Shown here one piece after another: positions 1-64,000 of a stretch of 64,000 nt of DNA; position 1 is the first letter of the stretch; each line of letters starts with the position of its first letter. Below the pieces are notes generated by a model. It had not been told where the DNA came from and did no database searches. It saw nothing but the letters and a program-made list of their open reading frames with translations. Source of the DNA: Halichondria panicea (Eukaryota > Porifera > Demospongiae > Suberitida > Halichondriidae); NCBI RefSeq assembly GCF_963675165.1, contig NC_087390.1, forward strand, positions 4,225,301 through 4,289,300, in the 5' to 3' direction. The translations under genes and the position numbers were made by a program.

Positions 1-222
1 GCTAGTAAACGTTCTCGAATAAAAACCTGTATGAACTAATAATGGCAATGCTGGTTGGACCAATTCCTACGTGTACCACTAGAGCTAATCGCGTCAACAA
101 CGACTCTTGAGTATAAGCATTCGGGCTGTTAGCTTATAATAGTACACATGAAGACGTAACTAGAGATTAAAATTATGCTATGCTCATATGCATAATTAAC
201 TAATGGCAAATGCTGCCCTCAC
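1..222. other. VPS41 intron (no exon seen)
   Basis: This is the intron downstream of the VPS41 exon at 223-360 on the minus strand. I see no further exon in these bases, so the remaining C-terminal VPS41 exons must be outside the window. Confidence 0.6.
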
Positions 223-3200
223 CTTCTGTAGTGGGATGTCATTGCAGGATCTGAGGAAAAGTAGCAGCTTGTCGGGATCAAAACGAGCATAGAGCTCCAC
301 CTGTCTCTCGTGGTACACACCCCCACACTTGGGGTCCTGCTCAAACAGGCAGTCAAGGTACTGCACGTGGTGGTATAAACAAGTTATTAGTGAAGATAGT
401 TGAAGCACCACACGCGTACGTACTAAATGTAGTAACTAAGGGTAAATGCTTTCTTACCATGTGCAAATACTTTTCGTGGCTTGATACATCCAGTTCCTTG
501 ACCACTTTTTGAGGCTGTACAGGAGTAAATAAAGATCATTACTCTAGCAGTATCATTTTAGATGTAGAGAAATGATCACTCACTGGTACATCTTGTCTGC
601 ATTCCACTAGCAGTTTAACAGCTCGCTAGAAAGATGAAACAAACCGTCATTGAGAATAGTTGAGAATTTGATGCACAGCAATACCTGTGTGTCCACCTTC
701 AGGAGTGGTATGAGGTTTTCCACTAGAGCCGAGTAGAGTTTTTTCTGTTGGATTAGCTCAAATACCTCGATGTGCCCTTGTCTAAGAGGAGAATAAACAT
801 TACTTTCATACAGTCATCTATATGCCAAATCTTAGTATTGTATACAATCTACGTACGAAGTGCAGATGGGGAAATGAGGAATGGTTACTAAAAACAAAAC
901 ATACTGTAGATAGATCTTCATAGCCTCATCGAACTGCTCAAGGTCTTCGTGTCTGCAGTGGAATCAACTATCCACTATAAAATTAATGCTGTTGAATACA
1001 TAAAGAGCATTAAATAGTAAAGTACTCTACTGTACTTACAGACAAGCCTTGACCTTCAGTAGCCCCTTATTGCCTGGGTCATACTGCATTCTCATCTGAA
1101 TCAAGGCAACACAATTATACATATATGTGCAAGCAGAAGTGGCTTTTATAGGTATACTCCATAATTATATATATACGTCGAGCTGGTGATCATTTGTTGT
1201 GCTCATGCATTATGTATTCCATACGTACATGTATATTTTGGCTCTGGCAAGTAAGTTTATGGATGAGATTGATGGCTACTTGGACTTCGTGACAAAATTA
1301 ATACACACACGACCCTTTAGCTGTTAATGACTAACGAAATACAGTGACTGTTGTTCAGTGCACGTATACTCTGAAGAACTGAGCCAAAACTTGTACCTCT
1401 ACTGCGTTGATGATGACCTGAGGGCTGTACAAGGTGGTGGGCCATGCCTTGATCACCTGGTACACCGTCTGTGCATACAAGAGAAAGTAATAACAGCAAT
1501 TGTTATAAATCGTACAGCTGCATGTACAATCGCTTGGTAACAGTCAAACTACTTACAATTAACTTATGTAGCTGCATGGTCTGGGGCATGATTGAAGCAG
1601 ATTTCATCATGACAACAGGCAAATTAGCAGAATTAATATAATTATGTAGCTCACAGGAAAACATTAATAATAGTCAGTGTAAAAGGCAAAGAGTCAATAG
1701 GTTAGCCCAAGCTACGTAGTTGATACCTGGCAGTCTTCCTGCAGCAGCTCGTGGAGCACCAGTTCGTAGATGGCCGGACTAAGTACTGGGTCACTGATTG
1801 GAATGAAGGGGCGGATCTCCTATACATGAAAATATGTAGTTTATAAGCTTGACAGAGCAATCTAGAAGTGTGTAATTTTTATGAGGCCATTTTTTTATGT
1901 TATGGGCAGCAACTGCATTGTGGTGGGGAATTACTACCATAATTGTACTGCAGTATGCGACTAACTTTGAGTTGCTTCTTTTGCATGAAGGTGACAATAA
2001 TGTCCTCCCATCTCCTCTTGTCAGTCTTACCAATCACCTCGTGGCATTTCCTGTAATATGACAGTGAAACTGAAGTAGAGAGCTGCTTCAGAAAATTCGC
2101 ATACAAAAGATACGTATACATGTAACTGCAATTGAAGCAACTGTTAATCGTAGGAGATGACAGACGAGCATTAACTACGCTATAAGATCATTTTTTTGTT
2201 TGCTCGTTCACTCCATCAACACATCAGTAATCTTCATTCATTGTTAGTCTTACCGAGCAGCTTCTGAGAAGTTTTTCTTCTTCATGAGATAGTAAATGTA
2301 CTCAATACCAATTTCCTACAGTGTACAAAAAGAGCCAGTGTGCAAGTCATCAATAATAATATGTGTATATGCTATATACATGTACATACAGGACAAATAC
2401 ACATACTTATGAAGTAGACGGCTAACCTGCAACTTTCCCTGATCAACAACTCTAGCAACATTAGGATTCTCAGCATACTGCATAGCCTCCTGCACAGGTT
2501 AAAACTTCAGTTAATAACATACATACATGATTGTATATGTAAGAGAAGAGGCAATACAAATGGAACAGCAAATAACATATTTTTATTATCCTGGAGAAAT
2601 CCAGTTATTATTTGCTCACGTATATTGTACATGAACAGAAACACTCGTGAGCTCAAAGATATACATAAATAGCTACTTTTGTAGAAAAATAAATAGCTAG
2701 AGAATTGTGAAGAGGGGGTATAAGCAACGTAGCTCACCTCAAAATCTTGTTTGTCGACCAGCCAGTCAATATGATCGTTAGCATCTCTTTTCTAAGCAGC
2801 AGAATGGTAAATGGAAATGAATACACACCCCAATACGACTATGCATTATATAATAACTATACTATAATAGTAAGCTGTGTTAACTAACCTGAGCAAGGAT
2901 GATGTCAATGGGCGTCACAATATAGAACCGGTCTTCATATACAACACTCTCTACAAAATAATTATTAATGAACAATAATTATTAACATGTGTTGATGTGT
3001 TGATGTTAATGAGTACCAGTCATACATACGTAGGTTTATTCATAAGCCCGACCTATGCACCCATGCAAGACCTTCATTTGGCTATCGATCAGAAAATGTG
3101 CAACATCATACAGACCCTTCCAGCAATATAATACGTACCACTGAAATATCAATAAATATAGTGCTTGTACCCACCCAAGTGATACTCTTCGCAGTGACAG

Positions 3201-6200
3201 TATTGGTATCCCTTGGGCAGTAGCTTGTCCTTGGTTATGTGTTCTGGGTGCTCGAATTCTTTGTCAACTGGGTTGTAATATCCTGGGGACACCACGACCA
3301 GGTGGGGAGGCGGGACCTGCGCACTTCTCTACATAGGAAATGGGAGCTTTCGATAAGGATCTATATATAGTACGTAATAATACATGACATGATAATTATT
3401 TCCGTTACGTATAGTTTTATTTATTACTAGCTTGATATGAGGGGGAAATCGCTTATAATATTCCATTGATTTTTGTCAGTGTCAGTTGGAATTCGAGCAA
3501 TCAACAAACACAAATTCATGAATATAATGTCAAATAAAAGAGCTCATGCAGACGCTTCTCTGCAGGAGTGTGACTGATCTGTAAGACTAGGATGGAATGT
3601 GCTTCAAAGTGTGGTACCAGGCCACCTCTTAGCTATGTTTGTCAAGCCTCAGGGTCCCTGAAATAAACATGACCGACTTATCTGTCATACAAGTATGCAG
3701 ATTCGTGCCACGATTGACACCCCACTTACAGTTGCATCTGGGCTGATTTCAGCACTATAGCCAAGCATAACCTGTAAGATAGTAACACAATGTAAATGCA
3801 TGCAGCAGAGTATTAAACGCAACATTTGAATTAGTTAACTGCATCCCTACCAGCTTGCATTGCTTGTTCTCAATCAGTGGGACCACTCCACACACTAAGA
3901 ACTTGGGGAATGTATTGTGAGCAGCTGTTGAAAATTAAAATTGGTTGAGACTCAAAAAGAGAAGAAATCTTACATATAAACATGAACTTTTTCTTCTTTG
4001 GTGGCACGTCCACCACCTCTGTTGTGAGAGTAGATCTCTGCTCCTCCTCACCCTCTTGCACAGTCACAGTCTGAAATGTTACAAGGGGGAATACATGTAA
4101 GTACAAGAGATGCAAAGGTATTTGCATGAAAGTCTAGGGATACAAGTCATGTACTATATCTGGTGAAATACGCATGTACAACTAAGAGCAAGCAAGTTAC
4201 TATCAAAAAATCCTCAAGCTCTGCAAGTGCGTACGCAAATACTACAAAGCTACAATGTACACACCTTTACAATGTGGCCTCTGCCCACTAACAGGTTGGA
4301 CGAATCCTGCCAATACAGACTACACGGCAAGTACACAAGGCTGCAAAAATATATACCACATTCGCAGTCGTATACAATGATGTGCATGGATATCACAGGA
4401 AAGGGCTTACTACTACAAAGTACAAATCCCATGACCCGCAATAGATACTAGGGTAGAGAAAAGCAGTATAGATAGTTATGGTCATCGTAACATTTTACTA
4501 GCATCTCCGATCCACTCAAAAAATGTAGTAGATGCCATAGAAGATACAATTTGAAAGTAGTTCATTTCACATGGTAACTATTGCTATAGTACTGCAGTAT
4601 CATGCTAACTATGTACATACATGTATACCCTATGCCCATGCATGCACACATACATGTACAAAAAGCAATCAAGTTTCTCCCTGTATTACACATGTAGTAA
4701 GACACATACCTTTCCTCCTCAAACGAGATAGAAGTAATCTTTTCCCGAAGAGCTACATCATACACCATCACCATCTACAGCACCAGATACAAGCATAATT
4801 ATGTCATAATTATTTAAGTGTGTATAATTATCAGGCTCTTAAGTGTGCATAACTCAGAGAACAATTCGCCTATAATTATGTGCAGCTTCACTAACTTATA
4901 CCACTGGTCTGTATGCACATGAGCATTACACACATCATTATGAGTTACATGTATGTTAGGAAAACTACGTACGCCCATGCATGCACAGCACCTTCTCATT
5001 GGCCCAAGCAATGAGGTTATCCTTCCACTTGATAGTAGTGACACGTCCATAGCCAGCATCCAGTTGATTCACCTTGTTTGTCAGTGGCCATCGACGCTCC
5101 TCCACTAATACCAACTGTAGGGACAGAGGAAGTATGTAGTAACTGTAGTCTATGCTTATATATAGGGACTAGAGGAGTAAATGTGTAACTGAAACAATTC
5201 TGGATGCAAGAATGTTACGTAAAACATGAACATATAGATTACACATGTACAAAATTGTAATGCAATAACAATTTAGAGTGTACTGTATGTACATGTACCT
5301 TGTCAGTTCCGTACGCAAACATTCGGCTGGTGTTTCGCCCAAAGTAGGGGTGAATAGCAACTGACTGCAATAGGACAAACACTATAATTGTTAGCTGACA
5401 ACACTCAATTTCATATCTACACACAAAACCGAATAATACAATTATTTCAGGCAGTATTTTAGTGTACGTACGTTTACTTGAGCTCCAAATGAATTTGTGT
5501 TGTTGTACTTCGTCGTAAAGAGACCAATGATTGACACCTACATATATAAAGTAAAAGCTCAAAAACAGAACTGAACTACCAATGATAATTATAATACTCT
5601 ACATGTATAGTCACACAAAATTAGCTAGTAGCAATTAAGATATGTACTCAAGTTATAAGTAAATTAACATGTACATGTAGGTGAAAAGTGATGGTTTTGT
5701 GCCATATGGGGCACTGTTACCTTTCCATCATTAGAGCAACTGGCCAGAAACTCCCCCTCAGTATCCACGGAGATCTGGTTGATTTGGGAAGAGTGCTACA
5801 AGGGAAAACATGGTATAATAATAATACGTATATAATTATGTGATATGCCGATTATGGCATGTTGATTGTGACAAAATACGTGCACAAGCAGAAAGTGAAA
5901 CCAAGTAAACACCAAAACACGTAATAGTACACTGTGAATAACGCTTTGAGGCGTGTCTTACTTTGGTCAAAATAATATCCTATAAATACTTCTTGCACAT
6001 TTAGAACTACATAGCCATAACATCTCATTATATCAAGAAGCAACATTTATACTTAGTCCAACTCATCTCAATAACACTACAGAGTAGCTACACTGGAGCA
6101 AAATATACGTATATGTTTATGCAAGACGGCTAAAAAAAGTATGCTGTTCTGGATAACTTTTCTCCTTGTCATCCCCTATTCATTGCAACACTCTCTACAC

Positions 6201-9200
6201 GTCTCTCCACAACGAACAAATCAGTCAGTTCCTGGAAATTGCAGTCACTCTGAATGCATGCTGTCCGAACTACTAGAGAATGCTCACCATTATTTTGTGT
6301 CAAATACGAAAATATCATTTCATTCTGGAATACACCAAATCAACAAGCCAATAGGAGACATACTCATTCAAAACATTGAAAACATTTCTTTTCACGGTGC
6401 AGCCACGCACGTGGAACCAGGAACAACGATACAGTGCAATGACATCTTCAGTTTGACATTTGTCAATGTTACTAACCTTTCAATATTGAACATTGCACTT
6501 GTGGGCTGTAGCAGTGAATTTTCTTACGAGAGCATACAAGCAATTTATGCACTAGCTTCACTTTGTGATACCGGGCCTTACTTGTCCCTGTCACCTTGTA
6601 AAACTAGAGCAAAGCTAGTCATTGACCATGGAACAATAACAGTTGCAAGTGGAGAGAATGTTTCGATACACAAATTGCAAATAGTTAATTCAAAAGATGT
6701 TGCCTTACTACTACTTAATGTACACAATAGCATTACTATGAACCAATTGACGCTGGAGGATAATTCTATTAACTGTGTGATAGCAACAGTAGAACCATTT
6801 ACAGATTACCCGCAAATTGCTACATACAGAATCACAAATTCATCATTTAAAAGAGGAAATACAACCAAGGCGATTGCATCTGGATTGAACATATTAAACA
6901 GGGAGATGTATGAACACTTGATATTCTGCAACATTAGTAATGTTATTGTAGAGAACAATCTTGGGGCCTTGGGAAGCATAGTACTTCAAATACAAACCCA
7001 TTTGCGTTTCTATTCATCCATTTGCCATTCCAGAATAGTAATCAAATTCCACAATGTTACTGTAAGCCATAGTGCTTCGGGTATCTGTAGCAATGGCTTA
7101 ACAATAACAAACATAATCCCACAACAAATACTGATTACAGCAGACATCGAACCTGTAACTTGTGCATTTCTTGTTTTCGAGGATGTGAGGTTTGCTAACA
7201 CAAAGCTTTTTATTTCCCTTATCAAATCTACTGCAATGGAAACGATGGTCAAGTTCTCAAACATTTTAATTTATGGACAGAAGTGCTTCAGTTGGACGAG
7301 TTTTATGCTCTTTCACAATGCAAGAGTATTTCTCTCCAGTGTAATTGTACACAGTATCAATGGAATCGGTTTCTTCCAGTGTAATGTTACAATTGACGGT
7401 ATAAATAAATTTAACAAACTCGTTGGACATGGATTCATACTACAAGAGAGTTACATGACATTTAAAGGTGAGACAATCATCAGTAACAACCAGAAAACTA
7501 TGTTAGTCATGTACACACAATCATCAAAAATCGTGTTTGAAGGCACAACAATATTCAGCAACAATACTCCATACAAATTCAGCTGCTTAACAGGAAACTT
7601 TCACTCAGTTATTATCATTGAAGGTAGAGTGATATTTAGCGGGAATAAGGCTTACAATGGTGGAGCAATCGCACTTCTCAGTGGTTCAACATTAATTCTT
7701 CAATCCGAACAAACCTCCTTGCCAGTTTTACAAATGACAAATAACTATGCCAGTAACTATGGAGGCGCTATATATGTAGAAGATTATTCTATTACAAAGA
7801 AGGTGGCTGGAGAATACAAGCAAATCATTCCGTGTGCAATATTCGTTAAACTTAACCGTGGAGTTTCATATATTTTCAACAACAATACAGCAAGGTTAGC
7901 TGGTCACAAGCTGTTTGGAGGATGGTTTGATTACTGCTTCAACATTTACAATGAAGAATACTATGAGGAATTTACCCCAATCACAGGTATTAGTGTGACA
8001 AATCAAACAGAAGTTTCCTCAAGTGCACTACGTATCTGCATCTGTAGGAACAATCAGATCAACTGCAAGATAGACCATTGGGTGGAAGTTTTCCCCGGAG
8101 AGCAGTTGAGTATGAACGTAGTAGCAGTTGGCCAATTATACGGAATAGTGCCAGCCACAGTGAGAGCACAACCGCAAAACAGTTTAAAGATCAATGAATT
8201 AGAGCTGCTACAAAATGTGCAGCAAACTTGTACGAAACTGGTGTACACGATCCAATTATCAAAACTTGGTGATGAAGATATAATAATACAAGATAATAGT
8301 ATGATCTTACTAGTTCATGGTAGGCATTTCACACCATACAATGGGATTGAACATTCAGCAGACACTCTAGCACAAGACTTGTTCATAACAATCTCAATTA
8401 AGCCGTGTACAAAAGGATACAATTTCAATGCACTTAGTGGGGTGTGTGAGTGTGACAAAACGATAACAAACAGTGGATTGCGATGTGACCTTCAAAGTGG
8501 CACTATAGAAAGGAGGAGAGCAATTTGGATTCACCCAACAACATTGCATTTGAGGAACGAGCAGCTGGGCCAATCAAATTCAGGTGTAATTGTTCACAAA
8601 TTTTGTCCATTGGACTATTGCATTGACACAGACTCATACATTGATAAACCAGCCGGATGAACAATGTCAGCACAATCGATCGGGGGTACTGTGTGGAAGA
8701 TGTAGTCAAAACACAAGTGCTGTGTTCGGGTCAACTAGATGTCTGCAGTGTTCAAGCTACTGGGCATTTTTGATCATTCCATTAACTTTGTTAGCAGGAC
8801 TATTTATTGTTGCATTGTTAAGGTACATAAACCTGACTGTATCCCAAGGGACCATAAACGGAATTATATTTTATGCCAACGTTGTACAGGCAAATCAACA
8901 CATGTTTGACTCCAGATCCAATTCATTTTTAAAGTGGTTCATTGCGTGGCTGAATTTTGATCTTGGTTTTGAAGTGTGCTTCTACAACGGCATGGACACA
9001 TATGCTAAAACATGGTTACAGTTAGTGTTTCCACTATATGTTTGGTTTCTAGTCATACTGATGATTACTTGCAGCCGATATTCAACAAAAGTATCAAAAC
9101 TAAGCGGGTACAATGCAGTACAGGTTTTAGCTACTTTATTCTTATTTTCTTACACAAAACTACTCCGGATTATAATCTCATCGCTTGCGTCTACTACAAT

Positions 9201-12200
9201 TGAATACCCTAATGGACACATCAGAAGAGTCTGGCTTTATGATGGAAACATTGAATATAGGAAAGAAGAACATCTTGCATTGTTTATGTTAGCATTGCTA
9301 ATTTTAATATTCCTCTCACTTCCATACACTATGCTACTGTTTTCCATTCAGTGGCTACAACGTTTCACACATCGAAGGGGCTTGCGATGGGTGACTAGGC
9401 TACTACCGATATTTGATGCCTATACAGGTCCATACAAAATCAAGCACAGATACTGGACTGGACTACTACTGCTAGTCAGAATATTCCTGTTTCTAGTGTT
9501 CTCACTCAATGTTGCTGGAGACCCTACAATCAACCACTTGGCAACCATCATCACAATTCTGTGCTTGCTTATCTACTCTGCTCACGTTGGAGGGGTTTAC
9601 CGCAACTGGGTGTTAAATTTGCTTGAGAATATTTTCCATCTAAACCTTGGAATTGTCTCATCGGCAACACTGTATGTGTATACTACTGGTGGAGATCAGT
9701 CTCTGCTAGTACATGTATCCACTGGTATCAGCCTTGCTGTGTTCATACTGATAATTTCCTACCACATATTCTTGAAGATCTCAAACTGTCCAGCATATGT
9801 TAAAGTGAAACTTTTATTCAAGGCACAAATCTCGAGGAAACGGTCAAACACACGTGACAGATGTGAACCAAGAGAAGAAGTTAAACGTAATTTGCCAACT
9901 CGAAGTGTAGTGGAGCTAAGTGAGTCACTACTATAGATCCATATATCGAAAATTGACACCACACCTGCTATGGAACTCATGTCCAAAACAAAACTATGGT
10001 GCTGTTATAGTCGCACTTTAAATGTAGTGGTATCCCTCACATCAAATTATTAGTGAACTTAATTATTTTGTATTATCTCAAGCCTGTTGTCTTACAAGTA
10101 CAGCTGTCGTGTATGTTACATGTTGAAAGTATACATGTACGTGCTACTGCACACACTTATTAGCAGAACACTTTTTTCAATGAAATTTTAATATTTCTGA
10201 TACATGTAGCAAATTGAAAGTTTAAACTGATGTTGTTCAATGAAACAACTGATAATTCTATTGTAATTAAGATAATTGTGCGTCAATTGTCTATTTTACA
10301 CATTATTATATCCCGTTGCTACGTTGTTGCCAAGTGCAATATGCAGCATAATGCACTGCTGAAAGTCATAATGCACTAACCACAAAACGCCCCTCTGGCA
10401 TTAGACAGACAATTATAATATCATGAGAAATAACAAGTATCAAAGTAAGTCCAGCCATGCAGGAATGTTTGGAACTGCAGCTTCTTCTTTGCAACCATGC
10501 AGGTTTTAAAAGTGTCCAAGGTTAAGATTCTGTGTTCCTAGACCTCTAGTTCTCGACCTCGTGATGCATGTCAATTCCGTTTCACCATAGCACTAGAAGC
10601 GGCACTTTTTGCTGGGGGCTTGAGCTGTTTCTTTGCAGCAGTAGTGGGGTGGGGCTGTTTTGCAGCACCAGAAGTGGGGTGGGGTTGTTTTGCAGTGGTT
10701 TCAGCGTTGGGACTCCAACAATTTTGTGTCAAGCCATTCGTCGGTCATGTCAATCTTATACGCTGCAGATACTGGCGTCTAAAAGAGAGAAGAGATGGAG
10801 CTGTGTCTAGAGTTGTCTCTGTCATCTTTTTGTGCAGTTTATATTGTGTTACTATGATAGTGTTATGTTGCTATGCCCTCGGGATATAAACTAGTTATAA
10901 CACGTGCACTCGGGATGCATGGCATATATCCCTCGTGGCTGTGTTATAACTATAACTTAATTTGGTATAATCTTCTGAATTCAACTTAGTCTACCAAATA
11001 TCAGGCTTCGAATGTGAGAGAGACTCTTTTCATTGCAAATTGCGAGTTTTTGCATAGATCGCAAACGAAAAACACACAAAGAGTGATGCAATTCGTAATA
11101 GTTTAGGCCTAGGCTTGTACAGTACGAGTCATTTTGTACACAGTGGTTTGTTTGGACCATATTTGTTCACCCTATAGTAATACATACATGCAGTAGTATT
11201 CCAGAGCAATTAGGTACATGTACGTACATGTAATATAACTGCATGATGTACGTCAGATAAGTGAATGGATAAGCGATGCCTCGATCCACGTATGATAAGC
11301 AGTAGTACAAATGTATGGTACATGCAACGGTTGTCTGGGCACACGCAGAAGTCTATCTACATGGTAACAGTTGTTATTTGCGCTAGTTTACACATTTGAG
11401 GGACACGCCTGTTTCTAGTTGAACTTTGACTCTGCTGTAGAGAAAATTGTCCAGCCGGATAATTGAGGTACTGAGTAACGAGAGCCGTATAATCATAGAT
11501 TGAAGAGTTAAAGGGATAGGAAACGGTTGGTATCTCGAGTAACAGCCGCGCTACGCTGCGGTTTAATCGAGGCCATTACAACAATATCTATTTCTACACT
11601 CAGTGCATAATAAACTACAAGTAACTGTGCTTAGTCCGTGCAACTCACTTATATTTCAAGGTATATACCTATTGTAGTAGTCATAACCAGCACGCTTACA
11701 TGTTATATGTTCCAATAGCTCTAAAACAGCCTTGGGAACATATAACTTTATTGGAAAGTCTCTTTTTACTGGGTGTGGTCAGTCATTAGCAAGTACTACA
11801 CGTGGCTCATGGACTAGGCGTGTTATAAGTTGCTGAAAGAGATGATGTCTCGAGGAAACACAGCTTTGGGAGTTACCCGGCAAAAAATGTGCTTACCGTA
11901 TATCTTCTAATTTATCGGACAGTAAAAAATAATTATTTTGGAAATTGTCCGGGTATAATTGGAACAGATTTTTATAGAGCATGCGAAGTGTCCGGAATAA
12001 TTAGAACAAGCAAGCAGCTGCATGCGAGCTAGCTAAGTTTAATAGAACAGTGTGCGACTGAATAGTTGCACTAGCTATCTAAAACTAGCTACTCAAAGCT
12101 ATCTAACTGCAGCACTCTAAGTCTTACTTGCCGTCTGTGAATGTAAACTCTACTTTTCAAAGTATTGTCCGGATATTTAGAACAAATGTAATATTAAAGT

Positions 12201-14012
12201 ACTGGAGTGTCCGTTGTATTAGAACAACGAAAATTGCCCAAAAGAGTGTCTGGGGTAATTAGAAGTGTCCGATAAATTAGAAGATATACGGTAATAGCCT
12301 CGTAACGCGGATAATTTTCGAGGCTCCACTGCAGATTCAATGTAAGTCATCACGTGCACCACTCCGTTTCCTATCCCTCTACCTCTTCAATCTATGGTAT
12401 AATAGATTATCGTTTGTTAGAGATAATTACATGTCTACTTACAGATACAAGACATTAATCAATGCTGACAAAGACAGGCGGAGCTAGGGTACGTAGTGCT
12501 TTATGGTATAAATTCAACGATGACAGTGGAGAGACAAACATGCACCTTCATGACGCTCCTGTTTTATCATTGGCTACCAATGACAACAGCCACAACAGTT
12601 TTCAAGGTGATTTTCAATTGACACCTGTTTAAACCGTAATACAGTTCATGCATGTACATTTTTGTACCATTACATTTACTAGACTCAATAATGTTCAGGA
12701 TTTATAATTAAGATACTGTTTCTGCTCAATAAAATGACCAACTCAACACTATCAAAAATCTAAACTTTAACTTTTGGGGTGAAAATGTGGGTCGATCCCT
12801 AATGTTGTGCCACTGTGACCCGAGGTTACATGTACATGCATGCCGAGGGTGGCTCACCAGAGCATAGACTCTATCCTTGAGGAGGGTCCCGGTGTGGTCC
12901 AGTAGCTTGATACTGCCATCATAAGTACCCAGGGCAATGAACTACAAGGGATAATAGAGCAGATGACAACTTCAAAGCAGCACTAGATTGTACGTCATAA
13001 ACCAAACAAAAAATCGAGGAGGTATACCATATGTAATGTATAGCACAAGTCTGCATGTAGCCTCTCTGATGAGATCGGGCATTAACTATGTGCATGTACA
13101 TGTATATAATATCTGTAGCACTTGGGTAAATTTGGCGGAAAATTAATTTTGGCGAATGAAGGTGAGGGTTGCCAAAATTAAAAATCACCAATGTCCCTTG
13201 TATATCGCACGAGGTCATGACATTCACTGCATGCATGATTGTCAAACAATCGCTAATAATATTTCAATTGCCTCATTTGCCAAATTACCCGCTTAGACGT
13301 TGACCATTCTTCCAACAGTCATGCAAAGGATCATTGACACACTTAATAACAGTTACGATGATCTGATCAATCAAATTGTGTGTATATACGCAGCCCCTCG
13401 ATTTAAGGCAACACTTTTAAAGCCAGAGGTCGCTTCTTTTGGAGGTTGCATTATTATGTTGAAGTCCTGATGTCACATACATACATGTAGAAGGTCGCAT
13501 CTAGTTGGATGTAGCTCCACTTAGTCTACTTGCCTCGATTTCAGGCCGCTTAAAAACGTGTATTTCCAGTGGGCTAAAATCGAGGCTAGGGTGTGGCTAC
13601 ATTTATCTCCATTTAGGACACGATATTAATTAATCAACACAGCTGTCATTGCCTGAGCTCGAGGGTATTGCATACTTAGTGGTGTAAAGACCAATTAATC
13701 ACATGGATGTTGGCCTGGGCATGCAGCATGTTGAGATACCTTTGGATGTACAGCAATGCAACAGATGATGTTCCTTTCTCCTGATCCCATACCTGTCCCA
13801 TCATGAATAGAACTGACCACCTCCTTGGCAAACCGTTTGTACTTTAACACAGGCTCCTCCTCATCTGTATCTTCTTCGCTCCCCGATCCAGTCTCAGAGT
13901 CGCTCTCCCCACTACCACTCTCCTCCTCGTAAGAGCTCTCTTCAGAACCTTCCTCCTCTTCTAGATCAGCCTCTGGTTTCTGGTTAAGGTTCTCCATAGG
14001 GAACCCCTCCAT
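223..14012 (-). CDS. VPS41: VPS41, HOPS-complex subunit (3' end outside window)
   Basis: VPS41 is the HOPS subunit that tethers late endosomes to lysosomes through RAB7/ARL8. Twenty-five in-phase exons are visible: 14012-13740, 12941-12858, 5795-5721, 5537-5478, 5364-5299, 5114-4992, 4774-4710, 4340-4265, 4070-3974, 3924-3851, 3771-3730, 3328-3175, 2950-2889, 2791-2738, 2489-2427, 2315-2254, 2050-1966, 1819-1727, 1468-1397, 1095-1040, 952-905, 781-685, 625-584, 514-458, 360-223. They encode about 706 codons. The N-terminus is acidic and Glu/Ser-rich and runs into PVLKYKRF, like human EEEPKLKYERL. WD-repeat signatures follow (FIALGTYDGSIKLLD, KWKDNLIAWANEK, PCSLYWQDSSNLLVGRG), then the clathrin-heavy-chain-repeat segment (YHERQVELYARFDPDKLL). 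The last roughly 150 residues, including the RING end, should lie beyond base 1. Exons are 42-273 bp and introns mostly 60-400 bp, but intron 2 is 6.9 kb and contains an antisense gene. The start at 14012 is favoured because it gives the typical acidic N-terminus. Confidence 0.93.
6141..9936 (+). CDS. Secreted/membrane beta-helix plus multi-TM protein, intronless, one frameshift
   Basis: This is an uncharacterised family that I associate with sponges. An ATG at 6141 opens a signal peptide (MLFWITFLLVIPYSLQ). About 650 residues of short, N-glycosylation-rich repeats follow, resembling a right-handed parallel beta-helix (pectin-lyase fold; GGAIALLSGSTL, NYGGAIYVED). A Cys-rich juxtamembrane segment (CPLDYC, then NRSGVLCGRC) leads to roughly nine hydrophobic segments up to a stop at 9936. 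The frame changes once, between about 8640 and 8656: the first frame stops at 8660 and the second carries the rest. A GT-AG intron at 8585-8654 would restore the frame but would delete CPLDYC, which the paralogue at 39000 keeps, so a one-base indel is more likely. The whole gene sits antisense inside VPS41 intron 2. Function is unknown; an adhesion or receptor role is a guess. Confidence 0.75.
10627..10697. repeat. Short GC-rich tandem repeat (unit about 29 bp)
   Basis: Units of the type TTTTGCAGCA..AGTGGGGTGGGG are repeated about two and a half times, with a related diverged piece just upstream. The unit is G-rich on the plus strand and is probably intronic simple repeat. Confidence 0.6.
11494..12396. 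mobile_element. Non-autonomous DNA transposon (7-bp TSD family), 903 bp
   Basis: The ends are inverted repeats of about 33 bp starting CATAGATTGAAGAG at 11494 and ending with the complement at 12396. Both sides carry the direct repeat GTATAAT (11487-11493 and 12397-12403), a 7-bp target-site duplication. A second member with a related end and its own 7-bp duplication lies at 45951-46667. No transposase reading frame is present. A smaller element is inserted within it at 11896-12291. Confidence 0.85.
11896..12291. mobile_element. Nested MITE with TA target duplication, 396 bp
   Basis: The terminal inverted repeats begin CCGTATATCTTCTAATTTAT and are flanked by TA on both sides (11894-11895 and 12292-12293), as expected for Tc1/mariner-type insertion. 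The interior repeats the motif TGTCCGG..ATAATT.GAACA about five times with variation. It has no open reading frame of note and is inserted inside the larger element at 11494-12396. Confidence 0.83.
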
Positions 14013-14180
14013 AGTTGCAAGTGCTGACTGTGCAACTAAGCTAAAAGTTGGGCGTGGCTCGCTGTGCAGTATAGGTATATACCTCTTTTAAAAGCCACCC
14101 TCGAATGATACAAGTAAAACTAACTTAGGAGTTTAATTAATATTTACACTGTTTGATCAAAGTTCATCTGTGATATGAAG

Positions 14181-17100
14181 CTACTTGCACTCTTTTGGGT
14201 CCACACACACATCCCCAGACTCAACAGTACCGACAGAACAAAAACAACCTGCAACAAAGAGTAGAGTCACAGCATGCATTTAAAACTACACAACAAAAAA
14301 TGCGAGGTCTGCAATAATTCTAAAGCCGCCGTAGATGGATCCTCATCTATATTCAACACACCTAGTACCAACCACCACCAACCAGTGTGGGCACTTATAC
14401 ATGTACAGTGAGTCTAGTCCAGATTACCGTACTGTACTCACCTTGCATACATTGCAGGGTGCAAACCGTGAGTTCATCTTTGTTGTCACAGGTCTTAGGA
14501 CAAGCTGAGCCACACTCCTGGTACACCTTCCCCTCGGGACATTGCTGTTCAGGTGACTCAGTCGGACACTCTTCCTCACTGACACACTTATTACCAAGCT
14601 CAATAGTGCCAGCAGGACAGAAGCAACCTGAAATAGAGAGTAAAAACTGAAAGGTTAAGGGCAGGTACATGTATCCTGGTTGACTATTTCATTTTTTGGG
14701 TAATGTTGTACCAACATAGTCATTGCAGGCATTTAGCCACAGATGTTTTGGGTACAAAATAGATGTTCACCTTGCACACACTGCAGAGTGCAAAACGTGA
14801 GTTCATCTTTGTTGTCACAGGTCTTAGGACAAGCTGACCCACACTCCTGGTACACCTTCCCCTCGGGGCATTGCTGTTCAGGTGACTCAGTCGGACACTC
14901 TTCCTCACTCACACACTTGTTATCAAGCTCAATAGTGCCAGCAGGACAGAAGCAACCTGAAAGCCCCAATGGTAGAAGGTAGGTAATCCAATAAAATTTG
15001 TACATGCACAAATTGTTGGTGTACATGCAGTCCAATCCAGATTATACTCACCTTGTACACATTGCGTGGTGCAAATGTTGAGGTCATCTTTGTTGTCACA
15101 GGTCGTTGGGCAAGCTGTCCCACACTCCTGGTACACCTTCCCCTCGGGGCATTGCTGTTGAGGTGGCTTAGTCGGACACTCTTCCTCACTCACACACTTA
15201 TCACCAAGCTCAATAGTGCCAGCAGGACAGAAGCAATCTGATATATAGAGTATAAAACAAGAGGTTAAGGGCATGTACATGTATCCTGGTAGACTATTTC
15301 ATTTTTTGGGTAATGTGGTACCAACACAGGCATTGCAGGCATTTAGTCACAGATGTTTTGGGTACAAAATAGATGCTCACCTTGCACACACTGCAGAGTG
15401 CAAAACGTGAGTTCATCTTTGTTGTCACAGGTCTTAGGACAAGCTGACCCACACTCCTGGTACACCTTCCCCTCGGGGCATTGCTGTTCAGGTGACTCAG
15501 TCGGACACTCTTCCTCACTCACACACTTTTTACCAAGCTCAACAGTGCCAGCAGAACAGAAGCAACCTGAAATGGAGAGTAAAACCTGTAAGGTCAAAGG
15601 TAGGTATCCCAATATTACATGGTCATAAAGGCACAGTGCCTAGCTATTTAAAAGCACAGTATGGTACGTATTATAATATGTACACGCGGAGTTAGAGTTG
15701 CATGTATAATATACACAAACATGTATCGATCTACATGTATACTATCTGGAGGCAAGTGTACAATTTTGGGCATTTTGTAGTGGTGGAGTGATGATAAAAC
15801 TTGAGTTGCATTTCTGTATGAAAAATGTCACTGAGTGCTCTTCAATATATCTGCTCACCTGGCACACATTGCAGAGTGCAAACGTTGAGGTCATCTTTGT
15901 TGTCACAGGTCGTTGGACAAGCTGTCCCACACTCCTGGTAAACCTTCCCCTCGGGGCATTGCTGTTCAGGTGACTCAGTCGGACACTCTTCCTGGCTCAC
16001 ACACTTGTTACCAAGCTCAATAGTGCCAGCAGGACAGAAGCAACCTGAAATAGAGAGTAAACATGATTGCAGGCATTTAGTCACAGATGTTTTGGGTACA
16101 AAATAGATGCTCACCTTGCACACATTGCCGAGTGCAAAACGTAAGTTCATCTTTGTTGTCACAGGTCTTAGGACAAGCTGTCCCACACTCCTGGTACACC
16201 TTCCCCTCGGGGCATTGCTGTTCAGGTGACTCAGTTGGACACTCTTCCTGACTTACACACTTGTTACCAAGCTCAACAGTGCCAGCAGGACAAAAGCAAT
16301 CTAAACGTTGAAAGGTATAGGTATCACAATGGTACGTGTACATTTCCTGAAGTCCTCTCAGTGACCATCAGATTGGAACAATATTCTGTGGATATGACTA
16401 CCGTATAGCAGGTAATTTTCATGGGGTAAAAAATTCGTTCAACTCGAAAAACGGTGGTATTCGTGAGTAAAAATTTCGTTTAGTCTCGTGGCTGCACTGC
16501 ATTCCTACGTTCCGGTAGCCACGCCTACGTTAAATTTCGTGGAGGTCAGCTTGCCTACAAAAATAACGAATATTTTACCCCACAAAAATTACCCGCTCTA
16601 CGGTACATTTACTAGATACTGGCCCATATAGGCTAGTGTCAGCTTTCACTTCGTTCAGATGATTAATTGTCATCCACACTGTTGCAGGCTGTGAGTCTTT
16701 TGTTAACATAGCGTAGCTGTCAGAATACTATCAGATGGGCTAGAAACCTTCAAATCGACTACTTCCTTTAATCCACTTCTGTTCGTTGTGACATTATTGT
16801 TTTACTGAGCATATACGATGTTATCCAAAGTTCCCAGTTTCTGGGGATTATGTGGCGCATGCGCAACCAGTCGATACCAGGCCCATCTTCAGTGCGGCCT
16901 GGGATCGAGGCTAATATTGAATGCATGATTGTCTTTCAGCCTAGTCTGCTCACCTGGCACGCATTGCTTTGTGCAAAAGGTGAGGTCATCTTTGTTGTCA
17001 CAGGTTTTTGGACAAGCTGTCCCACACTCCTGGTACACCTTCCCCTCGGGGCATTGCTGAGGCTGTTTAGTAACTGCAGTGGGAGCAGAGAATCACAAGT

Positions 17101-19846
17101 AATCGAGGAAGACAATAATTTCAATTCATTGTTGCACTAGAAATGTGAAGTAAATGTATACAGGAAATGCTCCTGAGTCAAATGTTGATCATCGATCTGC
17201 TTACAGATGCTGTGTGATGCTTCACCTGAAACACAAACACAGTTGTTTTGAATACAGATACATGCAAATTGAAAGCTAACACAAAACCATGTCTAAATAA
17301 TGTATGGAGTATATCTAATATTATATATACAGCCGTACATAAAAATCATACAGCAGCTCTCAAGAGTTAGAGGAAACTGTCAAAGAGAAACTAGGATTAT
17401 AATAATTACTTTTACGTACAAAAAACTGCCATAACAACCCCATCACTGGCAATCAAAATAACAAACTCCCAAGGGGCTTGAAACTTCTGAATAAACGACA
17501 ACCTCTCTATAAGCAAAGTGTCCATTGTTCTAAAGGTTTCATTGTATTTAGTACATACAGTGTACATGTACCTTTGCATTCTTTATTGCAATCATCCACA
17601 GTCTCAAAGTTGTTATTGTTCCCTCCACAGCCGCCATAAGTGAACATCTCACACTGTCGACTGGCATTGTAGTAGAACCTTGGGAGGATAGCTCTACACG
17701 GTCCAGGCTCGGCCGGTAGAGTACACACACTCTCCTCTGGTTGACAGCTCGCAGGACACTCTGTGTGCATGAGATGTGGGGGTGGTGGAGTGGTAATCTA
17801 CGCTGTTAGGTTAAGTGCAAGATGTGTAAGCGTCTGAGCAAGCTGAGAAATGGGTGAATGTTTGATGTATGTGAGAGGTGAGAGGATCTAGTGTATCAGA
17901 GCGATATATGCACAAGCTGATTGCTTCGGTTGATAAGCGTGTGGATACTTTAAGCGTATCTTAGGAGAGCAGAATGGGAGGGGACTAATGAACATTGAGT
18001 GAACATCTAACTAGTACATCAGTGTAGTTCATACAGCAAAAGAAACAGGAGGATTCTAGGCTTTTCTAGAAGGCTATATAGCTTTGCCGTTATCATTTGA
18101 AACAATTTCGACAAAGTAAACAGAGAGCTTTACCCGGCCTTATTAGCTTGGCAACAAGCACGTTACAGGCAAGCACTGATTTTTTTATATTTTTTAACTA
18201 CGAGGCTTAAAAACATTGTCATTGACTTTGATGAGAAATGTGATACCAGAACAAAGAGTGTTAGAATACTTATACAGAAACCACCACAGACCATGAGCAA
18301 GCAAAAACATTGTCACTGACTTTGATGAGAAATGTGATACCAGAACAAAGAGTGTTAGAATACTTATACAGAAACCACCACAGACCATGAGCAAGCAACC
18401 CTCAGGTAGCATTATATAAACCTAGCAGGCTAGCGTGGCAGGTGTCAATTGAGAGTAAACACCACAGTTGCAGTGCAACCTCAGTACTATGGTATATCTA
18501 ACTGCACATGCTGCCACTATAAGCTACATGCATGTAATGCATTTTTGCTCACCACATATCAGTTGTCTCCCAACAGCTAAATTGGATGTAGAAGGTCCAC
18601 AAGTGTCAGAAGGTGGGCTTTTCTTTCCCTTGAAGTAATAAATTGACACTTGTCTTCCTGAGTAGCTCACAGTAGCAGTTGACTTTGTTCTGATAACTGC
18701 CCTCAAATCGTCATGGCGATTTTGTTTTTGCTCCCGGTAATGTTCATTGTCCACGTATTTACCGCATGTTTCACCACACGCTAACTTGGCACTGAACCCA
18801 AAACTGACTCTTCGGTTCCTTGCTCCTAAACAAAACATCATCACAACAACAAAAATAATAATTAGGTCTTAGATAACAAATAAAGTAAATGACATGCTAA
18901 AACAGTATAATTCATGCATGGGTAGAATGATTGTAGTACAGCATGCGTGAACACGAAACCGAGTAGAAATTGGTGGTTTATAAAAGAAACTAGCTACCAC
19001 AAGCTTAAGCTAAATTAAGAGCAAAAACGAAAAAGCTGTATATTTTATATTTTGTTTACCATGATTGCTACAGCTGACCTCCTGCAGGTCATACAGTTTG
19101 CACTTCTCGAAGGGGACCTGGTAATTGCTTGCAATTCGCTCAGTCAGGAACTGTGAGAATGCACTATTGAGCTTCTCACTGGTAGCATTGCACAAGGACA
19201 GTCGCGACACACCTCTCACACCTCCTTGTATATGTACCGTAGAAACAGACTGGGGGAGGCATCGTGAGTCTGAAAGTTTATAACAAAATATTTATGATTC
19301 TACAATAATTTCTAACAAAGGCGATCTTAGCACCAACTTAAACAATCTAATTTATTGGCTCTAATTGTGATTGTGCGCCAAATGAAGCCACCACAGCTAT
19401 TTATTGCATTTTCACCATGGTCGTCACTCTAAATAGGTGCCAGTTTGAGGCTGATGTATATTTCTCCGTTCTATTTGTGTACCAAGAAAAAATTTAATTT
19501 TGTTTGTGGCGCCTTTGTTAGACTTTTACAGTACGAATCTATAATTATGGTATCTACTAGATATATTATCACGAACACAAGGGATGTATATACGTGCCCT
19601 CGGACATCGTGCTTTTAATTGCTCCCCAAATTAGTCTTGGTATTTTATATAGGTGGAATCTATAATTATATGTACATCAGACATAAATTTGGCACTAATT
19701 AATTGATGCTGACAAAAATTTATCATAAATTCTGCTGATTATTTATTTTGTACATATTACACCATAGATAAACGAGCCCTACCAGAATTTTGTCCTTGTA
19801 CATAGCACCAGAGAGCAAGGAACATAAGAGAAACCAGCAGCTTCAT
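14181..19846 (-). CDS. Secreted multi-TIL/Kunitz protease inhibitor
   Basis: Thirteen exons, all joined in phase 1, encode about 686 residues: 19846-19783, 19269-19060, 18825-18553, 17760-17572, 17225-17205, 17073-16954, 16300-16115, 16044-15859, 15566-15381, 15237-15052, 14956-14771, 14627-14442, 14248-14181. The ATG at 19846 starts a signal peptide ([18 protein letters not shown]). Exons 2-3 encode a Cys-containing domain I do not recognise. Exon 4 is a complete Kunitz/BPTI domain ([25 protein letters not shown]), with Arg after the second Cys at the expected P1 site, suggesting trypsin-like targets. The rest makes seven trypsin-inhibitor-like (TIL) Cys-rich domains. Each 186-bp exon carries the C-terminal half of one TIL ([15 protein letters not shown]) and the N-terminal half of the next ([12 protein letters not shown]). 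It probably acts extracellularly in defence or matrix protease control. Confidence 0.88.
14442..16300 (-). repeat. Tandem array of six 186-bp TIL exons
   Basis: Six exons (starts 16300, 16044, 15566, 15237, 14956, 14627) are each exactly 186 bp, phase 1 at both ends, and nearly identical in sequence. Pieces of intron are also shared: the block ending in TTTTGGGTACAAAATAGATG recurs at about 14745, 15356 and 16091. This shows recent unit duplication. Confidence 0.9.
16401..16603. mobile_element. MITE with TA target duplication, 203 bp
   Basis: Inverted ends of about 38 bp (CCGTATAGCAGGTAATTTTC on the left, its diverged complement on the right) are flanked by TA at 16399-16400 and 16604-16605. 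It lies in an intron of the TIL/Kunitz gene. Related ends occur at 49064-49246. Confidence 0.82.
16631..16912. repeat. Dispersed repeat, copy A
   Basis: It shares blocks with 30641-30821: GGCTAGTGTC, TCATCCACACTGTTGCAGG, GTGAGTC, GATACCAGGCCCATCT and a terminal GAGGCTA. The end CGGCCTGGGATCGAGGCTAA is identical to the arm end of the palindrome at 41413-41520, so the three are probably one non-autonomous family. Confidence 0.7.
18209..18396. repeat. 94-bp direct tandem duplication
   Basis: Two abutting copies (18209-18302 and 18303-18396) differ at about one position. They lie in an intron of the TIL/Kunitz gene between the third exon and the Kunitz exon. Confidence 0.9.
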
Positions 19847-20048
19847 GTCTGGTCTGTATTAAAACCTTCAGTCGATGGTCATGCAGGGGGATCATTAATT
19901 TTTATTCCGGGATTTGTCCCCCAGATAGTCTCGAATTCCAGCCGGTTCGCATTTTAAGCGTAGGAGGGAGAGAACCCTTCGAGAACTGGCTGGAAAACTG
20001 CGTTAGCATGCAAGTATATTCTAGATCTAGTAGGTTGATATAATTATA

Positions 20049-20262
20049 GCTAGCCTGAAAATTAGTATACTACGTATAGAATAGGTATAAATTTTACTCA
20101 AATCTAGCTAACATTAACAGTCAATTAATATTAATTTTTGTTGAGCTGATCATGAGTGTAATGTTTAATTAGCAGGTAGAGTTTATAGCTAGCCTGAAAA
20201 TTAGTATACAAAACTGTACTTAAAATCTAGCTATAATTATAACATTAACAGTCAATCAAGAT
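20049..20262. repeat. Diverged direct repeat between two genes
   Basis: Two copies (20049-20130 and 20188-20262) both start GCTAGCCTGAAAATTAGTAT and both end near AACATTAACAGTCAAT. They fill most of the space between the start of the TIL/Kunitz gene (19846) and the end of the metallopeptidase-SAM-MOB gene (20276). Otherwise I see nothing there. Confidence 0.7.
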
Positions 20263-20275
20263 CTGCATGGACAAA

Positions 20276-23200
20276 TCAGTGATCGAGTTGAGTCTGACGT
20301 TGAGTCGCAGCTTTCAACAAAATTTGCTGCAAGGGAATTCACAATCAGCATAGACATAGTCACAAAAAATTTAAATTATGTTATTGTATACACGGCTTAA
20401 AAAAAGTAGTATAGTTAGTTAATAGACAATTATGTTTGCGTACATTGTTTGTGCACCTGATTATCTAATGCAGCCACCCAATGCACATTGTACTTTCAGA
20501 TGGATATAATTATAACTACGTATGTTGTATGAATAATTTATACGTACTTAATACTTCATACATAGAATATCTTACCAATGGCCGAAACTCCACTGAATCA
20601 ATTAGATTGAACTCATTCACAAAAAAATAGAAATGCTTGTGGCACAAAGTGAAGTCGTTTTTCTGCATTAATATTTTATTATGCAGGCCGATACACTTTA
20701 TTTATGAAGATCGATAAAAGTAATTATAATTATTGTACTCACTGTTTCAGACTCTGTGGAATTATCAAGATGGTGAGTAGCAGCATGGACAAGAACTCGA
20801 TACAGGTAGCACAGAATTGTCTTACAAGCAGAAGAAAAGGGTGGAGGAAATGTTTTCCCTACAAAATACCAGAAAAAAATTCAATTTGCCACAAAATTAA
20901 TGCTTCATGAAATGAAAGCACCGCAGGTGTTGATGCCACAGTGGAAAGCTAGCTTCACATGAAGATAATAATTTTGCATCAATCTATATGCAAGCCATGC
21001 ATGGTTATAATTATAGTTACACATGTGCTGTCGGTGTATAAATCCTATAATTATTATAATTATACCCCACTAACTTACTTTGCTCAACAGGGAATACACG
21101 TCGATCTTCTGTCTGCCACTTAATCCAACCCATTAATCTGGCAACGTACTGCACCAAAACACATATAATTATAATTCATAGCACGCAGGTAATAAAAGAA
21201 AAAAGGAGGTTGTTTCAATACTGTATAATCTGGTTATTAAGCGCATGCGCCTAAATAGAGGAACGAGCAGACCTCTATGCACCTATTATCCGGATGCGCT
21301 TATAGCCATGCCCATGACGATTCAATGACGCATGCATGTGCACTTGTTGTCTGCACGAGGTCTATAGTCATATATCAGCAGTAACACAATTACTAGTGAA
21401 AGATACTTCACATCTATATAATTATATAAAGAAGTGTGGAGACCAATTGTTGGGCAGAAAACTGTGCAGAGAACCATGCGCCTTCTATCGAGGTTCTTGG
21501 TCTGCTAACTGCTATAGTATGCGCCTATTAGTCGATGTGCGCTTATTATACAGTACTTAGTTCATTAAAGTATAAGGCGTTTATACATACTCATGGAACT
21601 TAAGGCTTTAATTGAGAACGAAATGTTTTAGTAGTGCATGCATGGTCAGACATTCACTGGGACTGTAATTATACTCCAGGATCATAGCAGATCAAGAGTA
21701 GACGTCATCAAAGCAGCTTAATTGGAGTCTTACAAATAGGGCTAGGATCACCATGCAGAGTCAGCAGAGAAGCCAGAGTCTTCCCAACTAATTATGCAAA
21801 GGCAGCACTTATATAGGCATCACAAGGTGGGCAAACAGAATCACATGCAGACAAACAAAGAGACACATTGACCGACTAATTATGGACACCAAAGTGCCTC
21901 GGATTTAGGAAAGATGAAAGAGGAAAGAACATTATTCTTTGGGAGGGTATGATAGCTAGGTAATAATTATTGTATTATTGACAAAACTTGCTTCTTTTGC
22001 TGGGAGAGATACTGATTGTGTCCACTGGGTATCTGTCCATAAGTACTCATCTTTATGCCATCCAGACATTGTTGGGCATGTGCAATCCCTGCAAACTGAT
22101 TTAAAGACTGCTAAGACTCGGTGTGAAAAAGTGACCACATTCACAGCTATCCAGCTGTTCCGATCCATATCTTTAGGGCACTTTACTGCCAATTTTGGGT
22201 CGAATTCAGGGTTTTGAGCAGCCTAGAGAATTTGTGGCTCGATTAATATTTATTGCTATGTAAAAGGCTGGATGAACCTCACAAAGGTTCATAAACTATA
22301 CCTTCTCACTGAGATATATCTTACCTCCTGAAGTTCTGTTTGATACGTTGATGAAGCCCATTTCTTCTCTAACACCTTATGTACATGTGCACCATTAGAA
22401 GGAGGTTTCTTAGTATTACGAGATTCACCAAGTATTATCTGAAAACAGGTAATAAACAAATGCAGGGTATAGAGATCCGGATCAACGTATACCTGTGAGA
22501 GCAGAAATTTCACTAGCAATCTCCCAGCCATACCAACTCCCAGGTGCCTACAATCAGTTTCAGACAAGAGGACAAAAGATGCACCAGTGAATCCTTCCGC
22601 TATTAGGTATGTAGTACGTGTGTGTGGTGGGGGTTGTGATTACTGTGTGATAGCTGTGTGAGTGATAATAATTATACTTGCAGATGAGAATAAAACATTC
22701 TAAAGTGGCATTTTGGGTTGTCTAGGCCCATATAATTATACAGCTAGGGTTAATTGGAAACATACTCGTTTCTACAACAGAAGTCCAGGCACGTACACAA
22801 CAAGATCTATGGTGGCCCTGAGGTTCACACATGCTGGGTAGTAGGTTTTGACGTTTGAGGTTCCAGGCTCTGACCAATTCAACTGAGGCTATGCCAATTC
22901 GAGGGTAGAGTAATTCCCTTTTGTAGTCAGAACTTTTGCAGTCAACTAAGGCTACATCATGTATGATGAGTGTCATGATTATATATGAATTGATGTAGCC
23001 TTAGTTGAACTGCAAAAGCGAATTGCCTTACCTCGAATTAACGTAGCCTCAGTTGATTCGCCCACAGCCTCGAACCTCAAACCTATACTACCCAGTATGT
23101 GTGAACCTCAGGGCCACCGAAACAATCACTTGTCAAACATTTGAATATACAAAAATTTCCTCACCCAAAAACCTGTCACAATCTGTCTGACATAGTCCTC

Positions 23201-26200
23201 TACAGGATAACCATTCCTTCAATTCAATGCTTGACATAGACTTAGAGAATTCAGTGACTCGATCTTCCTCCATGATATGATCAGATGTGGTTGCAGGACG
23301 TGCATCGAGATAAGAACTATCAGTAGACTGCCGAAGATACTGCGCATTCCGATAAACACTGAGGCTCTTTTCACGAAACTTTCCACGTTGACCTATACAA
23401 ACAGTGTACTTATTAGTCTGATTATAATTTTATAATTTTACAAGAGCAATAATAATTGCAAGGGCATAAATTAAATTATGTTGTATACCTTCTAGAGTGT
23501 CAATCTCATCAACTATTTGCTGTCCTCCTAATCATAAGAGCAATTAATTATGAATTATGAATTATACAATTATGCAATGATGTTTCTTACCATACGCTCT
23601 TACTACTTCCCTAATGTCTGTTTTGGATGGCCCTTTAGTCAGCTGATCCTCGAGGCATCGTTTGTGTAATCCATTCAAATAAAATTTTTCTTTGCTGGAA
23701 AGGGATGTATCTCGATCGATGTTCTCTGGCTTATGAAGACGCTTATCCTTGAGCCATTTGATATCAAACCTGTTCGTGAATGAATGATATTTTTAATTTA
23801 TGTGTAAGTGAATGGTTTTGGTAACTGTATAATTATTTATGCACTTAAAATCATAAACTCACACCTGAGTGGTAGATGCATGCCTGCATGGCATTAATTC
23901 CTGTTCAGCTACAGATCAAGAATAGTTAGAGTGCTTACCAGTAGTGCATAATACTTTTGTGGTCATAGTTTGATATGACCACTTCACTCTCGGTGTTGCC
24001 CACTTTCTTCTTGAACCAGTCCACTCCAAAACCTGCCCTATTTTTATTCATCTTTGAGTCCTGACTCACACGAGAATCATTCTTCATCTTGTCAAGATCA
24101 AAGTGCTTTTCAAGAACATCCCAGAAGTCGGAGCGCTGATGTTCATGTTCTAGCCCCAGAGCATGTCCAAATTCATGGATGACCAAACTCTCTTGAAGTG
24201 AGTGGCAGTAACCACACAGAGAGAGCATCATAGTTGGCTTCATCAAATCCCTAACTGTCTGAGCATCTGTACCAATCATGGACCAACATCCTCCTGAATC
24301 TAATAAAAAGTTAATTAAGCATCACTATAACTCCAGCGTATCGTAATGCACATGCAATTATGTACGTACTCAATGCGTGAATCAATGGTAATGTAAAGAG
24401 GTATGTACGTATGCAGTTGATTTGTATTCTCAGAGATATTATACATGATTCATAGATCGAGACTCACCTGATAACTTGACACGTATATTAGCCGTTTGAG
24501 GAAATTCTGTCAGCACAAATTTTGGGATGTCGTCATACAAAGGAGACCTCCACGCACCGTTGGCCCATGCTAGAATAGTGTTAACACTCATAGTCTCACC
24601 TATGCACTTCCAGTCATCCAACAGCCTCGAATTGAAGAAATACACTTTAAGCACTTCATGACCTTTCCAGATTTTGTTCTTTGTGAGAAAAGCCCCAGCT
24701 GCACCTGCAATGCGGGTATCGTCTTCATCAGACTCTTCATCATCCGCACTTGTGTCAGGAGCAGGGGTACAGATCACTACCCTCTACAAAAATTAATATA
24801 ATAATGAACACTATAATAATTATAACAGCTAAATTACATTGTTTTACACATTTTAGAATCACAATACAGCAGTAGAAACCCACTAAATTCCCGATTGTGA
24901 TTAAGCCGGCAATAGCAAGTAGTGAAACACATAGAAGTTTTTAAAAGTTATTACTGAAGCAATTTTAAAGCCTCTGTTGAAAAGAAACAGGAAAGATTGG
25001 AGAGAATTCCAGGAAATCTACAAAACTGTCAAATTGCACAACAACTAGTACATAATTTGAAAGCTGGAATAAACAACTGTTAATTCCTGTGTCATTAGGT
25101 ATAGCAAGCTTATAAGCATGGCATTAGAACTGTAAATTAAACTGTTAATTCCTGTGTTTCAAGGTACATAGTTAAAAAAACATCAACATGCGCACTATAA
25201 CTTTCCGACATCACACCACAGCTATAGGGTGAAAAAGGCATTCATTGTTCTCATCAGCGCTGGGTTATACGAAAAGTATCAGTTACCGCATTGGCTGTCA
25301 CTATACAAGTATATATATTATATATAATACTTCAATATAATTATTAGACTTTATATAATGGTTAGATCATGCATGAGCATGGGGTATCTATGTTATAGCA
25401 TTCCAAGGTACACTATCACCAAAGATACCCAATGCGATCTCACTTTTCATTGGCTAACTATATAGACCTAGAAACATTACATGGATACCAAATGCACATT
25501 AATCAAATGACTTAGATCCCACTTTACACTGGTTTAATTAAAGTGTCCCCGCAATATATTGCTTCTCGATTGGACACATTACTCCGGATCAGGGTGTTGG
25601 CCAGACACAATACTCCAGAGTAACTTGTGCCTCTAGGACAAATTTCCATGGAGTAAAGTGTTCCCACTTGGTGTAACTTGTCCCCCCTGACACATAGGTA
25701 GTCTGATGGATCAGCCTGCCTTGGAACAGTCTGAGCACTTTTTTCTTTTGACAAGAGACAAACTAAAGCCATATTGTTGTCCATACACATACAATTCTCA
25801 TTATTATTTATGTCATCATGTCACATATCGATGTCATATGTACTTTACACAACTGCAGTGGAGACCAAACTTTTCATCCGTCAATGTGTTTCTAGATCTG
25901 CAATAAACTTATTTAGAGCAGAGAGAACATGGTGCAGCTTCGTTGGTGAGCTAGTGGACTATGCTCCAGAGTAAAATATGTCAAGGGGACACCTTACTCT
26001 AGAGTAATGTGTCAGGGGGGGGAAGTTACACCAAGTGGGGAGACTTTACTCCAGGGAAGTTTAATCTGAGGAACAAGTTACTCCTTAATTGAGCAATGAG
26101 CATGTGCATGAACTCAAGAGCAATTATGAACCTAAAATTAACAGCACCATTCATGATGAACCAATTGTTCCAATCTTTGACTCACCAATTTTTTTTTAGT

Positions 26201-26703
26201 AAGAGGATTCTTTGCTGTAGCAATATTCGTCTTTGCTGGAGTTTCACTGGACTGAGTGGGCTTCTCATAATTATGAAAGAAGGCAGAGAAATATGAGCTA
26301 CGTAGTATATATACCAACATTGCATATGCTAATTCTATCAAAATTAATGTATCGATCATACACTAGTATTTTGTGTGTGAACATAATGATGCATAATTAT
26401 TTATCAGTCTGAATCTTTTTCTTCAGAATTTGCATGCAGACATCAAACACAGTTAAGCATACGTACCTTCAATATGACTTTGATTCTAGACATGCTGCAC
26501 ACATTCACACCAGGGTTCAGGTCCAAATATTCCCCCGTTTGAGTACTGAAGATCTGAAGAAGAGAAATCTCACTACCTTGTATGATGTCAGCAAACTCTT
26601 TCTTGATTTCCGCAAGCAAGTTTTTCTGGCCCTCAATGAACTGAACACCCCTTTGCTGTTCGTTAACTGTAACAAGAACTTCCAAGGAAGTCATTGTATA
26701 CAT
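20276..26703 (-). CDS. Metzincin metallopeptidase - SAM - MOB fusion protein
   Basis: Fourteen exons joined in consistent phase encode about 740 residues: 26703-26467, 26263-26186, 24783-24468, 24299-23939, 23769-23591, 23527-23489, 23392-23165, 22599-22493, 22438-22325, 22222 to 22013 or 21983, 21148-21079, 20858-20743, 20662-20576, 20326-20276. Residues 1-79 look like a small beta-grasp-type domain (uncertain). Residues about 110-340 are a zinc peptidase: HEFGHALGLEHEHQRSD has HExxHxxGxxH, and SIMHY is the Met-turn. Residues about 455-515 fit a SAM domain (ELKEWLSCRGL, then TGASFVLLSETDCRHLGVG). The C-terminus is a MOB domain: DRNSWIAVNVVTF, CPTMSG, RVFPVE, KTILCYLYRVLVHAATHH, HKHFYFFVNEFNLID. 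MOB proteins normally bind NDR/LATS kinases. No signal peptide is seen, so the peptidase may be intracellular. The SAM-to-MOB junction (22493 to 22438) is phase 0 and the first MOB exon has no ATG, which favours one gene. The donor after exon 10 is unresolved. Confidence 0.78.
22811..23118. mobile_element. Foldback/MITE-like inverted repeat in SAM intron
   Basis: Arms of about 130-148 bp (22811-22958 and 22992-23118) are complementary apart from scattered changes, with outer ends GGTGGCCCTGAGGTTCACAC and inner ends at GGCTACATC/GATGTAGCC. The element is inside the intron that splits the SAM domain. No coding frame is present. Confidence 0.8.
25600..26091. mobile_element. Inverted-repeat element rich in GAGTAA/TTACTC
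   Basis: The segment about 25609-25693 pairs with about 26001-26091. Shared words include GGAGTAAAGT, CCACTTGGTGTAACTT and CCCCCCTGACACAT. The interior has further TTACTC/GAGTAA pairs. It lies in the intron before the peptidase exon 24468-24783. Confidence 0.72.
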
Positions 26704-27394
26704 GTAGGCCTATAGTATTTATTAAACTGCAAAATAAAGCAAGCTATACTGCAGTCTAACAGATAGAAGCTTCCTATATATGCATAGAAGTTCATTTCCT
26801 GCCAATAGGAATGCGTGCTACATGTAGGTAATCAGGCGGCAGCACAGGTTATTGTTATTGGTGTTCTATATACAGTAAGATCAAGCGATAATGGCACCAT
26901 AGGATTATAGTAGGTGTGGAAAAGATGGGGTTAGGTTATTTAGGATGTTGCACATCCATCAGTGCCACCTGATAACAGATCGTCTCAACCGGCCCCTACA
27001 ATAGAATCTATATAATTATGCCACCAATAGACTTACGCAGTGACGTACCTAAAAATGATGGATGAACTCCATCTCCCACTAAAATTGATTGGAAACGTAT
27101 TTGTGGACAAACGTGAAATTGTGAGGAAAATCCTTCATGTCTATGAACAGGATTTAACTAGTAGGTACAGACAAATTAATTAAGCAACTTGCAACTTGTA
27201 GCAGGCACTACGATTATAGACATTATAATTGCCCAGGTGTACAAGTATAGATCTAGCATGCAGGCCATACAAAACTTATATTTTGATAACATCAACAGGG
27301 TAAAAATATAAATACCTGAAATAATGTCCAGCGCCTGTAGTGTCCACTGTAAATTATGTTGTAACTAAGCAAATCATTTACCCACGACTTTGGA
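26704..27394. other. Intergenic, no feature seen
   Basis: This lies between the 5' end of the metallopeptidase-SAM-MOB gene and the 3' end of the sulfotransferase gene. I see no exon or clear repeat. Confidence 0.5.
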
Positions 27395-28450
27395 TCAGTT
27401 TATTCCCGTCATGTTTTTCAGTGCTTCATCCCACTCCGAGAAATACTCAACCAGTCTATCACGTACTACTTTTTTGATGGGTGGATGGGGCCTTCCTTTG
27501 CTTTCCCCCATACAATGCAGATGGCTGTTGAAAGACTGGTCTTGAAAGCAATAAAATCCTCGTTTATGATTGAGTACAAAATTATCCTCTGTGAAGTAAG
27601 GATTAAGATTTAGACAGGATTCGAGTTTTTGAATTACTTGGTACGGATTTGAAATGAAGGCACCACCGTCAGCATAACACATCTGCTTTGCTCTGAAATG
27701 CTTCAACCAGCGCCGAAGATGATAAGCATAACAGCTTGTATTAATAAATTTTATGTTCAAGTTAAGTTCACCAGTTTCTAGTGTGACCAACGTATCAAAT
27801 CCTGGGAGTACAGATTCTCGACGTAAGTACCGCTGTACTTTCCATTCCAAATACTCTGACATTGCTCTGTCAATTGGATTACGTAGCATCACTACAAACT
27901 TGAGCTTAGAGACAGGAATTCCCAGAGAATCAGCACTTGCAATAATCCTTCCTGCAGCCTCAGGTACGATAACATAATCAGGACTTTTTTCGATAACAAA
28001 ACCGTTATGGGATGGTGGAGGTAAAGAGCTCAAATAGCTCTCTAATCCTTGATCGTAGTGCCTAGAAAAAAATCTCATCTCCGTTTCAGGACCAGACAGT
28101 TGGGGGTGGTATTTTAAGAACTCATATAATGTTTTTGTACCAGCTTTACCAAACCCGATAATCATAATACGAGGAAAATGACTTGCAAACGAAGATAATG
28201 AATTATTAAAAACAGTTGGTTTTGGATACTCTTTAGAATGGAAGCTCAATTGTGTATTTGTCAAATGCTGCTCAGTAGGGGTGTAATTTCCGTCGATAGC
28301 TATTGATGTAAGAGATAAAACAGTCTCCAATTCATGAGCACTTCGTACAGAGATCGCCAAATGTTGATTTGTACTAAGCAACACAATAACTAAGTATGAA
28401 CTGAGAACCAACAACAGGGCAGCAAAGTACCGTCCATATAGTTTGTACAT
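27395..28450 (-). CDS. Heparan-sulfate-type sulfotransferase (type II Golgi membrane)
   Basis: This single-exon gene encodes 351 residues. Such enzymes move sulfate from PAPS to glycosaminoglycan sugars in the Golgi lumen. The N-terminus has a signal anchor (YFAALLLVLSSYLVIVLL) followed by a stem. The 5'-phosphosulfate loop is IIGFGKAGTKTLYEFL and the 3'-phosphate motif is VVMLRNPIDRAMSEY. The order and the C-terminal Cys pair (GFYCFQ, HLHCMGESKGR) match the NDST/3-O-sulfotransferase group. The frame stays open to 28594, but TTTGCAG sits directly before GTATG at 28450, so upstream sequence is probably 5' UTR intron and ATG 28450 is the better start. Which position on the sugar is modified cannot be told from the sequence. 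Confidence 0.85.
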   Translation of the reverse strand: MYKLYGRYFAALLLVLSSYLVIVLLSTNQHLAISVRSAHELETVLSLTSIAIDGNYTPTEQHLTNTQLSFHSKEYPKPTVFNNSLSSFASHFPRIMIIGFGKAGTKTLYEFLKYHPQLSGPETEMRFFSRHYDQGLESYLSSLPPPSHNGFVIEKSPDYVIVPEAAGRIIASADSLGIPVSKLKFVVMLRNPIDRAMSEYLEWKVQRYLRRESVLPGFDTLVTLETGELNLNIKFINTSCYAYHLRRWLKHFRAKQMCYADGGAFISNPYQVIQKLESCLNLNPYFTEDNFVLNHKRGFYCFQDQSFNSHLHCMGESKGRPHPPIKKVVRDRLVEYFSEWDEALKNMTGIN

Positions 28451-28879
28451 ACCTGCAAATGACACAAATTTTAGATGTACATGCGCATACAAATATGCAT
28501 GCAACAAGTAATGAACTATGACAGTGTGGTACATGTGGTTTCGCTTGAACAAGTGGTGTACTATCAAAGAATCAATCGTAACTATAGTTGGCAAGCATCA
28601 CCCTATAACCTTTCTTTGTTCATCAACATCGCATCTTATTAGTTGTTTCACCCATCATCTCTAGCTAGCTAGCTACCTACATGTACTCATTAATTGCTGT
28701 GCATGATCTTTTCCTCTTCCTGCTGAAAAGAAGAGAGGGACTAAGTCTATAGACCATGAACAAACATTTTTTGCAATGCTCAGTTACCAAAAAGCATAAA
28801 AAACCAAGTGACCGAGAGAGCCGTGTATGTATACATCCATCACACCTCCCCATGCAGTGTAGATAATATTATCTCCATG

Positions 28880-28973
28880 CATGTAAAACATTTTTACTAG
28901 GCCCTCTAGTACCTTTATAATTATAATGGTAATTATAAAGGTACGTAGAGGGCCTAGTAAAATGTTTTACATG
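28880..28973. repeat. Near-perfect hairpin, 94 bp
   Basis: Arms 28880-28923 and 28930-28973 are complementary, with end CATGTAAAACATTTTACTAG and core GGTACGTAGAGGGCC or close variants. The loop is 6 bp. It is likely a very short MITE. Confidence 0.8.
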
Positions 28974-28990
28974 GAGGAACTTTGGATCAG

Positions 28991-29091
28991 GTGGCATATA
29001 CGGCACCGGATGTAATTTTGGAAGGGGGAGGGGTTCGGGTTAGCTAAGGGAAAATTTAGGGCGTTTCCACATCCGGTGCCGTATAAGCCAC
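28991..29091. repeat. Hairpin element, 101 bp
   Basis: The ends GTGGCATATACGGCACCGGA and the complement ending GTATAAGCCAC form inverted arms of about 23 bp around a G-rich centre. It is immediately next to the preceding hairpin and is likely a MITE. Confidence 0.75.
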
Positions 29092-29631
29092 TTTCCGTCA
29101 CTTGAGTATTTTTTGGGGTTATAGGATTTTAACGTGTTTTTTTTGTCAGTTCATCAACAATTTCAAGAAAGGGGGCGTGGTGGACCTATCATCTAAGACT
29201 TACTTTTGGCTGCTTTTCTATACAGTTGCTGACATACTTTTGCTGCTAGATCTAGCTTCCTTCATGTTCCATTCATCTATGGAAACATCAACGTTGTGAA
29301 AGAATCTCAGAAGCCTTTGCATGCCCTTTGTACTGTGCTTTCTGCCGTCTAGCATATAGTAGATCTAGATATTATATCCACTAAATTACTACGGTATCAT
29401 GCACGATCTTTACCATACTGCATTGAGCTGCTTGCCAGGATTAGACTCGCATGCCGTCACTGTTGCAGGCGAACAGTAGACTGGTCAAACTCCGTGTTGA
29501 GACTCGTGTTGCACAGTCAGCATATCAGAAAATATTTTAAGTGGCTGCGGTTTTCGTGACGTCAGTATACTGCATGTGATACGTAGAGTTTTCTAGTGAA
29601 ACGTCACTATCATTGATCTTGCGGTAACCGC

Positions 29632-32600
29632 ATGCGGTTAGTTGCCACAAATATCGTGGCAAACCTTACACGAGTCTCTACACGGAGTTTGACCAGTCCC
29701 TTTCTCAAGGGCTGGCTGGCGAGTCTATGCCAGGATATGATGGAGCTGGAAGAATGTACACTGGAAAGTCAGGAATCCCCAACCCTCTGTGAAAACAATT
29801 TGTATAGCAAGTACAGTGAAAATGCTGGGAGTAGCGAAGATCAAGATTTAGTGTCTCTGAGTAACGAGTTAGATGTTCTGCTCGACCCGAAGGTGTGTTT
29901 ACTGCACCCAAAAAAACTCATGGCATGTCATATACAGTACGTTAATCAATTGATAGGGTGGTGGTAGATTATGAGGGACATAAAATGCATTAAATTCCAC
30001 GCTCTTTTAATCGGGGCTGATGCGCGAGACTAGCTCAGTAGATACATAGATCCATAGATATAAACAAAACTAGGGATAGGCAACGCCTCACCTGATGCTA
30101 GGTAAATGCGGTGTGTGGTGTCACACCCTCTGGTTGGAGGCTTGTTACGCTCAAGAATGTACACACTGCTCCCGATACCAATTTGAGTGCACACACACCC
30201 CTTTTTGCTCATTACACGCCCCTTTTACTGTACATGTATGATCATTTTTTGTTGTTGAGAAAACCCCAATACCCTAAAAGGATACTATATTGGTGAATGT
30301 TTGTACGCTCTGTTTAAGTCTCTATCTTGACTCTCGGTGTCACGGGCTACATATTAACTTAGCCCTTGATCTAACCTCCTCCACAGTTCTTGATCGAAGA
30401 AAGAAGGTCTGCTACTGAATGTTTGTGCATGCGCACATGCAACTATTGCATGGATACTTTTCCCGTAAAAATTTCAATAGAACTGACAAGTTTTATCTGC
30501 AGACAATTAGAATACAATTTCGTATGATAATAATTAGAGTCAGTGTGCATGTACACAGAGCTATTATAGCTAGAGACAGAGAATCGATCTTGTAGGTTTG
30601 TTGCTGAATTTCACTCGGCAGCTCTTTTTTTGGCTTCACAAGGCTAGTGTCAACTCACTTTGTCAAAAGATGGTCATCCACACTGTTGCAGGGTGTGAGT
30701 CGTTTATTAGCATAGCTTAGTACAACGGAGTTTCTACCCAGTACCACTATCTGACTAAAAGCGTAAGCAGTTGATACCAGGCCCATCTCTCAGAGGAAGT
30801 GGGCGTGGGGACGAGGCTATCCTTGGTCCTTGGTCTAGATACTGCTCTGTGTCTTTAACTCCGCCCCATTCACACACATACAGAACACGTTGAGCACCCC
30901 TCCTCCGCTTATCGACCTGTCCCCCTTTGAGTGCACCAAACTACAGCAAGAGGAGCTCGAGACACTGAAAGCCATTTATGGTGAGGACATGAGCTGTCTC
31001 AGTGAGACCTGTTTTGTTGTCTGTGTCAATTTCCTCACTGATGAGATACAGAAAGAAGATGTCATTAAGATTTGGTTCAGGTAAGTGTTCTTTGTCCCTA
31101 TACTAGCTGTCAATGACATCGGCTGATTAATCAACGGTCACGGTATTTACACATTTCCACTATTGCTTTGCCCACCACAGTAAAGGAATTATTTTAACCA
31201 GCAAATTAGAGGGCGTCAAAGCCAAAATTATTAATAAATCTTTCCGTCCATTCCCCATCTAGTTTTCCACCAAACTATCCCTCTGTGCCACCGATATTTG
31301 AGCTGGAGGCCAGTCAGTCGGGAGTGTGCTCGTACAGTGATGCAGACGAGCTCTATGACTGCTTTGTGACCGAGTCATTCAAGAGAATTGGGGAGGTGAT
31401 GATCTTTGATATGGTAACAGTGGCTCAGGAATTTATGACTAGTGAGTCTGATGTTCACATGACTATTGGCACAACTATCCTTTATAATCTAATCAATTTA
31501 TAGCAATTGTACATACACTTTTCCCCTTTCTACACTCTAACCCAATTTTACATAGTGTATAGATCTTCATGTAGATGTGTAAGATTACTGTCAAGTTACA
31601 CAACTTCCCAATAAGCAATAATTACTTAATCCCATTAAAACTTGTTATGTTATGTTCAGCCCTAGTTGAGAAGAAGGCTCGAGCTGCTGAAGAGAGGCGT
31701 GTGAATGACCAGCAGTGGAGGGAGAGGATGGAGGCACAAGAGTCCATTAAGAGACTACTATCAGCTCAGGTGATAATTACGAATATCTACAAATATTAAT
31801 GTGTTATTTTATAGTTAATGATATTAACGATAATCGTAGGCTAAGAAGTCCAGCCATCTCTGTTATTTTTAATCGTTGACCTACATGATACATTAATTGT
31901 ACTGTACATACTATTGACAAGAAAGAATAGTGTAATGCTTAAATCAAAGCTTTAGTGAACTCCAGTTTTTGAGAACATGACTGTAACTATTCGTTACCCC
32001 ATGAACAGTCACCTGAGAAGCTCTCAACCCAGGATGAAGGTGTAGCTGAAGGTGTAGCTGAAGACGTGACAGTCAACCCAGTTAGTTTGAAGGTGGACCA
32101 TCTGTTGCGGTCAGGAATAGTCCTCAAGCCAACACAGTTTATTGGTCGCATCTCAGAGATCATTAAGAGACTCCCCGAAAACCTAAAGGTTATCAGGGTA
32201 AGACAGAATGTTGTATGTTCGTAAAATGTAAGTTGTGTGTTTCTAATGGCAGTTTTTGATCAACTGAATGATAGTGATGTCACTAGCTATATTTTGTCAA
32301 AATTGACTACATGTACAGTGTAGATACCTTAAGGTGACATATTTTCGCGTGTATTAATTTCTGCTATTTCTGCGAATGGAGTAAAATCGCAAAAATTAGT
32401 ACTCGCAAATAATTGGCCGCCCTCTTGTTTAATGTATCCAGATCGACATTCGCAAACAATTATACCAGCAAAATGTACAAAACTGTAAAAACGCAAACAA
32501 ATCTACCTGTGAAAATATGTCACCTTAAGGTAGTATTATCATAGATATCATTTATGTGTCTTCAAATATACTGTTGTTTGCCTTAAGATACATGTATCCA

Positions 32601-35189
32601 TTTTGTCAAGATTCTAATGGTGCATGTTCCATTATTTTGTTGACTCTTCCACCCCAGATAGAGAATGTTCTAAGGGTGGACCTTGCAGAGAGGTACTGCA
32701 AAACACTAAAAGAAGCGAACGAGAGCTTGTGGAAAAAAGAGCGAGCTAATCCTCACGAAATAAACCTTAAACCACAAATTGCGTTTCATGGAACTCTCAC
32801 TACTAGTCTACCTTCAATTGGTACGTTTGAATTTTGTTTTTGAGAGAATAAATGTCTGTAACTTGTACATCACGTAGTAGACTATAGTTAGCATACCGTA
32901 GTTTTATTATGTTGATGAAAGTACCATTCATAATTATCCATACCCCTAGGGGATTCCACAGACAATGGTGACCTTCATAGTAGTAGCTATACCGGGTACA
33001 CATAACATTGAACTAATTATGTGTACCCGTGTGAACTGTAGTTCACACGGTGAACTTTACGAATGTACTTTACGTATGCTTACATGTACATGATATGCAT
33101 ACCGCATGTCATGAAACATTGAATACCGTAATGGCATATTCAATGTGTTTCTACGCACATTGCAGTTCAGCGTGGGCTGGTTATCCCTGGTCAACGCAAC
33201 GATGTTGCAGTAAGGTGTGGCTCCTCCTATGGAAAGGGAATCTATCTATCACCAAGTGCTGATTACAGCCTGGGGTGAGCTGCAATTTTTACTCCCACTG
33301 TACATACATCTTGAAGGTTTAGCATGTACGTATAATTTGTATATGGTACAGAAATAATAGGCACGTTATTATAGTGTGTGTTCTTGAGCACCCCCTGATT
33401 TACGTCATGTATGTCCTCCAGATACTCATCGTCAAACAGACTGGTTGTGTGTGCTGCCCTACAAGGAAGGATCTATAAAATGGGTGCTAGGAATTCGCAA
33501 ACAGGTACGTACATGTAGGTGACTGTTGCACACATGCACCCAGCCTACGTATGTGAGAATATAATTTATGTACTGGGTAACTTTTAGTAAGGAGCTTTAA
33601 ACATACGTTTTGCACATGTACATAATCATAATTATGCTGACACTAAACAGGCATGATTATTCTGTCGTGGGCATGTATACATAACGATAATTATTGTTCA
33701 CTTGTGCCCTGTGTCCATGCACACATGCAGCAGCTAACTCCCGGTTCTACTGTGTAGTGTCGAGCTGTGACAACGAATGGGTGTTTTTCAATGCTGGTCA
33801 GGTGCTTCCCTGTTACGTGATCCAGGTCGCTACGTGTGACCCCAGAAAACCACAGCCTCCTCCACTACACACACTGGTCCAGGGAGACAGGGACAGTGAA
33901 GCGTCAGCCTCAAAAGTAGACAAGAAGGCAGCTCTCTTGGCACGGGTATGCATACATGTTTTATCTATTCATTATGCTGGCGTCACGTCGTAATACGATT
34001 CAGTAGAACCTCGATTATCTGAACCCCCTTGTTCCAGTGCCACTGAATATGCCCAATTCTGTATGTAGTCCACCCACTGAATTGATAAATAGGCAGTGGA
34101 AATAATGTGCAATGGTCGTCTGCGTATGCGCATATATGAAAAATATGTATCTGCATGGACACGCCTGTTTTTAGTTGAACTTGCAGATAACTTTTTGAGG
34201 TTCGGCATTGATCAATGTGCTCGCATTCAGTTTTAAGTGATAACATTTTCGTGGAGAGCGGCAGCCCCACCTGCGTCATATTGAACACTAATTCATCTTG
34301 GTGGTTTTTTGCAAAAGGTACTGGCTATACAGTAGATATGTACATGTAGTCAGTCGTTTTGAATTGTACTGTAGATCTACAGTGTAATACTTACATGTAG
34401 TAAACAGGAGCTCGAAAGCCAGCAATTCAGCTATGGCTTCTAAGTTTTCTGGTTGGAATATAGTATGTACATACATGTACATGTACACGTACGTGTATAG
34501 TTTGCTATATATAGCGTTTCATATGCATTTACTTTTTACAGGCTCGCAAGTTTTTACCGTACGGCTTTGGGCCTGGTGGTAGGACAGTCATTGAGGATGC
34601 TGCCAGCTTTGACGATGATGAGGAGGACTATGGAGACTATCAGGTACGAGTTCAACACATGGTTGATTCAACACAATGTATATAGTATGTGACCGCGGTG
34701 GTATCGATTACAATTTTGCTGTCTGTATACATGCACCCATTAAAATAACATACATATACGTACGTATGACCCCAATGCAACAACGCTCTAACGTTTTTAT
34801 TCAGTTGCAATTTAGATACGTACATGCATGCTGTATAGTAAACGTATGTACATGTACTTTTTGGAACAGTGCATACATAATAATATGTAAAATGAGCGTG
34901 ACAGGGTCTAGGAAAACAAATTATGTGTACCAAGGAGTTAGTATACAAATAAGAAATAAACATCGACCGCTGTCTCGATCAAAATTCCAGTCTTACTTAA
35001 ACACCTGGCCCTGCAATCCCAATTTCGTAAATGCCCGGTGCTTACTTGAGGAAATAGGATACGTACGTACATTGTCCAGCAACTCAGTACTGTCCTATAA
35101 TTGTGTTCTGCATGCAGGAAGCCAGGCATGAAGCTGTGGAAATTGAGTCAGAGCTCCAGGAGTATAGATACAATTACAGTCAAAAGTGA
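29632..35189 (+). CDS. RWD-domain PARP-like ADP-ribosyltransferase
   Basis: Eleven in-phase exons encode about 559 residues: 29632-29892, 30884-31080, 31263-31441, 31660-31769, 32009-32197, 32658-32820, 33166-33274, 33422-33504, 33731-33945, 34542-34643, 35118-35189. An RWD domain comes first (QQEELETLKAIYGEDM, FPPNYPSVPPIFEL), then a charged coiled-coil-like stretch (VEKKARAAEERRVND). A PARP catalytic domain follows: FHGT gives the NAD-binding His, YGKGIYLSP the Tyr, and DNEWVFFNAGQVLPCYVIQ places Glu where PARP1 has its catalytic Glu (NEYIVYD), an apparently intact H-Y-E triad. The YGKGIYLSP region resembles PARP6/PARP8. The tail is acidic (DDDEEDYGDY). It would transfer ADP-ribose from NAD to proteins; the RWD domain suggests links to ubiquitin-type partners. 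The first exon is the weakest part: ATG 29737 could be the start, or more upstream exons may exist. Confidence 0.8.
30641..30821. repeat. Dispersed repeat, copy B
   Basis: It shares several blocks with copy A (16631-16912), including TCATCCACACTGTTGCAGG and GATACCAGGCCCATCT, in the same order. It lies in the first intron of the RWD-PARP gene. Confidence 0.7.
32337..32530. mobile_element. MITE with TA target duplication, 194 bp
   Basis: The ends CCTTAAGGTGACATATTTTC and its exact complement are flanked by TA at 32335-32336 and 32531-32532. It is intronic in the RWD-PARP gene. The outermost 8 bp (CCTTAAGG) are themselves palindromic. Confidence 0.88.
34001..34205. mobile_element. Probable pogo/Tigger-like MITE
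   Basis: The left end CAGTAGAACCTCGATTATCT resembles pogo/Tigger terminal repeats; a diverged complement (AGATAACTTTTTGAGGTTC) lies at the right end. It is in the RWD-PARP intron 33946-34541. A similar left end occurs at 57259. Confidence 0.6.
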
Positions 35190-36628
35190 TTTTGTTACAA
35201 TTCTACCAGCTTAATTTATTATACCACATTCTTGTTCTCAATTCTCCTTTTTTAATTCCGGCAGATTACCTCTTGTTTTCAGTATAGATTAACACACCTT
35301 CATTTATGGTATAGTACGTGTTTCTTTCAGGTTTTTATTCATTTTGTGTGTCTATTAACATTCACTCATTGACCTACGTACGTATAATTTATACAGATAA
35401 TAGCGCGTAATGTATGATTATTAATTGGCACAAAACACATAATTATTGTACGTTAGCGCATAATACGAATGGTTAAAAAATTGCTATTGATTAGGGCAGA
35501 TGATATTTGTACTTGTTTCTTTTTGCAGGGCATTTGTTCCATTCTGTACTACATAATTATGTGTATTCTCTGGTATTGAATTATGGTTATGTAGTAAAAG
35601 TGATTTACGATTAACCGTTTCGGCACTGCTGCGGTAATTAAACTATATAATTATACCAGTTTAAAGTATGCACGCATTTGTACGATTGTAAGCAATAATA
35701 TAATTATTGTTGTTACAATAATGTACTGTAACACGTACACTACATAATTATGTCATTCTATAATTATAGGCCTGCATGTAAAAGCTGTGCATGTTGTATG
35801 ACACTGTAATGAATTAAAGTGTGGCTCCCCCGTTTGATTATTTCCCTGTTTTTGGTGGTTTATAAATGGAACCATTATTTTATTTTTTCAGCCTATAATA
35901 CTTTCTCAGCTGATTTATGCAGTACATGCAAGCCATTTTTTTCCTGGTATTCTAGGGCATAATAGTATGGTTAAGAGCTAGTGTAATATGGGATTAATAG
36001 CGTGAGTAACAATTAAGCAATGGCAAGCCTTCTAATTGCACGAGAGGGACTATTTACCTTGCAAGTGCTTATTATGAGTGCTATTAATTTGCGAGTAACT
36101 GTACTATTGATTTATAATCGTTTATGAGATGAAGTTCTTTGCAGTTTGTGCATGCACGTCATGATCATTATGAATGCACTTTTTAATAGCTATGCTGTGT
36201 TAGATTGGCATACAATAATTATAATTATGGCTCCCCTGTGTGCGCAACTTTATCATTGCAGCTGATTGTTGTTTTTTTCAGTCTATGGTACTTACATGTA
36301 CAGCATACATTCAGAACAGTCTAGGGCATAGATAATGTTTAGAATTAACAGAAAACGGAAATGTTGTGGACTTTTATGTGAGTGTATATAATTCATTTGT
36401 TTGTTTTTCTCAACAACACAAACATTTTAAAAATCCTGGGTACAAATGGAAAGTTGAAAAACAGTAAATGTTTTGATCCCTTTCAGTCAGTATACATTGC
36501 ACAAGTGCTAAAAGAATGTGCATTTGTTTGTTTTCCATTAATAACACATTTTAAAAGCCAGATATGTATTCGTGAATATCAAACCAGCTTGTATCAGTAA
36601 CTGTTGTAATTTTATCAATGCAGTCAAG
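35190..36628. other. Intergenic, AT-rich
   Basis: This is 3' flank of the RWD-PARP gene and 5' flank of the second beta-helix gene. It contains a diverged direct duplication: segments starting GGCTCCCC near 35823 and 36227 share the later word TCTAGGGCATA. No coding exon is supported. Confidence 0.5.
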
Positions 36629-39600
36629 ATGAGATGTTTAAGGGTAGTAAGTATTAGTACGTTGCTAGTGTCTATTCTACTCACTCAAGTTCCCACCGCT
36701 GAACAAATATCGATTTACTGTGTTGTTGCGAGTGCGAATGAAACATCACAGTGTCCCTCTAACGCTGTCCAAAATAGTACACTAGAATCTCTCGTGTTAA
36801 ATGGAGCATTCAACAACTCTAATTCTACATTTGCGTTTGTCGAAGGACTACACGATTTGGGAATATTGTTAGCCGTTAACAATTCAATTGGCTTATCTCT
36901 CCAAGGACTCGGTAAAAATACAACTGTTCAGTGTAAAAATAGGTGGAACACCAGTATCTCCTTCAGAAACACCTCTCAGCTACTTATAGGGAATCTCAAA
37001 TTTCTCAACTGCTTGTCTGGTGTGCTAATTCCTTGTATTAGCAGTCGCGATAGAAATGTGCTCGTATTATCTGGCATAACGTTCCAAGGAGGACAAAATC
37101 TCACTATAGCTGATGTACACTTTGTCAATGGAGCTTTTTTCATAAACAACACTGTAGGACACATTCTAGTCGCCAATGTACATGTGAATTCTAGTCTCTA
37201 TCAAAAATATTCTTTGTGGGAAAACGAGAGTATAGGAGGGTCATACTTAAATTTTTCAGCATGTGATGAAAGTGGAGCTTCTGATGTCAAATACCAGCTA
37301 TTATTTTACAAATAGTGAAGAAGTGTCTGTTCCTTTTAACCAGTCTAGTCCAAGGGGTTTTGAAGGAGTTCAAGCTGTGACATTGATACTGTATTGCACA
37401 AATGTTGAGGTGAACCTGACAAGATCCAGTTTCTCTGGATTCAAAGGACGAGGCAATGGAGCTGGCATGGCGTTAACACTCCTAAACAAAATGCACGTGT
37501 ATAAACATTCAATTGTAGTTCGGCACTGTCGGTTTGAGGAAGGTTTCGCCAGATCAGGTGGCGGAGTTTTCATTTTTCTGGTACAGACGTTACAAGATCA
37601 GCCATTGAACTACGCTAATGGAGCCAAGAATCATAGCTTAATTTCATTTTATGATAGCAATTTCACAAACAATTCAGCCAACTATTCGGGGGCTGCAGCT
37701 CAAATAATGATGAGAGATTCTAACACCTTACAGTCAGTGATAAATATCTCATTCACCAAGTGTAATTTTCATGGAAACAAACTGTGTTTGGTGGGACATG
37801 GAGGTATTGCGTTCAATGTATTTAAGTATCATTCATTGAAGTACCAACACCTCACATCACCACAGTATAAGACTACTGTAACGAACAGTTCCTTTCAATC
37901 AAATTATGTTCAAGGCAGAAAAAAATGCGGTGGCAATAATGGAGTGATTTCAATTGTAGATACACAGTTTTTCATGCTAGTGGACACAGAAATATCTTTC
38001 AATAACTGTACCGCAGTCTTAGCTGTTGGCAGCAACATATTGTTAGCGGGCAATGTGATTGTCTCAAATAATACCGGTTACAGTGGAGGTGGATTTTTGT
38101 TTTGTGATGAGTCTGCAATGTTCCTAATGCCATGTGCACAAGTTCTTATTGCTAACAATTCTGTTGCTAATGCAGGTGGTGGAATATATGTGGACAGCCT
38201 TTGTTTGCAAAATAAGCCCATGTGTTTCTTTCAATTAGGTTATGAAGTATATACAAAAACGTATCTCTCATGAAAACAATCACAGTAGAACTTGTGAACA
38301 ATCATGCTGACAATTATGCCGGGCATAATATAATTATTTGGTGGTTTTGTGGATCGATGTTTTATGCTACAAACACCTGAGACTGATCATGCTATTGACA
38401 GTGGGGAAGATGTTTTCAAGCAAATTTTTATAGTTAATCGCACACTTCCATCATCAATAACATCGATTCCCTTAAAAATATGTTTCTGTCTTGAAAATGG
38501 GACTATTGATTACAACATTTCCCGTTACAACTATAGTCAACACATTTTTCCTGGTCAGCAAGTGAATGTAAGTGTTGTAATTGTTGGGCAAATGGATGGG
38601 CTTGTTCCCGGTTCTGTGAATGCTACTACAACGTACACATGATGTTATCCCTGCCTCGCAATATATACAAAAGGTTTCTCACACAAAATGCTCAACTCTA
38701 ACTTACACCATGAATTCTCACAATGCCCATGAAGTTATAAATGTCAGTGTGCACTATGAAGGGGATGTCAGTGCATTTTTAAGGTATGATTTGCTTCCTG
38801 CTAGCCACATTCATGTGAATATCAAACGCTGCCCAATCGGATTTCAGATTAATCAAAGCAAGAACATCTGTGACTGTATTCAATTAAAGACGGTAGAACT
38901 TAGTTGTTACATTAAGAACATGACAATAATGAAATCGGACGGTTGGATTGGGTATGGAAAGGACCCATATATCACCATCATGTAAATCAAAGTTACATTG
39001 TTCATGGCAGGGTTTGTCCCCTCGATTACTGTTACAAACAAGCTAAAATCAATGCATCAAAAGAGCCTTTTGACCAGGATGCTCAGTGTCGCTTTAATAG
39101 AACCGGTATTCTCTGCGGATCATGTTCAGGCAATTTAAGTGCAATACTTGGTACATCAGACTGTTGGCAATGTTCGAATGTGTCCTTGACCTTTGTACTT
39201 CTCTTTGCATTGGCTGGTGTTCTGCTAATCGTTTTTTTGACTCTTTGCAACTTCACTGTTTCTGAGGGTATGATTGGAGGGCTCATTTTTTATTCGAATG
39301 TCGTTCAAACTGGAGCAACACAGTTTTTTCCTCCAGATGGGGTATGGATTGGCAATGTGTTGAGAATATTTATTTCCTGGGTCAGCTTAGATTTTGGTAT
39401 ACCTGCCTGTCTGTACCATGGAATGAGTGACATCTCAAAAGCATGGTTGCAGTTTGTTTTCCCATTGTACTTGTGGATGCTATCTAGTTTGATGGTTTTC
39501 CTGAGTAATAGATACATATCAGTCACTCGTTTGCTCGGTGGAAACTCAGTCAAAGTTCTTAGTACAGTAATTCTACTTTCCTTCACGAAACTATTCCGTG

Positions 39601-40363
39601 CTGTTACTGTTGCTGTGTCATCAGTTCTTATTACCGTAGATCTAAATGTGACAAGTTCAGATGAGAATGCTCGGCGCATGTGGCTAAAAAATCCTAATAT
39701 TCTCTTCTTGCAGGGGAAGCATATTCCCCTTTTCGTTATTGGAGTAATTTTTGGTGTCGCATGTTCCTTGTTCTTGTTGTATCTTCTTTGCATTCAGTGT
39801 CTGCAACGTTTCTGTTGTGTACAACAATTTAAACCTTTTACAGACTGTTACATTGGGCCCAATACATCTCGTGCTCGATTTTGGACAGGCCTTCTTTTGT
39901 TAAGTCGTGTTATTTTGGTAGTTGCTGAATCAATAAATGACAGTAAGAAAACTGGCATGTATGTGACTTGGACAATTGGAGTTGCTGTTGCTCTTCTGTT
40001 CGTAGCACAGTCCATCCCCGGAGGTGTTTATTCAAAACACAAAAACAACATTATCGAGAGCTTTTTTCTACTGAATATAGTGTGTTTGTGAAAATAGCGG
40101 CAAAAGAGTATCAGTCTAGTTTCTATCCATATTACACTCTTCTTGTTTCTTGTGGAGCCACATTCATTGTTTTTCTTGGGTTATTACTCTACCACTTTTG
40201 GAGACAAGTACGAGAGACAAAATTTGGAGTAGCTGTCATTACATTAATGGAACCGTTATCAACTTGTTTGAAGCGTCGAGAGGAGACAAATGTGAACGCT
40301 ATTCAACCTGTTGTTAGTTATACAGAAGATCGTGAGCCACTTTTGTCAACTTTGCATCCGTGA
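36629..40363 (+). pseudogene. Beta-helix plus multi-TM protein paralogue, about six frameshifts
   Basis: This is the second, intronless member of the family at 6141-9936. ATG 36629 opens a signal peptide (MRCLRVVSISTLLVSILLTQ). Glycosylation-rich beta-helix repeats follow, then CPLDYC, NRTGILCGSC and the multi-span domain (FYSNVVQ, KAWLQFVFPLYLWML, FWTGLLLLSR, GGVYSK), ending at 40363. The frame shifts near 37280-37315, 38255-38270, 38325-38338, 38625-38640, 38960-38990 and 40070-40095, with no gap that could be an intron. Homology to the paralogue continues smoothly across each break, for example GGFVDRCF after 38335 against GGWFDYCF. Either it is a recently dead copy or the assembly has indel errors here. 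The intact neighbouring single-exon genes (tyrosinase, TMEM45, sulfotransferase) argue against general poor sequence quality. Confidence 0.75.
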
Positions 40364-41412
40364 ACTGAGTAGTTTTAGTTCTGTATTTCACTGTGCATGT
40401 AGATGTAGTCTGATGCCTTTTCTGGTAATTAGTAGTTGAACACCATATATTAAAATAGCTTTCAAGTTTGTTCAACGTATTACATACAAGTTCACGTACA
40501 TCCCTTTTGCTTGATCATCATCTTCAACAATAAATTATTAAGTAAGTAAACGAGAATTTAGCGTTGTTAACGTTTCGCGTATATTCAATACGAAAGCAAA
40601 ATTTGGGCCTGGGAACGAGAAGTATTAAATGTAGGAGTACAAGATTAGCCTTCAACACACCTGCAATTTGGCCATGGGACTTTCAGCTCAAGTCAAACCA
40701 GAGTAGCTCTGAATACTTTTTCATCAAAATTAATCGTCAATATACTGTACATTTTATGTCAGTCTCCCTGGCAATATCTCGTCTAATTGCATTTGATCGA
40801 AGTGCTGTGATGAGAGTGTGCAGACTAGGTCTCAGGGGTGGTTTGTTAGACCAGCACTCCAGCATTGCAGTGAGGCATTGATTCATATTTGACTGGGTGC
40901 TCACGCTCTATGTCCTTGGGGAAGGCAATTTAGCTGGTGTACGGAAAGACCTTTTTATATGCAATATTTATTCAACGTAGGTATATGTTTACGGTACATG
41001 TTTAATGCGAAAACCGTGAACATTTATACTCGCGAAATAATTATTATACCGGTATCTTATCATGTGTACCTTTAGAACACAGTGACACGACATTGTTTCT
41101 GTAGTCTGTGATTGTGTCTGTACCATGGACAAAGAGAGTCCACAAAAAACAATAAAACTATTGAAAGCACAGCGGGTGCTGATGCCTCAGTGGAGGTGCA
41201 GAAGCTACACACATAATCATTATCATGATGATGCATTATTAATTCCTGCATGCAAAACTCAAATAATGAACGACCATGACGATAGATGATGGCTGCATCA
41301 TGTCAGCAGAGCCTTGCATGCAGCTCTCTTCTCACTCTCTTGCACCATACTGATAGATAGCACCTTACGTTATATAATATTTACTACTAGTCTACTCTTT
41401 TCTCATTGCTAA

Positions 41413-41520
41413 TTAGCCTCGATCCCAGGCCGAGTTTTCGCTTTTATAACGGTTAGGCGAACAACTAGTTGTTCGCCTAACCGTTATAAAAGCGAAAACT
41501 CGGCCTGGGATCGAGGCTAA
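41413..41520. mobile_element. Perfect 108-bp palindrome with 8-bp flanking repeat
   Basis: The two 54-nt halves are exact complements with no spacer (outer end TTAGCCTCGATCCCAGGCCG, centre AACTAGTT). The word ATTGCTAA lies at both edges (41405-41412 and 41520-41527, overlapping the end by one base), consistent with an 8-bp hAT-type target duplication. The end sequence recurs at the end of the repeat at 16631-16912. Confidence 0.88.
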
Positions 41521-41572
41521 TTGCTAATGTGCTCCCACTTCCTCCCTTTGTAATTGTTGTGCGAGCCTCTGG

Positions 41573-41644
41573 GGCCAGCCTAGTTGGGCGGAGCCCGACC
41601 CTCTCCCGTCAGGGACAGTCGGGCTCCGCCCAACTAGGGCCAGC
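41573..41644. mobile_element. GC-rich mini-hairpin with 7-bp direct flanks
   Basis: Arms CTAGTTGGGCGGAGCCCGAC (41580-41599) and its exact complement (41618-41637) surround an 18-bp centre. GGCCAGC is repeated directly on both sides (41573-41579 and 41638-41644), looking like a target-site duplication. It is far richer in G and C than its surroundings. Confidence 0.82.
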
Positions 41645-41659
41645 CGGCCCCACTCCACG

Positions 41660-41828
41660 TAAGGGTTTTGTGTACCTTTTTGCCTCACTTCACTTTTAAT
41701 ACCTGTATTGCCAGTTGATGTTTTGCTTCTCGATCTGGTTAATTAAGCTACACTGTGAAGTCAATTTGTCTGTAACCAGTTGCTGCTAGCTAGGAGCTTG
41801 TCTCTAGCTGTCTAGAATCCCTCTACAC
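41660..41828. repeat. Dispersed repeat, copy A (partner at 60171-60370)
   Basis: It shares long blocks with 60171-60370, such as CTTTTTGCCTCACTTCACTT, CAGTTGATGTTTTGCTTCTC, AAGCTACACTGTGAAGT and TCTAGAATCCCTCTAC, in the same order. A short fragment also appears near 55585. Confidence 0.8.
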
Positions 41829-42037
41829 CAAAAGGAGCTTATACACGGTAGATCTATATAGATCTACACATGCACGATCCATGATCTAGATCTATACACA
41901 AAAAAACTCATGTGCTTTTAAGTAGAGATCATTATACTCTCTACCCCAATAATATCAACATCTTAAAATTATATTTACACAGTAAAAATGCTGTGTGATA
42001 TTATATACAAGCTAGAAAAATATCATGATCTAAATAA

Positions 42038-43033
42038 TTAAGAGACAGTTTCAGTTACATGGACTTCCTCCATCTCAATAGCAACGTCCAATTTCTTTCC
42101 ATCATCAACTGATATCAATCTCTCCTTTTCCTCTGAATCAAAGAAATCTTGCGAATGACTCAAACCCAAAGGTATTAAACGACGATCGATTCGGTTTCTT
42201 GCACAAGACACTATTCCAAACAGGACAAAAAAAAATACTGTTAGCAACAAAACGTGCCAAGTAAAGAGAGCATAAACAAGCATTGTGACCCGGTGAGCAT
42301 GGGTACTTATTGTCTTCAAGAATACATTGCTTCCACTTTGAGGATAGAGTGAAACGCCCACTTGAATGAACCATGTCCCCTGAAGCATGATGCAAAAGGA
42401 AAGTCCGATGTTGACTAGAAAATGAGATGAATAGAACACTCTCAGAGCAGACACTATGACACAGGATAAGATTGCCAAATTCAGCAAGAAATGGAAGCTG
42501 GCGTTCATTGAGTCACCTTCACTTGTATGGGAGTAGAACAGCATCCACTCGACCCAGAATGCCATTGAAAACACAATCTGACTAGCTTGACGAGGCAATT
42601 TCAAGAAGAGAGATACAATGTCTACTATTCCTGACATCAAAAAGGCACCATACATGGTGATATGATGGAGCTTTGCCATATTGTTTAACTCTCCATTTGG
42701 CATTACAACATTATACACCACAGTCACAAGGTGTGACTTCCTATAATCCAAAAAACCTTCCACCATAATTCCGATTAAGGCAAAAAAAACTTTTAAGACG
42801 GGTTCTAATGGGGCTCGAGGGCAGCAAGGCAATGGAATCCATGACTTTCGAGCAAGTCTATGATCTCGCTTGTATTCTAAGAATGAAGATGTTGTATTAT
42901 TCCCTTCTTTTTTGTTCTTTTTAGGATTTGAGACTTTTGACGTCAGCTGCATCCATATTGAGAGCAGAGTCCACAGCAGTCCCAAAAATAGAAAACAGAC
43001 ACCTGGCAGTACATGACCACCTAAAGTCCCCAT
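42038..43033 (-). CDS. TMEM45 family multi-pass membrane protein
   Basis: This single exon encodes 331 residues with about seven hydrophobic segments. It matches the TMEM45A/B (DUF716) family: the N-terminus MGTLGGHVLPGVCFLFLGLL parallels MGSFKGHALPGSFFFIIGLW, and the family signatures HHITMYGAFLMSGIVDI, YSHTSEG and LQGTWFIQVGVSLYP are present. The tail is acidic and cytosolic. Family members sit in Golgi/trans-Golgi or plasma membranes with no settled biochemical role. The gene is convergent with the beta-helix paralogue upstream. The start at 43033 is fixed by the conserved N-terminus. Confidence 0.88.
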   Translation of the reverse strand: MGTLGGHVLPGVCFLFLGLLWTLLSIWMQLTSKVSNPKKNKKEGNNTTSSFLEYKRDHRLARKSWIPLPCCPRAPLEPVLKVFFALIGIMVEGFLDYRKSHLVTVVYNVVMPNGELNNMAKLHHITMYGAFLMSGIVDIVSLFLKLPRQASQIVFSMAFWVEWMLFYSHTSEGDSMNASFHFLLNLAILSCVIVSALRVFYSSHFLVNIGLSFCIMLQGTWFIQVGVSLYPQSGSNVFLKTISTHAHRVTMLVYALFTWHVLLLTVFFFVLFGIVSCARNRIDRRLIPLGLSHSQDFFDSEEKERLISVDDGKKLDVAIEMEEVHVTETVS

Positions 43034-43688
43034 CTGCGTGTGTGTGTTGACTCTGATCAGGTTTTTGTTTATATTTTATGAGTAAATTCTACATACGAAC
43101 ACACTACAAGCGTTAAGCATACAATATCAATGTCAGTACCGAAATTCAGTAAAGCAACACTGTGTTCTGCATGTGTATGTACACAAAACAGATGAATATT
43201 TAGAGTGTCGCCTTAAATCGAGGTCTTACGGTAGACTAGCTATTTTATTTATTTATCAGTGAGTACATAGACTATAAGATATGATATACTATAGTATACC
43301 CTGATTCCTCACCTCGTCACTTTCTTGGAGGTAGAGCTAGAGCTAGAGCTCTGTGGTGTGGGCCAGGGCTAGGGCTAGGGCCGGCTAGGGTAGACCAAGA
43401 ATAGGTACCCGGTAGGTACAGGTACTAGACTCGCCAGCCAGCCCTTCCTGGGGGTAAGGGACTGGTGGATGCCTATCTGAGAGTACCTGAATCTGGTAAT
43501 GACCAATCAGAGTGCAGTATCAATGTCATGTGACATTCTTACGCCCACAGTATGTACAGCGGTTTTCAGAGTTCTTGCATCTCCAATGTCTAGAGCGGAA
43601 GTCACTGGTCACATGATATTCCCAAACATTTAAGGTTGGACAACATCACGGGAGCACAAATATTGCTGAGTCAGGCAAGTTTTTTTAT

Positions 43689-44521
43689 GCCTCGAGGCGT
43701 AGCCGCACGAGGGATACGGTAAAGCTGACTGTGTGTGTGTGTACGTGTGTCTGTGTGTCTGTTCCAGCTGTAACTGCTCAACGGTTGCAATGCGACGAAA
43801 ACTAACAGCTTCTATAGGCTTCTAGCCACGTTCTCTTGGATTTTGATTCGTGGATTAACAAACTAAAGCTTCTTTCTCGAGTTATGGCTAGTTTGACTCA
43901 CATTGAAGGCTGTTGCAGTCTCTTCAGAATCTTTCATAGCATCATCTGTCCGCACAAACTTTCTATTCAACATATGAGTTAGCCTTGCACTAAAGCGCTA
44001 GCTTTTTGTTAGCTACAAGACTCAGAAAATACCTGTTAAAACAGCTAGCTAGCAGTAGCCATTTGTGAAATTGATCTCTTTGGACACACCCTTTAATTAT
44101 GCCTCGAGGCGTAGCCGCACGAGGGATACGGTAAAGCTGACTGTGTGTGTGTCTGTCTGTCTGTCTGTGTGTGTGTGTGTGTATTCCAGCTATAACTGCT
44201 CAACGGTTACAATGCGACGAAAACTAACAGCTTCTATAGGCTTCTAGCCACGTTCTCTTGGATTTTGATTCGTGGATTAGCAAACTAAAGCTTCTTTCTC
44301 GAGTTATGGCTAGTTTGACTCACATTGAAGGCTGTTGCAGTCTCTTCAGAATCTTTCATAGCATCATCTGTCCTCACAAACTTTCTATTCAACATATGAG
44401 TTAGCCTTGCACTAAAGCGCTAGCTTTTTGTTAGCTACAATACTCAGAAAATATCTGTTAAAACAGCTAGCTAGCAGTAGCCATTTGTGAAATTGATCTC
44501 TTTGGACACACCCTTTAATTA
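43689..44521. repeat. Two tandem copies of a roughly 0.41-kb unit
   Basis: Copy 1 (43689-44100) and copy 2 (44101-44521) both begin GCCTCGAGGCGTAGCCGCAC, include a variable TG microsatellite and end GGACACACCCTTTAATTAT. They differ by only a few substitutions plus the microsatellite length. A partial, more diverged copy lies in a GPR155 intron at 52345-52548. Confidence 0.9.
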
Positions 44522-45500
44522 TTCCTGTGGATGTAATGCGCATGCGCGCTCATTCCCCATGTGTGAGAAAATAATATCCAAGATCCAGATCCAGATCCTC
44601 CTGGCAGAATCATCTTTGTCTTGAGGGCCTGGTAAGCCACAAAACACTACCATATAACAATATAGATAACAATATGCATGTACACAGGTCTTTTCTTCTT
44701 AGATATTATATACACTGAACTACAGATCCTGGAAGAATCAATTTTCTTTTTTCTTGATGTCCTGGTAAGCCACATAATACAATAAATAACAACTTACAAT
44801 AGATGCATGTAAATAAGTCTTTTCTTCTCAGTGACTTTATATAGATAAGCTAACTTTAATATAAAATTCATTATAGATAACACTCTAATACTTTTGAGCG
44901 AAAGCAAAAACATGGCGAGAGGCATTAGCACAGCGCCAGCTTGAACACTAGTTATTCCTATGGATGTAATGCGCATGCGCGCTCATTCCCCAGATCCAGA
45001 TCCTCCTGGCAGAATCATATTTTTCTTGAGGGCCTGGTAAGCCACAAAACACTACTATAGATAACAATATGTATGTACACAAGTCTTTTCTTCTTAAATA
45101 TTATAATTATACACTGCATGAACTACAGATCCAATTTTCTTCTTTCTTGAGGTCCTGGTATTAAAGCCACATAATACAACAATAGATGCATGTAATAAGT
45201 CTTTTCTTCTCAGTGACTTTATATAGATAAGCTAACTTTATGAAATAATTATGCACTTCCGCTTATAATTAATTGAAAACAAAATCTTCTTCTTTGTTGC
45301 TTCCTAGATCCTTGAGGTCCTGGTATAAGCAGCCACAAAACACAACAATGATACCATAATTATACAATTGCAAGTCAGTTTTAGACAGATTATTTTATAC
45401 ACTTTTTCCTCTTCTATACTTTCTCTTCTATACTTTTGAGCGAAAGCAAATCATGGCGAGAGGCATTAGCACAGCGCCAGCTTGAACACTAGTTACATGA
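44522..45500. repeat. Interspersed duplicated blocks inside the element
   Basis: The block with GGATGTAATGCGCATGCGCG, then AGATCCTCCTGGCAGAATCA and GGCCTGGTAAGCCACA, occurs near 44525-44700 and again near 44955-45100. The block CTTTTGAGCGAAAGCAAA followed by GAGGCATTAGCACAGCGCCA occurs near 44890, 45430 and, diverged, 52880. Confidence 0.8.
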
Positions 45501-45950
45501 GTTTTCAATATAAATTTTACAGACAAAGTTATTCGTTACTAGTTATTCAGAGAAGTCTGAAATAAGCGTGTAGCTTCTCAGTATTATATAAGGAACTGGT
45601 TGAAGTGACTGCCCCGGCCTGCCTACTCATTTTGTGTTGCTGCAAGCTCATGAGTCATATAGACAGTAGAATCTCTCTTAGCTCCAGACATCCAGTCCTG
45701 TGTTACTAATAGTAGCTCACAAAACTATTGGAAGTGCTTACAATCTCAAGGATAGCTAGCTTCAGCGGTGATGCCAAAGGCTTGCAAAGGCTATTTCCAA
45801 GGTTGATTTTCTCCTAAATCATGTATTGGAAAAAAATCGGTTTAGAATGAGGCTAGAAACTTCAATCTTGTTACGTAACGGTTCACGTGACAGGTACTTC
45901 CGCTCTAGACATTGCAAATGCAAGAACTCTGAAAACCGCTGTAGTTAGAA

Positions 45951-46667
45951 CAGAGATTGAAGAGAAGGGGATATGAAACTAGATCACGTGAGCTTATGTG
46001 CTCAATGTAAAACAGAGTAAAAAGTTTAGGCACTCTGTGTTGCTATAAAAATGGCGGTTTAATTTGCAAATAAAACAAAACAGGCCCACGGGAAGCTGGA
46101 TAACTCACTTGAAGTATTGTGATCATATAATTGACTAGCCACAGATTGTTTTAAAATATATTTGGTGGCAATAAAATCCAGAACGCCAGATTCCCTGGTT
46201 TATTGGCTATACTAGCCTTTGTGGGACTGTAGCAGAAAGCAAGTTGGTTTTCATAAGATGGTTCAGTGATGAGTTTTAATGTTAGCTATGTATTCTATGT
46301 ACTTGTGCCTGTCTCAAAGGCTAGATCGCTCTGATGCTGAAAGTATAATCGATTTTTAGTGTACAATTTTGCAAAATTTTGCTCCAGGACAAGTACAAGG
46401 AGGTCAAAAAAGTTGAAGTGATCGAACAAGCTGTCTCTTGGCTCTTAGCTGAGGAGCTGTTACACTTCCCAAAGGTCCACTCTTGCATTTAATATCAACT
46501 TTGTTGTATATGTAGCAGCAAGTCTAGAGATACAGTCCCACAAAGTATTTTACATGATTTTACATAGAACTTGCAGTAAAGACAATGTGCCACGCCCATT
46601 TTGGGCAACACGGATTGTATGTACGTACACGTCATCAAGTTTCATATCCCTCTCTCTTCAATCTCTG
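45951..46667. mobile_element. Second member of the 7-bp TSD transposon family, 717 bp
   Basis: The inverted ends start CAGAGATTGAAGAGAAGGGG and match the ends of 11494-12396. The direct repeat GTTAGAA flanks both sides (45944-45950 and 46668-46674). It is inserted directly beside the element at 43557-45941. No transposase is seen. Confidence 0.85.
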
Positions 46668-47364
46668 GTTAGAATGCATGATAATAACTGATGGGCAAGA
46701 CTGTGCTAGTGCAAGATTAAGCGACCAAGCAGAGCTTATCAATCAAGCTGCAATTGAGACAAATCCTCCAGTATGTAAATGATTTGCACCACTTGTCTTA
46801 CATTGGAGAAAATCTTTTCCAGTCTGAAAGTATGTGGGGATGAAAAAGGCTTGACAGTAGCCTTCTACCACCAGTTCTCAATGTTTCTTGGTTTCTCTGC
46901 CACAAACTAAGCAAGGGGAGCTTATTTAATTTGTAATTGTGTAGCTGTTTGCAACCCACGCATATCAGACATTACAAACCACATGATGATGTCATACATG
47001 ATGTCATGCAACTCATTAAAATTCCACCGGCACAATAGGCAATCCAACAGTCCCTTACCCCGAGGAAAGCTGGCGGCGAGTCTACTTATATATGGGTGAC
47101 CTTTGGATAGACTGGACACCACCCCCTTCCTACAGATTGATGTAGAGAAAGGCGTGGTCTCCAGTCTACATGCACATACCGAATAATAATATGTAAGAAA
47201 TCGTAACCTTAACCAGCTTCAAAACGTGGTCTCAGTAAATGCTAAGCGGAGTTCAGGTAAGTGTTCATAATCCATATTAATCACTGCTTGTATGCACTAA
47301 AAGTGCTTATTAATTTCACTGTTGGGATATTTTGTACAAAGGATGTGTCCATAAAACTATTATT

Positions 47365-50300
47365 ATGTCCTCAGAAATACCCATTGCTGCAGCACACATA
47401 TACATTGCTATGGTAGAAATGTCAGGCCCATCTGTGGACAGTCTCTTCCCAGCTATCGCTCAGTCATTTGTCGTCATCGCAATAGGCTATGGATTCGGTT
47501 TTTTTAAACTCATCTCTCCCAAAGAGTCGAAGAGTATCGGAACTCTCATTGGAAATCTATTCCTCCCTGCGCTCCTGTTCAAGAACCTCGCAATCCTTAA
47601 TCTATCAGCAGTGTCATGGCCGTTTCTTGGAGGAATGTTGCTGGCCAAGTTCTCAGTATTTCTCGCCGTAGCACTTTTGACCATGATTTTGACTAGACAA
47701 GTCGGGACGGCTGGATTGTTTGGGATCTTTGCAACACAGTCCAACGACTTTGCTCTGGGGCTACCCATCGGTATGTGTGCTCACTAACCATGTCCTAGGT
47801 GTTCACCGACTACAGGCTGTTTGGTTGCATACATGCATGTGAGCATTTTTAAGAAGAGGTGGTACAACATGTTGCTTGGAATATACAGTCTCTCTATTGC
47901 TAGCCTAGTTCCCAGCCTAGAGGCTACTCTATTTCATGCAACGTACACACAGAGCAGTATGTTGCCTATAATTATGGGTTTAGCGTCTATATAATTATGT
48001 GCAATTCCTGGACTTAAAAAGGAATGCAAGCAACGTACATATAATTATCTTTGTAAACGGCTTGTGTAAATATTTATCTGGATACACGGTTTTAAGTGGT
48101 CCACAAAACCAGAACAATACATGTACATGTAAAAGCCTGCAGATGGCCAAAATCAATATGTTTATGTGAAGTTATTGTTCCCTGTACACCATGTGACTGT
48201 TGGTTTATTCATTGTGAGATTGCCATTATAATTATGCTATAATTATGCTTAACTGTCACTATTGACATCATAAGGTGTTGGATGCACACTTACATGTTTA
48301 CAAATTGCACAGTGTCAGTTTCAGTATACAGAACTGTTGGTGGATTTAGTCTGTTGTATCGATGCATAATTATACATGTAGTTGCTAGCAATGATGTACA
48401 AATTTTATATACTTCTTTTGGCATTTGGAGTTAAAGGGACAAGAAGGTGATATGCATTATCTAAGAGAGATTGTTTCTTCTATTTTTACGGGCTATAAAT
48501 GTAAACATCATCTATTAATTACTTTAATGCTTGTAGAGTGTATGTACACTGATGTGTATATGCAGTGGAAGCTCTTGGAGTTTAATTTTGATGTCGAAAC
48601 TGCAAAAAGGCAATATTTTATTGTATTAATTGTAGTGTCCCTTGACATGGGTGTCTTTGGAGCTTCCACTGTACAATTGTAATTATAGCCACTTGTTTGA
48701 TACATACGCACTACATATATATACAGTGACAGCTGTGTATGGGGAGTCGACTGGCATGGGTGATATGTTCGACTATACCAGCTACATCTACCTCCTGGCT
48801 ATTGTGTCTCTGGCTATGATCAATCCGATAGGCTTCGTCCTCATGGAGTACAACAAACAGAGCCGCGACTCAAACAAGAAAATGTCTTGTGACAGGGTAG
48901 GTTAATTGCGTGCTTGCATGTGTCTGTTGAGAACTGTGCAATTACCAGTGGACATTTAATTAATGTTTGTAGAGAGTGCATAATTATTATGCACATAATT
49001 ATGGCAGTGAAGCCTTCCCCAAGTTAATTAATCGTCTATCGTTGTTTACTACCTTTTTATGAACCGTATAGTGGGTAATTTTCATATGAACTGCCCAATT
49101 GAATATTAAATATTTGTACAGCTCAAGATAGTTACGTTGAACATAATAAAAATTAAATTGCGGTAGAATAATTTCGTAGTTTTAATTTTTGTATGATGCT
49201 CTACAATACGAAAATTTCCACCATATAAAAATAACGTGCTATACGGTATGTACAGTACATGTATGTTTCAATCGGAATCATGAAGTACGTAGCAAATCTT
49301 AAGTTAAAAGTTAATGCTTTAATTATTGTAAGTAGTTTAGAAACCTCGTATTAATGTACGTATCTTAGATCTGTACATGCACACAGTCGTGTAGAGAACA
49401 TTGCCAAATTGAAGCTTTATATTTAAAACCGTAACACTTTTCCACCTGCACACAGATTTCAATTATACTTTTCCGCACTATGAAGGGTGTGGTATTGAAT
49501 CCCATCATCTTCATGACGGTGCTGGGTATTGTGGTCAATGTCATCATATTCTTTGGGGTGAACAAAGGAGAGGGAAACAGCTCAGATAACCTACCAGGTA
49601 CTGTACACGTACATTGTAGGTTGAGTGGAACCGATGAGTCTTGGAAGACTCTATCGGTTCCACTATAGTATTATAGAACTATGATGGGTTTAGAGCAACT
49701 CCTTTTGGCTTGGAAAACAGACCCAACTGGAAAGAAAGTGGAAGTACTTTTTTTAGTAAGCCTTAAATTTAATGCAGTGTGACATTTTTGGGGGTCTTTA
49801 GTAGATGTGTCAGTTTACGTATTGTGTATATTTATCATCTCTCCTTCTTCAGATTGGCTGGTAGGGTTCTTGGATGTACTGGGAGGGGCCTACGCCGCAT
49901 GTGCCTTGTTTAACATCGGACTGTTCATGGTGGGAAAACTCGGGAAGGTCACTGGATCTTTACTACTCGTAGCCACTCTGCTTATTGCTGCTAAAACGTT
50001 TGTATTACATGTGTATTTAATTATGGCTAAATATATAATTATATTGTACGTGTGAGGTAATTACTACAGCACCTTTAGTTAGTAGGCTAGTTCTAACTGT
50101 ATGTATAATTTTCAACCATGTACGTAATGCTGTTTGAGTATCAGAATATTTCCGTAAAAGATGATACATAAATTATTATAAGTATGATTATGGAGTTCTG
50201 TATGTATAATACAATTGTTTCTATTGTCAGGATCATCCTTCCGCTCATTGCGTATCGTGTTCTTTACTCTATACTGCCTGAGGGAGTGTTCAACTCATCG

Positions 50301-52349
50301 CAAGAGGCAGTCTCTACATTCGGCTTCCTCCTGGGGACTTTCCCTACTGCCCCCACAGTGTTTGTATTCTCCACACAGTACAGCCTCGCCATGGAGATTG
50401 TGAGTTCTGCGTGCATGCGTTTATATCATGTAAATTTCCTTTGATGTTCACACACATCAGTACAAGTAGCTATGTGATGAATTGTTTTTCTCTGGAACCG
50501 ATTTTATAATATAATTATGCTTTAATGCCGGTACATGTACAATATAGGTGCTTTTTAAAGTTATAGAGGCGCTAAAAGACCAGACACCACATTACAGTCA
50601 TGTACGCGTGTATACGTGGTATTTGTCACAAAGTTAGCGCAGTATCTCTCCCTCTCCACAGGTGGCAGCGTCTGTAGTCTTGTGCACATTCTTCTCGGCT
50701 CCGATCATGTACTTGTCTGCTCGGATGATTCTTGTGTTGTCTTCTGTCACTAGCGATAACTATAATAATGTCATCATGGACTCTCGAAATGACGTATCCA
50801 TTGTCAGCTGTGTCTCTGTGGTGAGTTTTAGTTATTGGTTTAGCTGTTCAATATCACATACATGTAGTGATATAATTATTCTCCCCTGTTCAAGGTATTT
50901 GTTCACAGTTCTAAGTATGTCAAAAGAATGTTTTTTAGCGTGCAGGGAAACCACCTTGTAATAAATATATATTCCTATACATCCCACCCCACCCATTACA
51001 GTATTGATCGTTGTAAAACAAAATTGTCTGTCAGTCATTTTTGTCGTTATGGCGTCCCATCCAGGCATTTGTGTTCATCCTGTTTTTGCTTGCTCGGAGG
51101 TATCGATCTTTTGTACATGTCTTCGTCATGCATCTTATGGTGGCTATGGTAAGCTACATGACGTGTACGTGTACATGTATGTGTATGTGTATACAGTGTA
51201 TTGACCACAAGACTGTTCAGTTGTATATTCATAATCGGATACATTCACCAAACTTTCTAATTAGAAATTTGTTCCCAAGTACAGTATACTTTCCATTCCA
51301 TTTTGCATGTATTTGCACATAATATTATACTTTTCGTACCCCCACAGTTGGTTGAAGTGATTGGCGTATATATGTTGACAACAGTGACGGCGCAACATCT
51401 CGTGTACTGGGAGTTCTTCTGGTTCTCAATATTCTTCATCGGTACGTACATGTACATGCACGCTCATGATTATACCGTTTTGAAAAATACAGTACATTTG
51501 TTATTATACATAAGCCTCCTAGCTTTGACTGTACATTGTATGCCGATTACACTGTACTTAACTATCCATTGGGATGAATGTACTCAAATTCAATTCACCT
51601 CACTTTGTAAGTGAGCTGTATCTTTAGAGCTACATGTACATGCATAGAAAACCATTTTAACCACCAAAGGTATATGCATGTACATTAATGAACTTCCTAT
51701 AACAGATGCTTAATTTGCACGTACAGGTCATTTACTCTTACAGTTGATCAATTTAGCGCAGTATCGTACTACATTAGACTGTGTACACAAGAGATTGATT
51801 GTACAGTAAGATACATGTACATACATACATTTGTGTATACTCCCAACGTCCTACAAAAATGTGTTCCAACCCTCTCCTTCTCAGGTGTCCTGTCCACAAG
51901 AACTTGGATGGCGTCCATGGCTGTGGGTCTATTGATTCTCATCATCAAGGGACCACAGAAAGCTGAGAAATCCTGGGTGCCTCTCATGTTGCTATCATGG
52001 GGGTGAGTAGAATCTACAATCTATATATTATGTACATGTATAGTCTTGAACCCTACTTCACATGTATAATCAGGCAATTTATGGGAGGTAATTCCCGCCA
52101 AAATAGCTTTTTCAATGAGAGATCCTTTCTTTGCGTAATTTTGTGCGAAAGGTGTATTTTTGAGTGGTCAGTTTTCTTATTGAGAGGTATATATTTGAGT
52201 GGTTATTATTAATTTTGACGAGCTGCACGTTTTTTTGGGGAGGTACATTTTTAGGTACGTTTACATGTACTGCACATCAAAGCTAAACTGTGCAATGAAT
52301 GGTACATAGCTGTATAGCTGCTGCTGACATCTGCACTATACAATTAGCC

Positions 52350-52382
<33 letters not shown>

Positions 52383-55300
52383 CGTGTGTTCCAACTGTAA
52401 CTGCTCCAATGCGACAAAACTAACAGGCTTCTAGCCACGTTATCTTGGATTTTAATTCGTAGATTTGCAAACTAAAGCTTCTTTCTTGAGTTATGCATGG
52501 CTAGTTTAACTCACAGTGAAGGCTGTTGCAGTCTCTTCAGAATATTTTGTTGATGCAAATTTTCGTATGAACTACCCATTTAAATATTTCGTATTTTAAA
52601 TATTCGTACAGCTCAGGTAGTGACATTGAATCTGTTGCGGTAGAATATTTCATAGTTTTAATTTTCGTATGATGCTCTTCAAAACGAAATAATTATACGA
52701 AAATACCCAGCTATACGGTATTAAAACTTCTTCATTATAGATCTACATGCTTCTATCCTTGAAGATCATTCATCAAGCCATCAGATAGACTTCTGTTTTC
52801 ACTCTTCTATAATGACTGTGTGTGTTTATTCTCAACAATTGCACAAAGAAAACTAACACCTCTTCTATAACACCAATACTTTTGAGCGAAAACAAAACAT
52901 GAGCGAAAGCAAAACATGAAAACATGGCATGAGGCATTAGCACAGCGCAGCTTGTACCACTTGTTATGTACATGTACTGTAGATGCAATCATCATAGTGT
53001 AAAATATGTTACAGTACGTACGTGATTGTTTAGTGTGTCTGTATTTTGTTGTTGTAGGATTCCTATTTTAATCACTGTTTTGTTGGTGGCTGTGTGCTCA
53101 GTCACTCAGTTCGAGGCTCACAAACATCTGCGCATGGTTGATATCTCCTTCCTCTTCGGGGAACCACAGGTACACGTATTTACAGTCATGCATGTGCAAA
53201 GTACATTCAATATCTACTACGAGTGTATGTAGCTATGATAGAGCTAGTCGCATTGTGGTCACCCTAGAAACTCACGAGCACTAATCCAGCCTATGTTGGC
53301 CTGCCCAAGTACATGTACATGTATATTGGTTTCTCTATGCAACATTAACTTAGTGATCTGAAAGCAATTGTTGGTTACCATGTACATCTTTATTGAACTG
53401 TCAATTTCCTCCCTCGCCAGTTAATTCTGTCTCTAGTTGTATTGGTGGCTTCCTTTATCATTGGGTTTGTGTGCGTGATGATCATCATACTGTCTGCAAG
53501 GAAAAAAAAGAGTCGAAGGGGCAAACAATGGCCAATGGAAGAGAAGAAGTCGAATTTTGAGTCCTCAGTGACATCGGTAGTACAAAGACATCCTGGTACC
53601 TCATTGAACAGTGGAGACTCTCTAGGATCAAGCATGAACGCGTCTGGGGGCACCACACCCCTCTTAACGGCAGGGAAATCCCCTTCGTATGGTGCCACAC
53701 CCACTGATTCCAGTAAAACTGTAGATTTTGACTCACCACACAACTCATTTGACAACTCAATGGCGGAGAGAAACCCGTTGATACAGAAACCTCGTGAAGC
53801 AAGCCCAGAGCCCGACCAATCAGAATACAGCTTTAGTCTCCCTATTCAGTCCTTGGGTCTTTGGCACAAGGACAAGTCTGGTCAGCACCTGATGAGATTC
53901 ATCGTTCTCATTCTGTTTCTTCTATTTTCATCGTTGGTGGTACAGTTTTAACATAGTGTTACGCTGATAGATGTTTTACCACAATTATTATTATACTATA
54001 TCACAGGGCATACTGATCCTGATCTGGAAGCTGAGCTCCCCCCTCGTTACTGGGATATTTATTGCTGTGAATGTACTAGATACTGTCACCAACTTTGGAC
54101 AGGTATATACACAAGTCTATTTGTGTTGAGTTTGACCTTCATAAAGTTGTCATAACTTTGTCATACTTCACTGAAATTCAAAGTTTCATATACCATCAAT
54201 TGGATTCCTTGTTAAAAAGCGCTTCTATCTATATGCTGTAGAGCTGGTAAGCTCCAACCAGCTAAAAGTTAGCATTTTTCATGTAGAAGTCCCAGGCATA
54301 CTTGTCCACCACATGAGCATAAATGAAGCCATAATTGACCACATAACTTGGGTCGAACTCAACGCAAATAGACTTTAGTCCCTTCATTTGCTTTTAACTG
54401 ATGTACATTGTACATACATACATGTACCAATGTGTATTAATGTCATTGTACAGTAGCTTGTACGCACATGTACATGTACATGTATCTATTAATAACTAGT
54501 TTTGACTGCGTATGATTTGTACATTCATCATCAATATCTATATGTATGTACGTAGCTGTTCAAATGCTATCGGTAGTAATCCTGCTGTTTATTATCCCAT
54601 TGTTGTTGCTGCAGGGATTCTTCATATTAGCTGTGTTTGGATTTGAGAAGCACTGGTTCTGGGTAGCTCTGTACAAAAAGTGAGTGATTATGCCTTAGTG
54701 ACTGATTTCTTTACATGTACATGTATATAGATCTAATAATTATATTTTGTCTCGATAATTTATATTGTACACAACGAGATGCTCAGTAGAGCATTCATCC
54801 CGTATGTTGAGCTTCATCACACAGCGGCAAAACGGATATACGATAACTTTTACCGTGAATGATCGTGAAAATCTATAGCACCGATTAGAAAACAGTGTTT
54901 TTGTCGCCTTTGAAGATCACCTACAAGTTTCAACATGTACATTTACATGTATAAGTGCCCCATTATTTTTTAACCACTGTCTGATTAGCAGTTAAAGCAG
55001 TCCATGAAAGTGTGTAGTTCGCTCAAACAGCTCATTTTTGTGTCCACACACACCAATCGCCCTACCTCTGCTGCGCTCGCGCACGCAAAGGGTAAAGATA
55101 TTGTTTATGTTTTGATGTGGACACTTTTTACCTTTTACCTGCGCGCCATTAACGCCTTAAGATGTCATAAACGGGTGCCCTGTACTGCGTGCACCAGAAA
55201 TGCCAGAAATGTCACGGAAAGCACACAAGGGTGATAAAATCGAGGCATCTAGCAAAGTGCATGTTTCGGCGCGCCCCGTACCAAATATACGTGTCGTCCT

Positions 55301-56847
55301 GCAGTACTTCGAGGCTGTCGAAAACGTCAAGGATCCTCTGCACATTCCGACCGTTATTTGCAAAAGTGGGGAGAGTATTGGGTGTGGTTGGGTTGGGTTA
55401 CCAATGGGGGAAAAGGGAGCCAAAATTGAGGTCAGTGGGTGAGAGTTCGTCATGCAGATATGCATGTGAATCGGATTTTAGCAGAGAATCATTTGCAGGT
55501 AATCATTAAAGTAAATTAAATTATCATTTTCTAGGAAGTGTCATATTTCTATGCCAGTAGACCACCTGTAGCTGGCTTCTTAGCTGTATAGAATCCCTCC
55601 CAAGTGACTGGTAGCTTCCTCTCATAACACCACATGCAGGCATACAGCACTAATTGATCTTTGCTGCGCCTTGGTCAATTAGTGACTTAATTGCCTCAGC
55701 ACCACTACACTCAACTTCACAGCTGTGAAACCTACTACACATGGTATAACTAAATCATATTATTCCCTTCTCAGGTTGCGTCGTTTATTCTTCAAAGTTG
55801 AAGTGGTTGATTTGCCGAGGGAAGAGGATGTTGAAGTTTCTGTTCTCGACCTCTGCAAGACATTCAATCAGAACCATAAGGAACTCTGTATAGCAGACAT
55901 TGTCTCCAACAAAAAGTAAACATGTGTACATTTGGAATTACACGTACAGTGCTGCATGATCCTAATTATACAAGCTACAGTTAAAGTTTAGACCACCTTT
56001 CTTATTATAGTCTCGTGAATTAGCTGCCCTTCTTTTGGCTGCATGATTCATGAGACTATTATACCTTCTTATAATGACTGGTTTCAAAGAGCATTGTTCA
56101 ACAGCATACATGCATGTGCATTGTACAGAGCAATTATTCACTCCTCCTGGAATTATACATTTCTGTATAATTATATCTCATGCATGATCTAGAAGGCTCC
56201 CATAACTTTGGATGTTGTATATAATTTGTGTACATGAAACTTTCTTTAGTAGGAGTCAGAGGAGGTCGACACCACTTGCTAATTATGACTTTTACGAATC
56301 CTCGTGTGATTTTGTCTAGCACACGAAAAGCCATTTGTTTGTTCACTAACTAGGGCTAACTAGAAGCTAATTCTGAAGACATGTATAGCTAGTGTTGTCA
56401 CGTAGGTACATGTATAGTGGTCGCGCGTCACGTGACAATTACATAATTAGCAGAAAGATCAAGAGGTGTCCATGAGTAGGAGTGTACTTTTATTGTTGGC
56501 CTACTATTACAAGACTGAACACTTCCAGGTGGTACCAGTTACTACTGTGGTAATTTACATGTTCATGGCTATACATGTTGTGTTTTGTACATTCATGGAC
56601 TACTGAAAACTCAGCTACTATTTTACCTTGTTTCATGCATAGATTCTTACTGCGGACATACGACACTGTGTTCAGTGGTGTGGACCTAGTGGACTGGCTG
56701 GTGAGGAAGGGCGTGGTCAAAGACAGGGAAGCTGGAGTACAATATGGAGAATCTCTCTTGGTAGGCAGAGTCGTAGCTCATGTTAGTAACGAACACTATT
56801 TTCATGATGAACCTTATTTTTATCGGTTTTGTGACCAAAAAAACTGA
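47365..56847 (+). CDS. GPR155: GPR155/LYCHOS, lysosomal cholesterol-sensing membrane protein
   Basis: GPR155/LYCHOS joins a PIN-transporter-like domain, a GPCR-like domain and a DEP domain; in mammals it reports lysosomal cholesterol to mTORC1. Fifteen in-phase exons give 874 residues (human about 870): 47365-47770, 48727-48896, 49456-49597, 49853-49997, 50231-50399, 50662-50820, 51065-51148, 51348-51441, 51885-52002, 53058-53169, 53421-53939, 54007-54102, 54615-54679, 55775-55915, 56643-56847. Visible landmarks are LFPAI with the Phe-Pro pair near the first span, FLPALLFKNLAILNLS, GLFGIFATQSNDFALG, NPIGFVLMEY, FSAPIMYLSA, a long polar loop in exon 11, and a C-terminal DEP domain (GVDLVDWLV, EHYFHDEPYFYRF). 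ATG 47365 is the first in-frame start; 47416 is possible. Introns carry repeat copies at 49064 and 52345-52722. Confidence 0.94.
49064..49246. mobile_element. MITE-like inverted repeat in GPR155 intron
   Basis: It starts CCGTATAGTGGGTAATTTTC and ends with a diverged complement (ACGTGCTATACGG). The ends resemble the element at 16401-16603, and the interior resembles 52555-52722 (AACTGCCCA/AACTACCCA, GTACAGCTCA, GCGGTAGAATA). No clear target duplication is seen. Confidence 0.65.
52345..52548. repeat. Partial copy of the 0.41-kb unit in GPR155 intron
   Basis: A TG/CG microsatellite is followed by ACTAACAGGCTTCTAGCCAC, AACTAAAGCTTCTTTCT and GAAGGCTGTTGCAGTCTCTT, which match the tandem repeat at 43689-44521. 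Confidence 0.82.
52555..52722. repeat. Diverged copy of the 49064 element
   Basis: It shares TTTTCGTATGAACTACCCA, GTACAGCTCAGGTAG, GCGGTAGAATATTTC and GCTATACGGTA with 49064-49246. It directly follows the repeat at 52345-52548. Confidence 0.7.
55200..55442 (+). other. Candidate coding exon in GPR155 intron 13
   Basis: An open frame of 80 codons, best started at the ATG of MSRKAHKGDK (55209), is richer in G and C than the surrounding intron and ends at a possible splice donor (AGTGGGTGAG). The residues look protein-like (VPNIRVVLQYFEAVENVKDP), but I recognise no family and found no partner exon. It could be a nested gene fragment, an old insertion or chance. Confidence 0.25.
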
Positions 56848-57755
56848 TTGAGTGGCTTTTTAATTCGTGGTTTATTGGTGTGTTTGCAGTTTGAGAACAT
56901 AATTATGTTTACACACATGCTGCCATCTGGCATATTGTATGCATGTATGCTCTAGCTATTATCTATGTTACATGCAAGAGTGATTGACGCATGCATGATT
57001 GCAATAGCTGGATTTTTGTTGTGCATGTGGCCACCATGCATTGCACTATCACTATCTTCAAGAGTTCATTAGGAACTCTTGCTATCTTCTATCTGCCTGG
57101 GCCTCACCCTGGAATGTTTGTGGTTTATTTGGCATTTTGCTCAATCAAACTTGGTACTACTACAGATTCTCGGGCGCCTTATGCAGTGATCAGTACAACC
57201 CCTATTCTGTGGTATGCATGGACGTATACATAATTTATAACGAGCACTATAAATTATACAGTAGAACCTCAATTATCCAGCTTGCCTCGATGGAACCAAG
57301 GTGTCCGGATAATCGAGACTCTACTAAATATATCTACTCTCCCACTATCGGCATTTATTTAACTTTTGTAGGTACAAAAGCAATAAAATGTCATGCTTAC
57401 ACCACAATCAAAGTTAATGCTCCATAAACATTAATTAGCTTTATTTTATAACTTGTGCCAATATTACTCAACACATTCATAATGTGATTTTTGTTGCTAC
57501 ATGTACTATAGTATAGCGCTATAAAGCATGTAGATTGGATGCTGTTGTTAGGTACGTGTTTTTGTGCATGATTCCTCTAATATTCTGCACTTAAAAGAAC
57601 CCCACATACATTACATGTAACATGATACCTCTTTCTATAGCTTCCATATACTGGGTATTCAATTACAGTGAGGAATTTCACACAATTGAGCTATAGCCAT
57701 CATGTTACCTTCCAAGAAAGCAGTAGTAGCTCAGTTGTGATATTATGCTCAAATA
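56848..57755. other. Intergenic between GPR155 and tyrosinase
   Basis: No exon is supported. It contains a small pogo-like inverted repeat at 57259-57325. The open frames at 56991-57427 have no recognised features. Confidence 0.5.
57259..57325. repeat. Pogo/Tigger-like mini inverted repeat
   Basis: The left end CAGTAGAACCTCAATTATCC and the diverged right complement (GGATAATCGAGACTCTACT) form a 67-bp hairpin. It resembles the left end of the element at 34001-34205. Confidence 0.7.
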
Positions 57756-59573
57756 ATGGCTCTGAAGTACAGCTTTGTAATATGTTTGCTTTTCTATTGT
57801 AGAAATACATATAGCCAGTTTCCAGCAGTTTGCAATACTCAAGAAAATCTGCAATCCAAAACCTGTTGCCCAAATGTTTGTGGAGGACCTACCAGAGGAA
57901 TCTGCACCAACTTTACTAAAGAAATTACCTCCCAATGGGGAAAAGCTTCTCCTGACATTGTAAACGTAATGCGTGATTCTCCTAATAATCCACTGAAAGG
58001 GTCTGTTGATTCTCGTTTTCTTTGGCCAACTCTTGTTTTTGACACGTTTTGTAATTGTAGTGGCAAGTTTGGTGGCTACGACTGTATGGAGTGTGAATTT
58101 GGTTGGACAGGAGAAGATTGTCAAACACGAAAGACACCTGTTGTGCGTCATAGTTTCCATAGCCTGTCAGACATAAAAAAGAAAGAGTTTGTTGAAGCTA
58201 CATTACTGTTAAAGAATGAAATAGGACAATGGAGTGTTATTGTAGAGGAACCTGCTAACTATTCAAGTAACCCCGCCACACTACAGAATGTCAGTACCTA
58301 TGATTTCTTCACTTTCTTGCACTACTTTGCCACGAAAGGATCAGAAGTAAATTCGAAATGTAAAAAACTATTACACCAGGACCTTGCTATTGACTTTGCC
58401 CATGATGGCCCTGTTTTCCCTGTTTGGCACAGACGATACTTGCTAACTGTTGAGAAAGAGTTTCAACGAATAATGAATAACCAATTGTTTGGGCTCCCTT
58501 ATTGGCCATGGGAACAAAACGATAAATCTCCATTTGACAAAAAGTACTATGGCATACCATCCAGCACTCCAGTTGGTAAAAATGTAACTGGTGACTCAAT
58601 CAATTCTGCCAAGTGGAATACCATTTGTGATCAAAATTGGTGGAACTTAAGCCGATCTGATGACTGTGCTCTAGAATGGAAAGTTTGCAATCCAGCGATA
58701 GAATTACAATCGGCTAGATCGTTACAAAGAGGGCAAACTAACCTCAACTTTACTTATCTTCCCCACCTGCTTGAAGTAAAAATGGCTCTTGCTGCTCCAT
58801 TGTATGATGTTCCTGATTCCAATGGTATTTATAGTGAAAATAGTCCTCGTTCTAGCTTCAGAAATCGATTGGAAGGATGGATCCAGATTTGTTCAGCAGT
58901 AAATTGTGTTGGAAGACGTGGACCCACTTGTATGCATAACACTATCCACACTTGGGTTGGTGGTCACATGTACGCTCGGTCTTCAACAATTAATGATCCC
59001 GTATTCAATATTCACCACTGCAACACCGATCGCATTTTTGAGAGCTGGATAAAGCGATTCAATGCATCCAGTCTCCCACCTTATGTTCCTGAGCAGGGTG
59101 GGCATCCTGGAAAGAACAAAGATGACTACATTGTACCTTTCTTTCCAGTAATAAAAGCTGGCAAACAATACTCCAACCGAGGCTCTGAAGAATGGGGTTA
59201 CGTGTATGATGAGTTAGTTGTTGCGGACATTGATGACAAAACAATTTTAGACTGCAGCATGGACATACGCAGTTGTCTTCGCTGTGATGCTAACGGAACA
59301 TGCACATCGCCCTGGGGCTGTAGCAATCAAACCTGCCCTTCACCAGTCATAGCATCAATTCAGGGTGAGGAGGAGGCCACTGATATTACTGTAACATTGA
59401 ATGATGATGATGCACTTGCATTGGGTTTGGGTCTTGGATTAGGACTCAGGTTTCCATTAATCATCATTATGATTTTTATTATTGGCTCAATAGTGAAAAT
59501 GATTCGATCAAGGAGACATAGCGGACAGAGTGTGGTAACACCACTTTTACGTCGAAATGGAGAGACAAATTGA
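57756..59573 (+). CDS. Membrane tyrosinase, intronless
   Basis: This 605-residue type I membrane protein of the tyrosinase family is a dicopper phenol oxidase, acting in melanin or quinone-tanning chemistry. It has a signal peptide (YSFVICLLFYC), a Cys-rich EGF-like N-terminal part (GKFGGYDCMECEFGWTGEDC), and the copper-A ligands His189, His216 (FAHDGP) and His225 (VWHRRYL). The copper-B ligands are His394 and His398 (MHNTIHTWVGGHM) and His420 or His421 (NIHHCNTDRIF). The C-terminus has a GLGLGLGLRF stretch, a membrane span (PLIIIMIFIIGSIV) and a short basic tail, so the catalytic part faces the lumen or outside. The layout matches vertebrate tyrosinase/TYRP rather than secreted molluscan types. 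The lack of introns, unlike neighbouring GPR155, suggests a retrocopy origin or long-standing intron loss. Confidence 0.92.
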   Translation: MALKYSFVICLLFYCRNTYSQFPAVCNTQENLQSKTCCPNVCGGPTRGICTNFTKEITSQWGKASPDIVNVMRDSPNNPLKGSVDSRFLWPTLVFDTFCNCSGKFGGYDCMECEFGWTGEDCQTRKTPVVRHSFHSLSDIKKKEFVEATLLLKNEIGQWSVIVEEPANYSSNPATLQNVSTYDFFTFLHYFATKGSEVNSKCKKLLHQDLAIDFAHDGPVFPVWHRRYLLTVEKEFQRIMNNQLFGLPYWPWEQNDKSPFDKKYYGIPSSTPVGKNVTGDSINSAKWNTICDQNWWNLSRSDDCALEWKVCNPAIELQSARSLQRGQTNLNFTYLPHLLEVKMALAAPLYDVPDSNGIYSENSPRSSFRNRLEGWIQICSAVNCVGRRGPTCMHNTIHTWVGGHMYARSSTINDPVFNIHHCNTDRIFESWIKRFNASSLPPYVPEQGGHPGKNKDDYIVPFFPVIKAGKQYSNRGSEEWGYVYDELVVADIDDKTILDCSMDIRSCLRCDANGTCTSPWGCSNQTCPSPVIASIQGEEEATDITVTLNDDDALALGLGLGLGLRFPLIIIMIFIIGSIVKMIRSRRHSGQSVVTPLLRRNGETN

Positions 59574-60614
59574 GTGTAATGTCGTAATTAATTTGTGAGC
59601 ATTGCCATATAATCACCTCTGTACAGTATTTACATATATATAGACGTAAATGCGTTAGCTTCTTATTTATTTTTGTTCCTAACCTAGCTAGATCTATACA
59701 TGATTAGCCTATTATACATGTTTACTGTTTCACGCTTGTATTAATATCCCTGTACGTTCGGTATAAAACAGGAAGGTTTGCATTGATGTCAGCTGCTTCA
59801 ACGGTTTTTACCACTATTAGGCCAGCAATGTATAATTATAGCTGTCAAGCCTGTAGTGCCACAGCAATCACATCAACTGGCCAAAGGCATGTATCAGAAT
59901 GCTGACGTGCATACAAGCATATGGCCTTGTGGGATATATACGCAGGGTATAATAATGATTTTGGACTATTATTACAGCCACAATCTGGATGAGATGGCTT
60001 CCTTCCCACTCAATTCTGAGAATCTTGTAATTGAGCCCATGCACTTGCGTCCATTCATTGGATGAATCATCAGTTGTAAAGTAAAAAATGCGACCCTCTA
60101 AAAATACGTTATATACCAGCAGGAGTGTAACAACCTTCAAAAGAAGCGATCTACATAGGTGTCCACGTATTTAAGGTTTTGCTTACCTTTTTGCCTCACT
60201 TCACTTTACTCTCACTTTACCTGTATTGTCAGTTGATGTTTTGCTTCTCAATCTAAGAATTTGGTTAAGCTACACTGTGAAGTTAATTTGTCTGTAACTA
60301 GTTGTTGTTGCCTATAGCTAGGAGCCTGTCTCTAGCTAATTTTTCTAGCCTGTCTAGAATCCCTCTACGTACACCAAGATAAGTAGGCCTCTGACTACCT
60401 AATGTATCCCCGTCGAATAAGCGTTGCAATAAAATTACGAACTGTTGATACAATCCTCAAATAATAATAATTATACACTACATTTTATCATTCTATGTAT
60501 ATAGGTGTTAAAAAGTGTATTACACTAAGTATATACTTATTATACAGTGTTCAGAAAGCTTTCATCCTGCAAGTATAATATAGATACACATGTTTCAAAA
60601 ACAAATGTTATAAC
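59574..60614. other. Intergenic, convergent 3' flanks
   Basis: This lies between the ends of tyrosinase (plus) and prominin (minus). It holds the dispersed repeat copy at 60171-60370. No exon is supported. Confidence 0.5.
60171..60370. repeat. Dispersed repeat, copy B (partner at 41660-41828)
   Basis: It shows the same block order as copy A, including TTTTTGCCTCACTTCACTTT, CAGTTGATGTTTTGCTTCTC and TCTAGAATCCCTCTAC, with small insertions. Confidence 0.8.
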
Positions 60615-63600
60615 TTACGGATAGGCGTTATCATAATTGTTGTCACGATCTTGTCTACCACGTGTTTCTCTTTCCCTGAAGAAGCTTGCAGCGAGAGTAG
60701 CGAATATGATCAGTGGAATATAAAGCACTGCACAGAAACCCAGCGACCACCAGAAACCATTCTGAAAGAGGATAAATGGATCATTGCTTCATTTCTGTTA
60801 ATTGTGCAAACCAGTACGTCTTAATTCATTAACCTACGACTCCCTACGAGCTACAAAAAATCAGTAAATTTGACTATAGACAGACAGTTCAAAGAGTGCG
60901 TGTTAAATGCGAACAATTAACACAATACACTGTTCAACTCACCAATCCATCTACAAAGTCTCTGCATATCACATTGTGTATCTGTGTGTACACTCCATAC
61001 ACAGGCTGGCATCCACCAACATTGGCAATTATCTAGATACAAAAAAAGTTAATCCAGCAGGATATACTGTAAAAAATGATATGTGATTTTACCACAATAG
61101 TCCCACGCATCATTTTTTACAGTGTATAGCTACAGTGTATAGCTATAATGCTGGTATATCGTAACGAAATCACATACGTACATAATGTTGCAGATTGTCG
61201 CTCATGCGTGTGACACTGAATATTTATATTAGTTACCTGGCTCTCCAAATGATCAATGTATTGGTCTAGATAGCTTAACGATCTCGATAGGGTACCTCGA
61301 ACTGTCTGTATGTATAATAATACCACTGATAATTTGAACGCATATAATAATGTACAGTCACTACAGCGGGGTTTTGTTATGCATCTGATGCTGATGTTAT
61401 GTAGTCTTACGCCATTAATAAAGTCTTCGAGAAAGGGCTGAGATATGTCTACCAGCTCCTCTGCAATCTGATTGGCCAGTGGGGCAATGGTCGCCCCCAA
61501 AGCTCCTTTGATATTCCCCAGTTCTTCGACGAAACTTTCCAACTCATTCTATAAAACAAATAGTAGCTTAATGCTGTGTATACATTATACAGGCATAGGT
61601 GACTGTATACAGTGATGCATACCAGCAGATGAAAGATATAACTTACAACAGAATTAAGCAGAACAGGCACAACGTTATTGCAGACAATCTCGAATTCAAC
61701 AATGAGCTCATTAATCTTATCAACGACATCATCTTCTCCAAGAGCTGCTATTTGGGAACTCAGATTCCGCAGCTTCTCTATGCTATTATTTAAATCAGCT
61801 CTGACAATGGCTGACTCAATCTCAGTAGCAACGCCTGCATATAATTATGGTGACGATAACATTATAGTACATCAAGTTCCATCACTAATAACGCAAACAT
61901 GCTTATATGAAAACACCATGAAAACGTAGTGTTCATATTATCAGTAATTATACCGTATAGATAAACTGTATAGCAACCTGTAATGTTGACGTTAGTGATG
62001 TTGATTGCGTCAAGTTGACCCAGCCCATCCTGTATCACGTTGCTGAGGTTTGCTGGGTCAATATTTAAAACAGCATCCGCAATGCTCGAGTCAATAGAAG
62101 CCTGCAGCTGGAAAAATACCCAGTTTTGAGCACAACAGCTTAGCTCGGCAAATCATGCATATACAACACTGATTGGAGAGACGGGTGACTCTGGGCCAGA
62201 GGAGGTACGACATAGGTTGACCTGAGTCTACATACGTACAAGTGTTAAACATTCCAACAGAAGTAACAAGAAGGCTAAAGAGCAAGCTACTACCTTTTTT
62301 GAATAAACAAGTTAAAGAAATCAATCACCTTTTCACCATTTAATAATAATATTATTAAGTTATCCCCTAAAATCGGTTAATTAATTAACTTTAGGGCTCA
62401 AAATGGGGCTTTACTCTAAAATGCCAGATTTTAGCCGGTACTTATGTTCCATACATCTGGGGCTGAGCTTACTCTTTAGCTGTCTTATTTTGTTTGGAAC
62501 ATGTTGTTACATGCAATGCATTACTGTAACAGCAACAGTGACAATTAATGTCATGCATGCATTCTACCCTAAGGCTAGCTTACTTGTGTAATGTTAAGTA
62601 CACTACGTATTGCACCCCCAATTGAACCACTGGGCAATGGAAGAAGCGCTCCAAGGTTGAGGGCAGTGAACAGGGCAGTATCTTCGTCTTCACATTGTCT
62701 ATAATTTTAAAGCAGTGCCCGTATATGACGTAATTAGCATATTCTACATCACCTCACCTGAAGAAACCTGAAATGGATGGGATGTCACGTATGGAAAATG
62801 TTGCATTTCCTGACGCTCCAGTTAGAGCTTCAATAGTGTCCCTTACCTCTGGGCGGTCAATTGTCTGCAATTAAGCAAGTTGATCAAGAGTTTATTAATG
62901 CATCAATTACCTGAGCAAACAGGTCGTAGTCTGGTCCTTGGACTGCCTGGCAGATCTTGAGAGAGTTGGCTCCAAAGAAGAAGAAAATGGCAGACAAAAG
63001 CAGGAGAAAAAACCCAAACAAGAATGCTGTGCCAATTCCTCTGTATACACAAGTCATGTACATTGTGGTAAGGATGGACAAATGACAAATTTCTGCAAGA
63101 CTCTATGTGCTGGATAAGATTAATTAGCTTGTCTTAGACTAATTAAGAAAAAGATTAGTCCTCCCGGGGGGGGGGGGGGGGGCAAATTTTTTTTAGTTTC
63201 TTGAAATGCCTTATATAGTAGACTGTAGACCCTCTAGTTATAAATTAAGAATTTGCATACTGGTGGAGGGGAAGCTGAAGAGTATATAGGGAAGATGCTG
63301 CCCTCCTGCCCCCCCCCCCCCCCCCACTGGATAGAACCCTGCTAGCTGCATCAGCCTGCGTGAAACAAGTTCTGTATACACACTAAAAAAACTACATATG
63401 CACCATTAGCATTCAAACGTTCATTTCTACATACAAAAGATGGTCGTTCAGTCAACATGCACAATTTGTTTAAAGCTTTACAGGCAGATTGGCTTTTTAT
63501 TTGCCTTAGATATCATGTACTCCGCACCTAATTTGGAACATAGCTTCCTCGCTAAGGGCCAAGTTTTGTTCAGTAAAAATGATAGGAAATTTTCACCTCA

Positions 63601-64000
63601 TAATAATATTATAGAAGCAGCGCTGAGAACCAGAGTGCATGAGCTAACCCAAAATCAAATCGTCCATTGTGCATTATATCTTATACACCCTCCCAGATAT
63701 TAGTTAAAACTATTTGAAATGTGTTTTGACAGCAATTCATGGTACTAGAGGTACTTAACGATTTTATTTGGTTCTCAGCTCTTCCTTACTTGTATAAACA
63801 TAAATCGACAGCTTTCAGGACTATAATTATTATGATTATGCTTTTTTGTCCAACATACATGAGTAGGAAAATGCCTCCGCAGTTTGACAGTGATGATCTT
63901 TCTGATGGTAGTCGACCTTTGTTGAACCCGACAAACCCACATACCAGACCGATCCATATCAGCCCAATCGTTACCAGTGTCATCGAGCAAACAACAATCC
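60615..64000 (-). CDS. PROM1-like: Prominin (CD133-like) pentaspan membrane glycoprotein, 5' end outside window
   Basis: Prominins are five-span proteins of membrane protrusions that bind cholesterol-rich domains. Ten exons are visible: 64000-63859 (partial), 63040-62911, 62864-62758, 62698-62584, 62107-61978, 61834-61647, 61548-61411, 61305-61237, 61032-60943, 60761-60615. The first runs through a membrane span to SSLSNCGGIFLL, matching the prominin RSGLSNFGGTFLM type. The next holds a span and the FGANSLKICQ start of the second large loop. Long glycosylated helical loop segments follow, then the conserved Cys region before the last span (GGCQPVYGVYTQIHNVICRDF) and a final span with a basic, Asn-rich tail. 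The stop at 60615-60617 overlaps a possible splice donor, so a further short exon is not excluded. Whether this is orthologous to PROM1 or PROM2 cannot be told. Confidence 0.88.
63166..63325. repeat. G17 and C17 homopolymer pair in prominin intron
   Basis: A run of 17 G (63166-63182) and a run of 17 C (63309-63325) are separated by 126 bp in inverted arrangement, inside the intron 63041-63858. Each can form a G-quadruplex or i-motif, or the two can pair. Lengths should be treated as approximate because homopolymers are error-prone. Confidence 0.8.

Follow-up and report, generated by a model that had tools for sequence, protein, structure and literature searches.

A probable chimeric gene joining an astacin-like peptidase, a SAM-like domain and a MOB3-like domain in Halichondria panicea

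Introduction

MOB proteins are regarded as small stand-alone adaptors. A first-pass annotation of a 64,000-nucleotide stretch of the Halichondria panicea genome (here called the window; contig C14, 4225301-4289300), made from the sequence alone, read a zinc peptidase, a SAM domain and a MOB domain as parts of one protein, and took the MOB domain to be a co-activator of NDR/LATS kinases. The locus raises the question of whether one gene encodes all three domains, where the MOB domain came from, and what it might do when joined to a protease. No described MOB-peptidase fusion was found among the listed matches of the literature searched, which was available in partial text. The component domains are of known kinds; their combination, and the exon-level capture that may have produced it, are apparently new, at least to us.

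Results

The annotated region holds an uninterrupted frame of 14 exons and 737 residues (738 codons with the stop) on the minus strand of the window, from 26703 to 20276; the exons below all lie on this strand. Twelve of its 13 introns are GT-AG and one is GC-AG, it contains no internal stops and no frameshifts, and the phases agree at 13 of 13 exon joints. The placement of peptidase, SAM and MOB in one continuous frame was thus confirmed as an observation. From N- to C-terminus the order is an unnamed N-terminal domain, an astacin-like zinc peptidase, a weakly matching SAM domain and a complete MOB domain.

Exon 1 (26467..26703) carries the start codon and the first of these, a further alpha/beta domain of about 79 residues (aa 1-79) whose homologues precede sister peptidases. 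Exon-1-like exons were recovered by similarity clustering at six other loci and served as rows of a model of the N-terminal domain. The domain has no Pfam match; a weak profile match leads to the N-terminal domain of BILBO1 (E 0.0033), and a single-sequence structure model of low confidence (mean pLDDT 67.7) gave no fold match at E <= 0.001. Inspection of exon 1 by eye showed no hydrophobic signal and no signal peptide. Exon 2 (26186..26263) is a linker.

The peptidase follows an acidic linker in exon 3 (24468..24783), which also encodes the N-terminal half of the metzincin; exon 4 (23939..24299) provides the metzincin core, with the zinc motif at 24177-24145 and the Met-turn SIMHYW, and exon 5 (23591..23769) the family-conserved C-terminal part of the module, ending at a phase-1 donor. 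Pfam recovers an Astacin match at aa 201-330 (E 1.1e-9; PF01400, 38.7 bits against a cut-off of 22.5), and in the PDB the peptidase best matches myroilysin, a bacterial enzyme (8.8e-7), and astacin (0.008). The zinc motif HEFGHALGLEHE is intact (aa 252-263) and the Met-turn is kept, both the HExxHxxGxxHE and the SxMHY motif being present. Astacins of family M12A are marked by a glutamate after the third zinc histidine and by a Met-turn with tyrosine, and are typically secreted zymogens with a signal peptide and a propeptide. The fusion peptidase shares its zinc motif and Met-turn with astacin/myroilysin-type metallopeptidases; unlike M12A enzymes, it is preceded by about 200 residues in which no signal peptide is apparent by eye, and is joined to adaptor domains. 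Scanned with the peptidase core, prokaryote genomes gave 68 loci, among which the better matches came mostly from Pseudomonas, Accumulibacter and Variovorax, and viral contigs gave 5.

A short linker, exon 6 (23489..23527), leads to exon 7 (23165..23392), where 39 linker codons precede an in-frame ATG at 23273 and the first half of the SAM domain; exon 8 (22493..22599) encodes the second half and leaves in phase 0. Six exons then form the MOB region: exon 9 (22325..22438), which lacks an ATG; exon 10 (21992..22222), with the zinc cysteines and the GC donor; exon 11 (21079..21148); exon 12 (20743..20858), with the zinc histidines and a degenerate phosphopeptide pocket; exon 13 (20576..20662); and exon 14 (20276..20326), with the C-terminal tail and the stop. 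Exons 10 to 13 make up the MOB core. Domain similarity bore out the annotation fully for MOB and only weakly for SAM. The former is recovered by Pfam as Mob1_phocein at aa 563-721 (PF03637, E 1.1e-42); the latter has only a SAM_2 match below threshold (E 0.06; 14 bits, cut-off 20.5), which a scan of the whole protein does not return. A five-row SAM profile built from the family gave 10 PDB matches with E no higher than 0.1, headed by MAP3K20 (2.4e-4) and DGK-delta (8.1e-4); the others are two L3MBTL3 sequences, ANKS6, BICC1, two SHANK3 sequences and two de novo designed proteins. The reconstruction of exon boundaries also upheld the phase-0 SAM-to-MOB junction, the lack of an ATG in the first MOB exon (the first Met of the MOB part lies in exon 10) and a MOB core complete to the stop codon, covering positions 10-170 of the 170 in PF03637.

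MOB sequences occupy six places in the genome (28 segments): C16, C3:604 kb, a cluster at C6 2.47-2.55 Mb, C13, C3:4.06 Mb and the window. From characteristic features and the sequences, we take the first four to be MOB4-, MOB3-, MOB1- and MOB2-like, respectively; calling the C3:604 kb gene MOB3 is an assumption based on such features. A metzincin lies upstream on the same strand at two of the six, the window and C3:4.06 Mb. The window MOB is 42.8% identical to MOB3 over 173 columns, more than to the MOB at C3:4.06 Mb (locus L001; 41.1%) or to MOB1 (35.3%). In a FastTree of seven MOB sequences, in which the MOB3 row holds one extra Gly and the MOB1 row probably one extra Ser at exon joints, the window and L001 are joined (0.974) beside MOB3 (0.975). 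An origin from MOB1 was rejected: the tree favours MOB3, and the introns of MOB1 lie elsewhere, judging by eye from the breaks between tblastn segments. The MOB1-like copies themselves, about eight in number, form a tandem array (C6:2473334-2551493) in which, at the threshold used, only one has the C-terminal segment; the other copies may therefore be truncated.

Exon structure points in the same direction as the tree. The MOB3 gene (C3:603000-606500) has seven exons, the first of which encodes MASMFFSSKQR, holds the ATG and leaves in phase 0. Window exons 9-14 have the same entry phases as MOB3 exons 2-7 (0,0,0,1,0,0; six of six), and four of the six, exons 11-14, start at alignment columns identical to those of MOB3 exons 4-7. 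Exon 10 starts three columns off MOB3 exon 3, within a gapped stretch, and exon 9 agrees in phase with its counterpart, MOB3 exon 2, although the residues at its start are not alignable. Three internal exons, window exons 11, 12 and 13 and MOB3 exons 4, 5 and 6, are equal in length (70, 116 and 87 nt). A counterpart of MOB3 exon 1 is missing from the window gene. With 43% identity, the exon phases, and the zinc C-x4-C and H-x4-H in common, the window MOB is MOB3-like and looks like a captured MOB3; unlike MOB3, it has no start exon and is read on from SAM. The simplest reading of these sequences is that MOB3 exons 2-7 were captured without the start exon, and the first MOB exon would lack an ATG because that exon was left out.

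Among the loci of the peptidase family, only L001 (C3:4055500-4065400) has a MOB besides the window. Its N-terminal domain, peptidase, SAM and MOB have the order and strand of the window gene. Apparent frameshifts in exons 3 and 5, stops in exon 4 and in SAM, and a Tyr at the first zinc cysteine of MOB mark L001 as a decaying copy, judging by its sequence. With the acceptor tested, the first MOB exon of L001 can be read only in phase 2, and so lends no support to an in-frame SAM-MOB joint there. As the domains follow each other alike at both loci, and the two MOBs group together beside MOB3, there was probably a single fusion, duplicated later. The shared order thus predates the duplication; it says nothing for a working protein.

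The doubtful junction proved to be that between peptidase and SAM, not the SAM-MOB junction on which the first-pass annotation had placed the risk. The joint of exons 6 and 7 is the least certain of all. Splice-site scoring left the exon 7 acceptor unsupported: at 2.2 bits it is equalled or exceeded by 30% of 148 background AGs, six of 25 assumed acceptors score below it, and a stronger AG (5.4 bits) lies at 23417, in a different phase. The exon 6 donor (3.1 bits) ties with that of exon 8 as the lowest of 22. Exons 6-7 are only weakly alike between the window and L001 (61 or 242 of 2000 shuffles reach the likeness). Upstream of the exon-7 ATG, the 39 codons (117 nt) have a coding score of 0.146 per codon, against means of 0.155 in coding windows and 0.012 in introns and flanks; 3.5% of 4357 overlapping intron/flank windows score as high as this 5' part, and 0.67% are also open. 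Since stretches before other, real starts can reach an equal score (up to 0.150 among 13), it is openness, rather than codon score, that discriminates. The frame is open for 52 codons before SAM in the window and for 50 in L001, where that stretch has no in-frame ATG. Four frames that begin with SAM have 3, 5, 6 and 6 open codons there; across 14 other start positions, which include these four and two alternatives in window exon 1 and leave out a fifth SAM-first frame, that of L010, cut by the end of its locus, the longest upstream open run is 35 codons.

These observations bear on whether the window holds one gene or two. We consider it likely that there is one chimeric gene, in which an N-terminal domain, an astacin-like peptidase and SAM were joined to a captured MOB3 and later duplicated; the MOB side of the join is well supported by the sequence comparisons, the enzyme-SAM side less so. 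Its main competitor, which we think unlikely while allowing it real weight, is a pair of adjacent genes, one of N-terminal domain and peptidase, terminated where intron 5 or 6 is read through, and one of SAM-MOB3 starting at the ATG at 23273; MOB3 would then have been captured by a SAM gene and not by a peptidase. Retention of intron 5 or 6 does bring an in-frame stop, at 23562 or 23430, and the weak exon 7 acceptor and exon 6 donor also suit a division here. So do related loci: at L003 and L009, in the cluster at C3:1.4 Mb, a Death frame stops and, about 205 and 172 nt on, a SAM-first frame begins at an ATG of its own, and the SAM-first frame of L010 follows a peptidase and has the same ATG context as 23273 (ATCATGG). 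SAM-first frames with their own ATG occur in the C3:1.4 Mb cluster, and SAM-MOB could therefore be a second gene in the window. Against this division stand the open runs of 52 and 50 codons in the window and L001, compared with 3-6 at four SAM-first frames, the lack of an ATG before SAM in L001, the coding-like 5' part of exon 7 and the agreement of phases.

A division between SAM and MOB, the alternative that the annotation itself had raised, is extremely unlikely, and was rejected on the open frame and the MOB3 exon match. The literature would favour a separate MOB gene, in that MOBs are described as globular scaffold proteins in the available part of PMC6627106, and the partial texts searched mention no fused or multidomain MOB. 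The frame nevertheless runs from SAM to MOB without a stop whether intron 8 (54 nt) is spliced or retained, in the latter case staying open into the first MOB exon; neither intron 8 nor exon 9 contains an in-frame ATG; and L001 shows the same order. The missing MOB3 start exon likewise makes a separate gene less likely. That the window gene is an unexpressed relic, as L001 appears to be, we regard as very unlikely. The decay of L001 and the loss of interaction residues from the window MOB would fit such a relic, against which stand 738 lesion-free codons, GT-AG or GC-AG pairs at 13 of 13 introns, and the retention of catalytic and zinc residues.

The residues of the window MOB speak to its role. 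All four of what we take to be the structural zinc ligands of MOB1A (C79, C84, H161 and H166) are aligned in it. In the available excerpts of published work, MOB1 holds LATS1 through E49, E51, E55 and D63 (PMC4917820), MOB1-E55A serves as a LATS-unbinding form (PMC7035326), and phosphopeptides are held by K153, R154 and R157 (PMC5461540); human MOB3s bind MST1, via conserved basic residues, and no NDR/LATS kinase (PMC6627106). At positions 49, 51, 55 and 63 the residues are K,M,S,T in the window MOB and K,V,H,N in L001, as against D,E,D,D in the MOB3 of this genome, so the acidic LATS1 contacts of the MOB1 type are absent from the window MOB; Asp at 50 and 52 is kept in all three. The phosphate triad (153, 154, 157) is C,Y,R in the window and T,R,R in both L001 and MOB3, and the window MOB thus lacks the K153, R154, R157 pocket for MST binding. 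The sequences suggest replacement of the contact acids in the fusion lineage and, in the window copy, additional erosion of the pocket. As the four acids are replaced in both copies, kinase co-activation by the window MOB is improbable. The interpretation first offered for the locus stands, therefore, as to the fused frame, the SAM-MOB phase and the MOB core; its NDR/LATS co-activator was rejected on these residues, in a domain that resembles the MOB3 type. A docking or targeting role is favoured, and a new docking surface, or a lid over the peptidase, is likelier than co-activation.

Sister peptidases in the genome share the peptidase module of the window gene. With family models, whose Death rows came from five of the ten matched loci (two others being weak) and whose SAM rows came from all five, a Death-profile match was found at 10 of 20 sister loci and SAM at 5 of 20; Pfam places Death above its cut-off in four of eight Death-region stretches (best 1.4e-9). 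Neither the window gene nor L001 has a Death-profile match. SAM lies upstream of a peptidase in L003 and L010, and downstream of the peptidase in the window gene. Astacin-like peptidases of the family with Death domains occur at L003 and L007-L013 (C3:1.38-1.46 Mb and C6:1.91-1.94 Mb), some also with an N-terminal alpha/beta or SAM domain. At L016 and L017 (C7:4.93 and 4.96 Mb), a weak Death match precedes the peptidase, and both have a dynamin-like GTPase frame downstream. One sister peptidase (L005, 5169-5519) reads VVHQFGHALGLEH, with Gln for the catalytic Glu, and is therefore probably inactive.

Discussion

The favoured origin of the window gene would be a join, made through the phase-0 first intron of MOB3, in which MOB3 exons 2-7 came to follow the SAM exon in one gene of an expanded peptidase family; the chimera would later have been duplicated, and one copy is now decaying. 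A single mRNA would span all 14 exons, and its product would probably be intracellular. Within this protein, SAM may self-associate or target, and the MOB fold may serve as a docking surface bringing the peptidase to a partner, as a substitute for the Death domain that accompanies many of the sister peptidases. Because those sisters often have Death domains, a cell-death or immune setting is suggested, and the family would count as a candidate source of effectors in such pathways. It is improbable, if a degree less so than the relic, that MOB3 capture wired a cytosolic zinc peptidase of a Death-linked family into Hippo-type signalling, with MST-like apoptotic kinases, or partners of these, being docked to the protease, cut by it or used to switch it on, all within one polypeptide.

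If the chimera is real, it would plainly exemplify the recruitment of a Hippo-pathway part, by exon shuffling, into an effector family that also uses Death and SAM domains, and the missing start exon and common phases would be a readable record of how the capture happened. The fusion gene also indicates that Death-linked astacin-like peptidases form a larger family in this genome. No astacin-Death protein is named in the titles and abstract openings among the matches listed. The lineage-specific Death/TRADD-N expansions of Amphimedon, in which Death-like adaptors are mixed with variable effectors (Kaur et al. 2021, PMC8195603), are a likely parallel in kind, the families here likewise being lineage-specific combinations of Death-like adaptor and variable effector. 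The enzymatic effectors named in section 10 of that paper are caspase, PNPase and HD, with no metallopeptidase and no MOB, unlike the metallopeptidase and MOB found here.

The neighbours of the fusion frame on the same strand are a frame with a sulfotransferase domain upstream (27398-28597) and, downstream, one that looks by eye like a secreted protein and starts near 19846. Elsewhere in the window, repeated cysteine-rich units resembling trypsin inhibitors and a Kunitz-like unit can be seen by eye at 14395-17797 (-), and a tyrosinase domain (Pfam, E 2.1e-35) lies at 57741-59570 (+).
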